Positions 1 through 61,706 of a stretch of DNA of 61,706 nt are shown here, one piece after another (positions within the stretch are counted from its first letter, which is position 1; each line of letters starts with the position of its first letter). Under the pieces are notes generated by a model that did not search any database, had not been told where the DNA came from, and was given only the letters and a program-made list of their open reading frames with translations. A program made the translations under genes and the position numbers. Origin of the DNA: Bacteroidales bacterium (lineage in GTDB: Bacteria > Bacteroidota > Bacteroidia > Bacteroidales > Tenuifilaceae). The stretch spans positions 1 to 61,706 of the forward strand of contig JACABB010000005.1 in NCBI GenBank assembly GCA_013376985.1, read 5' to 3'.

Positions 1-35
1 TCAAATTGCTTTCCTGCTTCACTTGGGTTACTCAT
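1..35 (-). CDS. Possible 5' end of a gene running off the window
   Basis: On the minus strand an ATG at 33-35 opens a frame (MSNPSEAGKQF) that stays open to the window edge. Only about 11 codons are visible, so no family can be named. It would be the next gene downstream of the recombinase on the same strand, about 40 bases after it. It could also be a chance frame. Confidence 0.3.
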   Translation of the reverse strand, partial: MSNPSEAGKQF

Positions 36-75
36 AATAAATAGTTATCCGTTATTCACGAACAACTACCTATTG

Positions 76-1005
76 CTAAACAGTAAAATTCAGGCTGTTG
101 CGAGGGTGCTTATTGTGTAGGATTTCGGTTTGTTTTTCGGTGCTTACATGGGTGTATATCTGGGTGGTAACAATTGAGCTGTGGCCTAGGAGGTTTTGGA
201 TGTACTTTATATCTACATCCTGCTCAAGTAGAAGAGTAGCGAATGAATGTCGGAATACGTGCGGGGTAATCCTTTTTTCAATGTGGCTAAGCTTTTTGTA
301 TTTTCGAATCATTAATCTAACGGATTGCTCAGATAGTCTTTTTCCTAATCGGTTAATAAAGAAGTACCCGCTATTTTCAATTTCATCTTTAAAAAGGATG
401 TAATAATCCTTTAATACTTTTCGAATATCATTATTCTCAATCTGTATTTTACGTTCCTTGCTTCCCTTTCCATTTACCTTGATTAGTGAAAAATCGGGGG
501 GTATATTGTTTTTGGTTAAAGTGCAGAGCTCAGATACCCTTACACCAGTTCCAAATAGCAATTCAACAACGGCAATATTTCTTAGTTTTTCTTTATACGA
601 GTATATATTGGAACTATGAACATTAGTGAAATCGTTATAGATTGCATCAAAAATTGATCGTACCTCATCAAGCGTCATTACTGTTGGAAGCGTTCTCGGT
701 TCTTTAATCCTAAGTTTTACCTTTCTGAATGGATTTTGTTCAATAACATCTTCGTATTCTAGCTGGTTAAACATAGATTTTATGGCAGCCAGCTTTCTTT
801 TTATCGTTTTGGGTTTGAATTCTGATAGGATTTGAATGTATTTTTTTATGTCGTCTTTCCCTATTTGGTGGATATCGGTAATGTTTAGTTGGTTCGCAAG
901 GAAATCTTCAAATTGCTTTAAGTCAATTGTATATGCTTTTATTGTTTTAGGGCTAAGGCGTTTTTCGTATTTGCAATGATTTAAAAAATCTCCCACAACC
1001 TCCAT
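76..1005 (-). CDS. Tyrosine recombinase / phage-type integrase
   Basis: Site-specific recombinase of the lambda-integrase/XerCD superfamily, about 309 residues. The N-terminal part is a SAM-like core-binding domain (roughly residues 1-85). The C-terminal catalytic domain shows the first Arg in GTGVRVSEL, the beta-hairpin Lys in VNGKGSKER, HVFRH (His and second Arg), LLGHSS, and the nucleophile Tyr in QIYTHV. All key residues are therefore present and it should be active. An in-frame TTG lies three codons upstream at 1012-1014, but the ATG at 1003-1005 gives a more natural N-terminus. It could be a housekeeping XerC/D or an integrase of a mobile element; no att site or other element gene is seen beside it, so I give no symbol. 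Confidence 0.9.
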   Translation of the reverse strand: MEVVGDFLNHCKYEKRLSPKTIKAYTIDLKQFEDFLANQLNITDIHQIGKDDIKKYIQILSEFKPKTIKRKLAAIKSMFNQLEYEDVIEQNPFRKVKLRIKEPRTLPTVMTLDEVRSIFDAIYNDFTNVHSSNIYSYKEKLRNIAVVELLFGTGVRVSELCTLTKNNIPPDFSLIKVNGKGSKERKIQIENNDIRKVLKDYYILFKDEIENSGYFFINRLGKRLSEQSVRLMIRKYKKLSHIEKRITPHVFRHSFATLLLEQDVDIKYIQNLLGHSSIVTTQIYTHVSTEKQTEILHNKHPRNSLNFTV

Positions 1006-1083
1006 ACTCCACAATTTTGGAGGTAAAGAAACTATATTCTTTTAATTGTTCAATATTTATTGGTGTAAAAGAAAATGGCTTGT

Positions 1084-1116
1084 CCAAGTGTTTCTATTAA
1101 TAAAAAGAACACTTGG
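1084..1116. repeat. 9-bp hairpin
   Basis: CCAAGTGTT at 1084-1092 is followed by its perfect reverse complement AACACTTGG at 1108-1116, with a 15-base AT-rich loop. It lies in the 300-base gap upstream of the recombinase gene. There is no U-run on either side, so it is not a clear terminator. Confidence 0.5.
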
Positions 1117-1153
1117 GTAGATTTAACAATTAAAAAGAAAGGTTGAATTAACA

Positions 1154-1295
1154 ATAGTTCGGTAATCTTTTTGGTGGATTTTTGTGACTTGGTGATTTAG
1201 TGGCTTTTAATATTTTTTAGCCACCAAAACTCAAAAGCACCAAATTGCACCCAATAAGTAACTTAAAAATAGCAGTTAAAAATTTACCGAACTAT
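1154..1295. repeat. Miniature inverted-repeat-like element (142 bp)
   Basis: The outer arms are a perfect 12-bp inverted repeat: ATAGTTCGGTAA at 1154-1165 and TTACCGAACTAT at 1284-1295. The interior holds further complementary segments (TTTTTGGTGG against CCACCAAAA, and GTGGCT against AGCCAC), so the whole unit can fold into a long imperfect hairpin. It contains no coding potential and fills most of the gap between the recombinase gene and the YCII-domain lipoprotein gene. It is unrelated in sequence to the AACGTGAGTT element family in this window. Confidence 0.55.
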
Positions 1296-1315
1296 GGGAT
1301 TAAAGAACTCGCGAA

Positions 1316-1789
1316 TTACTCCCCGAATTTTTTCTTCTGAATTTTACAGTGAATCTTCATTGTTTCTATGAGTGCAGCAGAACCATACCATGGGTGCAGT
1401 TCCATAACTAAAGTACCTGCTTTAATGGCAGGATCGGTCTCTGTTAGGGTTTTTGCCTCATCAAGCGTTTCAACGTTAAAGATAAAGATGCCTCTTATCT
1501 CCTGATTGTCGAGAAATGGGCCTGCAATAATGAGTTTACCCTCATCTGCCAATCGTTGAATGTTTTTTAGGTGAGCCTTTTGTAGAATTGCCCTTTCGGT
1601 TGAATCCGTAATCTTTACTGCTCCAGATTTTAGGAAAGCCATCACATAATTTTTCATCCCGTAATCATCGGCACCTAAACTCTTTGCAAGCGATGAATCG
1701 TAGGTAGTCTGATTTTCTTTATTTACCTCTGTTTTTGTTTTACAACCGATTAGAAATGCTATTGTAGTGAGTAAAAAGATTTTTTTCAT
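1316..1789 (-). CDS. YCII-domain lipoprotein
   Basis: A 157-residue protein with a lipoprotein signal peptide ending in the lipobox FLIGC (Cys16). The mature part matches the YCII-related fold: the segments LIIAGPFLDNQEIRGIF, VETLDEAKTLTETDPAIKAG and VMELHPWYG are typical of that family, including the HPWYG ending. YCII proteins are small alpha/beta-barrel dimers with mostly unknown substrates. Export as a lipoprotein is less common than the cytoplasmic form and suggests a periplasmic or outer-membrane location. The start is the ATG at 1787-1789. It stands alone with no close co-directional partner. Confidence 0.8.
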   Translation of the reverse strand: MKKIFLLTTIAFLIGCKTKTEVNKENQTTYDSSLAKSLGADDYGMKNYVMAFLKSGAVKITDSTERAILQKAHLKNIQRLADEGKLIIAGPFLDNQEIRGIFIFNVETLDEAKTLTETDPAIKAGTLVMELHPWYGSAALIETMKIHCKIQKKKFGE

Positions 1790-1889
1790 CTGTTTAGAAT
1801 TTTAAATTTATGTCTAAAATTAATGAAATATACCTAATGGACAACAAGGGATTAGGTGATAGTTAGCAGAAGCATGTTTCTCCTTAATT

Positions 1890-2045
1890 AACGTGAGTTA
1901 GATATGAGAAAAGCAACAATGTATTCATTCGTAGAGGCATATAATTATTTAGTGTGATGATGGATGTTTGGGATGATCAAGAACAAGAGGCTAGATCCTT
2001 GCTTGTATCTTCCATTACTCCACCATTTCATTATTCCAATCTTCC
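1890..2045. repeat. Left half of TIR element (copy A)
   Basis: The sequence starts with a terminal-repeat variant, AACGTGAGTTAGATATGAG, at 1890. It then follows the left half of the intact copy at 58876-59096, with shared blocks AATGTATT, ATATAATT and TTAGT.TGATG.TGGATG. It ends just before the phosphatase gene. The matching right half is found beyond that gene at 2806-2951. Confidence 0.6.
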
Positions 2046-2073
2046 ACGTATATTTGCTTAAAAGCATACAGTG

Positions 2074-2775
2074 ATGGCAACATACGTTATCCCAGATATT
2101 CATGGCTGCATAAGAACGCTTACCTATCTTTTGGAGGAGAAACTTCAAATATCTAAAACCGATAGGATATTTATGTTAGGTGATTATATCGATAGGGGAC
2201 CCGATAGTTCAGGAGTAGTAACCTATATTTTAAAGCTAATTGATTCTGGCTATAACATAACTTGTCTTAAGGGTAATCACGAACAGTTGTTACTCGAATC
2301 TATTGGTGATTCGATGTACTACAATCTTTGGATGTTAAATGCTGGCGAAGAAACCTTGAATAGCTACTCCAAAATGACTGGTTTAGGTTATGAGGAGGGA
2401 TCATACCCTTGCATTCCTACTAGGCACATGGAGTTTTTTCAATCGTTACCTGCTTATTTAATTGTTGATGATAAGTTTGTGTTGGTTCATGGGGGTCTTG
2501 ATTATAGGTTGAAAGATCCTTTTTCCGACATAAAAAGTATGCTTTGGAAGCGGCCAGAGCAAATCCCAGATACGTTGGTTCCTGGTAAAATTATTATACA
2601 TGGCCATACACCTGCCAGTCTTGATTATATAAAAGGAAGATTGAATGTTCCAAATGTACGTCTTATTGGAATTGATGCAGGTTGCGTATATAAAGGCAAA
2701 GGAGTGGGGTTTGGTTATCTAACCGCTTTTAACCTCGAAAAGTGGGAGTTGGTTTGGGTTGAGAATAGAGAATGA
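2074..2775 (+). CDS. PrpA-type serine/threonine protein phosphatase
   Basis: Metal-dependent phosphatase of the calcineurin-like superfamily, PP1/diadenosine tetraphosphatase-like branch, about 233 residues. The metal-site motifs appear in order: DIHG (residues 8-11), GDYIDRGPDS, GNHEQ, VHGG and HGHTP. This arrangement is that of bacterial PrpA/B and lambda phosphatases, which remove phosphate from Ser/Thr (and sometimes Tyr or His). I chose the ATG at 2074 over the GTG one codon upstream. The gene is flanked by the two halves of a terminal-inverted-repeat element (1890-2045 and 2806-2951), so it may be cargo of that element. No kinase partner is nearby. Confidence 0.88.
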   Translation: MATYVIPDIHGCIRTLTYLLEEKLQISKTDRIFMLGDYIDRGPDSSGVVTYILKLIDSGYNITCLKGNHEQLLLESIGDSMYYNLWMLNAGEETLNSYSKMTGLGYEEGSYPCIPTRHMEFFQSLPAYLIVDDKFVLVHGGLDYRLKDPFSDIKSMLWKRPEQIPDTLVPGKIIIHGHTPASLDYIKGRLNVPNVRLIGIDAGCVYKGKGVGFGYLTAFNLEKWELVWVENRE

Positions 2776-2805
2776 AAAGTTGGAAGTGAAAAGTGGAAAG
2801 AGAAG

Positions 2806-2951
2806 TTAGATTTTTGCTTCTTTCTTCCATTTTTCCATTATTGACTTCGTCGAGTTCCGCTTCGCTCCAGTTCCAGCACTCCATTGTTTCAAATAAAATA
2901 ATTTGACTGGTACACAGATGAATACATTGTTTCTTACATCGAACTGAAGTT
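2806..2951. repeat. Right half of TIR element (copy A)
   Basis: From TTAGATTTTTGCTTCTTTC at 2806 onward this matches the right half of the copy at 58876-59096 almost base for base. The one large difference is an extra stretch of about 30 bases (near 2843-2875, GACTTCGTCGAG...) that resembles the other dispersed repeats in this window. It ends in the terminal repeat TTTCTTACATCGAACTGAAG at 2930-2949, and the last bases overlap the stop codon of the antiporter gene. Confidence 0.7.
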
Positions 2952-5028
2952 ATTTTACTTTTTCGATTATTGTAGGTGATTCCTCGACCGCAAGTTGACC
3001 AGAACCTGTTAGGAATGAGCGTAAATCAACCGAAGTTAGTTTGGCTTGAGGTGGATATACAATTACAAAGCTCTTCCCTTTAAATTGGTTTGATATATAT
3101 TTGGGAATACTGTCGAGTTTTTGAGAGTATGAAATGGAACCTTCCCGTGCGCTTAAAAGGAACAAAAGGCTATTATTAGGAATATCAGTATTTGTTTTAA
3201 AGAAATCGTCCCAAACATTTACCTCCTCGATTGTAAAATTCAACTTTAGCTTACATTTATCAATGGCGATCTTAAAATTATCAATGCTACTCTTTTCAAC
3301 AATAAACTTTAGTTTGGAGTTTGTTTGTAAAGTAAGGTTTTTTAGGGCTTTAAGCCAATGGATAAAACCAGTTTCGTATTCTGCAAATGGTGGTACTAGA
3401 GCGTTAATTTGGGTAATTGTATTTAACGGCTGCTTAATTCCAACAACATAAATTGGTTGACGAATTTCGCTAAGAATATTTTCTAGCATAGTACCGAAAA
3501 TCCAATGTTTTGGGCTAAAATTTCCGTTCCAACCCATTACAACATCTGTTATCAAAAGTTCTTTACAAGCCCTTACAATTCCCGATGCAACATTAATATC
3601 AACCCGTGTAGCTGTTTCGACTTCATAATCAGCAGCATAACCTATTTCAATTGCCCTATTCATAATATTTTTAGAGGTGGCAACCTCACCCTCGTCTTTA
3701 ACTACCATAAGAGTATAAATAGGATCGCGGCTATGATGTGTTTTTAAGTAGTTTGCGAATTCTAAAAGATCATCAATAGTTTCTGGATTAGATATTGGAA
3801 CAAGCACTCGTTCCCGATTTTCAGCCATCTGTTCTTGAGGTTTTTCTATTACAACTATTTGTCGTGATGCATTCTGGGTTACAAATGAGCTAACCAAGCA
3901 GGTTATTAAAATCAGAATAATAGTTGCATTTAAAATATTTGTATCAATAATCCCAATTTGATAACCAATAAGAATTACGGCAATAGTAGCGGCGGCATGT
4001 GAGCTGCTTAAACCAAATATAAGGTTTCGATATACTGTTTTATAGTGAAATATTTTTTGAGTGATAAATGCTGCCAGCCATTTTGTTAGAAGTGCTACTG
4101 ATATTAGAATTATTGCATCTTTTATCGATTCCCATCCGCTTAAAAAAACACGGAGATCGATAAACATTCCCACAAATATTAGGAAAAAAGGAATGAATAG
4201 TGAGTTCCCAATAAACTCTATTCTATTCATTAGGGTTGATGAATGGGGTATTTGTCGGTTAAATGCTATTCCTGCAAGAAAAGCTCCAATAATTGGTTCA
4301 ATACCTGCTAGTCGAGCAAGACTACCCGCAAAAAACACCATTGTAATAACAAAAATATACTGGGCTATAGGCTCTCCTGTAATGTTTCTAAAAAACCATT
4401 TTCCAATTAATGGGAAAACGTATATAATAAAACTTAAATAGATAAGAGTTTTTAGGGTGAGTTTGACCCAAAATGCAAAAGTTAAATTGTCTTTTGCTAA
4501 TGCGGTGATTACGACAAGAAGAAGAAGCACAAGAGTGTCGGTTATTATGGTGCCCCCAATGGTTACCCCAACAGGTTCAATTTTCGTAATTCTAAAACGA
4601 CTTATAATCGGATACGAAATCAAAGTATGGGTGGAAAACATACTTGCAATCAGCAATGAGGCGATTTGATTTAAGCCAAGAAGCCATAAACAAACTATAT
4701 AACCAATAACCAGAGGAACAATAAATGTTAACGCTCCAAATACGATACTTTTATTTCGCGATTTGGCAAATGTGTGAATATCCAGTTCAAGACCTGCTAA
4801 AAACATAAGGTACATCAGCCCGACAGTTCCCAAAAGTTCAATGCTACCCTTACTTGCAAGAATGTTTAATCCCGATGGCCCTAAAACCATTCCCGATAGG
4901 ATTAACCCAATTATTCCCGGTACTCGTAAACGGGAAAACAGCATTGGGATTGCAAGGATTACAAAAAGAACTATTCCAAATACAATTACAGGTTCAGTAA
5001 TTGGTAGTTGAAAAGGGGAAGGGTTCAT
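2950..5028 (-). CDS. Kef-type cation/H+ antiporter with C-terminal USP domains
   Basis: Inner-membrane CPA2-family Na+(K+)/H+ antiporter of about 692 residues. The first ~400 residues carry about a dozen hydrophobic segments with family signatures such as GLILSGMVLGPSGLNIL and FLAGLELD. After this come universal-stress-protein-like cytoplasmic domains (ERVLVPISNPETIDDLLEFA, DVVMGWNG), a common Bacteroidota architecture. I chose the ATG at 5026-5028 (MNPSPFQLP), preceded by GAGAGAC. The in-frame ATG 114 bases upstream would add a polar, Tyr/Asn-rich leader unlike the family. The stop codon lies inside the terminal repeat of the neighbouring mobile-type element, so the last codon or two may have been altered by insertion. 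Confidence 0.88.
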   Translation of the reverse strand: MNPSPFQLPITEPVIVFGIVLFVILAIPMLFSRLRVPGIIGLILSGMVLGPSGLNILASKGSIELLGTVGLMYLMFLAGLELDIHTFAKSRNKSIVFGALTFIVPLVIGYIVCLWLLGLNQIASLLIASMFSTHTLISYPIISRFRITKIEPVGVTIGGTIITDTLVLLLLVVITALAKDNLTFAFWVKLTLKTLIYLSFIIYVFPLIGKWFFRNITGEPIAQYIFVITMVFFAGSLARLAGIEPIIGAFLAGIAFNRQIPHSSTLMNRIEFIGNSLFIPFFLIFVGMFIDLRVFLSGWESIKDAIILISVALLTKWLAAFITQKIFHYKTVYRNLIFGLSSSHAAATIAVILIGYQIGIIDTNILNATIILILITCLVSSFVTQNASRQIVVIEKPQEQMAENRERVLVPISNPETIDDLLEFANYLKTHHSRDPIYTLMVVKDEGEVATSKNIMNRAIEIGYAADYEVETATRVDINVASGIVRACKELLITDVVMGWNGNFSPKHWIFGTMLENILSEIRQPIYVVGIKQPLNTITQINALVPPFAEYETGFIHWLKALKNLTLQTNSKLKFIVEKSSIDNFKIAIDKCKLKLNFTIEEVNVWDDFFKTNTDIPNNSLLFLLSAREGSISYSQKLDSIPKYISNQFKGKSFVIVYPPQAKLTSVDLRSFLTGSGQLAVEESPTIIEKVK

Positions 5029-5228
5029 TGTCTCTCTTTTTTGTAAATATATATTTTTTTGAATATTATGGTAGCAATATAAAAATTTAACATTATAGCA
5101 ATATTCTTTATTATACAGATAATCAGCATAATTTATATGCACTTGCTCAAAAAAGATGTTTTGAAATATAAATCTTTTGTTTTAAATTCTATTTAAAAGA
5201 TTATTTTTGAATTGCCTTTTCCAATTTT

Positions 5229-8200
5229 ATGAACGAGTCAATTCTTAAAGCTTTAATGCAGCTCTTTGCTATTGTGGTTGATGTAGACCGCAATGGCATT
5301 TCGCCTTACGCTAGGGAGGTCGTTGAGGCTTATCTTGAAAATGAGTTCAGCTCTGAACAGGTAGAGTTGTATTTAAAGCAATTTGACAATTATATTTCTC
5401 AATTCCACTCCAAAGAGGTTCAGATTCAACAAAACAACCAAGGGTATAAATATCCCATATCTGATAGGGTTTCTGAAATTTGTTCGGTTATAAATAAGGA
5501 GTTTGAGCAACATCAAAAAGTATGGTTAATCCTTCAACTCATTGAATTTATAGGCGATAGTAGGATTGATACACCGAATAAACTTGATTTTGTAAAATCT
5601 GTTGCCTCGCAGTTTAATATTAAGGAATTTGAATTTAATAATGGTAAAGAGTTCATTCTTTGTGAAGAGCAGTCGTGTATACCATGGAATGATCAAATAT
5701 TACTCATAGATAATAACAAAGATAACCCGATTCCGAGTATTAAACATCTTTTCAATGACAGGATACGCGGTCAGGTATACGTTCTAAGAATTGCAAGCAC
5801 AAATACCTTTTTAGTAAAATACTTTGGAGAAAACGATCTATTCTTAAATAGTCGAAACATAAAACCGGGTAGGGCATATATTTTTGGAGCAGGTGCAGTT
5901 ATTCGTAACCAGCGAATTAATCCAATTTACTATTCTAAGATTGCAAGTGCTTTTATACAAGATTTGAATAACTCATTTATCACACTTAATGCCTATAACA
6001 TTGAATATAAACACAAAGCAAGCCTCGATGGTGTTCATCCATTTTCAGTTGGTGTTCATTCCGGGCAGCTTGTTGGTATTATGGGTGGCAGTGGCGTTGG
6101 AAAATCTACGCTTCTTAATCTTCTAAATGGAAATTTAAAGCCTGCTGGAGGTTCAATAATAATTAACGGGTACGATTTACATAAAGAAAAAGAGGCTTTA
6201 AAGGGATTAATTGGCTATGTTCCACAGGATGATCTTTTGGTAGAGGAACTGACAGTATATCAAAACCTATACTTTAGCGCATGTTTGTGTTTTAGCAAGT
6301 TTACTGATATTCAAATCCGTGAACTTGTTGATAGAACAATTCTTGACTTTGATTTGCTTGAAGCAAAGGATTTAAAGGTCGGAGATCCCATTAATAAATT
6401 TATTAGCGGTGGTCAGCGTAAACGATTAAACATGGCCATTGAGTTGCTTCGTGAACCTGCTGTTCTTTTTGTTGATGAACCTACATCAGGTTTATCATCA
6501 ATGGACTCTGAGCGAGTGATTCTTATGCTTAAAAAGCAGACTTTTAAGGGAAAAATTGTATTTGCCAACATTCATCAACCCTCATCGGATATATTCAAAC
6601 TCTTCGATAAGATAATAGTGATGGATCATGGCGGAAGAGTTATATATCAGGGTAATCCGATGGGTGCAGTGGTGTACTTCAAACAAATTGCACACTATCT
6701 TAGAGCAGAAGAGAGCGAATGCCTAACATGTGGTAATGTTAATACCGAGCAAATTTTAAGAATTGTTGAAGCTCGTGTGGTTAACGAGTATGGAAAATTA
6801 ACCAGAAAGAGAAAACGTACGGCTCAGGAGTGGTACGAGTTGTATAAGAAGAATATCGAAAGTAAAATCACTTTAACCAATTGCTCTGTTAAATCTCCTT
6901 TACCTCAGAGTGGCTTTAGCATACCATCTCATAGAAAACAGATGTGGATTTTTTTCAAGCGAAATCTGTTTAGTAAGTTGGTGAATAAGCAGTTTATGTA
7001 TATTAGCCTTATTGCTGCGCCATTGCTTGCCATTATACTTGGGTATTTTACAAAGTACATTGGTGGCACCATTAATAATCCCGATGAGTACATCTTTAGC
7101 AACAACGATAATATCCCTAGTTACCTATTTATGAGCGTTGTGGCTACCCTGTTTTTAGGTTTAACCATTAGCGCCGAAGAGATAATTCGGGATAGAAAAG
7201 TACGACAACGTGAAAAATTCCTAAACCTCAGCTATTTCAGTTACATTAACTCTAAGGTATTAGTGTTAATCATTTTTTCAGCAATACAATCGCTACTATT
7301 TGTGCTGGTTGGTAATTCAATTCTTGAGATTAAGGGAATGATTTTCAGCCATTGGCTAATACTTTTTTCAACGGCAGTATGTGCAAATCTTATAGGACTT
7401 AATATTTCTGCCGCACTAAACTCAGTAGTTTCAATCTACGTGATGATCCCCTTGATTCTTGTTCCACAATTACTTTTTAGCGGAGTAATTGTTAACTATA
7501 ACAAGTTACATAAGAAAATATCAAACCCTGAATATGTACCAGTTATTGGGGATATAATGGTTAGCCGATGGTCGTATGAAGCTTTATGTGTATACCAGTA
7601 TACTGCTAATAAGTTTGAGAAAGAGTTTTATGAATATGATAAGGAATTAAGTACTGATAATTATTACGCATCATTTCTAATCCCAAAACTTCAGGTTCTA
7701 ATCGATGAGTCGTTAAAGGATATTATTTTAAACAAGCAAACACCTCATATAAATCGAAACCTGAAAATTATTCAGAATGAGATGTATTTGATATCCCGCG
7801 ATTATACCATCAATAACCTAATTTTTCCAGATACCTCTATTCTAAACCCACATAGAGTTACCGTTGAGGATATCAATCAAACAAAAAACATTCTAACTCA
7901 GCTTCGCTCATATTTTACCTCATCATTTCAGCGAGCAAGCCAGCGGAAAGATGCTCATTACGAGGAACTATCGCATAAACTTAGCGGTGATAATGCTATT
8001 TATCAGCTCAACCTTAGCTATAATAATAAAGCCCTTAACACCCTTGTATTGAATTCAAACGAGAGCAATCAGATAGAAGAGGTTGGCTATAGGCTTATTC
8101 GCAGGTATAACCCAATTTATGCCACTCCAACTGCAATTAATGGACGTGCTCATCTTTTTGCTCCTGAAAAAAGAATTGGCTCGCTTTTTATACCAACTTT

Positions 8201-8348
8201 TTGGTTTAACACTGTTGCCATTTGGTTTATGTCGTTTGTTTTTTACCTTGTTTTATGGTTTAACGTGCTAAGAATGATTAGCCGCTATATGGAACGCTTC
8301 AAATTTAGGAGATTGGCAAGACGTATTGCTAGATATATACCTCGCTAG
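5229..8348 (+). CDS. ABC transporter, fused ATPase-permease (ABCG/ABC-2 type)
   Basis: A 1039-residue half-transporter with the ATPase ahead of the permease, as in the White/ABCG family. Residues 1-120 resemble a TerB-like helical module. The ATPase shows Walker A GGSGVGKST (about 286-294), signature ISGGQRKRL (about 392-400), Walker B VLFVDEPTSGL (about 412-422) and a switch His in NIHQPSSD. A cytosolic linker with paired cysteines (ECLTCGN) leads to a membrane block at roughly 590-780. A long soluble insertion follows, then a final hydrophobic helix near 1000. The substrate is unknown. It is divergent from the antiporter gene and stands alone. Confidence 0.88.
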   Translation: MNESILKALMQLFAIVVDVDRNGISPYAREVVEAYLENEFSSEQVELYLKQFDNYISQFHSKEVQIQQNNQGYKYPISDRVSEICSVINKEFEQHQKVWLILQLIEFIGDSRIDTPNKLDFVKSVASQFNIKEFEFNNGKEFILCEEQSCIPWNDQILLIDNNKDNPIPSIKHLFNDRIRGQVYVLRIASTNTFLVKYFGENDLFLNSRNIKPGRAYIFGAGAVIRNQRINPIYYSKIASAFIQDLNNSFITLNAYNIEYKHKASLDGVHPFSVGVHSGQLVGIMGGSGVGKSTLLNLLNGNLKPAGGSIIINGYDLHKEKEALKGLIGYVPQDDLLVEELTVYQNLYFSACLCFSKFTDIQIRELVDRTILDFDLLEAKDLKVGDPINKFISGGQRKRLNMAIELLREPAVLFVDEPTSGLSSMDSERVILMLKKQTFKGKIVFANIHQPSSDIFKLFDKIIVMDHGGRVIYQGNPMGAVVYFKQIAHYLRAEESECLTCGNVNTEQILRIVEARVVNEYGKLTRKRKRTAQEWYELYKKNIESKITLTNCSVKSPLPQSGFSIPSHRKQMWIFFKRNLFSKLVNKQFMYISLIAAPLLAIILGYFTKYIGGTINNPDEYIFSNNDNIPSYLFMSVVATLFLGLTISAEEIIRDRKVRQREKFLNLSYFSYINSKVLVLIIFSAIQSLLFVLVGNSILEIKGMIFSHWLILFSTAVCANLIGLNISAALNSVVSIYVMIPLILVPQLLFSGVIVNYNKLHKKISNPEYVPVIGDIMVSRWSYEALCVYQYTANKFEKEFYEYDKELSTDNYYASFLIPKLQVLIDESLKDIILNKQTPHINRNLKIIQNEMYLISRDYTINNLIFPDTSILNPHRVTVEDINQTKNILTQLRSYFTSSFQRASQRKDAHYEELSHKLSGDNAIYQLNLSYNNKALNTLVLNSNESNQIEEVGYRLIRRYNPIYATPTAINGRAHLFAPEKRIGSLFIPTFWFNTVAIWFMSFVFYLVLWFNVLRMISRYMERFKFRRLARRIARYIPR

Positions 8349-8390
8349 ATTAGTAATAGATCTCCACTCACATTTTTGGATCTTAAGTCT

Positions 8391-8566
8391 AATGTCAGTT
8401 CGATGTAAGGTGTCATTGGCTCCGCCGAACTCGCAAACTCGGTTCTGAGCGAAGCGAAGGATCTAATTATCTTAAGACGAGATGCTTCACTTCGTTCAGC
8501 ATGACAAAGCAACAATCTAACACTATATTTAGAATCAATATGTTATTCTTACTTTGAACTCACGTT
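8391..8566. repeat. TIR element, copy B (176 bp)
   Basis: The left terminal repeat AATGTCAGTTCGATGTAAG (8391-8409) and the right CTTACTTTGAACTCACGTT (8548-8566) are inverted with 4 mismatches in 19. Both match the ends of the copy at 58876-59096. The interior differs: it carries the dispersed GAGCGAAGCGAAGGATCT / GATGCTTCACTTCGTTCAGC palindromic repeat also present at 21.2 kb. Confidence 0.6.
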
Positions 8567-8829
8567 AAGTTCAGTAAGTATCTTCTATCTTTTTATTAAT
8601 TCATTAAACAAAAATATGTTTATCGTTGTTACTATTTAAATAATCTTGCTTGATACTAGTTGCTAATTTCTGATTATCTATTTGAGGTTTAATTTTCCTC
8701 TTAAAATTGTAGTTAGATGAAAATAGAATTAAATACTGTAAATCAACAAACCAGTAACTTGTAACCAGTAATTAGCGAATTAGGTTATTTAATAAAACCT
8801 TCAACGAACTAATTTTAAACTTTAAGAAT
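8567..8829. other. Intergenic region upstream of yceI
   Basis: About 260 AT-rich bases between the copy B repeat and the YceI gene. The only structure I see is GGTTATTTAATAAAACC near 8783-8799, a short imperfect hairpin. No convincing promoter box or small gene was recognised. Confidence 0.4.
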
Positions 8830-9399
8830 ATGATTACAAAAAAAATGTTTTTTGTTGCATTGACCCTTTTAATTGCAGGGACAATAAATGCTCAAAATTT
8901 CAAAGCAAATGCTGAGAAAACAGAGCTTAAATGGACTGGAAAGAAAGTTGCTGGACAGCATCATGGTCATATCAAACTTACTGATGGTATGCTAACCATT
9001 AAGGATAATAAACTAGCAAATGGCACTTTCAACATTGATATGAAAAGTATCTCGGATGATGATCTAACCGATGCTGGTTACAATCAGAAACTTATTGGAC
9101 ATTTAAAATCAGATGATTTTTTTGGTGTTGAAAAATTCCCCGTTGCCACATTAGTTATTAATGAGAGCACGGCTTTTGTTAATAATCAAGCAGAAGTTAA
9201 AGGTAAGTTGACCATTAAAGGGATTACAAATCCAATATCTTTTACTGTAACTAAAAGCGGAAATGTTTATACAGCAAATATTCCTGTCGATCGTTCAAAA
9301 TTCGATGTACGTTATGGTTCAGGCTCTTTTTTCGAAAATTTAGGGGATAAAGTAATCGATGATATTTTTATTCTTGATGTTTCATTAGTTGTTGAGTAG
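8830..9399 (+). CDS. YceI family periplasmic protein
   Basis: A 189-residue secreted protein. A signal peptide (MITKKMFFVALTLLIAGTINAQ) is followed by a single YceI lipocalin-like beta-barrel domain. Family features include TELKWTGKKVAGQHHGHI, the alternating DMKSI and HLKSDDFF segments, FPVATL, and a C-terminal IDDIFILDVSLVV strand. YceI proteins bind polyisoprenoid or amphiphilic ligands in the periplasm. The gene stands alone and ends at a clear intrinsic terminator (9423-9456). Confidence 0.92.
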   Translation: MITKKMFFVALTLLIAGTINAQNFKANAEKTELKWTGKKVAGQHHGHIKLTDGMLTIKDNKLANGTFNIDMKSISDDDLTDAGYNQKLIGHLKSDDFFGVEKFPVATLVINESTAFVNNQAEVKGKLTIKGITNPISFTVTKSGNVYTANIPVDRSKFDVRYGSGSFFENLGDKVIDDIFILDVSLVVE

Positions 9400-9422
9400 G
9401 TTTGATTTTGGGTTGCTGTAGG

Positions 9423-9456
9423 CCGCAAGGGGTGTAAAATCCTTTGCGGTTTTTTT
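9423..9456 (+). terminator. Intrinsic terminator after yceI
   Basis: CCGCAAGG (9423-9430) pairs with CCTTTGCGG (9441-9449) with a one-base bulge, followed directly by a run of seven T. Confidence 0.8.
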
Positions 9457-9534
9457 ATAATACACTGGAGTCATTGGCTATTTTAAAGGCACATTTTTTA
9501 TTATTTACACAATAAAGAGATGAATAATTCATTT

Positions 9535-9542
9535 TAACTTTG
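9535..9542 (+). promoter_or_regulatory. Candidate -7 box for exbB
   Basis: TAACTTTG matches the Bacteroidota -7 consensus TAnnTTTG, 70 bases before the ExbB start. I do not see a good TTG-type -33 element at the usual spacing, so this is only a candidate. Confidence 0.35.
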
Positions 9543-9611
9543 TAGCTAATGTTATAGTAAATATCTTTACAACTGATATCTTGAAAATAAATTATTAAAT
9601 AATAATCGATT

Positions 9612-10277
9612 ATGGTGTCTTCTATTCTGTTACAAAACATTCAACAACCGGTTGTTACCCAACATGCTGAGAATATGTTCCAAATTATAATGAAAGGTGG
9701 TTGGATTCTTATCCCAATATTTTTCCTTTCGTTGGTAAGTTTCTGGGTAATATTCGAGCGTTGGACAATACTCAAGCGTGCATCAAGAACCCAGAATTTA
9801 GTTAGTACAATCAACCCAATGCTAAAAGAGGGTAAACTGGATTTGGCCATCAATACCTGCGAGGCCACAAATCAGCCAGTTGGTAAGGTTTTAGCTGCGG
9901 GGCTTCACACAATGGGCTTTACAATCAGAGATATTCAGGATGCAATGGAGGCGGAAGCACACCAACAAATAGACTCGCTAAGTCGTGGAATTAACTACCT
10001 TGGAATAATTGCAACCATTGCACCTATGTTCGGGTTCTTAGGAACAATATTCGGCGTTATTAAAATATTCTACAATATTTCCCTAACCGATAACATTAGC
10101 ATTGGGATTATTTCTGGTGGTTTATACCAAAAGATGGTTTCATCCGCTTCGGGATTACTTGTTGGTATCATTGCTTTTGCAGGCTATCACCTCTTAAACT
10201 CTAAAATCGATAGAATTACATCGATGATGGAAAAGCAGTCCAATGAGCTAATGGCTCTCCTTCGTAGTCGTGGATAA
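9612..10277 (+). CDS. exbB: ExbB/TolQ/MotA-family proton channel
   Basis: A 221-residue inner-membrane protein with three hydrophobic segments (about 25-50, 120-145 and 160-185). It has the family signature from GINYLGIIATIAPMFGFLGT to VSSASGLLVGIIAFAGYHLL. With ExbD it forms the proton-driven motor that energises TonB-dependent outer-membrane transport, or the Tol system. The ExbD-like gene follows 25 bases later and a terminator follows that, so the two form a bicistronic unit. No TonB gene is adjacent, so assignment to Ton rather than Tol rests on the usual Bacteroidota pattern. Confidence 0.88.
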   Translation: MVSSILLQNIQQPVVTQHAENMFQIIMKGGWILIPIFFLSLVSFWVIFERWTILKRASRTQNLVSTINPMLKEGKLDLAINTCEATNQPVGKVLAAGLHTMGFTIRDIQDAMEAEAHQQIDSLSRGINYLGIIATIAPMFGFLGTIFGVIKIFYNISLTDNISIGIISGGLYQKMVSSASGLLVGIIAFAGYHLLNSKIDRITSMMEKQSNELMALLRSRG

Positions 10278-10302
10278 ATATTAGGAAATTAATTTATAAA
10301 AG

Positions 10303-10701
10303 ATGATACTAAAACGTAAACGTGAGATGCATGCTGAGGTATACACCTCTTCGCTCAACGATATAATGTTTTTCCTGTTGCTGTTCTTCCTAATAATATC
10401 AACCCTTGTAAACCCATCGGTTATTCAGCTTATGCTACCCAAAGCATCAGCCAACGTTCAAAAAGTATCCAAGCAAACCATTAACCTTTCGGTTACAAAA
10501 GAGCTAAACTATTTTCTGAACGATAAGCCAATTCCTTTTGATGCAATAATGCCAAGTATTCAAAAATTAGCTCCAAACCCTGAGAACACAACAGTAATCC
10601 TTCGGGCTGATAGAACCATCCAACTACAAGATTTGGTTTCAATTTTGGATATAGGCAACCAACTACATGTAAAAATGATTCTTGCTACGCAAAAGGATTA
10701 A
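10303..10701 (+). CDS. exbD: ExbD/TolR-family biopolymer transport protein
   Basis: A 132-residue protein with a short cytoplasmic N-terminus, one transmembrane helix (about residues 16-36, IMFFLLLFFLIISTL) and a periplasmic domain. The Asp in SLNDIMFFLL just before the helix is the conserved proton-carrying residue of the family. The periplasmic part (VTKELNYFLNDKPIP, VILRADRTIQLQDLV) fits ExbD/TolR. It is co-transcribed with the ExbB gene upstream. Confidence 0.87.
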   Translation: MILKRKREMHAEVYTSSLNDIMFFLLLFFLIISTLVNPSVIQLMLPKASANVQKVSKQTINLSVTKELNYFLNDKPIPFDAIMPSIQKLAPNPENTTVILRADRTIQLQDLVSILDIGNQLHVKMILATQKD

Positions 10702-10730
10702 AGAACGATATTTATTTCAAACATACTGAG

Positions 10731-10759
10731 CCATCCAGCAATTACTGGATGGTTTTTAT
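10731..10759 (+). terminator. Intrinsic terminator after exbBD
   Basis: Perfect 8-bp stem CCATCCAG (10731-10738) / CTGGATGG (10745-10752), followed by TTTTTATTTT. It separates the motor genes from the secreted-protein cluster downstream. Confidence 0.82.
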
Positions 10760-10783
10760 TTTAAGAAAAAATCTAAAAAAGGG

Positions 10784-10796
10784 AGTAGGGTGAATT
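10784..10796 (+). promoter_or_regulatory. Shared 13-mer upstream of the secreted-protein cluster
   Basis: AGTAGGGTGAATT lies 35 bases before the first gene of the T9SS-cargo cluster. The same 13 bases recur at 16846-16858, 54 bases before the fourth gene. The resemblance extends a little further (GAATTAGAATTG against GAATTGAACT). It may be a shared activator site or promoter part. Confidence 0.4.
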
Positions 10797-10831
10797 AGAA
10801 TTGAATTGTATAAAGCATATAAATAGAATAT

Positions 10832-13315
10832 ATGACTTACAATTCTAAAGCAATCATTTGGTTTTATTTACTTCTTCTGATATCATTAAATTCCTTTGCC
10901 GATGGTATTCAATTTGGGTCGCCAATTCAACTTGCAACAGATATGCTTTTTACCGAGGGCCCTGCATGGTATCCCGATGGTTATTTGGTTTTTAGTGATA
11001 TTGATGGAAATGTTATATATAAATGGAGTGAAGCTAATGGACTTGAAACTTTTGCTTCACCTTCGGGAAACTCAAGTGGAATTGTTTGTACAAAGAACAA
11101 TGATTTTGTATTATGCAGGCAGGGTACTCGCGATATTGCTCGAATGAGTTCATCAGGAGTGATTGCACCGTTATTATCTCAATACAAAGGAAAAAAGTTT
11201 AATAGCCCGAATGATCTTGAATTAAGCTATTTGGGTTCAGTATACTTCACCGATCCCGACTATGTTGTTAATGCTGCCGATCGTGAACTCAAATATGAAG
11301 GTTTATTCTGCATTCCCTATAATAAAACTGAAGCCGTTCTGCTCGATAGTACATTGGCTAGACCCAAGGGTCTCACTTTTGCCAGCGATTGGCGTACTCT
11401 ATACGTTTGTGAAAGTAGCACCAATACTATCTACTCATACAATTTACGAAATGAGTATCAAATCCAAGATATAACAAAAGATAAAAAGGTTTTCCTAAAA
11501 GTCACTGGCAATGAGGAGATTGATGGAATTACCTCAGATATCCTAGGAAACATCTATGTTGCTTTTGGTGATGGTGGAATAAAGATATTCGATAAGGATG
11601 CCAATGCCGTTGGGCAAATTACATTTCCTATAACAGAGAAGGTTCGTAACCTCTGCTTTGGTGGTAAGTACAGCAATATCCTTTTTGTAACCGCAGGCAA
11701 ATCCTTGTATAAAGTAGATATTAGACTTTATGGCGATTTTGTTGCATCGGGGCTACTAGGTGTGCCTACCAATAAATCGGTTGTGTTCAATGCGCTTTCC
11801 GATAAAACGCTGGAGGCATATATTGCCTATGGCACATCGGATGGCAATTTTACAAATCAAACATCAACCCAAGAATACCCTGCAAATATTCCTATGGAGA
11901 TAATAATTGATGGTTTGAGTTGGGATACACAGTACTACTATCAGTTATTTTATAGAGTTAAAGGGGAAACTACTTTCAAATCAGCAACAATGGGGCAATT
12001 TCACACGCAGAGAGCAACTGGCGAGCAATTTTCTTTTGCAGTGGAGGCCGATCCGCATTTAGATGAAGGCTCAAACTATACAACTTTTCGCAATACCCTC
12101 CAAAATGCGCTTAACCTGAAACCAGATTTTCTTATTGATCTTGGAGATAATTTCTTAACAGAGAAATTTCCAATTCCAGATAACTACTATATCGAGCAAC
12201 GTAACTTAATCTATAGAAATTTTTGGGATAAGGTTTGCTCATCGATGCCGCTATTTATTGTGCTTGGCAATCATGAAGGCGAGTTAGGATGGCTAAATTA
12301 TAATCAACCAGATGATGTCTTTAATCTAGCAACTTCAATACGCAAAATCTACTACCCAACTCCTGAACCTAGCGATTTCTATTCTGGTAATGAAACTATC
12401 TATCCCTTTGTAGGTAAGCGCGAAAACTACTATGCTTGGAATTGGGGTGATGCTCTTTTTGTGGTCATCGATCCTTATTGCAATACAATGGCAAAAACAT
12501 CCGATCCTTGGGGTTTCACTCTTGGCAAAACGCAGTACGATTGGTTTAGGAAAACACTTGAGGAGAGCAATGCTAAGTTTAAGTTCGTTTTTGCTCATCA
12601 ATTAGTTGGTGGCGATAATCTTGGCCGTGGGGGAGCCGAAATAGCGGATTACTTCGAAAATGGTGGAAAGAATGCTGATGGAACCTATGGCTTTGATGCA
12701 AAACGCCCAGGGTGGGGAAAACCATTGCACCAAATTATGGTTGAGAATGGGGTTCAAATCTACTTTCATGGGCACGATCACTTCTATGCAGAACAGCCCA
12801 AAGATGGCATTATATATCAGGAAGTTCCTCAACCTTCCTTTCCTGCATATACCGTTGCTAATAATGCCCAAACATGGGGCTATGTAAGTGGAACAATTAT
12901 TCCAAGTTCAGGGCATCTAAACGTTAAAATTCTTGGCGATAGCGCACAGGTAGACTATATCGGGGGATATCATGTTAACAACCCATCGCCGGGGTTAACC
13001 AACGGCGTAAGTCGTAGAACTTACTATGTAAAGGCTAAATCAATAAATACAGGGGTTGATTTGCCAGTAAAGAAAAGTAACAGCATTGAGGCTTATCAAT
13101 CAGGGGGCTATCTTTTCCTAAAATCATTCCAAAATATTCAAGTTCAAATTACTATATACTCAGCTACGGGACAATGCATGGGAATTTTGCATCAGGGAGT
13201 AATGCCCTCAGGCACATCGGTATATAAAATTCCCGATAATATTAGTAGCGGCTTATACTTAGTGAATATTAAATCAACCGATTTTATGAAAACCATAAAA
13301 ATAATTTTAGTATGA
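10832..13315 (+). CDS. SMP-30/gluconolactonase-like propeller fused to metallophosphoesterase, T9SS cargo
   Basis: An 827-residue secreted fusion. After a signal peptide (about 24 residues) comes an SMP-30/gluconolactonase-like beta-propeller (about 28-305) with the expected metal ligands in TEGPAW, NSPNDLELS and EEIDGITSD. A fibronectin-like linker (about 310-395) leads to a purple-acid-phosphatase-type calcineurin domain (about 400-690) with EADPHL (DxH), DLGDNF, GNHEGE, FAHQ and GHDH. The last ~70 residues are a T9SS type A sorting domain (VQITIYSATGQ to MKTIKIILV). The phosphoesterase half is clearly paralogous to the next gene, whose ATG overlaps this stop (ATGA). The substrate is unknown; the product is expected at the cell surface or outside the cell. 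Confidence 0.85.
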   Translation: MTYNSKAIIWFYLLLLISLNSFADGIQFGSPIQLATDMLFTEGPAWYPDGYLVFSDIDGNVIYKWSEANGLETFASPSGNSSGIVCTKNNDFVLCRQGTRDIARMSSSGVIAPLLSQYKGKKFNSPNDLELSYLGSVYFTDPDYVVNAADRELKYEGLFCIPYNKTEAVLLDSTLARPKGLTFASDWRTLYVCESSTNTIYSYNLRNEYQIQDITKDKKVFLKVTGNEEIDGITSDILGNIYVAFGDGGIKIFDKDANAVGQITFPITEKVRNLCFGGKYSNILFVTAGKSLYKVDIRLYGDFVASGLLGVPTNKSVVFNALSDKTLEAYIAYGTSDGNFTNQTSTQEYPANIPMEIIIDGLSWDTQYYYQLFYRVKGETTFKSATMGQFHTQRATGEQFSFAVEADPHLDEGSNYTTFRNTLQNALNLKPDFLIDLGDNFLTEKFPIPDNYYIEQRNLIYRNFWDKVCSSMPLFIVLGNHEGELGWLNYNQPDDVFNLATSIRKIYYPTPEPSDFYSGNETIYPFVGKRENYYAWNWGDALFVVIDPYCNTMAKTSDPWGFTLGKTQYDWFRKTLEESNAKFKFVFAHQLVGGDNLGRGGAEIADYFENGGKNADGTYGFDAKRPGWGKPLHQIMVENGVQIYFHGHDHFYAEQPKDGIIYQEVPQPSFPAYTVANNAQTWGYVSGTIIPSSGHLNVKILGDSAQVDYIGGYHVNNPSPGLTNGVSRRTYYVKAKSINTGVDLPVKKSNSIEAYQSGGYLFLKSFQNIQVQITIYSATGQCMGILHQGVMPSGTSVYKIPDNISSGLYLVNIKSTDFMKTIKIILV

Positions 13316-14964
13316 AGACAGCACTAGTGTCTTTTGGAATTTTGCTGCTATCTAGTATGGGATTCTCTCAGCAGATGACTGAAATTCTTGGGCGACCCAC
13401 CAATAACTCAATTACTGTTAGTGTTTTATTCGATAGCTCCGTGGATGTTTATTTTGAATATGGTACAGCCCAAGGAAGTTATTCCTTATCAACAATCATT
13501 TCAACATGCTCTGCTGGCGAACCCACAGAAATAAACCTAACAGGTTTGCAATCGGGAACACGTTATTACTATAGAACAAGGTATAGGAAAACAGGTACAA
13601 GCACCTATTTGGCAAGTGATGAACACACATTTGTTACCCAGAGGAAAAAAGGTAGTACGTTCAGGTTTATCATTGAAGCCGATCCTCATCCTTATGATAA
13701 AAAGGGTTGTTGGAACTTGTGGAATATTGCTCTAGCAAATCAGCTTAAAGATACAGCCGACTTTATGCTCGATTTAGGCGATACTTTTGGCGATGATCAT
13801 AATCCATTTACAATAACAAATCAGGAGGAGAAGCAATTACACTTCAATTGTCGAAGTTTTTTTGGTAAAGCATGTCATTCACTACCATTATATCTATGTA
13901 TAGGAAACCATGAGGGCGAAAGCGGTTATTACTTACTGCAAACACCTCCAAACAATCTTGCAACTTACGCAACACTATGGCGAAAATATTATTATCCAAA
14001 TCCTTTCCCCGATGGATTCTATTCAGGTAATATCGCTGAAGAAGCAAGCGGGATTGGAAAGCCCGAGAACTATTATGCTTGGGAGTGGGGCGATGCACTT
14101 TTCATAGTATTAGATGCATATAGATACTATACTGCAAACGCCAAACCTCGTAATTGGGATTGGACGATTGGAAAAACACAGTACGATTGGTTTAAGCAAA
14201 CGCTTGAGAATAGCACTGCAAAGCACAAATTTGTATTTGCACATCATGTTTTAGGCGAAACAAGAGGTGGAGTTGGTGTTGCTTCGCTTTGCGAATGGGG
14301 CGATGTTGCAAATTTCGAAGCCAATCGCCCTGGTTGGGGAGGAGTGCCTTTGCATCAGCTAATGGTAAATAGTAAGGTTGATATTTTCTTTCAGGGTCAC
14401 GACCATATTTATGCTCGAGAAGAGAAGGATGGTCTTATATATCAAACAGTGCCAATGCCAAGCGACTCAACATATATAATTGGCATGAGAGACAATGGCG
14501 ATGCTTTCACTGGAGTAAAACTTGCAGGAGCGGGTCATTTAAGGGTAACCGTTTCATCGGATAATGTTACCGTTGATTACATAAGTGCTGTTTTACCTGC
14601 CGATGAAACAGCTACATCAAAAAATGGAGAAATTGTTTATTCCTATAATAGTATCGGAATCACTTCTGTAAATAATAGCACAGATTTTTATTCAGAAAAC
14701 AAACCGAATTGGACTCTCTTTCCCAATCCAGCAGCCGATTATGTTAATATATCCTTAAATCAACCTACTGATAAAGATTTACTTGTTCAGATAATCAATA
14801 TCGATGGAAAAGTTGTTAGACAAGTCGCTATTTCTGGTAGAACAATCAACCTAAAACTAAATGATAATGCAGGTCATAGACTAAGTACTGGTGTTTATTT
14901 AGTAAAACTTTTTGCAGGTGGTAATTACGTTTCATGTAAAAAAATGGTTGTGAAATCATTCTAG
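13312..14964 (+). CDS. Purple-acid-phosphatase-like metallophosphoesterase, T9SS cargo
   Basis: A 550-residue secreted protein: signal peptide (MKTALVSFGILLLSSMGFSQ), an N-terminal Fn3-like domain (about 22-110), then a calcineurin-like metallophosphoesterase domain. The motifs are EADPHP, DLGDTFGDDHNP, GNHEGE, FAHH and GHDHIYA, so the dinuclear metal site looks complete. The C-terminus (LFPNPAADYVNISL to CKKMVVKSF) is a T9SS type A sorting domain. It shares long blocks with the preceding gene (YYAWxWGDALF, GKTQYDWF, RPGWG) and starts inside that gene's stop codon. This indicates a tandem duplication and translational coupling. Confidence 0.88.
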   Translation: MKTALVSFGILLLSSMGFSQQMTEILGRPTNNSITVSVLFDSSVDVYFEYGTAQGSYSLSTIISTCSAGEPTEINLTGLQSGTRYYYRTRYRKTGTSTYLASDEHTFVTQRKKGSTFRFIIEADPHPYDKKGCWNLWNIALANQLKDTADFMLDLGDTFGDDHNPFTITNQEEKQLHFNCRSFFGKACHSLPLYLCIGNHEGESGYYLLQTPPNNLATYATLWRKYYYPNPFPDGFYSGNIAEEASGIGKPENYYAWEWGDALFIVLDAYRYYTANAKPRNWDWTIGKTQYDWFKQTLENSTAKHKFVFAHHVLGETRGGVGVASLCEWGDVANFEANRPGWGGVPLHQLMVNSKVDIFFQGHDHIYAREEKDGLIYQTVPMPSDSTYIIGMRDNGDAFTGVKLAGAGHLRVTVSSDNVTVDYISAVLPADETATSKNGEIVYSYNSIGITSVNNSTDFYSENKPNWTLFPNPAADYVNISLNQPTDKDLLVQIINIDGKVVRQVAISGRTINLKLNDNAGHRLSTGVYLVKLFAGGNYVSCKKMVVKSF

Positions 14965-15015
14965 TAACCCGATTCTAAAAACTAAAACATAAACTAAATT
15001 ATAAACCCATTGATT

Positions 15016-16809
15016 ATGAAAAAAATACTTTTACTAATTGGCTTTGTTTTCTGGACAGTCTCAATTTTTGCTCAGGAATGTTTTATGACTCTAACTGAGA
15101 CAAGGTATTGGGATGAATCAAAAGCCTATAATGGTTATACTCTTTTTGGAACAAGAGGTGTAACCTATTTAATTGATATGGCAGGGCATGTTGTGCATAC
15201 GTGGCCCATTGGCACAAATCCTCGATTAACAGAGGCAGGTACGTTGCTTGATGCAGTTGGAGGCAATCCAAGCAATTCAAACGTTTGGAAAGAGCTCGAC
15301 TGGAATGGAAATGTTGTGTGGCAATATACCGAAACACGATCGGGGTACTATCCACACCACGATTTTGAAAAAATTTACAATAAAAAGTTGAGTGACTCAA
15401 CCTTTATTTACATTGCGAACAAAGATTTAACCTCAGCCCAGTGTATTGCCGCTGGATGCAATCCATCAAATAATTACACTGGAGCACAAATGGATGTTAT
15501 TGTTGAGGTTAACAAGAGCGGTACTGTTATTTGGGAATGGTCATTTTTCGATCACGTTGTTCAGGATATCGATGCAACGAAATCAACCTATGGTGCAATT
15601 AAGGATAATCCAGGCAAAATCAATTTGAACCTACGCGGAAACCCTGTTAAAAGCGATTGGCTGCATTGCAACTCCCTAGATTACAATCAAGATCTCGATT
15701 TAATTGTTATTAACTCAGTACATGGTGAGTTTTACGTTATTGATCATGGTAATACATTCGTAGCAAACGACCCAACAAGTAGTAAAGCACTTGCTGCAAG
15801 TAGTGCAGGTGATTTTCTTTACAGATTTGGCGATCCTGCAAAATACAATCAAGGCGATCCCCCTTCAGTTCTCGATAATTGGGAGAAGGCAACCGCTGGG
15901 CATAAACAAATTGGCGGAGCGCATAATATTCAATGGATAAAACCAGGGCTACCCGGAGCAGGACATTTTCTGATTTTCAACAATGCTGAAAACCTTTTTG
16001 AGTTAACACCCCAATCTTACATTTTTGAGATAAACCCATACCTAAACTCAGCAGGTATTACAACTAGTCAATTCGTGAATCCTCCAACAGCTGGGTATAT
16101 CATTAAAAACTCGCCCAATTCAAATCTTATGAAGGAGAAAAAGAACGTATCAAAGCAGATAGTATGGTCGTACTCCAGTAAAAATAACACCTCCTTCTAT
16201 AGCACAATTGGCTCAAGCGCACAACGATTACCTAACGGAAATACACTCGTTTGTTCTATGAATGACGGTCACTTTTTTGAAGTTTCACCTAGCGATACTT
16301 CTATTGTTTGGGAATACATTAATCCAATGACTAGAGATGGTATAAAAAGAATCAAAGTAGATAACTACCCAACTTACAATGGTGTTTTTAGAGCATATAG
16401 ATATTCGAAAGATCATCCTGCACTCGTTGGGCATGATTTAACACCAGGAGATGCCATAACTGGTTTTGATCCTGATTACTACACGCCTGAAACTATTACA
16501 TCTACAAAGAATAACGAGGAGTATCTTCAACCAAGTAGTGTATTAAATCAGAATTATCCCAATCCTTTTACGTATAGCACAACAATTGATTTTGAAATAG
16601 ATAAAAGAAGATCGGTTAATGTTGTGATTTTTGATTTGTCGGGTCGTCAGATTAAAACACTTGTTGATAAGAACTTACTTGCTGGAAATTACAGCTTAAG
16701 TTGGGATGGCACAAATGACAACGGATCGCATGTTGTAAGCGGAATATACTTTTATATTCTAAGAGCCGATAATCAAAAAATTAGTAAGAAGATGATTTAT
16801 AATAGGTAA
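15016..16809 (+). CDS. Arylsulfotransferase-family protein, T9SS cargo
   Basis: A 597-residue secreted protein of the aryl-sulfate sulfotransferase (ASST) family, a six-bladed propeller that moves sulfate between phenolic compounds without PAPS. Family landmarks are an N-terminal NGYTLFGTRGVTYLID blade, PHHDF, WLHCNSLDYN, GAHNIQWIKPG, and RLPNGNTLVC with IVWEY. The conserved histidines of the second and third landmarks are present. A T9SS sorting domain (QNYPNPFTYSTTIDF to SKKMIYNR) ends the protein. I start at the ATG at 15016 rather than the TTG two codons upstream; a signal peptide (to about residue 20, IFAQ) follows. It is paralogous to the gene at 19209. Activity on sulfate esters is inferred from the family only. 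Confidence 0.83.
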   Translation: MKKILLLIGFVFWTVSIFAQECFMTLTETRYWDESKAYNGYTLFGTRGVTYLIDMAGHVVHTWPIGTNPRLTEAGTLLDAVGGNPSNSNVWKELDWNGNVVWQYTETRSGYYPHHDFEKIYNKKLSDSTFIYIANKDLTSAQCIAAGCNPSNNYTGAQMDVIVEVNKSGTVIWEWSFFDHVVQDIDATKSTYGAIKDNPGKINLNLRGNPVKSDWLHCNSLDYNQDLDLIVINSVHGEFYVIDHGNTFVANDPTSSKALAASSAGDFLYRFGDPAKYNQGDPPSVLDNWEKATAGHKQIGGAHNIQWIKPGLPGAGHFLIFNNAENLFELTPQSYIFEINPYLNSAGITTSQFVNPPTAGYIIKNSPNSNLMKEKKNVSKQIVWSYSSKNNTSFYSTIGSSAQRLPNGNTLVCSMNDGHFFEVSPSDTSIVWEYINPMTRDGIKRIKVDNYPTYNGVFRAYRYSKDHPALVGHDLTPGDAITGFDPDYYTPETITSTKNNEEYLQPSSVLNQNYPNPFTYSTTIDFEIDKRRSVNVVIFDLSGRQIKTLVDKNLLAGNYSLSWDGTNDNGSHVVSGIYFYILRADNQKISKKMIYNR

Positions 16810-16845
16810 GTATAACCCTCTTGATCCAATTTAATCCGAAATGGT

Positions 16846-16858
16846 AGTAGGGTGAATT
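16846..16858 (+). promoter_or_regulatory. Shared 13-mer, second copy
   Basis: AGTAGGGTGAATT is identical to 10784-10796. It sits in the 103-base gap before the FGE-like gene and suggests a second internal promoter for the last two genes of the cluster. Confidence 0.4.
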
Positions 16859-16902
16859 GAACTCATGTTGTATTATTTATAAAATACCCAATAAACTTTA
16901 AC

Positions 16903-16908
16903 AGGAGG
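16903..16908 (+). promoter_or_regulatory. Strong Shine-Dalgarno AGGAGG
   Basis: AGGAGG lies 4 bases before the ATG at 16913. Canonical SD sites are rare in front of genes in this window, so this one stands out and fixes the start. Confidence 0.75.
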
Positions 16909-16912
16909 TTGT

Positions 16913-19195
16913 ATGAACTTACATAAAACTCGAATACTAATAGCTATTGTTTTGGGGATATTATCATCTTCAAGCATATATGCTCAAAAGCTAATACCCT
17001 TTAAGCTACCGGATACTGGTCAAACAACCAGCTACACAACCACCAAAGGCGAAGATGCTGACTTTACCATTAATCCCCCTTCGTTAGTTGATGATGGTAA
17101 TGGAACTATTACCGATTATACAACTGGGTTAATGTGGCAGAAAACTGATGGTGGTGAAATGATCTTTGAGAATGCATCCACATATTGTAATAATTTGGTA
17201 CTTGGAGGTTACGATGATTGGCGACTTCCCACTAGCCATGAACTATTTAGTATCAATAACTATAGTGTTTCAAATCCAGCATTAAACTCAACCTACTTTA
17301 CTACAACTGCGGCTGAGTATTGGTGGTCGAGTGATGTAAGAGCCGATGATGCAACCAGCGTTTGGGTTGTAAATTGGGGAGGTGGTGTTGGAGCACACCC
17401 AAAAACTGAAACAATTAGTGCTGGAGGAACAAAAAAGATGCATGTCCGAGCAGTAAGAAGTCTTTACTCAACCACATTCACTGTTGATCATTTTAAAGAT
17501 AATGGCGATGGAACAATCACCGATAATTATACTGGATTGATATGGCAAAAACTCAAATCAACAAGCACATACACATGGGAAGAGGCATTAGCCTACGCAT
17601 CAGGCTTGTCATTGGCGAATAAAACCGATTGGCGAATTCCAAATGTAAAAGAGCTTTACTCCCTAAACGATGAAAAATTACATGCACCCTCATTCAATAC
17701 CGCATATTTTACAAATATCTCATCAGGAAATTTTTGGTCATCAACCACTTTGCCCAATCAAACAACAAAGGCTTGGGATATAAATGTTGATTATGGAATT
17801 GTCTCATACAATGAGAAAACAGTTAAAGAAAATGTGCTGTTGGTAAGGGGTGGAATGGACAATAATTCCTTGAATTTCAAAGAAGCATTTATAACTGGGG
17901 GCGATTTTTCAATGGGCGACCATTTTGGCTTCGTAGATCCAAGCCACCCAAGCGATGAGCTGCCACTGCATAATGTTAAAGTCAATTCGTTTTATATATC
18001 TAAATATGAGACCACTAATCAACAGTTTCTGGCATTTCTAAACTCATCGCTATTAAGCGGTGCAATTGAAGTAAGAAATAATGCGGTTTATGCAACTGGT
18101 GGTAGCGATATCTACTGCTACACAAACCAGTTTGCATCGTATTACAGTATTGGCTATGATGGAAAGGTGTTTTCGATTGTTGATTTTAGAGCCAACCACC
18201 CAATGGTTGGGGTAATGTGGAGCGGTGCAGCTGCATTTTGCAATTGGCTGAGTGCACAGAATGGCCTTCAATCGTGCTACAATCTTACAACTTGGGTATG
18301 CGATTTTACTAAAAATGGTTATCGGCTTCCAACCGAGGCCGAATGGGAGTATGCAGGGCGTGGAGGACAAACCAACCCTTACTATAATTACCCTTGGGGA
18401 AACGATCAGGATATTACCAAAGCGAATTGGCCCGATTCAAAAGATCCTTACGAAGGAACAACCGAGGCATCATACCCTTTCACAACACCTGTAGGCTTCT
18501 ACGATGGCTCTCTTCACCTAAAATCCGAATATAGCTGGCCGGGGAGTGCTGTTTCATACCAAACTACCAGCGGTGCAAATGCTTTTGGAATTTACGATAT
18601 GGCAGGAAATGTTTGGGAGTTAATTAACGATTGGTATGGTCAAAATTATTATAGCACCAGTCCTTACGATAACCCCAAAGGCCCTGATGTTGGATTCACT
18701 ATGCCCGATGGGAAGCAATATCGCGGAATGCGAGGTGGAAACTGGTACAACGGCTACAACATTACAGGGGGAAGCGTAAACGATGGGCATTCAAGAGTTT
18801 CGAATCGGAATCCATCCTATTACCGTGGGCCACAAGATCCCAACCATCCATGGTATCATATTGGTTTCCGAGTAGCACGAAATTACGATAACTCATCAAC
18901 AGGAATTACTGAAACAAAAGCCAATGGATCTGCGGATATTATTCTTTACCAGAACTTCCCCAATCCATTTAGTTCAACCACAACAATACAGTTTTCTTTA
19001 CTAAAATCGGGTAGTGTAACCCTTAAAGTCTATAATCTATTGGGACAATTGGAGGCAACAATAGTGAATGAACGACTTAATCAAGGGTTGTACAGCTATC
19101 AATTTAATGCCGATAATTTTCCAACAGGAGTTTATTCATACCAACTTCAGATTGATAATCAACAATCAATTAAAAAAATGATAATAATTAAATAG
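16913..19195 (+). CDS. DUF1566 doublet plus FGE-like (SUMF1) domain, T9SS cargo
   Basis: A 760-residue secreted protein. A signal peptide (about 24 residues) is followed by two DUF1566/Lcl-like repeats. Each has GNGTITDYTTGLMWQK or DGTITDNYTGLIWQK, a DWRLPT or DWRIPN motif and a WWSS or FWSS motif (about residues 60-185 and 190-310). A formylglycine-generating-enzyme/SUMF1-like domain follows (about 325-660: GGDFSMGD, YETTNQQFLAFLN, YRLPTEAEWEYA, FGIYDMAGNVWEL, HIGFRVARN). The end is a T9SS domain (QNFPNPFSSTTTIQF to IKKMIIIK). In the FGE domain the RGG segment reads RGGNWYNG with no following cysteine. The paired catalytic cysteines of true FGE are absent, so a binding role is more likely than formylglycine synthesis. 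Confidence 0.83.
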   Translation: MNLHKTRILIAIVLGILSSSSIYAQKLIPFKLPDTGQTTSYTTTKGEDADFTINPPSLVDDGNGTITDYTTGLMWQKTDGGEMIFENASTYCNNLVLGGYDDWRLPTSHELFSINNYSVSNPALNSTYFTTTAAEYWWSSDVRADDATSVWVVNWGGGVGAHPKTETISAGGTKKMHVRAVRSLYSTTFTVDHFKDNGDGTITDNYTGLIWQKLKSTSTYTWEEALAYASGLSLANKTDWRIPNVKELYSLNDEKLHAPSFNTAYFTNISSGNFWSSTTLPNQTTKAWDINVDYGIVSYNEKTVKENVLLVRGGMDNNSLNFKEAFITGGDFSMGDHFGFVDPSHPSDELPLHNVKVNSFYISKYETTNQQFLAFLNSSLLSGAIEVRNNAVYATGGSDIYCYTNQFASYYSIGYDGKVFSIVDFRANHPMVGVMWSGAAAFCNWLSAQNGLQSCYNLTTWVCDFTKNGYRLPTEAEWEYAGRGGQTNPYYNYPWGNDQDITKANWPDSKDPYEGTTEASYPFTTPVGFYDGSLHLKSEYSWPGSAVSYQTTSGANAFGIYDMAGNVWELINDWYGQNYYSTSPYDNPKGPDVGFTMPDGKQYRGMRGGNWYNGYNITGGSVNDGHSRVSNRNPSYYRGPQDPNHPWYHIGFRVARNYDNSSTGITETKANGSADIILYQNFPNPFSSTTTIQFSLLKSGSVTLKVYNLLGQLEATIVNERLNQGLYSYQFNADNFPTGVYSYQLQIDNQQSIKKMIIIK

Positions 19196-19200
19196 GAGGG
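19194..19200 (+). promoter_or_regulatory. Shine-Dalgarno AGGAGGG overlapping the upstream stop
   Basis: The TAG stop of the FGE-like gene (19193-19195) shares its last two bases with AGGAGGG, which lies 8 bases before the ATG at 19209. This suggests coupled translation of the two genes. Confidence 0.7.
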
Positions 19201-19208
19201 CCCATACC

Positions 19209-20888
19209 ATGCTTAGAACACAAATTTCAAAGACATTGCTTGTTATCTTAATGTCTCTGTTTGCTAATACCATGTATGGGCAAACAAAAACTGTTGGATT
19301 AATGCTTAACAATACCTCAAAAGTATTCAATGGGTATACGTTGTTTTCTCCCAAGCAGTATACCGCAACGTATTTGATAAATAACGAGGGACGAGTTGTA
19401 CACAAATGGACAAAAAGTATCTACCCTCCAGGACAATCGGCATACCTGCTTGAGAATGGACACCTCCTTCGTACATGTATGACTACTGGTAAACTAAGCA
19501 GTGGAGGTGGTGAAGGGGGAAGAGTAGAAGAGTATGATTGGGATGGAAACCTAGTGTGGGAATTGGATTATTCCACCGATACCTACATGCAACATCACGA
19601 TATTCATATCCTACCAAATGGCAATATAATAATGCTAGTAATTGAGAAGAAAACCTATGCAGAATGTATTGCCGCAGGTTTTGATCCCAGCAAATTTCAA
19701 CCCGATATTGCCCAGAAAGGAATGATGGTCCCCGATTATATTGTTGAGATAAAGCCAACCTACCCTTCGGGTGGAACAGTTGTGTGGGAATGGCACACAT
19801 GGGATCATCTTATTCAGGATTTCGATAATACCAAACTTAACTACGGAACACCATCAAGCCATCCAGAGCTAATCGATTGTGATGGTGATAAAAGAAATCT
19901 TCCTGCTTTTTGGAATCACATGAACTCCATCGACTACAACGCAACTTTCGATCAAATTGCCGTAAGTGTTCGGGGGAATAGTGAGGTTTGGATTATCGAT
20001 CATAGCACCACAACCGCTCAGGCTGCTGGTCATACAGGAGGTTTAAGGGGGAAAGGTGGCGATTTATTGTATCGTTGGGGAAACCCAGTATGCTATGGGG
20101 CTGGAAATGCAAGTAACCAACGATACTATGAGCAGCACGATGTGGAATGGATTCCAGCTGGTTACCCAGGAGCGGGAAACATGACATGTTTTAATAATGG
20201 CTTAGGTCGTTCATCCCTTTACTCAACGGTTGATGAATTTACACCAAATGTTGATGCCAATGGGAATTACGCTTCGGTAACAGGAACAGCATACAGCCCT
20301 GCAAACTTTACATGGACATACCAAGGAACTATTGCAGCGCCCCTTTATTCGGAGAATATTTCGGGTGCCAATCGTCTGCCGAACGGAAACACTATTATAT
20401 GCTCTGGTACAATTGGCAGATTTATAGAGGTTACTACAACTGGCGAAATTGTTTGGGAGTATATATGCCCTGTTCAAAAAACAGGTCCAATGGTACAAGG
20501 CACTTTACCCGATGCAGATCCTGCTCGGGCAGGCGAAACAATGAACTCAGTTTTTAGGGTTTATAAGTATCCCGTTACCTATGCAGCATTCGTTGGGAGG
20601 GATTTAACACCTGGCGATTTAATTGAGATTAGCCCCACCACTTCTGTTGAGGATAACCCCAGTTCTACAAATGAGATACAGTGCTACCCTAACCCGTTTA
20701 CGAATAGAATAAACTTAAAAAACACAATTGGGCAGGAAACTTTTGAGCTATTTAATACAATAGGAAAAACTGTTTGGGCTGGAATAGCGGTTGAGCAGCA
20801 AGACTTTTCCCTATTAGCCCCTGGGGTTTACTTTTTAAACATTAAATCGTCCAATTCGCTCAAAACAGTAAAACTCATTAAACGCTAA
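19209..20888 (+). CDS. Arylsulfotransferase-family protein, T9SS cargo (second paralogue)
   Basis: A 559-residue secreted ASST-family propeller with the same landmarks as the gene at 15016: NGYTLFSPKQYTATYLINNEGRVVHKW, MQHHDIHILPNGN, HMNSIDYN, EQHDVEWIPAGYPGAGN, RLPNGNTIIC and EIVWEYICP. A signal peptide ends at about residue 25 (MYGQ). The C-terminus (CYPNPFTNRINL to LKTVKLIKR) is a T9SS type A sorting domain. It is the last of five same-strand T9SS-cargo genes. The two ASST paralogues are well diverged, so they may act on different phenolic acceptors or sulfated donors; that is inference. Confidence 0.83.
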   Translation: MLRTQISKTLLVILMSLFANTMYGQTKTVGLMLNNTSKVFNGYTLFSPKQYTATYLINNEGRVVHKWTKSIYPPGQSAYLLENGHLLRTCMTTGKLSSGGGEGGRVEEYDWDGNLVWELDYSTDTYMQHHDIHILPNGNIIMLVIEKKTYAECIAAGFDPSKFQPDIAQKGMMVPDYIVEIKPTYPSGGTVVWEWHTWDHLIQDFDNTKLNYGTPSSHPELIDCDGDKRNLPAFWNHMNSIDYNATFDQIAVSVRGNSEVWIIDHSTTTAQAAGHTGGLRGKGGDLLYRWGNPVCYGAGNASNQRYYEQHDVEWIPAGYPGAGNMTCFNNGLGRSSLYSTVDEFTPNVDANGNYASVTGTAYSPANFTWTYQGTIAAPLYSENISGANRLPNGNTIICSGTIGRFIEVTTTGEIVWEYICPVQKTGPMVQGTLPDADPARAGETMNSVFRVYKYPVTYAAFVGRDLTPGDLIEISPTTSVEDNPSSTNEIQCYPNPFTNRINLKNTIGQETFELFNTIGKTVWAGIAVEQQDFSLLAPGVYFLNIKSSNSLKTVKLIKR

Positions 20889-20915
20889 TAATTTGCCTGT
20901 CTTTAATACGGTGTA

Positions 20916-21128
20916 ATGAGTAAAAAGATTATGAAGGTGAAAATTCTAAAAAAGATATCGATGTTTAACGTGAAAATTCTTCAACAAGAAAAATTGTTAA
21001 AACATTACATCGATAGTAAATGGGAATTCCACGAGGATACATTCATTATCAAAACCAAACTTTTCGATTTTCGGTTCGAGGTGGAACATCTCAAAAAACT
21101 TTTAAAAGAAGCCGAAAGAGTTTCATAG
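20916..21128 (+). CDS. Small hypothetical protein, 70 aa
   Basis: A Lys-rich 70-residue frame beginning 27 bases after the last T9SS-cargo gene and on the same strand. The sequence (MSKKIMKVKILKK..., WEFHEDTFIIKTKLFDFRFEVEHLKKLLKEAE) could form a short alpha/beta unit with a C-terminal amphipathic helix. I recognise no family and see no signal peptide. The start could also be the ATG five codons downstream. Its close spacing suggests it may be the last member of the operon, but it may be spurious. Confidence 0.45.
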   Translation: MSKKIMKVKILKKISMFNVKILQQEKLLKHYIDSKWEFHEDTFIIKTKLFDFRFEVEHLKKLLKEAERVS

Positions 21129-21149
21129 GTTTGAATTAACCAGTTTAGT

Positions 21150-21360
21150 AACGTAAACTCAATGTAAACTGTCATCCTGAGCGGAGCGAAGGATCTTAGA
21201 TGCTTCACTCCGTTCAGCATGGCAAGAAACAGTATGCTAGGGAAACTTCAATCCCTATCCTTAATAGTAATGATGAATTGTAATATGGATCCATTGTCAT
21301 TGACTGCGCCGAGTTCGCAAGCTCGGTTCTGAGCGTAGCTAAGGATCTGTCGTTTCGATT
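21150..21360. repeat. Two dispersed palindromic repeat units
   Basis: This gene-free stretch of about 320 bases holds two units of the GAGCGAAGCGAAGGATCT type. The first (about 21170-21225) runs GTCATCCTGAGCGGAGCGAA... and closes with GCTTCACTCCGTTCAGCATG. The second (about 21295-21350) carries CGAGTTCGCAAGCTCGGTTC and GAGCGTAGCTAAGGATCTG. Both match the interior of the copy B element at 8415-8505. A weak terminal-repeat look-alike (AACGTAAACTCAATGTAAA) begins near 21151. Confidence 0.6.
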
Positions 21361-21450
21361 TAAGAACAAGGAATAACCATTTATGATGCTTCGTGTCTTG
21401 TCCTAAAACGGGTAATTCCCTCCGCTCAGGGCCGGGTTGGAATGGAATCT

Positions 21451-22305
21451 TTACTTTATTGTCAATTTGAATTTCTGAGTAAATTTTTGCGAGGAGAATT
21501 TTTTATTACTGTTTGAACCGCCCATACCCTCTTCGGATCTCATACCCCTGCGATTATGACCACCTGATCCCATTCTCCCGCCACCTCTCATACCTCCACC
21601 TGGTCTCATACCTCCACCCTCTGAGCCTCCTTCAGGCATGCCTTGAGGTCGATTATTTCCAGCAAGATTAGGCCTATTCATCTCATTTACCTCTACTTTC
21701 AGGTTCAAAACACTCATCAAATCTTTCTCCACAAAATTATCTCCAAAATATTCTGTAAATGGGATAATTATGTCATAATACATCTCTTGCTTGTCATTCC
21801 AATCTATTCCAACAAAGACAAAACTGTTTGGATCAACTGAAATAAATCCATTTTCAGTGGCAAAACCTTTTAGTTTAAGGAAAGACTTCTTAAATTTAAA
21901 CTCATTTCGAAGCTTATTCACGTCCTGCTTTCTCATCAATTGAGGCTCTATTTCAGTTGATGGATCTTCATTGTTATTAGGAAGAGGATAACTTATCGAA
22001 GTTTTTATTTTCTTAGTTCCCTTTGATGATAGGTTTACAACCATTCCCGATTTCAAAATCTTCAATTGTTCAAATTTGTCTGTGATCTTAAAACTCAGGT
22101 AAATATTATTGCTATCGTTAGCAATTCTAAAAAACATATTCGTGTTGGAATCGTAAAGATTATAAAGTATTCGACTTTCACTTTCAGCAATATTTCCATT
22201 AACAATTTTTGGCTTTACAGTCCATTCCGATATGGTAATGTCCGATTGGGCAATAGATCTAAGTCCAATCAAGCATAGTACAACTAGCAGGTAATTTGTC
22301 TTCAT
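21451..22305 (-). CDS. Secreted hypothetical protein with Gly/Arg/Met-rich tail
   Basis: A 284-residue protein with a clear signal peptide (MKTNYLLVVLCLIGLRSIAQ). The N-terminal half (about 20-110: ITISEWTVKPKIVNG, MFFRIANDSNNIYLSFKITD) resembles CBM9-like/DOMON-type domains in which a beta-sandwich starts with this pattern. The C-terminal ~60 residues are low complexity, made of GGG, RGGGR, PGGG and GM units, and end in a Lys/Phe-rich strand. I start at the ATG at 22303-22305, since the signal peptide begins there; an in-frame ATG lies four codons upstream. Function unknown. Confidence 0.7.
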   Translation of the reverse strand: MKTNYLLVVLCLIGLRSIAQSDITISEWTVKPKIVNGNIAESESRILYNLYDSNTNMFFRIANDSNNIYLSFKITDKFEQLKILKSGMVVNLSSKGTKKIKTSISYPLPNNNEDPSTEIEPQLMRKQDVNKLRNEFKFKKSFLKLKGFATENGFISVDPNSFVFVGIDWNDKQEMYYDIIIPFTEYFGDNFVEKDLMSVLNLKVEVNEMNRPNLAGNNRPQGMPEGGSEGGGMRPGGGMRGGGRMGSGGHNRRGMRSEEGMGGSNSNKKFSSQKFTQKFKLTIK

Positions 22306-22432
22306 GTTGCAAATCATTAAATAGATTAAAACCTAATTCATTACGAATAAAGAGGCAAGATAAGACTGTATTAAACAAAATTCTTGATTAACTAGAAGTA
22401 TTTCAAGATTGTATAGACAAATAACCTTTATT

Positions 22433-22545
22433 AATCTACCCACGCTCATCGGTAGATTGCTTTTAGAGAACTCACAAAACCTGTCCCGATGCTTTTTATC
22501 GGGAAAACCTTTTTTCGTACTCTTCTATCAAAAAAAAGTACAAAG
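22433..22545. repeat. Cluster of short hairpins
   Basis: Two perfect stems follow each other: AATCTACC (22433-22440) / GGTAGATT (22451-22458) and TCCCGAT (22484-22490) / ATCGGGA (22498-22504). After these comes a degenerate copy of the GTACTTTTTT/AAAAAAGTAC palindrome found at 23785. They lie in a gene-poor 750-base stretch and look like repeat debris. Confidence 0.5.
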
Positions 22546-22755
22546 AAAGTTTTATTAAGAGTCTAATCTCTTTTAGAACTCTTTTGATTTAAGAACAAGG
22601 ATCAACGATTTTTGATATTTGATGTATACGTAGTCAGCTTGTTTCCCTGTAATCTTCTAAAATCTATATTCATTATTCCTTGTTCGAGATTCATAGGCAC
22701 CCTCCCAATCCAAATTTTTCCTACATTTGTTTCCACTGAACAGAAAGCACACCCC

Positions 22756-22851
22756 ATGACCATAAAGCTCACCCGCAAGCAGCGCATAATAGTCCGAAGC
22801 TCCGATGATGTATTCAAAATAATGAAGGAGATCCTCATGGAGAACCAATAG
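22756..22851 (+). pseudogene. N-terminal remnant of a RadC/JAB-domain protein
   Basis: A 31-codon frame (MTIKLTRKQRIIVRSSDDVF, then KIMKEILMENQ) closely resembles the first ~30 residues of Bacteroidota RadC-like JAB proteins, which begin MxVKLTKEQKIKVxNSxDVYxIMQxxL. It stops where the catalytic domain should begin. It is preceded by a promoter-like CCTACATTTG. It appears to be the truncated start of a lost gene. Confidence 0.55.
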
Positions 22852-22907
22852 AAAAGATTATAGAATATACGGGATTAAAGAAAAGGGAGATAGAAAAGAT
22901 AAAATAA
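22839..22907 (+). pseudogene. C-terminal remnant of an Rpn-type nuclease/transposase
   Basis: In another frame, overlapping the end of the RadC-like remnant, the codons read GEPIEKIIEYTGLKKREIEK followed by IK and a stop. This is the typical closing motif of Rpn/PD-(D/E)XK transposase-like proteins (SIEKIxEYTGLSxEEIEKL). No upstream domain remains. It suggests a deletion junction between two lost genes. Confidence 0.4.
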
Positions 22908-23059
22908 GTCTAACCCAGAACCAATTAATGACTATTTGTTTTACTTACCTTTATGATAACAATTACTAAAAGGTACACAATATATTCCAATATGGGTGTG
23001 TATATGTACTTTTAGTACATGTATAGACGAGTTCAGTAATTTTTAAAAGAGATAATATT

Positions 23060-23479
23060 ATGAACATCTTAGAGAAGCAAATATTTATACTTAAACAATT
23101 GAGGGAATTAGGTGCTAATATTCAACCTGTAAGCACTCATGATTTTCAGGATAACATTTTGATGAAAAAGTTAAAACCTGAAGAAATAAAAACATGTCTA
23201 TCATTACTTGAAAAAAGTGACTTTATTAAAACAGAAAGCAATTCAAAATTTTCAGGAATATATGCAACTTTCATCACCGACGAAGGGATGGAAGAAATTG
23301 AGAGATATGAGAATAAAATAAGAAATGAAAGGCAATTAGAAGGAGTTCAAAAACAGCAAACATTGATGAATAAAAGAATGCTTTACATGACAATCATTTT
23401 AGCTATAGGAGCATCAATAGCTTCGATATATTATATTATTCAGATCATACTGGCTTTCTGTTGTCATTGTCATAATTGA
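23060..23479 (+). CDS. Hypothetical protein with C-terminal membrane anchor
   Basis: A 139-residue protein with no family recognised. Residues 1-90 are mostly helical and end in ITDEGMEEIERYE, a pattern common in winged-helix-like DNA-binding modules. This is followed by a charged linker, a transmembrane helix (about 108-132: MLYMTIILAIGASIASIYYIIQ) and a short CCHCH tail. A tail-anchored cytoplasmic domain is the simplest reading. The flanking region is rich in repeats, so it may belong to accessory DNA. Confidence 0.55.
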   Translation: MNILEKQIFILKQLRELGANIQPVSTHDFQDNILMKKLKPEEIKTCLSLLEKSDFIKTESNSKFSGIYATFITDEGMEEIERYENKIRNERQLEGVQKQQTLMNKRMLYMTIILAIGASIASIYYIIQIILAFCCHCHN

Positions 23480-23492
23480 ACGACCCCCGGCT

Positions 23493-23547
23493 GGGCGAAG
23501 ATTAGCGAAGCGTATCTTCGCCCTAACTAAACAGCGGTCCTGACCGC
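23493..23547. repeat. Two tandem hairpins after the membrane-anchored protein gene
   Basis: GGGCGAAGAT (23493-23502) pairs with ATCTTCGCCC (23514-23523), and GCGGT-CCTG-ACCGC (23534-23547) forms a second stem. There is no U-run, so a repeat or transcript-end structure is possible but not a classic terminator. Confidence 0.5.
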
Positions 23548-23559
23548 ATCAATTCAAAA

Positions 23560-23652
23560 CAATAATATTAAACCACCCTGTGTTTGTTTTTTATCACATA
23601 CCACACCCCGCATTGCAAACGGGGTTATTCACATTTAATCCCTTTGGGATTA
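23560..23652 (+). repeat. ~90-bp direct repeat, copy 1
   Basis: Starts CAATAATATTAAACCACC and ends TTTAATCCCTTTGGGATTA. Inside it are two palindromes, CCCCG-CATTGCAAA-CGGGG and AATCCC-TTT-GGGATT. About 80 percent identical to 23889-23977. The gap from 23480 to 24183 (about 700 bases) holds these repeats and no gene I can support. Confidence 0.65.
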
Positions 23653-23784
23653 AAAATAAAAAATTCCAATCTCGTAAAGAGATCGTAATTTTTAACAAAG
23701 ATTGTTTTGTCAGCGGGCGGCCTGAAGATATGGCGAGCCTGAGAAAGCCTGTGGGCAGGAGCATCATATCTTCTTGATTTTTTG

Positions 23785-23810
23785 GTACTTTTTTATCAAG
23801 AAAAAAGTAC
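23785..23810. repeat. Perfect 10-bp palindrome
   Basis: GTACTTTTTT (23785-23794) and AAAAAAGTAC (23801-23810) flank ATCAAG. A degenerate relative lies near 22518-22543. Confidence 0.55.
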
Positions 23811-23888
23811 GGAAAGTTCCATCTATTCCTCTATTCTTTGTCTGCATAGTATTCAAACAAAAAACTGCTCTTGCATAATTCATTATAC

Positions 23889-23977
23889 CAATAATATTCA
23901 ACCACTCCGTAGTTGTTTTTTCATGCTACGCCCCGCATTGCATACGGGGTTATTCACATTTAACCCCTTCGGGATTA
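23889..23977 (+). repeat. ~90-bp direct repeat, copy 2
   Basis: Same layout as 23560-23652, with compensating changes in the palindromes: CCCCG-CATTGCATA-CGGGG is kept and AACCCC-TTC-GGGATT is changed. It lies in the same orientation 329 bases downstream. Confidence 0.65.
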
Positions 23978-24183
23978 TATGGCTGAAATCTCCACGTAAA
24001 TTAATTGAATAAATTCGGTTTCAAGACTGGATTGTTATTGTTATTTTCCTAATCGCTTTTCCAACACATATATTTTGGTCTGAAAATTGTCATCTATAAA
24101 ATATTATTCATAAAATTTAGGGTAAATACTTTTCAAGTTGTAATAGTAACAAAAGCAAAGAACAACAATTAAAAATTACGATT

Positions 24184-24600
24184 ATGAAATCGATTAGAAG
24201 AATTTCAGTTTTAATAATGATTTTGTTTTCTCTTATTACATCAAGTGTACTTGCTCAAGAAGGGAGAGAAAGACACCCAAATAGAAGAGTTGTGGTTGAA
24301 AGAAAGAGGCATCACTTTTTTAGGCGAGCAGTAATTTATCACCCATATTGGGCACCAAGGGTTAACTACAGGCATCGTTGGGTTTATTTCCCACGATACA
24401 ATTTCTACTGGGACAATTTCCATAATGTATATATTTATAGAACAGGTACAATCTGGGTTACAAGCACAAATGCTCCTCAAGAGATTGAGAAAGTTGACCT
24501 GTCATCAGTAAAGAAAGTTGAGCTAAACGAAGATAATGATGCAAAAGATGCAATACAGAACAATAATGATGAACACAAATCCGTTTATAAGGCAGATTAG
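24184..24600 (+). CDS. Secreted basic/aromatic hypothetical protein
   Basis: A 138-residue protein. The signal peptide (to about residue 24, VLAQ) is followed by a His/Arg/Tyr/Trp-rich segment (ERKRHHFFRRAVIYHPYWAP, NYRHRWVYFPRYNFYWDNF) and an acidic C-terminus. The aromatic-basic pattern is seen in small Bacteroidota envelope proteins of unknown role. It is a monocistronic unit ended by a shared terminator at 24621-24651. No function can be named. Confidence 0.65.
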   Translation: MKSIRRISVLIMILFSLITSSVLAQEGRERHPNRRVVVERKRHHFFRRAVIYHPYWAPRVNYRHRWVYFPRYNFYWDNFHNVYIYRTGTIWVTSTNAPQEIEKVDLSSVKKVELNEDNDAKDAIQNNNDEHKSVYKAD

Positions 24601-24620
24601 GTTAAATAGTAGTTAGTAGC

Positions 24621-24651
24621 AAAAAAGTCTGGCCGAAGCCAGACTTTTTTG
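24621..24651. terminator. Bidirectional intrinsic terminator
   Basis: AAAAAAGTCTGGC (24621-24633) and GCCAGACTTTTTT (24638-24650) form a 13-bp stem with a CGAA loop. The A/T ends give a U-run on both strands, serving the convergent genes on either side. Confidence 0.85.
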
Positions 24652-24677
24652 TTACAGAATATTTAGAGTAGTTATTC

Positions 24678-25325
24678 TTAGGGAAACATTGGACCAAAAG
24701 AGTTAAACCCATTTGGTGATACACCCATATATCCGGAACCACTTGCAAAATTTACCGATGCGCCTATGTTAACCCTACTGCTGAGTTTGTAGTTAAACCC
24801 AACGCCCATTTGTTGGTAATCGGCTCTGCCAATACCTGCACTATATGGAGAAAAGTAGAGCTGGTTTTTAGCAAACGAACCCATTGCATATACGCTAAAA
24901 CGATTATTTAGTTGATATTGCCCATAAGCAAAAGCTTGTGTTGGATTCCCTCCGGTTTGTTGCATATTCCCACCAACAGCAGAGTTTTTAAACGCTGGCA
25001 TATTATTGAAATTTGTATAGGAAAATGAAGCACCAGCAACTATCTGAAGTTTATCATTTGGCGCATAAGCAATAGTAGGTGTTACGGATGAATTAGAGAA
25101 TCCCATGCCTCTTCCCAATGAGGTATAACCTGCTCCAAAGGTAACATTGTAAACTGGTTTACCCGGTTTTATTATGCCGTATGGCGAAAAGATTGTTGAA
25201 TCGGAAGAACTCCTTTGTTGGCTAATAGGGTTGTAAATAGAATACAAATTGCTTACAAGTTGAGCGTTGGTAAGGTAAGCAAAACCGCTTACGAGAATCA
25301 AAATTAAAACCACATGTTTTTTCAT
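24678..25325 (-). CDS. Putative outer-membrane beta-barrel protein
   Basis: A 215-residue exported protein: a signal peptide (to about residue 21, TNAQ), then alternating Gly/aromatic strands (VTFGAGYTSLGRGMGFSNSS, QMGVGFNYKLSSRVNIGASV). This fits a small outer-membrane barrel. The C-terminus (NGFNSFGPMFP) is not a classical terminal Phe strand. No named family is recognised. Start is the ATG at 25323-25325. It converges on the secreted hypothetical gene across a shared terminator. Confidence 0.65.
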   Translation of the reverse strand: MKKHVVLILILVSGFAYLTNAQLVSNLYSIYNPISQQRSSSDSTIFSPYGIIKPGKPVYNVTFGAGYTSLGRGMGFSNSSVTPTIAYAPNDKLQIVAGASFSYTNFNNMPAFKNSAVGGNMQQTGGNPTQAFAYGQYQLNNRFSVYAMGSFAKNQLYFSPYSAGIGRADYQQMGVGFNYKLSSRVNIGASVNFASGSGYMGVSPNGFNSFGPMFP

Positions 25326-25448
25326 AATCGTATGAATTAACTAAGGCAAAGTTATAAACGAATTGATTAAAAACATTATTACATAGCAAAAATTATTCCG
25401 TACGACTATTATTATTAACAATTTTTAAAAGAGTTGAAACTGAAAACT

Positions 25449-26267
25449 CTAGGAAATGACTAATGAGCGCATTGAAATTGAACCCAAATCAAAAGATTCG
25501 TTGAAATAGCTCACATGTTCACTCTTTTCTTGTAAAGCAAGAATATAGAGTAAAGGAATAAAATGATCGTAGGAGGGATGTGCCATTACAGATATCGATC
25601 CTAATTGTTGAAAATTTATTACCCCTTGATGGTTTGAATTATCGATAAACGTTTTGATTGCTATATCGAACTCTTCAGCCCAATCGTAAGTTTTATTTGC
25701 AAAATTCATAGTGCCGAGATTGTGTACAATATTTCCGCTTCCAAGGATTAAAACACCTTTATCCCTTAGAGATCTTAATTGCAATCCTAAATCATAATGG
25801 AATTGGGGGGATTTGGAATAGTCAATGCTTAGTTGGTAAACGGGAATATCCGCTTTTGGAAACATAGGAAGCAATACGGACCATGTACCATGATCGAGGC
25901 CCCAATCAAAGTCCGATTGTATTGTGGGATTATTTACCATTCTTATGGTCTCATTTGCAAATGTTGGAGAACCTAATGCTGAGTATTCCTGTTGGTACAA
26001 TTCATTTGGAAATCCACCAAAATCATAAATGGTTCTGGGTCTTTCCATTGCAGTAACTTTTGTCGTACTATGTGTAATCCAGTGTGCCGAGATTGAGAGT
26101 ATTGCGCTAGGTTTTGGTAGAGTTTTTCCTAGTTCCTGCCAACTTCTTCTATATTGATTGTCCTCAATAGCGTTCATAGGACTTCCATGCCCAATAAACA
26201 AAGTTGGCATTTTATCGGTGCTTTTTAAATCTTTTAATGATTGAAGTATTGATAAACTTGGTATCAT
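25449..26267 (-). CDS. ygiD: DODA-type extradiol dioxygenase (YgiD/LigB family)
   Basis: A 272-residue cytoplasmic class III extradiol ring-cleavage dioxygenase. Conserved histidine motifs are visible: FIGHGSPMNA (about 23-32), SAHW (about 59-62), DHGTWSVL, GSGNIVHNLG (about 165-174) and MAHPSYDHFIPLLY (about 230-243). E. coli YgiD opens the ring of L-DOPA between carbons 4 and 5. The natural substrate of bacterial members is usually unknown. It stands alone; the nearest upstream gene is CvfB on the same strand, 68 bases away. Confidence 0.9.
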   Translation of the reverse strand: MIPSLSILQSLKDLKSTDKMPTLFIGHGSPMNAIEDNQYRRSWQELGKTLPKPSAILSISAHWITHSTTKVTAMERPRTIYDFGGFPNELYQQEYSALGSPTFANETIRMVNNPTIQSDFDWGLDHGTWSVLLPMFPKADIPVYQLSIDYSKSPQFHYDLGLQLRSLRDKGVLILGSGNIVHNLGTMNFANKTYDWAEEFDIAIKTFIDNSNHQGVINFQQLGSISVMAHPSYDHFIPLLYILALQEKSEHVSYFNESFDLGSISMRSLVIS

Positions 26268-26335
26268 AAATGTCTATTTAATGTTATAAATAGAACAACT
26301 TATACTGCCAGAAGTTTATTTTTCTGTTAAGAATT

Positions 26336-27166
26336 TTAAAGAAGCCGTATACCTTTATCTTCAATAGATATTACTCTGAATTTGTAAAGTGATCCAATAG
26401 CTTTCTTGAATGTTTTCTTACTTACTCCAAATAAATTGTAGATGGTATCTGGGTCGCTTTTATCTGTAATTGCAATGAAACCTTTGTGCTCCTTAAGAAC
26501 ATCAACAATTCTCATAGATATATCATCAACCTTTTGGTATCCCGCTTTTTGTAGAATGAGGTCAATTTTTTCATCTTCTCGAATCTTTTTGATATAACCT
26601 TTAATTCTGTCACCTTTTTTAAGTGGTTGAAAAACTTCGTTTTTGTAGAGTACCCCTGAATGTTTGTTGTTAATTATTGCATTGAAACCTAAATCGGTTT
26701 CACCTGAAATAAGCAAATCAACCTCTTCTCCTGCATCGTATTCTGGTGGAAGATTATCGAGAAATTTCTCAATCTTGGCAGATGCAACCAATCGCTTTGA
26801 ATCGTAATCGAGGTAAACGGTCACAACATACCATTTTCCCTCCTCCATTTTTTGTTTTTGTTCACGGAAAGGAACGAAAAGATCTTTCATTAAGCCCCAA
26901 TCCAAAAATGCTCCCATCGAAGTAATTGCAACGGCTTTAAGGCATGCAAACTCACCAACCATAATATATGGAGTTTCGGTGGTTGCAATAACTCTATCCT
27001 CAGAATCAAGGTAGATAAACACTTCAAGAATATCCTCTGGTTTGGCATTCTCAGGCACGTACCTTTTGGGCAAAAGAATTTCGCCATGCTCACCGCCATC
27101 GAGGTAAAGTCCAAAATCAACCTCTTTTACAACCCTCAAACTGTTTAGTTTTCCTATCTCAGCCAT
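26336..27166 (-). CDS. cvfB: CvfB-family S1-like RNA-binding protein
   Basis: A 276-residue protein of the CvfB family. Several S1-type beta-barrels come first (residues 1-65 with VDFGLYLDG, about 70-130 with SMGAFLDWGLMKDLFVPF, about 150-210 with the KGYIKKIREDEKIDLIL end). A C-terminal winged-helix domain (about 225-276: FGVSKKTFKKAIGSLYKF) follows. The GAFLDWGLMKDLFVPFREQ block is diagnostic. In Gram-positives CvfB affects virulence-factor expression by binding RNA; the role in Bacteroidota is not established. Confidence 0.9.
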   Translation of the reverse strand: MAEIGKLNSLRVVKEVDFGLYLDGGEHGEILLPKRYVPENAKPEDILEVFIYLDSEDRVIATTETPYIMVGEFACLKAVAITSMGAFLDWGLMKDLFVPFREQKQKMEEGKWYVVTVYLDYDSKRLVASAKIEKFLDNLPPEYDAGEEVDLLISGETDLGFNAIINNKHSGVLYKNEVFQPLKKGDRIKGYIKKIREDEKIDLILQKAGYQKVDDISMRIVDVLKEHKGFIAITDKSDPDTIYNLFGVSKKTFKKAIGSLYKFRVISIEDKGIRLL

Positions 27167-27365
27167 GCTTATCGTTCTATTTATTTTGAAGATGTAAATG
27201 TATGATAATATTTTCGTTTGATAATTCGAAAATTGCTTATCAAAAGCGAAATGGCAATTATTTCAAGGAATATTATCTTGATTTATTTGCAATTTGAATT
27301 GTTAAATTGAAGTTGAAACTACTTGATTGCTGTTTTTATTCATACCTTAGTGATTAAACTCGTAA

Positions 27366-27812
27366 ATGCCTAAACATATGACTAATCAGAGCAAACACCT
27401 AATCTCTGCGTTATTAATACTATTTTTAATAGCTATTGATATTTCAGGGAAATGTTCAAGTATAAAAAACTTGGATTCTACTGATACAACGAGTATTAAA
27501 GTAAACAAAGCTTACAAATTAATTAAAGCGAATGCTAATAATTCGCAATTTGTGATACTCGATGTTCGAAAACCCGATGACTTTCTAAAAGAGCATATTG
27601 CAAATGCAATAAATATCGATTTTAAGTCCGAAGATTTTTCGAATAAAATTGATCTGTTGGATAAAGGGAAAACATATTTGGTTTACTGTTATGGTGGCTT
27701 TCGAAGTAAGAATACTATGCAATTGATGGAGAAGAAGGGTTTTAAAAAGATTTATAATATGAAAGGTGGAATTATGAAATGGAGAGCAAAGAAATTACCT
27801 CTTTCCAAGTAG
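27366..27812 (+). CDS. Exported rhodanese-like domain protein
   Basis: A 148-residue protein with an N-terminal hydrophobic segment (about 12-27) and a single rhodanese domain (about 45-145). The domain has VILDVRKPDDFLKEHIANAINID and the active-site loop YCYGGFRS, so the catalytic Cys is present and thiosulfate sulfurtransferase-type chemistry is possible. The end (GFKKIYNMKGGIMKWR) is typical. The hydrophobic leader is followed by SGKC, which is a poor lipobox, so secretion to the periplasm is more likely than lipidation. It converges on the RelA/SpoT gene with a 41-base gap. Confidence 0.85.
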   Translation: MPKHMTNQSKHLISALLILFLIAIDISGKCSSIKNLDSTDTTSIKVNKAYKLIKANANNSQFVILDVRKPDDFLKEHIANAINIDFKSEDFSNKIDLLDKGKTYLVYCYGGFRSKNTMQLMEKKGFKKIYNMKGGIMKWRAKKLPLSK

Positions 27813-27853
27813 GAGTACAATTTTCAAAACAGCATTGCAGTAACAGACCTAAA

Positions 27854-30049
27854 TCACTTCAATCTTACTGCTTTTTGCACCCCTTTGATATTATTCAATT
27901 TATAAAGGAGCGTTTCAAGATTCTTTATATCCGAAACAAATACCTGAATTCGCCCTTCAAATAGTCCTTTGGAGCTGTTGATTGCAATACTTCTCATATT
28001 AACTTTTAAATCGTTGCTTATTACCTCTGAGATTTTATTTACAATTCCGAGTTCGTCAAAACCATTGATTTTAATAGTGGTTTGGAATGAACCAACCATT
28101 TTTGATTCTCTCCATTTTGCTTTTACAATTCTGTAACCCCATCGGGCATTAAGCTGTGGAGCATTTGGACAATTCGTGCGATGAATCTTGATGCCCTCGC
28201 TAATTGTGACAAAACCAAAAATATTATCACCAAAAATTGGATTACAACACCTTGCAAGTTTATAATCGATGTTAACCAGTTTTTCATCTATTTCTAGAAA
28301 ATCATCGCTTGCATGTGATTTTCTAGAATCATCTGGCTTATTAGAATCATCTAACTTCTCCTCTGTTGGGGTTATAATTTTTTTATCAGTTTGGAGAATT
28401 ATGGATTTTATTTCGGTTAAGTTCACCCTTTCTTTGGCAATAAGCGAGAAGAGATCGGGTTGACTTTTTATTTTAAGGTGCTTTTGAATAGCTTGAATAG
28501 CCTCCTCGTTATCAGTAACCTTCCAATTTTTAAACCTTCTGTATAAAATCTCTTTTCCCAGTAGAATCTCCTTGTTTTTTTCGTCCCTTAAGCTTTGCTT
28601 AATTTTCCCATTAGCTTTTGATGTTATTACAACGTTAAGCCAATCAGTCTTAGGTTTTTGATTTTTGGAAGTGATAACTTCAACAATATCACCATTATTT
28701 AAGGTTTGCCTAATGGTTGCATTTTTATTATTCACTTTAGCTCCAACGCACTGACAACCAACGTTTGAGTGTATTTCAAAAGCAAAATCTAAAACAGTTG
28801 CCCCAATGGGTAACTTTCTTAAATCTCCATTTGGCGTAAAAACAAAAATTTCTTTGGTGTATAAATTTGCTTTTAGATGATCAACAAAATCTTCGGGAGA
28901 TGAATTGGAGGTATCAATAATCTCTCTAACCTTTGTTAACCATTCCCCAACATTTTGTTCCTGCTTAATACCTTTGTATTTCCAGTGAGCAGCCAATCCA
29001 TCCTCTGCAATTAAATCCATCCGATTTGTCCGAATTTGAACTTCCACAAACCTGCCTTCAGGGCCAACAACAGTTGTATGAAGCGATTCATAACCATTGT
29101 TTTTTGGTGCAGATATCCAATCTCTAAGACGCTCGGGGTTAGGGGTGTATTTATCTGTTATAATTGAGTATACCTGCCAACAATCCGATTTCTCTTTTTC
29201 GGGAGGAGTATTTAAAATTATTCTGATTGCAAAAAGATCATAAACTTCTTCGAAATCGACACCCTGCTTTTGCATTTTTTTCCAAATCGAATAAACCGAC
29301 TTGGTTCTCCCCTTGATATCAAAATCGAACCCCTTCAATTTAAGTTCATCCTGTATTGGAGTAATAAATTCTTTGATATATTTATTTCTCTTTACATTGG
29401 TATTCTTAAGTTTCTTATTAATAGCCTCGTAATCTTCGGAGTTTGTATACTTCATTGCTAAATCTTCCATCTCAGATTTTATCCTATAAAGACCAAGACG
29501 ATGGGCAAGAGGGGAGTAGAGATAAAATGTTATCAATGAATTTTTAAGCTGAACATTATTGGGCATAGTACTCAACGACCGCATTGTTTCAAGCCGTTCA
29601 GCAATTTTAATAAGGATAACCCGAGGATCTTGAGAGATAGTTAGTAAAAGTTCTCTGAAATTCTCGGCCTGTAGTTTAGGATTTTTAGGATCAATCTCAG
29701 ATATCTTTGTCAAACCATCAACAATTCTGGCGACTTTAGATCCAAATTGCTTCTCGATTTCATCAAGCGTCAGCTGATTCCTTTTAATGGTTTCGTGGAG
29801 AAGTGCCGATACTATTGATGTTTTTCCAAGACCCATCTCATCTACACAAATTCGAGCAACATTAACTAGATGAAAAATATTTAGTTGACCAGATTCTCTT
29901 CGAACATCTGAATTTAAATCAACTACGAGTTTAAATGCTATTCGGATCTGCTTTTGATCATCTTTGGAAATTACTCCCTTCGCAGCACGCAGTAAACATC
30001 GATAATAGTTAACGATTTTGCTATTTTCAGTTTGTGTGATAGATTCCAT
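27854..30049 (-). CDS. relA: RelA/SpoT family (p)ppGpp synthetase with degraded hydrolase site
   Basis: A 731-residue long RSH protein: HD-type hydrolase domain (about 35-200), synthetase (about 240-360), TGS (about 400-462), a CC/zinc-finger-like region (LARCCNPIFG, about 595) and ACT (about 655-731). The synthetase looks intact, with GRTKSVYSIWKKM, YDLFAIRI, GYESLHTTV, VEVQIRT and AHWKYK. In the hydrolase domain the HDxxED motif reads HETIKR (residues 85-90) and the usual DRLHNMR reads ERLETMR (151-157). The metal-binding Asp, the following acidic pair and the key Asn are all replaced. It is therefore probably a synthetase-only, RelA-like enzyme despite full length. Confidence 0.9.
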   Translation of the reverse strand: MESITQTENSKIVNYYRCLLRAAKGVISKDDQKQIRIAFKLVVDLNSDVRRESGQLNIFHLVNVARICVDEMGLGKTSIVSALLHETIKRNQLTLDEIEKQFGSKVARIVDGLTKISEIDPKNPKLQAENFRELLLTISQDPRVILIKIAERLETMRSLSTMPNNVQLKNSLITFYLYSPLAHRLGLYRIKSEMEDLAMKYTNSEDYEAINKKLKNTNVKRNKYIKEFITPIQDELKLKGFDFDIKGRTKSVYSIWKKMQKQGVDFEEVYDLFAIRIILNTPPEKEKSDCWQVYSIITDKYTPNPERLRDWISAPKNNGYESLHTTVVGPEGRFVEVQIRTNRMDLIAEDGLAAHWKYKGIKQEQNVGEWLTKVREIIDTSNSSPEDFVDHLKANLYTKEIFVFTPNGDLRKLPIGATVLDFAFEIHSNVGCQCVGAKVNNKNATIRQTLNNGDIVEVITSKNQKPKTDWLNVVITSKANGKIKQSLRDEKNKEILLGKEILYRRFKNWKVTDNEEAIQAIQKHLKIKSQPDLFSLIAKERVNLTEIKSIILQTDKKIITPTEEKLDDSNKPDDSRKSHASDDFLEIDEKLVNIDYKLARCCNPIFGDNIFGFVTISEGIKIHRTNCPNAPQLNARWGYRIVKAKWRESKMVGSFQTTIKINGFDELGIVNKISEVISNDLKVNMRSIAINSSKGLFEGRIQVFVSDIKNLETLLYKLNNIKGVQKAVRLK

Positions 30050-30168
30050 TTAAAGGCACTTGTTTGAAGGTAGAAATATAACAATAAAACTCTAAAAGAG
30101 TTTCTATGGCCTTTAAATAGTAAAATATATAATAAATGTATATTTTAATATACAATTTATATTTTATA

Positions 30169-30202
30169 TTGTTTTTTTATATAAACAAATTAGTTATATT
30201 TG
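30169..30202 (+). promoter_or_regulatory. Candidate promoter for the AAA ATPase gene
   Basis: TATATTTG (30195-30202) fits the Bacteroidota -7 box TAnnTTTG, with a TTG at 30169-30171 as a possible -33 element (23-base gap). It is 26 bases before the chosen ATG at 30229. Confidence 0.45.
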
Positions 30203-30228
30203 TGTCTATATTAATAAACATTATCGTA

Positions 30229-33473
<3,245 letters not shown>

Positions 33474-33621
33474 TAAATAATTGAGAAATTGGTCAATTTT
33501 TCAGATTGAAAAATGAATCTGAATGAAAAAAGTTATATTATTAGCACTCATTAACAATTAATAGACACCAAACAACTAATAACCATTTTGAACTAACTAG
33601 TTAATTTAATAAAATTGCACC

Positions 33622-34200
33622 GTGAAAATTATAGATAATATAAAACGAAATGCTGGGTTAAAAGCTTTAAGCAAAAGCCTAAGAACATTAAAACGGAATA
33701 AGTTTGTTCATAACCTAGTAACTGCCCGTAAAATAGCAATAGTTGGGGTGGTAAATAGTAATAAGGATTTTGACGAGATAAACAGTTTGCAAAAATTTCT
33801 TACTGAGAAAAACATGCAAGTTGAGGTTTTTGTATATTACCCTGGCAAAGAGATTCCGCAGCAGTTACTTTTACGTAAAGGAATTAATATATTTAATCGG
33901 AACGAGGTTAACTGGTATGGTAAACCTCTAATTCCTTTTGTTGATCAATTTTGTAGGGTGGAATATGATATACTCATTGATCTTTCGTTAGTTGAGCAAT
34001 TTCCAATTCGTTGGATATCTTCGTTATCTTGCTCGAGGTTTAAAGTTGGGAGTCTCAATTATGTTGGCAATCCATATGACTTGATTATTAACGTTGATAA
34101 TAAAAAGGAGATACCTTACCTGTCCGAGCAGATTATTCATTACCTAAATATTTTAAACAATCGTTTTGCTCAGGATAAAGAAGAAAATACCGTTAATTAA
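33622..34200 (+). CDS. DUF6913-like conserved protein
   Basis: A 192-residue cytoplasmic protein starting at a GTG codon. It has a Lys/Arg-rich N-terminus and an alpha/beta fold (IAIVGVVNSNKDFDEI, VEVFVYYPG, YDILIDLSLVEQFPIRWISSLS). It resembles the Bacteroidota proteins grouped as DUF6913, frequently found just upstream of dapA as here (17-base gap). Function unknown; possible link to cell-wall precursor or lysine metabolism by context only. Confidence 0.75.
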   Translation: MKIIDNIKRNAGLKALSKSLRTLKRNKFVHNLVTARKIAIVGVVNSNKDFDEINSLQKFLTEKNMQVEVFVYYPGKEIPQQLLLRKGINIFNRNEVNWYGKPLIPFVDQFCRVEYDILIDLSLVEQFPIRWISSLSCSRFKVGSLNYVGNPYDLIINVDNKKEIPYLSEQIIHYLNILNNRFAQDKEENTVN

Positions 34201-34217
34201 AGAAATATAACAGTAAA

Positions 34218-35090
34218 ATGAACAATAAATTTGGAGGTCTAGGGGTAGCAATGGTAACCCCTTTTAACAAGGAGAATGAGATTGATTATGCTGCAACAGA
34301 AAGGTTAATTGAATACTTAATTAGTGGCGGTGTTAACTATCTCGTTGTGTTAGGAACAACTGGGGAATCAGTGACTTTATCGGATCAAGAAAAGAAATCA
34401 TTAGTTAAATTTGTAGTAAAAAAGAATAATAAGCGGGTTCCAATTGTTGTTGGAGTTGGAGGAAATGACACAAAGCACGTTATTGAATCAATTGATAGTT
34501 ATGATGATATTGATGCAATACTTTCAGTAACACCGTATTACAATAAACCATCGCAGAAAGGCTTGGAGATGCATTTTAAAGAAATAGCATCAAAAAGTCC
34601 AGTGCCAGTTATTCTTTACAATGTTCCTGGCAGAACCGGTGTTAATATGACATCCGATACAACACTTAAACTAGCACAAATTACAAACATTGTTGCAATT
34701 AAAGAGGCTTCTGGGAATTTAAATCAGATTTCATATATTCTTCGGGATAAGCCCGAATCATTTCAGGTAATATCTGGGGACGATGGGTTAACATTGCCTC
34801 AGTTGGCCTTGGGGGTTGATGGTGTAATTTCAGTTTTAGGCAATGCTTTCCCAAAACCATTCTCCGAGATGATCCAACTTGCATTAAATGGTAATTTTGC
34901 GGAAGCACGAAAGATACATCTTAAACTTATAGAACTTATAGATGCTTTATTTGTTGAAGGTAGCCCAGCCGGGGTTAAAGCTGCTCTTAACATAAAAGGG
35001 ATAGTTGAAAATAACATAAGGCTACCTCTAGTACCAATTAGCGAATCAACTTTTTATAAATTAACATTACTAATGGAGAACTTTGAATAG
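34218..35090 (+). CDS. dapA: 4-hydroxy-tetrahydrodipicolinate synthase
   Basis: Condenses pyruvate with aspartate semialdehyde in the diaminopimelate/lysine pathway. A 290-residue TIM barrel with GTTGESVTL (Thr pair of the catalytic triad), ILYNVPGRTG (catalytic Tyr and substrate Arg) and the Schiff-base Lys in VAIKEASGN. Length and motifs are fully normal. It forms a unit with the DUF6913 gene upstream and ends at an intrinsic terminator (35123-35146). Confidence 0.96.
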   Translation: MNNKFGGLGVAMVTPFNKENEIDYAATERLIEYLISGGVNYLVVLGTTGESVTLSDQEKKSLVKFVVKKNNKRVPIVVGVGGNDTKHVIESIDSYDDIDAILSVTPYYNKPSQKGLEMHFKEIASKSPVPVILYNVPGRTGVNMTSDTTLKLAQITNIVAIKEASGNLNQISYILRDKPESFQVISGDDGLTLPQLALGVDGVISVLGNAFPKPFSEMIQLALNGNFAEARKIHLKLIELIDALFVEGSPAGVKAALNIKGIVENNIRLPLVPISESTFYKLTLLMENFE

Positions 35091-35122
35091 ACATAATTGT
35101 TTCTAAATATGAAATTAATAAG

Positions 35123-35146
35123 AGGCTCTTAATTGAGCCTTTTTTT
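35123..35146 (+). terminator. Intrinsic terminator after dapA
   Basis: AGGCTC (35123-35128) pairs with GAGCCT (35135-35140), followed by six more T. Confidence 0.8.
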
Positions 35147-35203
35147 ATTATTAATAATTAACAGAAAATACATATATTTATATTAACCTAAAAATTGTAC
35201 TTT

Positions 35204-36193
35204 ATGACTAATTTATCCACAACCTATATGGGTTTAAAGTTAAAAAATCCAATTATAATTTCGAGTTCTGGTCTTACCAATAACGTTAAAGATATTGTTG
35301 AGTTAGAATCAAAGGGTGCTGGTGCTATTGTCACTAAGTCGCTATTTGAAGAGGAAATAATCATTGAGACTCACGAAAATCTCAATAAAATGCATGCTTC
35401 TGGATTTGTTTACCCAGAGACAACAGAGTATTTTGATTTTGATAGGATGGAGGATACCGTTTCGAATTATCTAAAATTTTTGGTTGACAGCAAGAAAAGC
35501 GTTCAAATACCTGTAATTGCTAGTGTAAACTGTGTCTCATCCGAAGGATGGACTGATTTTGCTAAACGCATTGAAGATACGGGAGTTGATGGCTTAGAAC
35601 TTAATGTTTTTAGATTACCAGCCAATTTTAATAGTAATAGCGATGATAATGAAAAGGTATATTTTGACATTATTGATAAGATAATATCAACTATCAAACT
35701 TCCTATTGCCTTAAAAATTGGATTCTACCATTCCAATCTTGGGTATTTTATTAAACAATTAAGTCAAACACAGATAAAATCTATAGTTTTATTCAATAGA
35801 TTTTATAATCCCGACTTCGACATTCACACTCTTCATTTTACATCTTCAAATGTGTTTAGCAATCCTTCGGAGATGTCAATGTCGCTTCGATGGATAGCAA
35901 TAATGGCAAATAGAGTGAGTTGTGATTTGTCCGCTTCAGGCGGCATCCACGATGGTAGTGCTGTAATAAAACAGCTATTAGCAGGAGCAAGAACTGTGCA
36001 ACTTTGTTCTACGCTTTATAAGCATGGTAATGATCAGATAGCATCAATACTTTCTCAACTTGAACAGTGGATGATTGAAAAAGATTATAAGACAATAGAT
36101 GAGTTTAGAGGTAAGATGGGGCAATCTAGAACTTTTGATCCAAAAGTTTTTGAAAGAGTTCAGTTTATGAAATATTTGAGGAATATGGATTAA
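35204..36193 (+). CDS. Dihydroorotate dehydrogenase-like flavoprotein
   Basis: A 329-residue TIM-barrel protein of the class 1 dihydroorotate dehydrogenase family. It has the N-terminal LSTTYMGLKLKNPIIISSSGLTN, GAGAIVTKSLFEEE, ALKIGFYHSN and a C-terminal FMN-phosphate region (SASGGIHDGSAVIKQLLAGARTVQLCS). The usual NxSCPN active-site loop is replaced by LELNVFRLPANFN, so the catalytic Cys/Ser is missing at that place. It is therefore likely a paralogue acting on another substrate rather than PyrD. I use the ATG at 35204, three codons after a TTG in frame. Confidence 0.85.
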   Translation: MTNLSTTYMGLKLKNPIIISSSGLTNNVKDIVELESKGAGAIVTKSLFEEEIIIETHENLNKMHASGFVYPETTEYFDFDRMEDTVSNYLKFLVDSKKSVQIPVIASVNCVSSEGWTDFAKRIEDTGVDGLELNVFRLPANFNSNSDDNEKVYFDIIDKIISTIKLPIALKIGFYHSNLGYFIKQLSQTQIKSIVLFNRFYNPDFDIHTLHFTSSNVFSNPSEMSMSLRWIAIMANRVSCDLSASGGIHDGSAVIKQLLAGARTVQLCSTLYKHGNDQIASILSQLEQWMIEKDYKTIDEFRGKMGQSRTFDPKVFERVQFMKYLRNMD

Positions 36194-36354
36194 AAAAATA
36201 ATAATTAGAGTATGTATGATAAGTAAATAGTCAATCTAAATACTTTCAGCATTTTAGGCTCTCTGGGCATTAGACGCTAGTTTTCTGTTAATATTATTTA
36301 TGCATTGTTGATAGTTTAAAAATATTAATCTGCTAACTTCCACAAAAATATAGC

Positions 36355-36362
36355 TAAGTTTG
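36355..36362 (+). promoter_or_regulatory. Candidate -7 box for the TPR gene
   Basis: TAAGTTTG matches TAnnTTTG and sits 19 bases before the ATG at 36382. No clear -33 element was seen. Confidence 0.35.
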
Positions 36363-36381
36363 CAAAAGAAAGAAATTACAG

Positions 36382-37782
36382 ATGAAGGACGATAGAGATT
36401 ATAGTTATAATGAGATTGAGACTTTTGAACTTGTTCAAAAGTATGAGGAGTTGATTCGTCAGAATAAAAGTTTCTTTTTTGATGTTTTAGAATTCGAAGC
36501 CATTATCAATTACTACCTTGATAATGAAGAGTTGGCAAATGCATCTGAATCTATTCGGGTGGCCATCGGTATGCACCCATATTCATCTGAAATTCAACTA
36601 TTGAAAGCTGAACTTTTTATTACAGAGAAGAAATATAGCGATGCATTAGTTATTCTTGACTTCCTAGAGCAGATTCATGCCGAAAAATCAGAAGTGCTTT
36701 TTTTAAAGGGACAGGCTTTTTTCAACATGAATAACTTTATTAAAGCTGATGAAAATTTTGCAAAATCAATTGAGGCGTGTACCGAAGAGAAATCTGAACT
36801 AGTGTATCGAATTTCAAGTATATATTTTGTTGAAGAAGAACTTAATACAGCCATTCGTTACTTGTTAGAGGCGCATAGACTTGACCCAAATCATTTTGCC
36901 ACACTTTTTGATTTAGCGTATAGTTTTGAGAAGATAAATGAAATTGAAAAAAGTTATTATTACTATAATAAACTTCTTGATTTATATCCTTTTACCCAGA
37001 ATGTTTGGTATAACTTAGGAATAGTTCTTACCAAACAGGGTAAGTTTGATGAGGCCATTGAAGCATACGATTATTGTATTGCAATTGATCCCGAGTACAA
37101 TTCGGCATATCATAATAAGGCGAATACATTAGCATCCATTGAGAGGTACAAAGAGGCCACCTCGGTATTTCAAGAACTTATTCTACTTGAACCCGAGAAC
37201 CCTCGGATTTATTGCTCACTTGGAGAGTGTTATGAAAAAACCGAAAAGTTTGAACAGGCACTTGAAATGTATAATAAAACAATATCCATTGATCCTGCTT
37301 TTGCTGAGGCATATTATGGCATTGGCATAATAATGAATGAGCGAAAGCAGCCAAACTTAGCTTTGGATTTCATTAAGAAATCAATAGCATTGGAGTCGGA
37401 GCAGTATGATTTTTGGTTAGGTCTTGGAAAAGTGTATTATGAGCTGAATAATATTGAGGAGGCTCTTAAAGCTTACCGTGAGGCAACAATACTGAACCCC
37501 GATGAACCTGATGCATACCTTGCGCTTGCAGAGATTTATCTATATCAGGAAAAATTTAGGGATGTTGAATGTATGTTCGATGAGCTTGGCCCTAAGTTCG
37601 AAGGGAATGCTTCAATGAAGGTGCTTAATGCCGCTGCCCTTTACCTATCGCACAGAAGAAAAGAGGCTCTTGACGAATTAAAGGTGGCAAAACGGATTGA
37701 TCCCACATCAATTGATGATTTTTTCAGCATTGTATCAGTAATCAATGATGATGATTTTGTGAACCAAACGAAGCAACTCTAA
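36382..37782 (+). CDS. Tetratricopeptide-repeat protein
   Basis: A 466-residue protein made almost entirely of TPR units (about ten), for example NVWYNLGIVLTKQGKFDEAI, YCSLGECYEKTEKFEQALEM and YLALAEIYLYQEKF. There is no signal peptide, so a cytoplasmic protein-protein scaffold is likely. The N-terminus (MKDDRDYSYNEIETFELVQKYEEL) is polar and helical. Bacteroidota carry many such proteins, with roles that cannot be read from sequence. The comA-like gene follows about 98 bases later on the same strand. Confidence 0.88.
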   Translation: MKDDRDYSYNEIETFELVQKYEELIRQNKSFFFDVLEFEAIINYYLDNEELANASESIRVAIGMHPYSSEIQLLKAELFITEKKYSDALVILDFLEQIHAEKSEVLFLKGQAFFNMNNFIKADENFAKSIEACTEEKSELVYRISSIYFVEEELNTAIRYLLEAHRLDPNHFATLFDLAYSFEKINEIEKSYYYYNKLLDLYPFTQNVWYNLGIVLTKQGKFDEAIEAYDYCIAIDPEYNSAYHNKANTLASIERYKEATSVFQELILLEPENPRIYCSLGECYEKTEKFEQALEMYNKTISIDPAFAEAYYGIGIIMNERKQPNLALDFIKKSIALESEQYDFWLGLGKVYYELNNIEEALKAYREATILNPDEPDAYLALAEIYLYQEKFRDVECMFDELGPKFEGNASMKVLNAAALYLSHRRKEALDELKVAKRIDPTSIDDFFSIVSVINDDDFVNQTKQL

Positions 37783-37879
37783 GGAATTTTCTACTGTTTA
37801 AGCATTCAAACACAATTAATATTTTTCAAAACCAAAAAAAGGAAATACTTTTGGTAAATAACTTTATTAACTTTTGAAT

Positions 37880-38659
37880 ATGAACTACAATCTTCCTTTT
37901 ATTCCCGAAAGACCAAGTAAGCCGCGTAATCTTGGTTTAACAATGGTTATGGATAAAGGTTTAAGTCTTTCTGAGGCTGAATCAATGGTTGAATCGGGTG
38001 GAGAGTTTATTGATTTTGTAAAATTTGGATTTGGAACAGCTCTTATCACAAATAAACTTGAGGAGAAAATCAAACTCTACAAACAGGCAGGTATCAGACC
38101 TTACTTTGGAGGAACCCTTTTTGAAATCTTTATAATTAGAGGGATGTTCGATGAGTTTTGTAAATTTATAGATAAGTATAAACTTGATTTGGCAGAAGTT
38201 TCCGATGGTTCTATGGAGATGAACAACGATGTGAAGTGTGATTACATTTCAAAGTTGGCAAAGCGAGTAACAGTAATTTCTGAAGTAGGTTCTAAGCAGG
38301 CAGATGTTCATATTCCAGATGATGAATGGGTTGCAATGATGAGGAGAGAGCTACAATCTGGTTCTTGGAAAGTTATTGCAGAGGCGAGAGAAAGTGGAAA
38401 TATTGGAATCTATAACTCCAATCAATCAGCAAATACTAAACTAATTGATGACATTGTTCATAATATCAAAATTGAAAATGTTCTTTGGGAAGCACCAATA
38501 AAAAGCCAGCAGGCTTGGTTTATTAATCTCCTTGGTGAGAATGTCAATCTGGGAAATATTGCTCCGAATGAGGTTGTTTCTCTTGAAACGCTTAGAAGAG
38601 GATTAAGAGGTGACACATTTTTCCAATTTCTTCCTAAAGACCTAAGAGGCAATTGCTAA
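37880..38659 (+). CDS. comA: Phosphosulfolactate synthase-like protein
   Basis: Member of the ComA family, which adds sulfite to phosphoenolpyruvate to give (2R)-phosphosulfolactate, first step of archaeal coenzyme M synthesis. About 259 residues, with the family blocks FVKFGFGTALI, PYFGGTLFEI, LAEVSDGSMEM, ISEVGSK, VIAEARESG, LWEAPIKSQQAWFI, NLGNI and ETLRRGLRGDTFF. All look conserved, so sulfite addition is plausible. No comB, comC or comDE is nearby, so coenzyme M is not the expected product; an organosulfonate is possible. I use the ATG at 37880 rather than the TTG two codons upstream. It ends at an intrinsic terminator. Confidence 0.87.
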   Translation: MNYNLPFIPERPSKPRNLGLTMVMDKGLSLSEAESMVESGGEFIDFVKFGFGTALITNKLEEKIKLYKQAGIRPYFGGTLFEIFIIRGMFDEFCKFIDKYKLDLAEVSDGSMEMNNDVKCDYISKLAKRVTVISEVGSKQADVHIPDDEWVAMMRRELQSGSWKVIAEARESGNIGIYNSNQSANTKLIDDIVHNIKIENVLWEAPIKSQQAWFINLLGENVNLGNIAPNEVVSLETLRRGLRGDTFFQFLPKDLRGNC

Positions 38660-38679
38660 AAAAATATAGGCAACAATAA

Positions 38680-38708
38680 AAACCGAGAAACTCTCGGTTT
38701 TTTTTATT
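38680..38708 (+). terminator. Intrinsic terminator after comA
   Basis: AAACCGAG (38680-38687) and CTCGGTTT (38693-38700) form the stem, followed by TTTTTATT. Confidence 0.85.
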
Positions 38709-38779
38709 AACCACTTTTAGGTTAGATTTGTTAATGTTTTAAATGTGTATCTGTTAAATAACAAAATCAAACCTTTGTG

Positions 38780-38849
38780 CTGTCATTCCTGCGAATGCAG
38801 TAATCTGCTTCTTTATATCCAGATTCCGGGACTATGCCCGGAATGACAG
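38780..38849. repeat. 70-bp palindromic dispersed repeat
   Basis: Outer arms CTGTCATTCC (38780-38789) and GGAATGACAG (38840-38849) are perfect inverted repeats. Inner arms AATCTGCTTC and CCAGATTCCGGG...CCCGG give further pairing. It resembles the GTCATTCC-type intergenic palindromes found in many bacterial genomes. It occupies the 256-base gap before the DUF3108 gene. Confidence 0.65.
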
Positions 38850-38915
38850 TTAAGTTTGCTTATCGAAATAGTAACCTAAACGGATAATCATAATGTTTTA
38901 TTTAACGAATAACAA

Positions 38916-39710
38916 ATGAAGTTTTTTAGAACAATACTATTCCTTTTACTGCTTAGTATCTCCAAAGTTCTTTTTGCACAAAGTGCGGATTGTTATTTGA
39001 TCAATAATGCATTTAAAAGTGGAGAGAAGGTCTACTACCGGGCTGTTTATAATTGGGGATTCATTTGGATTAATGCAGCAGATGTTATTTTTACGGTTGG
39101 GGATACAACCTATGCTGGAAAAAACTGTTATTATTTAAAATCAGAAGGATGGAGTTTAAAACAGTACGATTGGTTCTATAAAGTACGCGATAAGTTTGAA
39201 TCTATTATTGATAAAGATTCTTTAAAACCGTATTGGTTTCTAAGGGATACCTACGAAGGAAGTTATGTTGCCTATAATAATTATACCTTTAATTATAATT
39301 CGAATAATTTAAGGATAGATAGTTATACCTCGGATCGAAAATCAAAACGAGAAAATTTCTCTTTCAAACCTTGTACTTTTGATGTGTTGGGTGCTATATA
39401 TTATTGTCGAAACATCAACTTTAATTCACTGGTAATAGATCAAAAAGTTCCACTAAGAATGGCTGTTGATAACGAGATTTATGATTTGTATATCAGATTT
39501 TTGGGTAAGGAGAAGATATCTATTCATAATGGAAAAACTTATAACACTTTCAAATTTTCTGCAATGCTTGTTAAGGGAACAATATTTAAAGGGGGAGAGG
39601 AGCTATTCGTATGGGTTACCGATGATAAGTACCATATCCCTGTTATGGTTGAAGCAAAAATTTTAATTGGATCGGTTAAGGCTCTGTTAGTGGGTGTTGA
39701 GGGAATTTAG
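38916..39710 (+). CDS. DUF3108 periplasmic protein
   Basis: A 264-residue exported protein with a signal peptide (to about residue 22, LFAQ) and a DUF3108 domain: NNAFKSGEKVYYRAVYNWGFIWINAADVIF, a SYTSDRKSKRENF middle and a C-terminal beta-rich end (VWVTDDKYHIPVMVEAKILIGSVKALLVG). The closing motif is characteristic of the family, which shares a lipoprotein-carrier-like half-barrel fold in some descriptions. Function unknown. It converges on the lipid A deacylase gene. Confidence 0.85.
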   Translation: MKFFRTILFLLLLSISKVLFAQSADCYLINNAFKSGEKVYYRAVYNWGFIWINAADVIFTVGDTTYAGKNCYYLKSEGWSLKQYDWFYKVRDKFESIIDKDSLKPYWFLRDTYEGSYVAYNNYTFNYNSNNLRIDSYTSDRKSKRENFSFKPCTFDVLGAIYYCRNINFNSLVIDQKVPLRMAVDNEIYDLYIRFLGKEKISIHNGKTYNTFKFSAMLVKGTIFKGGEELFVWVTDDKYHIPVMVEAKILIGSVKALLVGVEGI

Positions 39711-39741
39711 TAGATCACCTTCTTCTTTTCAATTCTATTAA

Positions 39742-40857
39742 TTAATTCGAATTTATTTTGTATGAAAATCCGAATTCGAGGTAATCTGCAACATTTAAAT
39801 GGGTTTTAAGCGATATCTGACTGTACAATGATTTGCTTAACCGATAGCGTAAGCCAATCCTTTGGTATATGGCTTTATTTTGCTTATCGTGATTGTATAA
39901 ATAGGCTCCTAATCCCCCCAATGCTGATAGTCGATATAAAACCATTTCGCCCATAACAGTTAGACCACACTTAGATGCTTTAAGACGAGATTGATATGAA
40001 ATACCTTCCTCTCGGAAATGTACAAGCGTGGAACCATCGTACATATAATCGAAAGTTGTACCATACCTAAGCAGCGTTTTAAAGGATTTGCTATATTCTA
40101 TCGAAAGTGAACCAATTCCATATTTTGGTCCTCCGGGATCTTTTGCTTCTTTTATGCCGCCACACAGAGTGGCTAGCCATCTTACTTTTTCGGTATCTTG
40201 TATTTCAAGTTTTTTAGTGGGTTTATTGCTATTGCCGAAATTGTAGTTTACCCCGAAGCTAGCAGTCATAATATTTAACCCATAATTAGGTTTTTTAATT
40301 GCACCGTTGGAGAAATGAGAGGCGTTTACTCCAATATTTGTAGTAAGCCTTTTCGATAGTCGGCAACTTATGTTAAGACCGAACGAGGCGTAGTAGTTTA
40401 TATGTGATGATATGGCAATATTTTTCGGATTCGTAAGGCTATCGTAGATTTTGGAGATATAAGATATGCCTGAAGCAACTCTTAAGTTAATACTAAAAGG
40501 TTTATCCTGATTTGTAAAAGGAAAAGTTATGTAAGGGTAGATACTATGTGAATAGCCGAGAACCTTTTTATATCCTAAATCCATAAACATATATGATATC
40601 CCAACTTCAGGGTGGTTATAATATTGATGCCAGGCCCTTCCATCCGATGCAATGATACTATAGTTAAGTTCAAAAGCCTTTACTAGTCCTTTCTTTAAAG
40701 GTTTTAGTGGTTTTTCATGAGGAACAATAGTGCCTGTATAAAAATTAAAACCAAGATGATTGGCTATATGAGTTGTATCAAAATAAGTATTTCCCTGAGA
40801 GTATGTCAGGAATGTAAGTGAGCAAAAAAGTGATAGTAATAGTATTCGTGTTCTCAA
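39742..40857 (-). CDS. Acyloxyacyl hydrolase / PagL-like lipid A deacylase
   Basis: A 371-residue outer-membrane barrel protein. After a signal peptide (to about residue 20, TYSQ) the barrel strands carry NVGV-like repeats and the signature GVNASHFSNGAIKKPNYGLN (about residues 178-197). That matches the PagL active-site motif HxSN...PNxG (His and Ser of the catalytic site). PagL removes the 3-O acyl chain from lipid A. A second barrel-like section follows (about 235-371), so the protein is longer than classical PagL (about 185 residues) but normal for Bacteroidota homologues. The start is a TTG (40855-40857): a stop lies directly upstream in frame and no ATG fits. Confidence 0.8.
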   Translation of the reverse strand: MRTRILLLSLFCSLTFLTYSQGNTYFDTTHIANHLGFNFYTGTIVPHEKPLKPLKKGLVKAFELNYSIIASDGRAWHQYYNHPEVGISYMFMDLGYKKVLGYSHSIYPYITFPFTNQDKPFSINLRVASGISYISKIYDSLTNPKNIAISSHINYYASFGLNISCRLSKRLTTNIGVNASHFSNGAIKKPNYGLNIMTASFGVNYNFGNSNKPTKKLEIQDTEKVRWLATLCGGIKEAKDPGGPKYGIGSLSIEYSKSFKTLLRYGTTFDYMYDGSTLVHFREEGISYQSRLKASKCGLTVMGEMVLYRLSALGGLGAYLYNHDKQNKAIYQRIGLRYRLSKSLYSQISLKTHLNVADYLEFGFSYKINSN

Positions 40858-40885
40858 TTATCATGATTTTGTAGGGTAAATATAA

Positions 40886-40926
40886 AATAAAAACCCGTCA
40901 GGTTTTCATTTTAACCTGACGGGTTC
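40886..40926 (-). terminator. Intrinsic terminator after the T9SS amylase gene
   Basis: A perfect 13-bp stem, AACCCGTCAGGTT (40892-40904) / AACCTGACGGGTT (40913-40925), with a T-rich tail on the minus strand. It ends the minus-strand amylase transcript. Confidence 0.85.
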
Positions 40927-40943
40927 TATTTAGGAGGGTTTAC

Positions 40944-43733
40944 TTATTCAACTATTATCTTTTTCGATTGAATTGAATTACCTTGAGTAATGCGACAAAT
41001 ATAAATACCGGGAGTTATATATGATGGCATCTGAATATCAAAAGTGTTCCACCCAAACGATAAGTTGTTGTAATTGGAACTGAAAACCTGCTGACCAAGC
41101 ATTGAGTAAATAGCTACTATTACTTTATGCTGATTTATGAGATTTACTCCTAATTTGAGTATACCATTGCTTGGATTTGGCCATACTTCGAATCCGGAAT
41201 TAGAAATTATTGTTTGATTTTTTTCAACTTCTAAAAATATGTCGTCTTTTTTAATCCGTTTAGAGGTATATAAACGATACTCTCCGGGACTAAAATTCGC
41301 AGTAAATGATGTGGTGGACAGATCAATAGAATCTTGGGCGAAATATTCGTACCACCTGCCCGCATTTGGAAAGTCAAGTGTAAATGACTCATTTTGAACA
41401 TCGAAATTACCCATAGCAATCGCATTCATATCATTGCTGTTTAGTTTAATCCATTTCTTTGCACCTGAAAAGGAGGTGGTAAAATCATTGGTTCCAAAAA
41501 CAGGGTAATCTCTTTTTAGTTTGATTAGTTGAGCATAGGTTGTTAAGAGATGGCGTCGATTTACGTCCTGTATGTAATCCCAATGAATGGGTTTTCTTCC
41601 TACACGATCGTTATTATAATTGATTGAAATATCATACCCCAACTCGCCGAACTGCCAAATCATCTTAGGACCAGGAACAGTAAAGAAGAAAAGTGCAGCT
41701 AATTCATTGCGAGTCAAACCAATAGAGGTGTTTTTGATATTGTAGGATGTATTTGTGGCATTTCCATAAGTTTTGTTTTTGTACATTAATCTTTCCTCAT
41801 CGTGGCTTTCCATATAGCCAATAAGATTTGGATTTGTCCAACCTCTAGTTTTATAAGAAACACTTGAGAAATCAGATGTTGAAACAAAGCCCATGGTAGC
41901 TTCGTTGTAATTATAGTTTAAATTGCCCCAGATCATCATTCCGTAATCTGATAATTCTTTTTCTTCGGTATTTGCACAGAAATGTTCAAGGATAACATAT
42001 GCATTAGGATTAACATTCCATATTTTATCTGCTATCCGCTTGAGTATTGCTATTCTTGAAGCATCATAAGCGCTTCCATCACCAGGAACATTTGTAAAAC
42101 CTTTGGTGAAATCGAATCGGAAACCATCCATCTTATATTCAGTAAGCCAATAGTGTAAAACACTATCCACAAACGCTTTAGTAGATATGCTTTCGTGGTT
42201 AAAATCGTATCCCCATGAAAAACTTGTATTAGGACTGGTTTGATTATACCAAGGGTTATCAGCAGTAGGTTTATTAGTACTTGTATTAAAGTACATTTGA
42301 ACTAAAGGCGATTGACCGTATGAGTGGTTAAGTACAATATCTTGAATTACAGCGATTTTTCTTTTATGGCATTCATCAATAAACGCTTTGTAATCATTTT
42401 TGGTTCCATAGGCTTTATCGGGGGCAAAGTAAAACGATGGGTTATAACCCCAGCTATCATTACCCTCGAACTCGCTAATTGGCATTAGTTCAATTGCGTT
42501 AACTCCAAGTTTTTGAAGATAATGTAATGAGTCTTTAACGGTTTTTATATAATCACCACTTATAAAATCGCGAATATGAAGTTCGTAGATTACCAAATCC
42601 TTCTTTTGAGGAGGTGTGAAATTGGTATTATTCCATGCATATGGTGCTTCGTTTATTTTGAAGGCTGATGCAATGCCTGTAGTTTTACCCGTTGGATAGT
42701 TTATCAAGTTTGGATAATTTGTTTGACTAATATATTGATCGTTTGGATCGCTAGTTTTTGTACAGTAAGGATCTGCAAGTTTTATTTGTCCATCGACAAA
42801 ATACTGGTAGATATATTCTTGGTCAGGGTTAAGACCAGTTAATGTAATCCAGTAATATTTACCATCTGGTGTACGTTTCATGTAATATTGACCATCTATA
42901 AGCCAATCGTTAAAACTTCCTATGAGGTAGCAATATTGTTTTTTTGCGGGAGGATCATTAAGTACTAGAGTAACGGTGCTATTATCAATTTTATTTATTC
43001 CAGGAACTACTCCTATTGGTAGTGCTTCGGTTGTTACTTCAGGTCTAATAATAATATATACAGAGTCTTTTTTTGTTTCTGTTGCATCTGAAGCTATTGC
43101 TTTTAACCAATGTTTTCCGTAAGCAGTAGCATTATAGTTGTATGTAATTGAAGTCTGCGTAGTGTTTGATACCTCTACATTATCAATCAAAAGTTTTAAA
43201 GATGTTGAATTTTTTGAATTTACCTGAACTGCAATTGATGAATTATATTCAAATATTGGATTATTTTGAATAGGGTTGGCGAAACCAACAGTTAAGCCTT
43301 GTTCGTAAACATTATAGAAAATATCTTCGGTTTGTTTTGTCGCATCGGTACTCCTGAAAACGAAGCAGAGCTGAGTAATTTTTTGAGTTGCTAATACACC
43401 ATAGTATTGTCTAATACTTGGGCTAATTGTTAGAGTGTAAGTATTAGTTCCTGTTCGAGTCAACTTTGGTTGTGTAGAATTATTGGCCCAAGTCCCCTTA
43501 ACGTATTGCCAAGTGGTTAAGCCCTGAATCTTTACACCGGTGTGAGTGTATACATCGCCAGTGTAGTTTAAAAGATCCTTACGAGTTGCTTGTGATGCAT
43601 CAAATGTTATAACTACCTGATCGACATCCGTTGGCATCGCTGGGTTAGTGGTAATTACTTGTGCAATAGTGATTTTTTGGTTTAACAACAGTGCTAATCC
43701 AATTATTAAGACTTTACATATATTTCGATTCAT
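40944..43733 (-). CDS. GH13 alpha-amylase with T9SS sorting domain
   Basis: A 929-residue secreted amylase. The signal peptide is followed by N-terminal beta-sandwich domains (about 25-350, including a CBM48/E-set-like KQYCYLIGSFNDW...YWITLTGL unit), then a GH13 catalytic barrel (about 370-800). The four conserved regions are IQDIVLNH (about 464), DGFRFDFTK (nucleophile Asp, about 540), ILEHF (acid/base Glu, about 583) and ESHDEE (about 645). The C-terminus (FEVWPNPSNGILKLGV to QSKKIIVE) is a T9SS sorting domain, so it is a surface or extracellular starch-degrading enzyme. It is downstream of the susCDE genes on the same strand, past a terminator-like stem. Confidence 0.92.
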   Translation of the reverse strand: MNRNICKVLIIGLALLLNQKITIAQVITTNPAMPTDVDQVVITFDASQATRKDLLNYTGDVYTHTGVKIQGLTTWQYVKGTWANNSTQPKLTRTGTNTYTLTISPSIRQYYGVLATQKITQLCFVFRSTDATKQTEDIFYNVYEQGLTVGFANPIQNNPIFEYNSSIAVQVNSKNSTSLKLLIDNVEVSNTTQTSITYNYNATAYGKHWLKAIASDATETKKDSVYIIIRPEVTTEALPIGVVPGINKIDNSTVTLVLNDPPAKKQYCYLIGSFNDWLIDGQYYMKRTPDGKYYWITLTGLNPDQEYIYQYFVDGQIKLADPYCTKTSDPNDQYISQTNYPNLINYPTGKTTGIASAFKINEAPYAWNNTNFTPPQKKDLVIYELHIRDFISGDYIKTVKDSLHYLQKLGVNAIELMPISEFEGNDSWGYNPSFYFAPDKAYGTKNDYKAFIDECHKRKIAVIQDIVLNHSYGQSPLVQMYFNTSTNKPTADNPWYNQTSPNTSFSWGYDFNHESISTKAFVDSVLHYWLTEYKMDGFRFDFTKGFTNVPGDGSAYDASRIAILKRIADKIWNVNPNAYVILEHFCANTEEKELSDYGMMIWGNLNYNYNEATMGFVSTSDFSSVSYKTRGWTNPNLIGYMESHDEERLMYKNKTYGNATNTSYNIKNTSIGLTRNELAALFFFTVPGPKMIWQFGELGYDISINYNNDRVGRKPIHWDYIQDVNRRHLLTTYAQLIKLKRDYPVFGTNDFTTSFSGAKKWIKLNSNDMNAIAMGNFDVQNESFTLDFPNAGRWYEYFAQDSIDLSTTSFTANFSPGEYRLYTSKRIKKDDIFLEVEKNQTIISNSGFEVWPNPSNGILKLGVNLINQHKVIVAIYSMLGQQVFSSNYNNLSFGWNTFDIQMPSYITPGIYICRITQGNSIQSKKIIVE

Positions 43734-44086
43734 AAAGAATTCTATTAAATTGTTGACAGTTTTTTTGATCTCAAAGAAACTCCACTATCTGTTCTTTAGT
43801 AAAAAGGATATTGGAATTTCAAGTTTCCTACTGCATGATCTTTCTGAGCGATCATCTCCAATAAACTCGATAGTTTTTCAATTTGTTTTATTATATTCTT
43901 TCAGGTTCATTGCTTCACAACCATCAATTGATAAGGTTTTAAAGGCTATCTATATATTGGTAATAAAAGAGGGCTACTATTAGTAAAGCAGCCCTCTTTT
44001 TTAAACCATTCACATTACTGAAAATTACTAAACCTCTATTGCGCAGAATATTATGAATTTGCTAAGAATTCTGACAATAAAGAAAA
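43734..44086. other. 353-base intergenic region with hairpin
   Basis: Between the T9SS amylase and susE genes. It contains the GAGGGCT hairpin described separately. I see no gene, clear promoter box or repeat in the remainder. Confidence 0.5.
43965..44003. terminator. Terminator-like hairpin downstream of susE
   Basis: AAAGAGGGCT (43966-43975) / AGCCCTCTTT (43990-43999), flanked by A and T runs, so it can work on both strands. For the minus-strand susCDE transcript it would end or attenuate transcription before the amylase gene. Confidence 0.7.
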
Positions 44087-45130
44087 CTAATTTTTAATAA
44101 CTTGATAGACTAGATTCACAGCATCTAATCGGATTGTGTAGTTTCCATCACTTGCTAGTACAATATTATCGCCACCAGCATTAAGGCTACCATCAGCACC
44201 AGTATCTCCATAATTTAGATCCCAACCATTGTTTGCTCTAAATTTAAACTGTCCAGCCTTAAAATCACCTGTTACTTCCCACATCTTTCTTTGTCCATTA
44301 TAGAACATATCAACATCGACACTCCAATCATAAGGAGGAATTGATCCACCTATTATTCCCCAATCATCGGTTTTATTTAATGCTATTGTGAGAGCAGTTA
44401 CATTTACGGTGAATTTATAAGCACCAGCACTGGCAGAATAATTTCCCCCAGAAGGGTTAAGTACACCACTATAATTGTTACCAGATGCTGTTAACGTTCC
44501 TCCCCAAGAGTTATTCCAATTAGGTGCAGGAGCAATTTTAAATTCACCACCATCAAGTCTTATTATACCTTCATAAACACTATTAAAATCATATGAGAAT
44601 AATCTTCCGTTTAATGCGCCAGGCGACCAACCTTGATATGCGCCTGGTACATAAATCATTGGATAGTCAATGAGTGTTTCGTAAGGAGTTACTGTATAAT
44701 CTGTTACAGAAGAAAATGTGCTGTCGGTTCCAAAACCAACTGTTGCAAAAACACGACTCTTAACAGTAGCTGCAACATTGATACTCATTTTTAATGTAAG
44801 CAAAGCAGCGTTAATGTTACCCACTTTTGCTGAATCCAAAAGTTTTTGAGATGTTAATATGGTAACGGACTTATGGAAATCATTTGTTAAAGATAGCTGG
44901 ACACCATAAGTAACTGACGCTTTAAACCCAAAATTTACAGCAGACCATGAAAACTTAATGTATTTGTTTGCATCTGCTTTAACAAATGCCATTCCGTTTG
45001 GAGAGGCTGGACCTTGTTGAGTGTTAGCAGTTGGATTTTTACTAACGTATGCTTTCTCTTCATCCTTCTCGCAACCATTAATTATAAAAGCGAGAATTAG
45101 AAATGTTAGAAGTATTTTTACTTTTTTCAT
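44087..45130 (-). CDS. susE: SusE/SusF-like starch-binding outer-membrane lipoprotein
   Basis: A 347-residue lipoprotein with lipobox FIINGC. The residues just after the Cys (EKDEE) fit the Bacteroidota lipoprotein export signal K-(D/E)2, so it should face the cell exterior. The N-terminal domain (about 25-135: PNGMAFVKADANKYIKFSWS) has the SusE fold, and two starch-binding CBM-like modules follow (about 150-250 and 260-347, with YVPGAYQGWSPGALNGRL, WNNSWGGTL, WDLNYGDTGADG and repeated aromatics). It would bind starch or maltodextrins beside SusCD. It is third in a susC-susD-susE operon, 19 bases after susD. Confidence 0.88.
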   Translation of the reverse strand: MKKVKILLTFLILAFIINGCEKDEEKAYVSKNPTANTQQGPASPNGMAFVKADANKYIKFSWSAVNFGFKASVTYGVQLSLTNDFHKSVTILTSQKLLDSAKVGNINAALLTLKMSINVAATVKSRVFATVGFGTDSTFSSVTDYTVTPYETLIDYPMIYVPGAYQGWSPGALNGRLFSYDFNSVYEGIIRLDGGEFKIAPAPNWNNSWGGTLTASGNNYSGVLNPSGGNYSASAGAYKFTVNVTALTIALNKTDDWGIIGGSIPPYDWSVDVDMFYNGQRKMWEVTGDFKAGQFKFRANNGWDLNYGDTGADGSLNAGGDNIVLASDGNYTIRLDAVNLVYQVIKN

Positions 45131-45149
45131 TGTTTCGAGTTTTTAACTA

Positions 45150-46769
45150 TTAATAACCATCATTTTGCTTAAGGTTTGGATTTGCAACTAGGTCATTAGC
45201 AGGAATTGGATAAAGATCCCGGAACGCTGGAGTTGCAGTACCTGCTTGTGAGTTTCCTTTCCATTCCCATAAATAGCTACCACCTGTGAATTTGCCAAAC
45301 CTGATGAGATCAGTTCTTCTATGACATTCCCAATAAAGTTCGCGTCCTCTTTCATCAAGAATAAAATCAAGAGTTAGCTGACCCGAAGTAATATTTCCAG
45401 AGGCATTTCCGTATGCTCTTTGACGAATTTGATTTACATAGGTAAGTGCAGTTCCTGCATCTCCACCTACTCCACCTCTAAGAACAGCTTCTGCATACAT
45501 CAAATATGCATCAGTTAAGCGGAACATAGGGAAATCAGTGCTAACAAATGAAGGATGAGAATTTGGTGCCTCTCCACCCGTTGAAGTAACATTTCTAAAT
45601 TTAACAACTCCAATACCATTTGTAAAAGTACCTACGTTGCTAACGCTCCATTTCCATGTGTCTGGATTGAAATAAAATAGCGCTCTTTTATCGGCTGCAC
45701 CCGTATTTAAAGGATTACCAGAAGTGTAATCGCTTTCCTGTACACCAAATAAAGAAACAAAATTTTTGATGGTTCTAATTCCGCCCCATCCACCATCAAT
45801 ACCGTATAATGGCATACCACCTCCGTTAGAAGCATGCATAATGAATGTCATTCCTCCGTACTGTTGTGTATTTTGACCATCAAAGCAGATTGGGAGAATA
45901 ATTTCGGGGCTTTCATTATTGTCAGCGCAGAAAATTCTTTGGTAGTTAGGATCAAATGAGTAAGTAGAACCAATAACTTGATTAATATAAGTTAATGCTT
46001 CGGTATTCTTAGCTTGTCCAATGTATACCTGTGCGTTTAAGTAAAGTTTCGAAAGAAGCATCCATGCGGCTGCACGGTCAGCTCGTCCGTACTCATTAGC
46101 TTTAGGCGCTGCAAGATCCGTCTCAATTGCTTTTAGTTCACTTTCAATATAGTTGAATAAATTAGCACGGGTGATTCTCTCTGGTGAGAATGCTCCTGGT
46201 TTGTTAGCTTCTGTAACAAAAGGAACGTTACCAAACATATCAATTGCATGCCAGTACGATAATGCTCTTAAAAAACGAGCCTCAGCTTTAAATAATTTTA
46301 GATTAGTTTGATATGAACCCGAAACATTAGGAATTCTCTCCGATGAAGTCCTAATAAACTCATTGCAAAGAGCTATTGTATAGTAGATACGTGAGTACAA
46401 TGCAGAAACAAATACATCGTTTGGAGCCCATGTTTGCCAATGGAAATTCTTAATTGTAGCATCATCCCATGCAATAATGGCCTCGTCTGTAGATAATTCT
46501 TGTAAACCCCAGTATTGGCGTAAGTAGTTACCAAAATTCTCATCAATACCTTGAATATCAGGGTTACCACCACCACCACCAGTTTGTCCGCTGATAGCAT
46601 AGGTAGCATATAGTTTAGCCAGTGCTTGTTTAAAAGCTGCTTCATTCTTGAAAAGATTGGAAGATGTTGTTATACTTGGATCAATAGGAGTAACATCCAG
46701 ATCTTTAAGACATGAAGACATTATCACCATTGTGATGATAACTGTTATATATATTTTTAACTGTCTCAT
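45150..46769 (-). CDS. susD: SusD/RagB outer-membrane nutrient-binding lipoprotein
   Basis: A 539-residue lipoprotein with lipobox MSSC followed by LKDLD. The SusD fold has N-terminal TPR-like helices (about 60-260: IYYTIALCNEFIRTS, EARFLRALSYWHAIDMFGNVPFVTE) and the C-terminal RagB/SusD motif YLMYAEAVLRGG ... ERGRELYWECHRRTDLIRFGKF. It works as the lid on the SusC channel and captures oligosaccharides, here probably maltodextrins given its neighbours. It is 24 bases downstream of susC. Confidence 0.95.
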   Translation of the reverse strand: MRQLKIYITVIITMVIMSSCLKDLDVTPIDPSITTSSNLFKNEAAFKQALAKLYATYAISGQTGGGGGNPDIQGIDENFGNYLRQYWGLQELSTDEAIIAWDDATIKNFHWQTWAPNDVFVSALYSRIYYTIALCNEFIRTSSERIPNVSGSYQTNLKLFKAEARFLRALSYWHAIDMFGNVPFVTEANKPGAFSPERITRANLFNYIESELKAIETDLAAPKANEYGRADRAAAWMLLSKLYLNAQVYIGQAKNTEALTYINQVIGSTYSFDPNYQRIFCADNNESPEIILPICFDGQNTQQYGGMTFIMHASNGGGMPLYGIDGGWGGIRTIKNFVSLFGVQESDYTSGNPLNTGAADKRALFYFNPDTWKWSVSNVGTFTNGIGVVKFRNVTSTGGEAPNSHPSFVSTDFPMFRLTDAYLMYAEAVLRGGVGGDAGTALTYVNQIRQRAYGNASGNITSGQLTLDFILDERGRELYWECHRRTDLIRFGKFTGGSYLWEWKGNSQAGTATPAFRDLYPIPANDLVANPNLKQNDGY

Positions 46770-46793
46770 AATAAAACTATTTTCTTAAAGTTA

Positions 46794-49700
46794 TTAGAAA
46801 TCAATTTGTATACCTAGAATGAATGTTCTAGGACGTGGATAGATGTTATTGTCAATACCTCCATCAACTTCAGGATCAAGGCCAGAATACTTGGTTATTA
46901 TAAATGCATTCTGAACGGTAAAACTCAATCTTCCTTTAAGTTTTTCAGTAAGAAGTTTGTTAAACTGATAGCCTAGGCTAATGTTATCCATTCTAAAGAA
47001 AGAGGCATCTTCTAAGTATGTATCTGACCAATATTGAGCAGTAAAGAACTTAGTTTTCGAAACAGCAGATAGGATATTGCTTGTGTAACCAGATTGGTTA
47101 TACATTTGCTGATATAAAGCTCTATTAGAGTTATTGTTGTTGTAAACATAGTTACCAATACTTAGGCGACCAGAAAATGATAAATCAAAATTCTTATAGT
47201 TCAACCTTGAAGAAAGGCCAATTATGTAATCAGCTGCTGGTTTTCCTAGGTAATACTTATTTGCATTATTTCCGGCTACATTTCCCCCGTTTCCAGTTTT
47301 ATCAACATATAGACCTTCAATAGGATTACCATTGGAATCATATACTTGCTTAAATAAAAGGAATGAGTTAGCAGGATGTCCAACACTGTTTATTTGGACT
47401 TTATTACCAACTCCACCAGAAATTTCACCTACATCATAACCAACATAATTAGGATCGTTAACGCGAGTTAGTTTTGTAATTTCATTAATATTTCGTGAGA
47501 AAGTTCCATTAACTTCCCAACTTAGCTCTTTGGTTGAAATTATCCTTACCCCTAATGTGGCTTCATAACCAGTATTTTCAAGTGAACCAACGTTGGTTAT
47601 TAGGAAGTTCGAGAAATTTGTTCCTGCAGCGATTGGAATCTCATTAATTAAATTATCCGTGGTTCTTTTATAATAATCAAATGAACCTACTACCCTATCA
47701 CCGAATAGTCCAAAATCAAAACCAATATTTGAGGTTGTGGTCTCTTCCCATTTAATATTTGCATCATAGCGATTTGGTCTTTGGGTTGGATAAAATTCAT
47801 TACCAAATTGGTAATATGCACCTTGTTGACTAACTGTATAGGTAGGAAGATAAGGCCAATAATTATCACCACTTATATCTTGCTGACCTGTAATTCCATA
47901 ACCAAGTCTAAGTTTTAAATCAGAAATTAAACTAACATCAGATAGGAAAGACTCATTTTTAATTTTCCATGCAAATGCAGCAGATGGGAATAAGCCCCAT
48001 CGATTGTCTTTACTGAACCTTGATGAACCATCATCACGAACGGTTAAGGTTAATAAGTAACGGTCTAATAGAGTATAGTTCAAACGACCAAAGAATGAAA
48101 CTAAGAAATTTTCATTCTTCCGATCTATGTTTTTGGCACCAACATATTCTCCATTTGTGGCTTTCCATGGACTGTTTGTATCATTATACTTCCTATAAAA
48201 ATGTTGCCATGAATAACCTGCAGTAGCATCCAATTTGCTGGATATTGAACTCAAATCCTTTTGATAGTTTAAATAAAAATCCAATAGACTAGTTTTAAGA
48301 TTTTGAGAGTATGTTATATTATTTCTTTCAGGTTCGCGATAGCTCCATGAAGCTAATGTGTCCAAATTGTTATGCCCTTTGCTGTCTGAGTAGTCATAAC
48401 CCAAATTTAAGTTAGCACGCAATTCGGGCAAGAAATGAAACTTATATCCAAGTTGAGCATTTGCAATAGCCCTTTTTACGTTAGATGTGTTATCGCGGTA
48501 TTTCAACCTAGCGACGGGGTTATGCGTAGCAATATTATTGGGTAAAGCATTAATATCTGTTAAAGGCGAATTTGTCCATGCAGTATATCCACCAAATCGT
48601 GTGTTCCCATTCCTAATTGGTTGTGTTGGATCAAATTCAACAGCAGAACCAATGGCATCAGTATTTGAGAAGTTGTTGTCAATATTCATCCCTTTTACGT
48701 TTACATTAACGGATAAGTGGTCGCTTAAAAATGAAGGGCTTACACCTAAATCTAATGTCGAACGCTTAATGTTAGAATTATCTAATAAACCATTTTGGGA
48801 AGTATATCCATACGAAGCACGATAAGGTACTTTTTTCACTGCTCCCGTAACACTTACATTTTGATCTGTTGAAATAGCATTTCTGTATATTTCCTTTTGC
48901 CAATCAGTATTTGCAGTGCCTAAATAGTTTATGGCAGCGCTGGTAATTTTACCTGCATCAATTTGAGCTTGTAGAGCAGTACGAAACTCCTTGGCATCCA
49001 TTACGTCAATAAATTTCACAGGAACTCCTACTGATACGTTGCTGTTATAGCTTACTTTGAAAGGAGCACCCAAAATACCTTTTTTTGTGGTAATAATTAT
49101 GACCCCATTCGAAGCTCTTGAACCATAGATTGCAGAGGCTGAAGCATCTTTAAGTACAGTTACAGATTCAATATCACTTGGATTTATGGTCATTAAAGGA
49201 TTCGCTAACCCAGATATTGTCGTATTATCTATTGGGAAACCATCAACAACGTACAAAGGATCATTGCTTGCTTTTAACGAAGAACCGCCTCTGATACGTA
49301 CAGTAGAACCACTACCTGGAGCTCCACCAGTTGAAGTTACAATAACACCTGCAGATTTTCCAACAATCAATTCTTGTGGTGAGGTAATTGAACCTTTGTT
49401 GAAGTCTTTTGAACTTACTGTTGTGACTGAACCGGTTAGATCTGTCTTTCTAACAGTTCCATAACCAATTACCACAACCTCATCTAGTGCTTCGGAAGAT
49501 GCTTTTAAAGCAATATCTATTACCGAACGTCCATTAACTGGTATTTCCTGAGTTTCGTATCCTACGAAACTGAATACCAGTACGTCATTTGCCTTTGCCT
49601 GGATTAAATACTTACCATCCATGCTGGTAGCAGTCCCAGTTGATGTTCCTTTAATCAGTACTGTTACACCGGGTAAAGGATCTTTACTTGTAACATCGGT

Positions 49701-49802
49701 AATCGTACCTGTTACAGTGACCCCTTGACCATAGGTGAAACCACCATACATAATAAAAGCCAACAGGACTAAAAATCTCCTGATGAAAAACTCTTTCTTC
49801 AT
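46794..49802 (-). CDS. susC: SusC/RagA-type TonB-dependent receptor
   Basis: A 1002-residue outer-membrane transporter. A signal peptide (to about residue 25) is followed by a carboxypeptidase-like regulatory domain (about 26-108: VTVTGTITDVTSKDPLPGVTV, VLVFSFVGYETQEI). The plug domain follows (about 115-230: ALDEVVVIGYGTVRKTDLTGSV, VRIRGGSSLKASNDPLYVVDG, ASAIYGSRASNGVIIITTKKG), then a 22-strand barrel ending in RTFILGIQIDF. It imports oligosaccharides using energy from TonB-ExbBD. It is the first gene of susC-susD-susE, divergent from the LacI gene with a candidate operator between them. Confidence 0.96.
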   Translation of the reverse strand: MKKEFFIRRFLVLLAFIMYGGFTYGQGVTVTGTITDVTSKDPLPGVTVLIKGTSTGTATSMDGKYLIQAKANDVLVFSFVGYETQEIPVNGRSVIDIALKASSEALDEVVVIGYGTVRKTDLTGSVTTVSSKDFNKGSITSPQELIVGKSAGVIVTSTGGAPGSGSTVRIRGGSSLKASNDPLYVVDGFPIDNTTISGLANPLMTINPSDIESVTVLKDASASAIYGSRASNGVIIITTKKGILGAPFKVSYNSNVSVGVPVKFIDVMDAKEFRTALQAQIDAGKITSAAINYLGTANTDWQKEIYRNAISTDQNVSVTGAVKKVPYRASYGYTSQNGLLDNSNIKRSTLDLGVSPSFLSDHLSVNVNVKGMNIDNNFSNTDAIGSAVEFDPTQPIRNGNTRFGGYTAWTNSPLTDINALPNNIATHNPVARLKYRDNTSNVKRAIANAQLGYKFHFLPELRANLNLGYDYSDSKGHNNLDTLASWSYREPERNNITYSQNLKTSLLDFYLNYQKDLSSISSKLDATAGYSWQHFYRKYNDTNSPWKATNGEYVGAKNIDRKNENFLVSFFGRLNYTLLDRYLLTLTVRDDGSSRFSKDNRWGLFPSAAFAWKIKNESFLSDVSLISDLKLRLGYGITGQQDISGDNYWPYLPTYTVSQQGAYYQFGNEFYPTQRPNRYDANIKWEETTTSNIGFDFGLFGDRVVGSFDYYKRTTDNLINEIPIAAGTNFSNFLITNVGSLENTGYEATLGVRIISTKELSWEVNGTFSRNINEITKLTRVNDPNYVGYDVGEISGGVGNKVQINSVGHPANSFLLFKQVYDSNGNPIEGLYVDKTGNGGNVAGNNANKYYLGKPAADYIIGLSSRLNYKNFDLSFSGRLSIGNYVYNNNNSNRALYQQMYNQSGYTSNILSAVSKTKFFTAQYWSDTYLEDASFFRMDNISLGYQFNKLLTEKLKGRLSFTVQNAFIITKYSGLDPEVDGGIDNNIYPRPRTFILGIQIDF

Positions 49803-49903
49803 ATCTCTTATTTTAGGTTTAGGATTAAACTTTTACAATGGCAATCTACTGATAAATTTAGCACAATATAAAACCATAAGCAATTATTAATCAATAAATT
49901 ATG

Positions 49904-49929
49904 CAAACGTTACCGCAATCGTTTGAAAT
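49904..49929. promoter_or_regulatory. Candidate LacI-family operator 1
   Basis: Inverted repeat CAAACG (49904-49909) / CGTTTG (49920-49925). The right part reads CCGCAATCGTTTGAAAT (49913-49929) and matches 16 of 17 bases of site 2 at 51182-51198. It lies about 100 bases before susC and 112 before the lacI start. Confidence 0.55.
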
Positions 49930-50019
49930 CTAGCTTTTCTATTTGAAAATATATTTATAACTTGAAAAAAGTTGATGAGTCTCTTTATGCTTTATTTATT
50001 CGTTGAACTTCTTTTTTAC

Positions 50020-50027
50020 TAACTTTG
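50020..50027 (+). promoter_or_regulatory. Candidate -7 box for lacI-family gene
   Basis: TAACTTTG matches TAnnTTTG and is 14 bases before the ATG at 50042. The nearest TTG (50003-50005) is closer than usual for a -33 element. Confidence 0.35.
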
Positions 50028-50041
50028 TTAAAATATTTTCT

Positions 50042-51058
50042 ATGAAATCAAATCAGGTTACAATTAAAGATATTGCACGTGAATTAGGCATTAGCCCTTC
50101 AACCGTTTCTAGGGCATTAAAAGATCATCCAGATATTAGCCAAGATACTAAAAATCTTGTAAATAATTTAGCCACAAAACTTAACTATCGGCCCAATATC
50201 ATTGCTTTAAGTTTACGTAGCCAGAAAAGTAATGTTATTGGGGTAATCATACCTGAAATAGCACATTATTTCTTTTCTTCAGTTATTTGTGGAATAGAAG
50301 AGGTTGCCAATGAAAATGGCTATAGTGTAATGATAAGCCAATCAAGTGAGGATTATAAAAAAGAGGTGGCGGCCTGTGATGCTTTTTATAATGGGATAAT
50401 TGATGGTCTTCTAGTTTCTGTTACCAAGGAAACTGAAGATTATGCTCATTTTCATAAGTTGGAGGAGGAGGGAATTCCAATTGTGTTTTTTGATAGGATT
50501 GTTGAGGAGATACCCTCGGATAGAGTTATTATTGATGATTTTGTTGGAGCGTATCAGGCAACGGAGCATTTAATTATTCAGGGGCGACGTAAGATCGTTC
50601 ACTTTGAAGGTCCACAAAATCGTTTAATTGGGCAAAACAGACTGAATGGCTATCTAAAGGCGATGAGTGATAATGGTGTTGTGATTGATAGATCATTGCT
50701 GATTCCTTGCGATAATTTCCATTCGGCAATTATCGAAACTCAACGATTGATTGATAGTAAGATTAAGTTCGATTCAATATTTACAGTAAATGATTTTACA
50801 GCTGCTGGTGCAATAAAAGTGTTACAAAAGAATGGTCTTAAAGTACCTAATGATGTATCTGTAGTTGGTTTTGGAGATGATCTTACAGCCGAGATGTTAG
50901 ATCCAGCATTGACTACGGTAAAGCAACCAGGGTTTGAGATGGGCCGAAAGGCAATGGAGATGCTTATTAAGAGAATAAAGCAGAACAAGCCAGAACCTCA
51001 AAGAACCGAAATACTTAAAACATGTCTAGTAGTGAGGGATTCGTCAAAGATTAGGTAA
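50042..51058 (+). CDS. LacI-family transcriptional regulator
   Basis: A 338-residue regulator with an N-terminal LacI HTH (QVTIKDIARELGISPSTVSR, residues 4-23) and hinge (PNIIALSLRS). A periplasmic-binding-protein-like sensor follows (FDRIVEEIPSDRVIIDDFVGA, SIFTVNDFTAAGAIKVLQ). It probably senses a maltose-type sugar or phosphosugar and controls the surrounding starch genes. I begin at ATG 50042; the longer frame at 50003 would start with a Phe-rich stretch across the promoter box. It is divergent from susC and upstream of the MFS gene. It replaces the SusR-type regulator of Bacteroides thetaiotaomicron. Confidence 0.93.
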   Translation: MKSNQVTIKDIARELGISPSTVSRALKDHPDISQDTKNLVNNLATKLNYRPNIIALSLRSQKSNVIGVIIPEIAHYFFSSVICGIEEVANENGYSVMISQSSEDYKKEVAACDAFYNGIIDGLLVSVTKETEDYAHFHKLEEEGIPIVFFDRIVEEIPSDRVIIDDFVGAYQATEHLIIQGRRKIVHFEGPQNRLIGQNRLNGYLKAMSDNGVVIDRSLLIPCDNFHSAIIETQRLIDSKIKFDSIFTVNDFTAAGAIKVLQKNGLKVPNDVSVVGFGDDLTAEMLDPALTTVKQPGFEMGRKAMEMLIKRIKQNKPEPQRTEILKTCLVVRDSSKIR

Positions 51059-51181
51059 ACTATATATTTGTTATAAAGTATTTATTAAGCTTAGTAATTC
51101 CTCTGGGCTTTTATTTTGTAAGTTACAATTAGTATTTTCTAAATATAGACAATAAAAAAAAATAAATATTTTTTTGCTCTT

Positions 51182-51198
51182 CCGTAATCGTTTGAAAT
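51182..51198. promoter_or_regulatory. Candidate LacI-family operator 2
   Basis: CCGTAATCGTTTGAAAT differs from site 1 by one base. It is 130 bases upstream of the MFS gene start and 78 bases before a TACTTTTG box. Confidence 0.5.
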
Positions 51199-51275
51199 GC
51201 CCCTTTCAAATTTTAAACCCCTTATATTTAGAAGGTTCTAGTGAATTGGCAGATCTATTGAATCTCTTTTTTACG

Positions 51276-51283
51276 TACTTTTG
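51276..51283 (+). promoter_or_regulatory. Candidate -7 box for the MFS gene
   Basis: TACTTTTG fits TAnnTTTG, 45 bases before the ATG at 51328. Confidence 0.35.
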
Positions 51284-51327
51284 AATTTGCTGTTCAATCC
51301 CTAAACCTTATACCTATATTTATATAT

Positions 51328-52617
51328 ATGAGCAAAAGACCTAAACTGAGTTTTTGGCAAATTTGGAATATGAGTGTTGGATTTCTTGGAATCCAATTTG
51401 GTTTCGCTCTACAAAATGCCAATGCAAGTAGAATACTTCAAACATTTGGAGCAAATGTAGAGCATCTTAACTGGTTTTGGTTGGTTGCTCCATTAACAGG
51501 AATGATAATTCAGCCAATAATTGGTTACTATAGCGATAGAACATGGACCAAATTAGGTCGCCGAAGACCTTTCTTTTTGGCAGGTGCAATTCTTACAAGT
51601 ATAGCACTTGTTGCTATGCCAAATGCACCACATTTAGCAAGTTTCATTTCCCCAATGCTAATCGGTGGTGGTTTGCTGATGATTATGGATGCTTCCATAA
51701 ATATTTCTATGGAACCTTTTAGAGCGTTGGTTGCAGATAAACTCCCAGAGGAGCAACATACTTTAGGTTTTTCTGTACAAACAATGCTTATAGGAATAGG
51801 AGCAGTTGTTGGTTCATGGCTACCTTACATACTAGGTAATTTCTTCGGATTTTCAAAAAAAGCACCTATTGAAGGAGAAGTTTCATCAAACGTAATATGG
51901 TCATTCTATATAGGTGCTTTTGTCTTAATATCAACTATTGTTTGGACTTTAGTAACTACAAAAGAGTACCCACCAAATGTTTACGAAGAAGCAGATGACG
52001 AAAAGCCAAAGAAATTTTTCATTCCAAAGGCAATGATTCAACTATTAGTTGTTCAGTTTTTCTCATGGTTTGCTCTTTTCTCGATGTGGGTTTATACAAC
52101 TCCGGCTATTGCTTCAAGATTTTATGGGACAATAGATCCCCAAAGCGTTAAATTTCAAGAAGCAGGGGACTGGGTGGGGATTTTGTTTGGTGTTTATAAC
52201 GGGGTATCCGCAGTTATAGCCCTTTCGCTGCCACTGATTTCAAAGCGTATAGGAAGACGTGCTACTCATGCTATGGCTTTAACTATTGGTGGATTATCTT
52301 TTCTCTCTTTTATGCTATTCAATAATGCCACTTGGTTAATACTACCAATGGTTGGGATTGGAATTGCTTGGGGAAGTATTCTTGCAATGCCTTATGCAAT
52401 GTTAGCTAATTCAATACCTCCAAAGCAAATGGGAATGTTTATGGGGTTATTTAATCTTTCAATTACAATCCCACAAATAACTAATGGTTTATTAGGTACA
52501 TTGCTATTTAATTATGTGTATAGAGGTAATCCGTTTAATGCTATTATTGCTGCGGGGATTTTTATGATTTTAGCTGCTTTAAGCACATATTTTGTTGATG
52601 ATAAACTTGATGTGTAA
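51328..52617 (+). CDS. MFS maltose/sucrose-type (GPH/SLC45-like) transporter
   Basis: A 429-residue inner-membrane carrier with about 12 transmembrane helices. The N-terminus (LSFWQIWNMSVGFLGIQFGFALQNANASRI) and the loop SDRTWTKLGRRRPFF are characteristic of the bacterial maltose and plant sucrose transporter relatives. In Bacteroidota these carriers bring maltose or small glucosides from periplasm to cytoplasm. Its place between the LacI regulator and the beta-PGM/GH65 genes supports maltose as substrate. A terminator-like hairpin follows (52738-52787), so expression may be partly uncoupled from the downstream genes. Confidence 0.9.
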   Translation: MSKRPKLSFWQIWNMSVGFLGIQFGFALQNANASRILQTFGANVEHLNWFWLVAPLTGMIIQPIIGYYSDRTWTKLGRRRPFFLAGAILTSIALVAMPNAPHLASFISPMLIGGGLLMIMDASINISMEPFRALVADKLPEEQHTLGFSVQTMLIGIGAVVGSWLPYILGNFFGFSKKAPIEGEVSSNVIWSFYIGAFVLISTIVWTLVTTKEYPPNVYEEADDEKPKKFFIPKAMIQLLVVQFFSWFALFSMWVYTTPAIASRFYGTIDPQSVKFQEAGDWVGILFGVYNGVSAVIALSLPLISKRIGRRATHAMALTIGGLSFLSFMLFNNATWLILPMVGIGIAWGSILAMPYAMLANSIPPKQMGMFMGLFNLSITIPQITNGLLGTLLFNYVYRGNPFNAIIAAGIFMILAALSTYFVDDKLDV

Positions 52618-52737
52618 GGTTCTATTTTATGCGGAATTTTACTATTTATTGTTGTTTTATTTAAACTTTATTAAAGATAAGAGGTAAATAAAAGTGATTT
52701 CATTTAAGAAGTTTTGTTTTAGGTGTTGTTGAGGGTA

Positions 52738-52787
52738 AAGGAGGGTTGGAGCAACAAATTTGTTATTCCAACCATCCTTGTTTTTTA
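52738..52787 (+). terminator. Terminator-like hairpin after the MFS gene
   Basis: AAGGAGGGTTGGA and TCCAACCATCCTT pair across an inner CAACAAATTTGTT segment that is itself palindromic. A TTTTTT tail follows. It lies 20 bases before the beta-PGM start. Confidence 0.75.
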
Positions 52788-52806
52788 AAACTAAATTGGA
52801 GTTTTA

Positions 52807-53466
52807 ATGATGAGTGATATAAGAGCTTGCATTTTTGATCTTGATGGGGTTGTTGTTGATACCGCAAAGTATCATTATTTAGCATGGAAAAGATTGGCTA
52901 GTGAACTTGGATTTGAATTTCATATAGAGGATAATGAACGATTGAAAGGCATCAGCCGTTTAGAATCGTTAAATATTCTTTTGGAGATTGGCGGTTTATC
53001 GTTAAACATTCAAGAGAAAGAGCGATTTGCTAAGTTGAAAAACGATTGGTATTTAGACTACATTAATAAAATGAAGTCTGATGAAATTCTTCCAGGTGTA
53101 AAAGAGTTTATTGAGGAGTTAAAGAATGATGGGATTAAAATAGGTCTAGGTTCTGCTAGTAAGAATGCCGTTTTTATTCTTAATCAGCTGGGAATCATTC
53201 ATCTATTCGAAACTATCGTTGATGGCAATAGGGTTTCGAAAGCAAAACCCGATCCTGAAATTTTTTTACTTGCAGCAAAGGATTTAAAGGTTGAACCAAG
53301 TCAAAGTATTGTTTTTGAGGATGCAGAGGCAGGTGTTGAGGCAGCAATTCGAGGAGGGTTTAAGTGTGTTGGAATTGGTGAACAAGCAATCCTTCATAAA
53401 GCGAATGTTGTTTTGCCAAATTTCAAAGGGATGACGATGACTAAGTTTCTGAATATGATAAACTAA
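52807..53466 (+). CDS. pgmB: Beta-phosphoglucomutase
   Basis: A 219-residue HAD-family enzyme that turns beta-glucose-1-phosphate into glucose-6-phosphate. Motifs: the aspartyl nucleophile and general acid in FDLDGVVVDTAKYHYLAW (residues 10-27), RLKGISRLESL cap loop, LGSASKN, KAKPDPEIF and EDAEAGVEAA. The cap sequence is typical of true beta-PGM. The product of the adjacent GH65 phosphorylase is its substrate, so the two form a maltose phosphorolysis pathway. The start may be either of the two adjacent ATG codons. Confidence 0.93.
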   Translation: MMSDIRACIFDLDGVVVDTAKYHYLAWKRLASELGFEFHIEDNERLKGISRLESLNILLEIGGLSLNIQEKERFAKLKNDWYLDYINKMKSDEILPGVKEFIEELKNDGIKIGLGSASKNAVFILNQLGIIHLFETIVDGNRVSKAKPDPEIFLLAAKDLKVEPSQSIVFEDAEAGVEAAIRGGFKCVGIGEQAILHKANVVLPNFKGMTMTKFLNMIN

Positions 53467-53476
53467 TCGTACGATT
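53465..53476. promoter_or_regulatory. 12-bp perfect palindrome AATCGTACGATT
   Basis: It starts at the last base of the beta-PGM stop codon and lies in the 109-base gap before the GH65 gene. It shares AATCG with the two candidate LacI operators. It could be a further operator or chance. Confidence 0.3.
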
Positions 53477-53575
53477 TGATAATCCATTATGCATTAATTA
53501 TTACCATTACATTCATTTATTTAGAATATGCAAGGATTTGATTTGTAATATATTAACAACTAAATAATTTTACGA

Positions 53576-55879
53576 ATGAATCAATACCTAAAGCACGACG
53601 AGTGGTCAATTATCGAGGAAGGCTTTAACCCAATGAATGCACGTGCTTCAGAAAGTATTTTTAGCCTTGGCAATGGCGCAATGGGGCAGAGAGCTAATTT
53701 TGAAGAACGGTATAGCGGTAAATCTTTACAAGGAAGTTATGTTGCAGGAGTATACTATCCCGATAAAACTCGTGTTGGGTGGTGGAAGAATGGCTATCCA
53801 GAATACTTTGCAAAAGTTATTAATTCTACTAATTGGATAGGCATTAATGTCCTTGTTAATGGAGAGCATATTGATTTAGCTGAATGTAAAATTGATTCAT
53901 TCACTAGAATTCTCAACATGAAGGAGGGATTTCTCGAACGTGAATTTATAGTTGAGATGCCTTCCGGAGTGAAAGTTAAAGTGAATGCAAAGCGATTTCT
54001 TAGCATAAGCTCCCCTGAGTTGGGTGTAGTACGGTATTCAGTTACACCTTTAAGCGCCAAAGCAGAGATATCGTTGCAACCATATCTTGATGGGAATGTG
54101 ATAAACGAAGATTCCAATTATAACGAAAAATTTTGGGATGAGGTTGAAAAAGGTTTTCTAAATAATGGCGGATATCTGATTACTCAAACTAAAAAACTCG
54201 ATTATGTAGTTGGTCATGGAATGGTTTGTAACGTTACCTTAGATGGACAGAGTGTAATCGATATAACCGATAAAAATCAATATGAGAAGTACATTGGTTG
54301 TAACTATAATAAGATTATTGAAATTGACCAAACATTCACTATAACTAAATATGTAGCAGTTATTTCATCGTTAAACTGTGAGAAGAGTGATATAGGAAAA
54401 TCAATAAGAGACTCTTTAAATGTTGCTATTTCGAAAGGTTACAATTCCCTAATTAAAGATCACATTGAAGCATGGGCTGATATTTGGGTTCATAGCGATA
54501 TTACTGTTGAAGGCGATGTTGCAGCCCAACAAGGCATAAGATTTAACATATTTCAGCTTAGCCAAACCTATACAGGTAAAGATGAACGTTTAAATATTGG
54601 TCCTAAAGGATTTACTGGTGAAAAGTATGGCGGATCAACATATTGGGATACTGAGGCTTACTGCCTTCCATTTTATTTAGGCACGCATGGGCAAAAAGTT
54701 GCGCGCCAACTCTTGCTTTATCGGTATAAGCATTTGGAAAAAGCCATTCTTAATGCTAATAAATTGGGTTTTAAGGACGGTGCTGCGCTTTACCCGATGG
54801 TTACCATGAATGGAGAGGAATGTCATAATGAATGGGAGATTACTTTTGAGGAGATACATCGTAATGGTGCAATTGCTTTTGCAATTTATAATTATGTACG
54901 ATATACAGGAGACTCAACGTATCTTACTGATTTTGGACTTGAAGTATTGATTGCGATATCAAGATTTTGGTCTCAACGCTTTACCTATTCTGAGTCAAAA
55001 GGTAAATATGTAATGCTTGGTGTTACTGGGCCAAATGAGTATGAGAATAATGTAAATAATAACTGGTATACAAGTTCTATTGCATGTTGGTGTCTTGAGT
55101 ATACAGAACAGGTAGTCAAACAAGTCAAACAGATTGAACCTGAGAAATATAAAAAGATTATTGAATTGGTTAAATTCAACGAAATAGATGAAATAGCCAA
55201 ATGGCAAAAAGTTAGAACAAATGTTTACCTCCCGTATGATGAGAAATATCAAGTTTTTCTGCAGCAAGAGGGATACATGGATAAGGAGCAGATATTGGTA
55301 AAAGATCTTGAACCTTCTCAGCGTCCAATTAATCAGAAATGGAGTTGGGATCGAATTCTTCGTTCATGTTTTATTAAGCAGGCAGATGTGCTACAGGGTA
55401 TATATCTATTTGAGGATCGATTTGATGTTGAGACTATCAAAAGAAACTTTGAATTCTACGAAAGTCGAACTGTTCACGAATCGTCCCTATCACCTTGTGT
55501 TCACTCAATCCTAGCTTCAAAAATTGGAAAAATCGAACAGGCATATAGTTTATATCTTAGAACTGCTCGTCTTGATTTAGATGATTATAATAAGGAAGTC
55601 CATGAAGGTCTTCATATTACAAGTATGGCAGGTACTTGGATGTCTATTGTTGAAGGTTTTGGAGGTATGAGAATTCAAAATGATATGCTTATCTTTAACC
55701 CCCATATTCCTAAAGGATGGAATTCTTTTAGCTTTAAGATTTGGTTTCGCGACAATCTGATAAAAGTTAAAGTTACTCATCAGGAAGTCACTATAGCCAA
55801 TGAGCAAGGACCGTTCTTAACCGTAAAGGTATGGGATAAACCATTTAACGTAAATAGCAGTGGCATAATAAAAATATAA
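53576..55879 (+). CDS. GH65 glycoside phosphorylase, probably maltose phosphorylase
   Basis: A 767-residue cytoplasmic enzyme. It has an N-terminal beta-sandwich (about 1-270, starting WSIIEEGFNPMNARASESIFSLGNG), an (alpha/alpha)6 barrel (about 320-690) and a small C-terminal sheet. The catalytic acid Glu is in TGPNEYENNVNNNWYT (about residue 487-488). Other family blocks are YWDTEAYCLPFYL, MNGEECHNEWEITFEEIHRN and HESSLSPCVHSILA. GH65 enzymes phosphorolyse maltose, trehalose, kojibiose or nigerose with inversion, giving beta-glucose-1-phosphate. Maltose is favoured by the amylase and MFS neighbours; the sequence alone does not settle it. Confidence 0.92.
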   Translation: MNQYLKHDEWSIIEEGFNPMNARASESIFSLGNGAMGQRANFEERYSGKSLQGSYVAGVYYPDKTRVGWWKNGYPEYFAKVINSTNWIGINVLVNGEHIDLAECKIDSFTRILNMKEGFLEREFIVEMPSGVKVKVNAKRFLSISSPELGVVRYSVTPLSAKAEISLQPYLDGNVINEDSNYNEKFWDEVEKGFLNNGGYLITQTKKLDYVVGHGMVCNVTLDGQSVIDITDKNQYEKYIGCNYNKIIEIDQTFTITKYVAVISSLNCEKSDIGKSIRDSLNVAISKGYNSLIKDHIEAWADIWVHSDITVEGDVAAQQGIRFNIFQLSQTYTGKDERLNIGPKGFTGEKYGGSTYWDTEAYCLPFYLGTHGQKVARQLLLYRYKHLEKAILNANKLGFKDGAALYPMVTMNGEECHNEWEITFEEIHRNGAIAFAIYNYVRYTGDSTYLTDFGLEVLIAISRFWSQRFTYSESKGKYVMLGVTGPNEYENNVNNNWYTSSIACWCLEYTEQVVKQVKQIEPEKYKKIIELVKFNEIDEIAKWQKVRTNVYLPYDEKYQVFLQQEGYMDKEQILVKDLEPSQRPINQKWSWDRILRSCFIKQADVLQGIYLFEDRFDVETIKRNFEFYESRTVHESSLSPCVHSILASKIGKIEQAYSLYLRTARLDLDDYNKEVHEGLHITSMAGTWMSIVEGFGGMRIQNDMLIFNPHIPKGWNSFSFKIWFRDNLIKVKVTHQEVTIANEQGPFLTVKVWDKPFNVNSSGIIKI

Positions 55880-55936
55880 TATTCATTAATTTTATTACTG
55901 GTTTGCTGCCAAATATTTAAATTATTCGTTTAAATC

Positions 55937-57004
55937 ATGAAAAAAATTTCTTCTGGGGTTCTGACTGGAAAGCAACTTTCGGAACTGTTTTCTTATGCAA
56001 AAGCCGAAGGCTTTGCTATTCCTGCTGTTAACGTAACAGGAACAAATACAATTAATGCTGTGCTTGAAACTGCTAAAGCAGTAAACTCACCTGTAATCAT
56101 TCAGTTTTCAAATAGCGGTGCTTCATTTTATGCTGGTAAAACATTAAGCAATGATGGGCAAAGGACTAGTATTTTAGGTGCTATAAGTGGTGCAAAACAT
56201 GTCCATCTTTTGGCTGAAGCGTATGATGTTCCTGTGGTTCTACATACCGATCATGCTGCTAAGAAGTTACTTCCTTGGATTGACGGTTTACTCGATGCTG
56301 GAGAAAAGTACTATAAAGAAACAGGAAAACCTCTTTACAGTTCTCATATGCTGGATTTATCGGAAGAAAGTTTAAAGGAGAATATAGAGATATGTAAGCG
56401 TTACCTTGAACGTATGAGCAAAATAGGAATGACCCTAGAGATAGAACTAGGTGTTACAGGAGGGGAAGAGGATGGTGTTGATAATACTGGCGTTGATAGT
56501 TCAAGATTATATACCCAACCCGAAGAGGTTGCCTATGCTTATGAAGAACTTTCGAAAATAAGTCCAAACTTTACCATTGCTGCATCATTTGGTAATGTTC
56601 ATGGTGTGTATAAACCAGGAAATGTTGTTTTAAATCCCGTAATTCTCAAGAATTCTCAAAAGTTAATAGAGCAGAAGTTTGCTACAAAGCATAACCCTGT
56701 AAACTTCGTATTCCATGGTGGAAGCGGATCTGAGAAGGAAAAGATAGCCGAAGCGATTAGCTATGGTGTTATTAAAATGAACATCGACACTGACCTTCAG
56801 TGGGCTTATTGGGATGGTATTCGGAAATTCTATATTGCAAAGCAGGGATATCTTCAAGGACAAATTGGTAACCCTGAAGGAGAGGATGCTCCCAATAAAA
56901 AATATTATGATCCACGTGTTTGGCTTCGAAAAGGGGAGGAGTCTATTGTTGAACGATTAAAAGAAGCTTTTGCTGATTTAAACGCATTAAATAAATGGAT
57001 TTAA
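55937..57004 (+). CDS. fbaA: Class II fructose-bisphosphate aldolase
   Basis: A 355-residue zinc aldolase of class IIA type that splits fructose-1,6-bisphosphate into dihydroxyacetone phosphate and glyceraldehyde-3-phosphate. Zinc and phosphate-site motifs are LHTDHAA (about 102-108), EIELGVTGGEEDGVDN (about 173-188), FGNVHGVYKPGN, FVFHGGSGS and NIDTDLQWAYWDG. Its presence inside a maltose operon links sugar entry to glycolysis; whether it is the only aldolase of the cell cannot be seen. It is 57 bases after GH65 and 20 before the next GH13. Confidence 0.95.
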   Translation: MKKISSGVLTGKQLSELFSYAKAEGFAIPAVNVTGTNTINAVLETAKAVNSPVIIQFSNSGASFYAGKTLSNDGQRTSILGAISGAKHVHLLAEAYDVPVVLHTDHAAKKLLPWIDGLLDAGEKYYKETGKPLYSSHMLDLSEESLKENIEICKRYLERMSKIGMTLEIELGVTGGEEDGVDNTGVDSSRLYTQPEEVAYAYEELSKISPNFTIAASFGNVHGVYKPGNVVLNPVILKNSQKLIEQKFATKHNPVNFVFHGGSGSEKEKIAEAISYGVIKMNIDTDLQWAYWDGIRKFYIAKQGYLQGQIGNPEGEDAPNKKYYDPRVWLRKGEESIVERLKEAFADLNALNKWI

Positions 57005-57024
57005 ACTTTTTAGAGTTTTAGCAT

Positions 57025-58872
57025 ATGCAAAAAAATCTAGTTTTAGCGTTATTAGCACTTATTCTTTCTATTCAGATAAGTAAGCCACAATCAATAAATC
57101 GGGTTGAACCACTTAACTGGTGGGTTGGTATGAAAAATCAAAACCTTCAACTTATGATTTACGGAAAAAATATTGGAGGTGCTGATGTTAAAGTAGATTA
57201 TGCGGGTGTTAAACTTGTTAAGATTAATCGTGTTTCCAATCAAAACTATCTGTTTTTGGACTTGTTTATTGATGAAACAGCCCATGCAGGTAACTTTGAT
57301 ATCAAATTTACTTTTCAGAATAGGAATACTTTAAAGTATTCCTATTCGCTTTTTCAGCGCAAAGATAACTCTTCATTACGCAACGGGTTTAGTTCTAAAG
57401 ATGTTGTTTACCTGATTATGCCTGATCGGTTTGCAAATGGCGATACTTTGAATGATAATGTTACTGGTTATGCAGATAAACTGGACAGGGAAAATCAATA
57501 TGGTCGTCATGGCGGTGATATACAAGGTATTATAAATCATCTCGATTATTTTAATGATCTAGGAGTTACAACGTTATGGTTAACCCCAGTACTAGAGAAT
57601 AATCAAGCCAAAGGATCTTATCATGGGTATTCTATTACCGATTATTATAAAGTGGATCCCCGTCACGGTTCAAATGAACTTTACAAATTAATGATTGAAA
57701 AAGTTCATCAGAAAGATCTGAAAGTGGTTATGGATATGGTTTTTAACCATTGTGGAAGCGAACATTGGTGGATGAATGATCTACCATCGGAAGATTGGAT
57801 CAACGTTTGGCCTGAGTATACAAGTTCTAATTTCAGAGCGACTGTACTATCCGATCCCTATGCGTCAGATTATGATATTAAAAAGATGTCAAAGGGTTGG
57901 TTTGTAAGCACTATGCCTGATTTAAATCAAGAAAATCCTTTTTTGGCAAATTATCTCACCCAGAATAGTATTTGGTGGATTGAGTTTGCCGATTTGGACG
58001 GAATAAGGATGGATACCTATCCATTTTCAGAAAAAAAATTCATGGCACGTTGGGCAAAGGAGGTGATGACCGAGTATCCTAATTTTAATATAGTTGCAGA
58101 GGAATGGTTTAATGATCCTTCGTGGTGTGCCTACTGGCAAAAGGATGCTAATAATCGTGATGGCTATAATTCAGAAGTGCCTTCAATAATGGATTTTCCG
58201 TTGATGTTTACTATGCAAACCGCTTTCGATGATGAATCCGGTTGGGATAAAGGCATTACAAAACTTTACAATCATCTCTCGAAAGATTTCCTGTACTCAA
58301 ATCCTAATAAACTACTTGTATTTGCCGATAATCACGATGAATCAAGATTTTTTAGAGCAAATGATAGCATTAGTCGCTATAAATTGGCGATGACCTTTTT
58401 ATTAACCACTCGTGGTATACCTCAGATCTACTACGGAACCGAGTTGTTAACAAAGGGTTTAAAATCAGAAGGTGATGGTAAACTAAGACCTGATTTTCTT
58501 GGTGGTTGGAATGGGGATAATAGAAATGCTTTTTTACCCGATGGTAGAACTAAAAAAGAGAATGAGGCTTGGACTTATCTTCAAACTTTGCTCAAATGGC
58601 GTAAAGGAGCAGATGTAATTCAAAATGGAAAATTAAAGCAGTTTGTTCCTGAAGATAATATCTATGTTTATTTTAGATATAATAGCAACAAGACTGTTAT
58701 GGTTATCCTCAACTCCAATAAAACCGAAAAAGTTTTGAAGACAGATCGTTTTAAAGAGGCTTTAGGTAAATATTCCAAAGGATTAGAAATTATATCTAAT
58801 AAACGTTTTGATATTTTAAATGAAATAAAACTTGCTCCGTTTTCATCGGCTGTTATTGAATTAATACCCTAA
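57025..58872 (+). CDS. SusA-like GH13 neopullulanase / cyclomaltodextrinase
   Basis: A 615-residue exported enzyme. Signal peptide (to about residue 22), N-terminal cyclomaltodextrinase beta-domain (about 25-115: RVEPLNWWVGMKNQNLQLMI), GH13 barrel (about 120-520) and a C-terminal sheet. The catalytic regions are MDMVFNHCG (about 236), DGIRMDTYP (nucleophile Asp, about 329), VAEEW (Glu, about 360) and ADNHDESR (about 436). With no lipobox or T9SS domain, a periplasmic place is expected, as for SusA, cutting imported maltodextrins. It lies 20 bases after fbaA; a mobile-type element follows. Confidence 0.92.
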   Translation: MQKNLVLALLALILSIQISKPQSINRVEPLNWWVGMKNQNLQLMIYGKNIGGADVKVDYAGVKLVKINRVSNQNYLFLDLFIDETAHAGNFDIKFTFQNRNTLKYSYSLFQRKDNSSLRNGFSSKDVVYLIMPDRFANGDTLNDNVTGYADKLDRENQYGRHGGDIQGIINHLDYFNDLGVTTLWLTPVLENNQAKGSYHGYSITDYYKVDPRHGSNELYKLMIEKVHQKDLKVVMDMVFNHCGSEHWWMNDLPSEDWINVWPEYTSSNFRATVLSDPYASDYDIKKMSKGWFVSTMPDLNQENPFLANYLTQNSIWWIEFADLDGIRMDTYPFSEKKFMARWAKEVMTEYPNFNIVAEEWFNDPSWCAYWQKDANNRDGYNSEVPSIMDFPLMFTMQTAFDDESGWDKGITKLYNHLSKDFLYSNPNKLLVFADNHDESRFFRANDSISRYKLAMTFLLTTRGIPQIYYGTELLTKGLKSEGDGKLRPDFLGGWNGDNRNAFLPDGRTKKENEAWTYLQTLLKWRKGADVIQNGKLKQFVPEDNIYVYFRYNSNKTVMVILNSNKTEKVLKTDRFKEALGKYSKGLEIISNKRFDILNEIKLAPFSSAVIELIP

Positions 58873-58875
58873 AAT

Positions 58876-59096
58876 AACGTGAGTTCGATGTAAGAAATAT
58901 GATAATGTATTTATTTACAGAGATATATAATTGCTTAGTATGATGTGGATGGTTGGAATGATGGAATAATGGATAACAAGGGGTTAGATTTTTGCTTCTT
59001 TCTTCCATTTTTCCATTATTCCAGCACTCCATTGTTTCAAATAAAACAATTTGACTGATAAACAGATTATCATGTTTCTTACATCGAACTGACGTT
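58876..59096. mobile_element. MITE-like element, intact copy (221 bp)
   Basis: Terminal inverted repeats of 22 bp with a single mismatch: AACGTGAGTTCGATGTAAG... at 58876-58897 and ...TTACATCGAACTGACGTT ending at 59096. AAAAT flanks both sides (58871-58875 and 59097-59101), which may be a target-site duplication. There is no coding frame inside. It matches the two halves around the phosphatase gene (1890-2045, 2806-2951) and shares ends with 8391-8566. It occupies the gap between two GH13 genes. Confidence 0.75.
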
Positions 59097-59120
59097 AAAA
59101 TATAACTTAAACTTTATGCT

Positions 59121-61496
59121 ATGATTAAGAAGTTGCTCATTGTTGCTTCTGCATGTGGATTTTTGTCGTGTTCTAATGTTGATTCACTTCAAAATCTACC
59201 ACAGAATTCTGATATACGAGGTTTAGCAACACCTATTCAGTTAACTGGTGAAAAGACAGAAATCAATCTTGAAGATTATTTTTTGGATGTTAACCGAATC
59301 GATTCTCTTAAAGCCCTTCCTGTATTTCAGATTACGCTTTCTCCAGATAAGAAATTGGCTAAAATACAGTATGAAACAGATAAGACTCCTTTACTCTCGG
59401 AGATGAAAGTATGGGTTAAAGGTACATCATACTCATTACTGCTAAAGAAGAGTAAAAAATTGCATACCGATTTCTCCTTTAACCCAAAATCGAAAAAATA
59501 TAAATCGGTGCAAATTAAAGGACAGATGAACGATTGGGATCCATCCCGATCTCCACTTGAACTAAAGGATGGAAAGTACCAAACCACTATGTGGCTTAAT
59601 CCTGGCAAGTATCAATATCTTATTGTTGTTGACGGCAAAGAAATGTTTGATCCTGAAAATCCAATATCAGAGGATAATAATATTGGAGGACGTAACTCAA
59701 TTGTACTTGTTGGACAAAATGTGGATAGCCTAAAACCCTCACTGGTCACTGAAGAAATTGGTAAAGAATTTACCATAAATATTGCAAATAAGGTTGATGA
59801 GATATTTGTTTTCTGGGAAAATTTTAGATTGGGAAGTGACTTTGTTTCTAATGATGGATGTGAGGTACATATAAAAATACCAGCAAATGCTAAGTCAATT
59901 AAAAGATCGGATATTAGAATTTGGGCGTTTAACAAGTATGGTTGTTCCAATGATGTTCTAATACCTTTAGATTATGGAACTGTTCTTAACCAAACATCGC
60001 AATTGGAGAGAAGTGACAAGCAATCGCAGATTCTTTATTTTCTTATGGTCGATCGTTTTTTTGATGGCAACCCTTCAAATAATAAACCTGTTAACGATCC
60101 CGAAATACTACCAAAGGCCAATTATTTTGGAGGTGATATAGCGGGAGTTACACAGAAATTGAATAATGGTTATTTTGATTCGTTAGGAGTTAATACCATT
60201 TGGCTTTCACCAATAACCCAGAATCCGTTGGGAGCATGGGGATTGAATAAAGAACCTAAAACGAAATTTTCAGGATATCATGGGTATTGGCCAACATCAT
60301 TGTCTAAAATAGATTTTCGCTTCGGTACGTCCGATGAACTTCATGATTTGATTAACCTTGCACACAAAAAGGGGATGAATATTATTCTCGACTATGTGGC
60401 TCATCATATTCATATAGAACACCCAGCATGGAAAAACCATCCCGATTGGTTTACATCGCTATACCTTCCCGATGGCTCTATGAATACTGAAAAATGGGAC
60501 GAGTACAGACTTACAACATGGTTTGATACATTCCTTCCAACACTAGCACTTGATAAGCCAGAGGTTTATGAACCGATGTCCGATTCAGCATTATTCTGGA
60601 TTAAGAAATATGATATTGATGGATTTCGGCATGATGCCACTAAACATATCCCTGAACCATTCTGGCGAAGGTTAACTCAGAAAATAAAACAGCAGCTACC
60701 TCCAAATAAGTCGGTATTCCAAATAGGTGAAACTTATGGAAGTAAAGAGTTGATAAACAGCTATATTGGAAGCGGAATGATGGATTCCCAGTTCGATTTC
60801 AACGTTTATGATGATGCTGTGGCAGCATTTGCTAAATCCGATGTATCCTTCTCGAAGTTGAATGCCTCGTTACTTGAAAGTCTCGATTATTATGGATATC
60901 ATAACCTAATGGGTAACATATCCGGTAATCAGGATCGGGCTAGGTTTATATCTTACGCTGGAGGGGCGTTGAAATTCGATGAGAATGCAAAAAAAGCAGG
61001 ATGGACAAGGGATATAGAAGTCGGTGATCCTGTTGGGTACAAAAAACTTTCCATGCTTAACGCCTTCAACATGACAATTCCCGGTGTTCCTACTATTTAC
61101 TATGGTGATGAGTTTGGCTCACCCGGAGGAAATGATCCAGATAATCGACGTTTAATGAAGTTTGCAGGCCTTAATGTTGATGAGAAGAATACGATAAGCA
61201 TTACTAAAAAAGTTACTAATATTCGAAAGAATAACCTGGCTTTGATCTTTGGTGATTTCAAAACTCTCCTTGCCGAGCAGGATATCTTTGCATTTACTCG
61301 TGGGTATTTTAGCAGTAAGGTTATTGTTGTGTTTAACAAAAGTAATAAATCCAAAGAGGTGGAGTTGATTCTACCTAAAGAGTATCAAGGAAAAGAATTT
61401 ACAGTAGCATTTAACTCTAAAGTTTCTATTAGTGGGAACAAGTTAACTCTAAATTTATCTGATAATTCATTTGATATTTTAATTGCGAAGAATTAG
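59121..61496 (+). CDS. GH13 alpha-amylase lipoprotein (SusG-like role)
   Basis: A 791-residue lipoprotein with lipobox FLSC (Cys17). N-terminal beta-domains include a CBM48-like module (about 130-195: YKSVQIKGQMNDWDPSRSPLEL, NPGKYQYLIVVDG). The GH13 barrel (about 305-715) has DYVAHH (about 425), DGFRHDATKH (nucleophile Asp, about 505), QIGET (Glu, about 534) and GNQDRAR (about 602). Region IV has Gln-Asp rather than the usual His-Asp. A C-terminal sheet ends the protein. It is likely anchored to the outer membrane and degrades starch or maltodextrins. The MITE-like element separates it from the previous gene, and it ends at a strong terminator. Confidence 0.9.
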   Translation: MIKKLLIVASACGFLSCSNVDSLQNLPQNSDIRGLATPIQLTGEKTEINLEDYFLDVNRIDSLKALPVFQITLSPDKKLAKIQYETDKTPLLSEMKVWVKGTSYSLLLKKSKKLHTDFSFNPKSKKYKSVQIKGQMNDWDPSRSPLELKDGKYQTTMWLNPGKYQYLIVVDGKEMFDPENPISEDNNIGGRNSIVLVGQNVDSLKPSLVTEEIGKEFTINIANKVDEIFVFWENFRLGSDFVSNDGCEVHIKIPANAKSIKRSDIRIWAFNKYGCSNDVLIPLDYGTVLNQTSQLERSDKQSQILYFLMVDRFFDGNPSNNKPVNDPEILPKANYFGGDIAGVTQKLNNGYFDSLGVNTIWLSPITQNPLGAWGLNKEPKTKFSGYHGYWPTSLSKIDFRFGTSDELHDLINLAHKKGMNIILDYVAHHIHIEHPAWKNHPDWFTSLYLPDGSMNTEKWDEYRLTTWFDTFLPTLALDKPEVYEPMSDSALFWIKKYDIDGFRHDATKHIPEPFWRRLTQKIKQQLPPNKSVFQIGETYGSKELINSYIGSGMMDSQFDFNVYDDAVAAFAKSDVSFSKLNASLLESLDYYGYHNLMGNISGNQDRARFISYAGGALKFDENAKKAGWTRDIEVGDPVGYKKLSMLNAFNMTIPGVPTIYYGDEFGSPGGNDPDNRRLMKFAGLNVDEKNTISITKKVTNIRKNNLALIFGDFKTLLAEQDIFAFTRGYFSSKVIVVFNKSNKSKEVELILPKEYQGKEFTVAFNSKVSISGNKLTLNLSDNSFDILIAKN

Positions 61497-61512
61497 CAAA
61501 TTCATATATATT

Positions 61513-61552
61513 AAACAAGAAAGGCTAACCAATATGTTAGCCTTTCTTGTTT
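61513..61552 (+). terminator. Intrinsic terminator at the end of the starch operon
   Basis: AACAAGAAAGGCTAAC and GTTAGCCTTTCTTGTT form a perfect 16-bp stem with a 7-base loop. It is the strongest terminator in the window. Confidence 0.85.
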
Positions 61553-61651
61553 AGATATTTCAAATTGTTGAATACGATGTAGCTTATGTATGTTAGGCTA
61601 CTACCATAACAACGAAAATATTACTTCACGTACAATGACAGGGTATGTTAA

Positions 61652-61706
61652 CTATATCCTACGTAACTCCTTGTCATACTCAGCATCCCTTTTCATCTCC
61701 TCACTT
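61652..61706 (-). CDS. Possible 3' end of a gene entering from the right edge
   Basis: On the minus strand one frame is open from the edge to a TAG at 61652-61654, reading SEEMKRDAEYDKELRRI. The charged, helix-like sequence looks like a protein C-terminus, but only 17 codons are visible and no family can be named. Confidence 0.35.
   Translation of the reverse strand, partial: SEEMKRDAEYDKELRRI

What the first reader, a model, noticed from the sequence alone, without database searches (positions are those of the whole stretch)
10832..20888. Five-gene cluster exporting two phosphoesterases, two arylsulfotransferase-like propellers and an FGE-like protein through T9SS
Seen: five consecutive plus-strand genes, each with a signal peptide and a C-terminal T9SS type A sorting domain, with overlapping or short junctions and terminators bounding the upstream side. 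Known: ASST enzymes move sulfate between phenols; purple-acid-type phosphoesterases cleave phosphate esters. Inference: this could be a surface or extracellular system that remodels sulfated or phosphorylated aromatic compounds or glycans. I know of no described pathway with this gene set.
Basis: partly seen in the sequence, partly recalled or inferred. Interest (0 to 1): 0.72.

Follow-up and report, generated by a model that had tools for sequence, protein, structure and literature searches.

The report
Widespread surface sulfate-transfer gene module
Five neighbouring genes for exported proteins in this Bacteroidota genome belong to a gene module, built around two sulfotransferase-like enzymes, that recurs in bins of many bacterial phyla, mostly from freshwater lakes, and may give this enzyme family a natural setting that can be tested.

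Summary
The five genes are real, co-directional, tightly packed, and each passes NCBIfam's T9SS-tail cut-off; the genome has PorU. They are not a one-genome curiosity. Of 80 kept loci with a G5 relative, 66 are at least 50% identical; a G4-type FGE-fold gene lies within 8 kb in 58 of these (16 of 17 with full flanks), the second ASST in 40, a metallophosphoesterase in 38; below 50%, FGE in 2 of 14. All 248 neighbours counted share the strand. Bin titles name ten phyla. FGE and ASST share one reading frame in 17 of 80 loci; their distances co-vary (r 0.83). AssT's nucleophile His436 matches G5 His310 (87 of 87) and, through G5, G3 His305 (36 of 40); both models' best PDB hits are AssT and Cpz4. 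The FGE domain has Asn for the first catalytic Cys in 59 of 59; the phosphoesterases lack the purple Tyr. T9SS tails: 2 of 2 Bacteroidota/Ignavibacteriota copies scanned, 0 of 6 from other phyla. Best reading: a horizontally shared cell-surface module for PAPS-independent sulfuryl transfer. Activity and substrate are not shown.

The parts
10728..10755 (+). terminator-like hairpin after the exbB-exbD pair upstream
   Evidence: 11 pairs, T-rich tail
10832..13315 (+). G1: SGL/gluconolactonase propeller (aa 40-288) fused to calcineurin-like phosphoesterase (aa 402-651), weak T9SS tail (aa 761-826)
   Evidence: closest solved relatives by sequence 3e5z, 3dr2 gluconolactonases
13312..14964 (+). G2: calcineurin-like phosphoesterase with a sub-threshold Pur_ac_phosph_N match and a T9SS tail
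   Evidence: no solved relative by sequence up to E 0.1
15010..16809 (+). G3: arylsulfotransferase-fold propeller, second type, with T9SS tail (ATG start probably 15016)
16913..19195 (+). G4: two Lcl_C (DUF1566) stretches + FGE-fold domain without the catalytic Cys pair + T9SS tail
19209..20888 (+). G5: arylsulfotransferase-fold propeller with conserved AST catalytic residues, T9SS tail

Best explanation
The five genes are the T9SS-exported form of a cell-surface module shared across phyla. Its core is a near-constant pair: an arylsulfotransferase propeller (G5) and an FGE-fold, Cys-less partner (the FGE part of G4), usually with a second sulfotransferase propeller (G3) and one or two phosphoesterases, and with lactonase (SGL), Lcl_C, PBP-fold or sulfatase parts added by lineage. 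Proposed working: G5 and G3 move sulfuryl groups without PAPS, by ping-pong through a transiently sulfated histidine (His310 in G5, His305 in G3), from aryl sulfates to hydroxyl groups of an extracellular acceptor; the C-type-lectin-like Lcl_C/FGE protein binds and presents the sulfated or phenolic polymer; the phosphoesterases and lactonase cleave other esters of the same material. Shown here: co-occurrence, common strand, fusion, co-divergence, export tails, fold match, conserved catalytic residues. Inferred: activity, donor and acceptor, the scaffold role of G4, horizontal transfer, and that the proteins work on one substrate.
For: Co-occurrence: FGE within 8 kb of G5 in 58 of 66 loci at 50% identity or more, 16 of 17 with both flanks at least 8 kb, against 2 of 14 below 50% (1 of 8 with full flanks); 248 of 248 counted neighbours on the same strand. 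The 15 tree rows outside the 64-row G5 clade (SH-aLRT 99) show no FGE gene in the DNA held. Search from the FGE side: 14 of 393 genomes of the order carry the family at E 1e-60 or better, own included; in the 12 loci fetched, G5 and G3 lie beside it in 12 of 12, a phosphoesterase in 10 of 12. FGE and G5 in one open frame in 17 of 80 loci; distance correlation over 54 loci 0.83, 0 of 2000 permutations as high. Catalysis: the G5 profile hits AssT 3elq at 2.4e-8, with AssT H356/N358/R374/H436 over H237/N239/R255/H310; H310 and H237 87 of 87; G3 H305 36 of 40, H219 38 of 40. Fold: G5 model pLDDT 91.4, best PDB hit Cpz4 2.4e-16, then AssT; G3 pLDDT 82.9, best AssT 6.9e-14. AST mechanism and active-site list: PMC13426309 (section 6 whole; passages of 5, 8, 9). 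The Lcl C-terminal region binds sulfated glycosaminoglycans (PMC11162425, passages). Phosphoesterase metal motifs nearly invariant. Cys-type sulfatases near the module in 10 of 80 loci (two of them confirmed by Pfam, the rest by cluster or motif).
Against: No activity, expression or chemistry is known for any member; the loci are almost all metagenome bins. G3 has Val at the AssT Arg374 position (36 of 40), 4 of 40 lack His305, and the G3 profile by itself matches AssT only at E 0.03. Fold matches are at 12-15% identity with TM-scores 0.40-0.60 and rmsd 5-14 A. L052 has full flanks, 66% identity to G5 and no partner gene. SGL, Lcl_C and phosphoesterases vary: 13, 32 and 38 of 66. The own-genome PF00884 proteins number three; the two read lack C/S-x-P-x-R, so sulfatase-based sulfur use is not evident in this genome. 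Of the ten other protein clusters present in four or more loci, the nine scanned hold no sulfate importer or aromatic pathway.
Confidence: 0.5

Rival explanations
1. Nutrient-scavenging surface hydrolases: the propellers act mainly as sulfate-ester hydrolases and the phosphoesterases as phosphatases, together releasing S, P and carbon from dissolved organic matter.
For: Two complete phosphoesterases, a lactonase-type domain and Cys-type sulfatases near the module in 10 of 80 loci fit a hydrolytic set. 52 of 80 bin titles resemble sample names of the stratified-lake dataset (PMC8121793, passages).
Against: Characterised AST enzymes transfer by ping-pong to an acceptor (PMC13426309, section 6). 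Among the recurring flank clusters scanned there is no phosphate or sulfate uptake gene; regulators found are ECF and LytTR types.
Confidence: 0.22
2. Detoxification or stress response: an ECF sigma / small protein / Metal_resist-LTXXQ sensor set switches on surface enzymes that sulfate toxic phenolics or quinones (humic compounds) or build a metal-binding sulfated matrix.
For: An ECF sigma gene heads the module in 11 of 80 loci, with a Metal_resist/LTXXQ protein in 10 of those 11 (clusters; Pfam on one ECF and two sensor members). The window has a LigB-type aromatic dioxygenase 4.6 kb downstream.
Against: The window has no ECF or sensor gene beside the cluster; 6 of 80 loci have a histidine kinase/LytTR pair instead or as well; the LigB cluster recurs in one other locus (L039) of 84.
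Confidence: 0.15
3. The propellers have left sulfotransfer: their six shared, nearly invariant histidines bind a metal or another ligand, and the module is a structural or adhesive surface complex.
For: H129, H130, H200, H237, H265, H310 in G5 (86-87 of 87 each) and the matching six in G3 (36-40 of 40), more than the AssT site lists; Arg374 lost in G3. G4 is a Cys-less FGE fold, as are ring proteins GldK/PorK, which it also hits (80 bits against a cut-off of 350; their structural role is from the model's description and recall).
Against: AssT His356, Asn358 and His436 are among the conserved residues, and Foldseek ranks sulfotransferases above all other propellers for both models.
Confidence: 0.12

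Closest known systems
AssT (E. coli CFT073) with DsbL/DsbI (PMC13426309; PDB 3elq, 3ets, 4p05)
   Same: Propeller with the His356/Asn358/His436 set; PAPS-independent ping-pong mechanism expected; encoded with partner genes.
   Different: AssT is periplasmic with an N-terminal beta-sandwich and a DsbL/DsbI pair for its disulfide (passages); here the partners are an FGE-fold protein, a second propeller and phosphoesterases, and the proteins carry surface-export tails.
Cpz4, caprazamycin sulfotransferase (PDB 9kf4, 9kf6)
   Same: Best fold match of the G5 model (2.4e-16); per PMC13426309 it prefers sugar hydroxyls of glycosides.
   Different: 15% identity; antibiotic biosynthesis in Streptomyces; no FGE-type partner known to me (recall).
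BvAST of Bacteroides vulgatus (PMC13426309)
   Same: A Bacteroidota PAPS-independent AST acting on phenols, with histidine sulfation reported.
   Different: Treated there as a less similar member of cluster I; no such gene context in the passages read.
Formylglycine-generating enzyme (6muj, 2q17) and GldK/PorK
   Same: G4 shares the FGE fold (3.7e-19 to 6muj; GldK 80 bits).
   Different: No catalytic Cys pair; joined to Lcl_C, PBP or ASST parts; far below the GldK cut-off of 350.
Lcl C-terminal domain (DUF1566), PMC11162425
   Same: G4 holds Lcl_C stretches (176 bits).
   Different: No collagen stalk seen; the sulfate-binding lysines were not tested here, and the paper says they are little conserved among Legionella species.

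Membership tests
PAPS-independent arylsulfotransferase (ASST) | PF05935 match over the curated cut-off | tested here: met
   G3 47.8 and G5 76.8 bits, cut-off 24.2
PAPS-independent arylsulfotransferase (ASST) | nucleophile His436 and His356/Asn358 | tested here: met
   G5 H310, H237 87 of 87, N239 86 of 87; G3 H305 36, H219 38, N221 39 of 40. G3 H305 is placed through a G3-G5 alignment; the G3 profile's own match to AssT is weak (E 0.03)
PAPS-independent arylsulfotransferase (ASST) | Arg374 | tested here: inconclusive
   G5 R255 74 of 87; in G3 Val in 36 of 40, i.e. not met for G3
PAPS-independent arylsulfotransferase (ASST) | His252 and Thr501 | tested here: inconclusive
   HHD at G5 129-131 is a likely counterpart of His252 but was not aligned to AssT; Thr501 falls on Ile384 beside a conserved Ser385
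PAPS-independent arylsulfotransferase (ASST) | ASST propeller fold | tested here: met
   top 11 Foldseek rows for G5 and top 10 for G3 are Cpz4/AssT
PAPS-independent arylsulfotransferase (ASST) | sulfuryl transfer activity | not testable with these tools
   needs an enzyme assay
Formylglycine-generating enzyme | catalytic Cys pair (RGGSxxC....C) | tested here: not met
   first-Cys column Asn in 59 of 59; no Cys in window G4 603-668; register set by the RGG motif against the 2q17 sequence shown
Purple acid phosphatase | metal motifs DxH, GD, GNH, H, GHxH | tested here: met
   G1 type 27-28 of 28, G2 type 33 of 33
Purple acid phosphatase | Fe-binding Tyr of GDxxY (motif recalled) | tested here: not met
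   G1 L442: Met/Leu/Phe in 28 of 28; G2 G160: Gly/Met/Ser/Phe in 33 of 33
SMP-30/gluconolactonase | SGL family match | tested here: met
   121.6 bits, cut-off 26.3; 3e5z 8.3e-25
SMP-30/gluconolactonase | metal and catalytic residues | not tested
   not mapped residue by residue
T9SS type A cargo | TIGR04183 tail over cut-off | tested here: met
   5 of 5
T9SS type A cargo | T9SS present in the genome | tested here: met
   PorU model NF033707 1318 bits, cut-off 420, at G000:C9; other components not searched
T9SS type A cargo | signal peptide | not tested
   read by eye only; AlphaFold shows an N-terminal helix in G3 and G5

The most novel reading that the evidence does not exclude
A previously undescribed multi-protein surface system, horizontally shared among some ten phyla, largely in oxygen-stratified lakes, and re-fitted to each lineage's own anchoring route, in which a Cys-less FGE-fold protein is the near-obligate partner of a sulfotransferase propeller (as specificity subunit or as an enzyme of a new kind), and which trades sulfate groups on sulfated or phenolic organic matter: a conserved natural context for the AST family outside antibiotic synthesis.
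Probability: 0.35. Interest if true: 0.82.

Novelty: new variant of a known kind. Interest (0 to 1): 0.63.

Why it matters
[quoted passage not shown] A large AST clade with a near-constant partner, repeated fusions and a habitat signal makes that open question testable: the partner proteins and the lakes point to candidate acceptors and donors. It also names an FGE-fold family with invariant Asn in place of the first catalytic Cys, which fold-based annotation would call sulfatase-modifying.

Tried and rejected
Rejected: G4 as activator of sulfatases (Cys pair absent). Rejected: cluster private to this genome. Rejected as sole explanation: bin contamination, since the loci differ in G+C from 0.30 to 0.70 and carry different sorting parts (T9SS tails in L041, titled Ignavibacteriae, and L045, titled Bacteroidetes; none in six copies from other phyla, one of which, L058, has a Solibacter C-terminal domain). 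Single bins such as L033 could still be misplaced. Plasmid carriage: tblastn of G5 in 72,556 plasmid records gave 24 records, all under 60% identity, the ten listed at 25-29%, so no member of the clade was seen among those listed. Promoter scans were uninformative (47 found, 51.6 expected; 3 Bacteroidetes-type matches on the plus strand of the window, the one between 8.5 and 22.5 kb inside G1). Literature: searches returned 0 papers; one search returned 1 (listing only); one search returned 1,319 on looser terms, and the 20 listed had no occurrence of the enzyme name; one search listed 20 of 35, none titled on such a gene set. PMC11576661 (passage only) was not used.

A first sulfatase motif search missed the Verrucomicrobia-type sulfatases (RCTPSR); that cluster (7 loci) was added by hand to the 4 loci of the motif search, one shared: 10 of 80.
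Full report
OBSERVATION. Domains: G1 SGL + calcineurin-like phosphoesterase; G2 calcineurin-like phosphoesterase; G3 arylsulfotransferase (ASST); G4 two Lcl_C stretches + FGE fold; G5 ASST. All five pass the T9SS type A tail model, G1 narrowly (25.5 bits, cut-off 23). The genome (5.26 Mb, 85 contigs) holds PorU and two PF05935 matches at E 0.001 or better, these two. It holds five PF03781 matches, so an FGE beside an ASST is not expected by density.

DISTRIBUTION NEAR HOME. Among 60 relatives, the strong long matches to G5 (37-46% identity) lie in 3 genomes of the same order (G033, G051, G052) and in none of 4 genomes of the genus or 22 of the family, some of them incomplete; nearly all other rows are sorting-tail hits. 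The four loci taken from those 3 genomes have no other module gene. Searching the order with the G4 FGE profile at E 1e-60, 14 of 393 genomes match, the own one included. I fetched 12 loci from 12 of the 13 others (G384, a cut contig, left out): G5, G3 and Lcl_C are present in 12 of 12, a phosphoesterase in 10 of 12, SGL in 0 of 12. One of these (L124) has the contig length and layout of L028, so this set overlaps with the next one. The cluster has G+C 0.393 against 0.35 on both sides. Patchiness and composition fit horizontal acquisition but do not prove it.

DISTRIBUTION FAR. A scan of 84,980 species genomes with G5 gave 118 relatives, the best 80 kept; a few come from one bin (L029 and L044; L057 and L078) or are near-copies (L041 and L042; L064 and L065). 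tblastn of seven domains: at 50% identity or more, FGE within 8 kb in 58 of 66, G3 in 40, phosphoesterase in 38, Lcl_C in 32, SGL in 13; with both flanks at least 8 kb, FGE 16 of 17, G3 14, phosphoesterase 14. Below 50%: FGE 2 of 14, phosphoesterase 2, Lcl_C 2, G3 1. All 248 neighbours counted are on the strand of G5. Eight of the 66 lack FGE; seven of those have under 2 kb of DNA on at least one side of G5; L052 has full flanks and truly lacks it. In a quick tree of 79 G5 rows the FGE-linked ones fall in one set of 64 rows (SH-aLRT 99); the 15 rows outside show no FGE in the DNA held. The tree tool warns of long branches among those 15. Distances of G5 and FGE correlate at 0.83 over 54 loci (Mantel 0 of 2000); common descent of the organisms would add to this. 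Loci with an FGE open frame (57) are titled Bacteroidota 16, Verrucomicrobiota 14, Ignavibacteriota 9, Hydrogenedentes/Hydrogenedentota 8, Lentisphaerota 2, Planctomycetota 2, one each Thermodesulfobacteriota, Chloroflexota, Acidobacteriota and Armatimonadota, and 2 unassigned. In the tree Bacteroidota and Ignavibacteriota interleave (6 changes each, at least 4 forced by starred branches); the tool notes that bins and paralogues can cause this without transfer.

FUSIONS AND FLOATING PARTS (open frames by my own caller). FGE with G5 in one frame: 17 of 80 loci. Lcl_C with FGE as a two-part protein: 17 of 80 plus the window, and two more in larger fusions. SGL with phosphoesterase: 3 plus the window. 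G3 with SGL, G3 with phosphoesterase, SGL with FGE and three larger fusions occur once each. A PBP-fold domain follows FGE in many Verrucomicrobiota-type proteins (PF01161, 81 bits in L094; 25 open frames hit), follows SGL in L053 and is a free-standing gene in L037. Cys-type sulfatases lie near the module in 10 of 80 loci. Heads of the module: ECF sigma in 11 of 80 loci, Metal_resist/LTXXQ proteins in 10; a histidine kinase/LytTR pair in 6. The window has neither.

EXPORT. T9SS tails are found in both FCB-type copies scanned (L041, L045); six copies from other phyla have none. L053 copies look like lipoproteins by eye; L058 ends in a Solibacter C-terminal domain. So the catalytic parts are kept while the sorting part changes, which suggests that a place outside the cytoplasm is part of the function.

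CHEMISTRY. A profile of 31 of 89 G5 pieces hits AssT at 2.4e-8; AssT His356, Asn358, Arg374, His436 fall on H237, N239, R255, H310; the H436N mutant entry has N in that TQH. Conservation: H310 and H237 87 of 87, N239 86, R255 74 of 87; G3: H305 36, H219 38, N221 39 of 40, the Arg position Val in 36 of 40. A profile of 29 of 41 G3 pieces matches AssT only at E 0.03, so G3's residues are placed through G5. G5 and G3 also share H129/H130, H200, H265 and R289 (G5 numbering). AlphaFold models: G5 pLDDT 91.4, G3 82.9; the best PDB hits are Cpz4 and AssT for both, at 12-15% identity, TM 0.40-0.60 and rmsd 5-14 A. The AST mechanism (transient sulfation of His436; site His252, His356, Asn358, Arg374, Thr501) is from PMC13426309, section 6 read whole. 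G4: first-Cys column Asn in 59 of 59, so formylglycine chemistry is not expected; 79 columns are at least 95% conserved over 59 sequences, so the domain is under strong constraint. Phosphoesterase metal motifs are nearly invariant, the purple Tyr absent. Own-genome PF00884 proteins: 3; the two read lack C/S-x-P-x-R, the third was not read.

HABITAT. 52 of 80 titles bear names like the samples of the stratified-lake dataset and 3 are Lac Pavin; the match is by name pattern, of which the passages I saw confirm Loclat, Alinen Mustajarvi, Mekkojarvi, La Plata, Lomtjarnan and Keskinen Rajajarvi (PMC8121793, passages); the other abbreviations are my guess. That dataset has 3640 species-level clusters, at most about 4% of the collection if all were in it, so the share looks high; this ratio is my estimate.

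VERDICT. A conserved, exported, cross-phylum gene module around PAPS-independent sulfotransferase-like propellers with a Cys-less FGE-fold partner. I found no paper describing it in the searches (open-access library only, listings). Its substrate is unknown; sulfated or phenolic polymers are the leading guess, helped by the sulfated-glycan binding of the Lcl C-terminal region (PMC11162425, passages), whose binding lysines are little conserved even among Legionella species.

Noticed in passing
window 25449-26267 (-): LigB-type aromatic ring-opening dioxygenase (85 bits) 4.6 kb downstream; its protein cluster recurs near the module only in L039 (12941-13834) of 84 loci.
   Followed up: partly
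window 9612-10701 (+): exbB-exbD pair directly upstream of the cluster, followed by its own terminator-like hairpin.
   Followed up: no
window 21170-21450: Intergenic GGAGCGAAGGATCT-type sequence that looks like a dispersed genomic repeat (by eye).
   Followed up: no
window 21451-22317 (-): 288-aa exported-looking protein with a Gly/Arg/Met-rich stretch and no Pfam or NCBIfam match.
   Followed up: no
L094 7979-9736, L060 7991-9718, L053 570-2024: PBP (PF01161) domain acts as an exchangeable part: behind FGE, between FGE and ASST, or behind SGL.
   Followed up: partly
L041 4544-6318, L045 474-2217: ECF sigma, small protein and Metal_resist/LTXXQ protein form what looks like a CnrYXH-type head of the module (the likeness is recalled).
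   Followed up: partly
L092, L093, L095, L096, L098: Saprospiraceae-type Bacteroidota carry two tandem G5-like ASST genes, with no FGE partner in the DNA held.
   Followed up: no
L106 5953-12910: A bin titled Euryarchaeota from lake sediment has four ASST-like stretches in a row.
   Followed up: no
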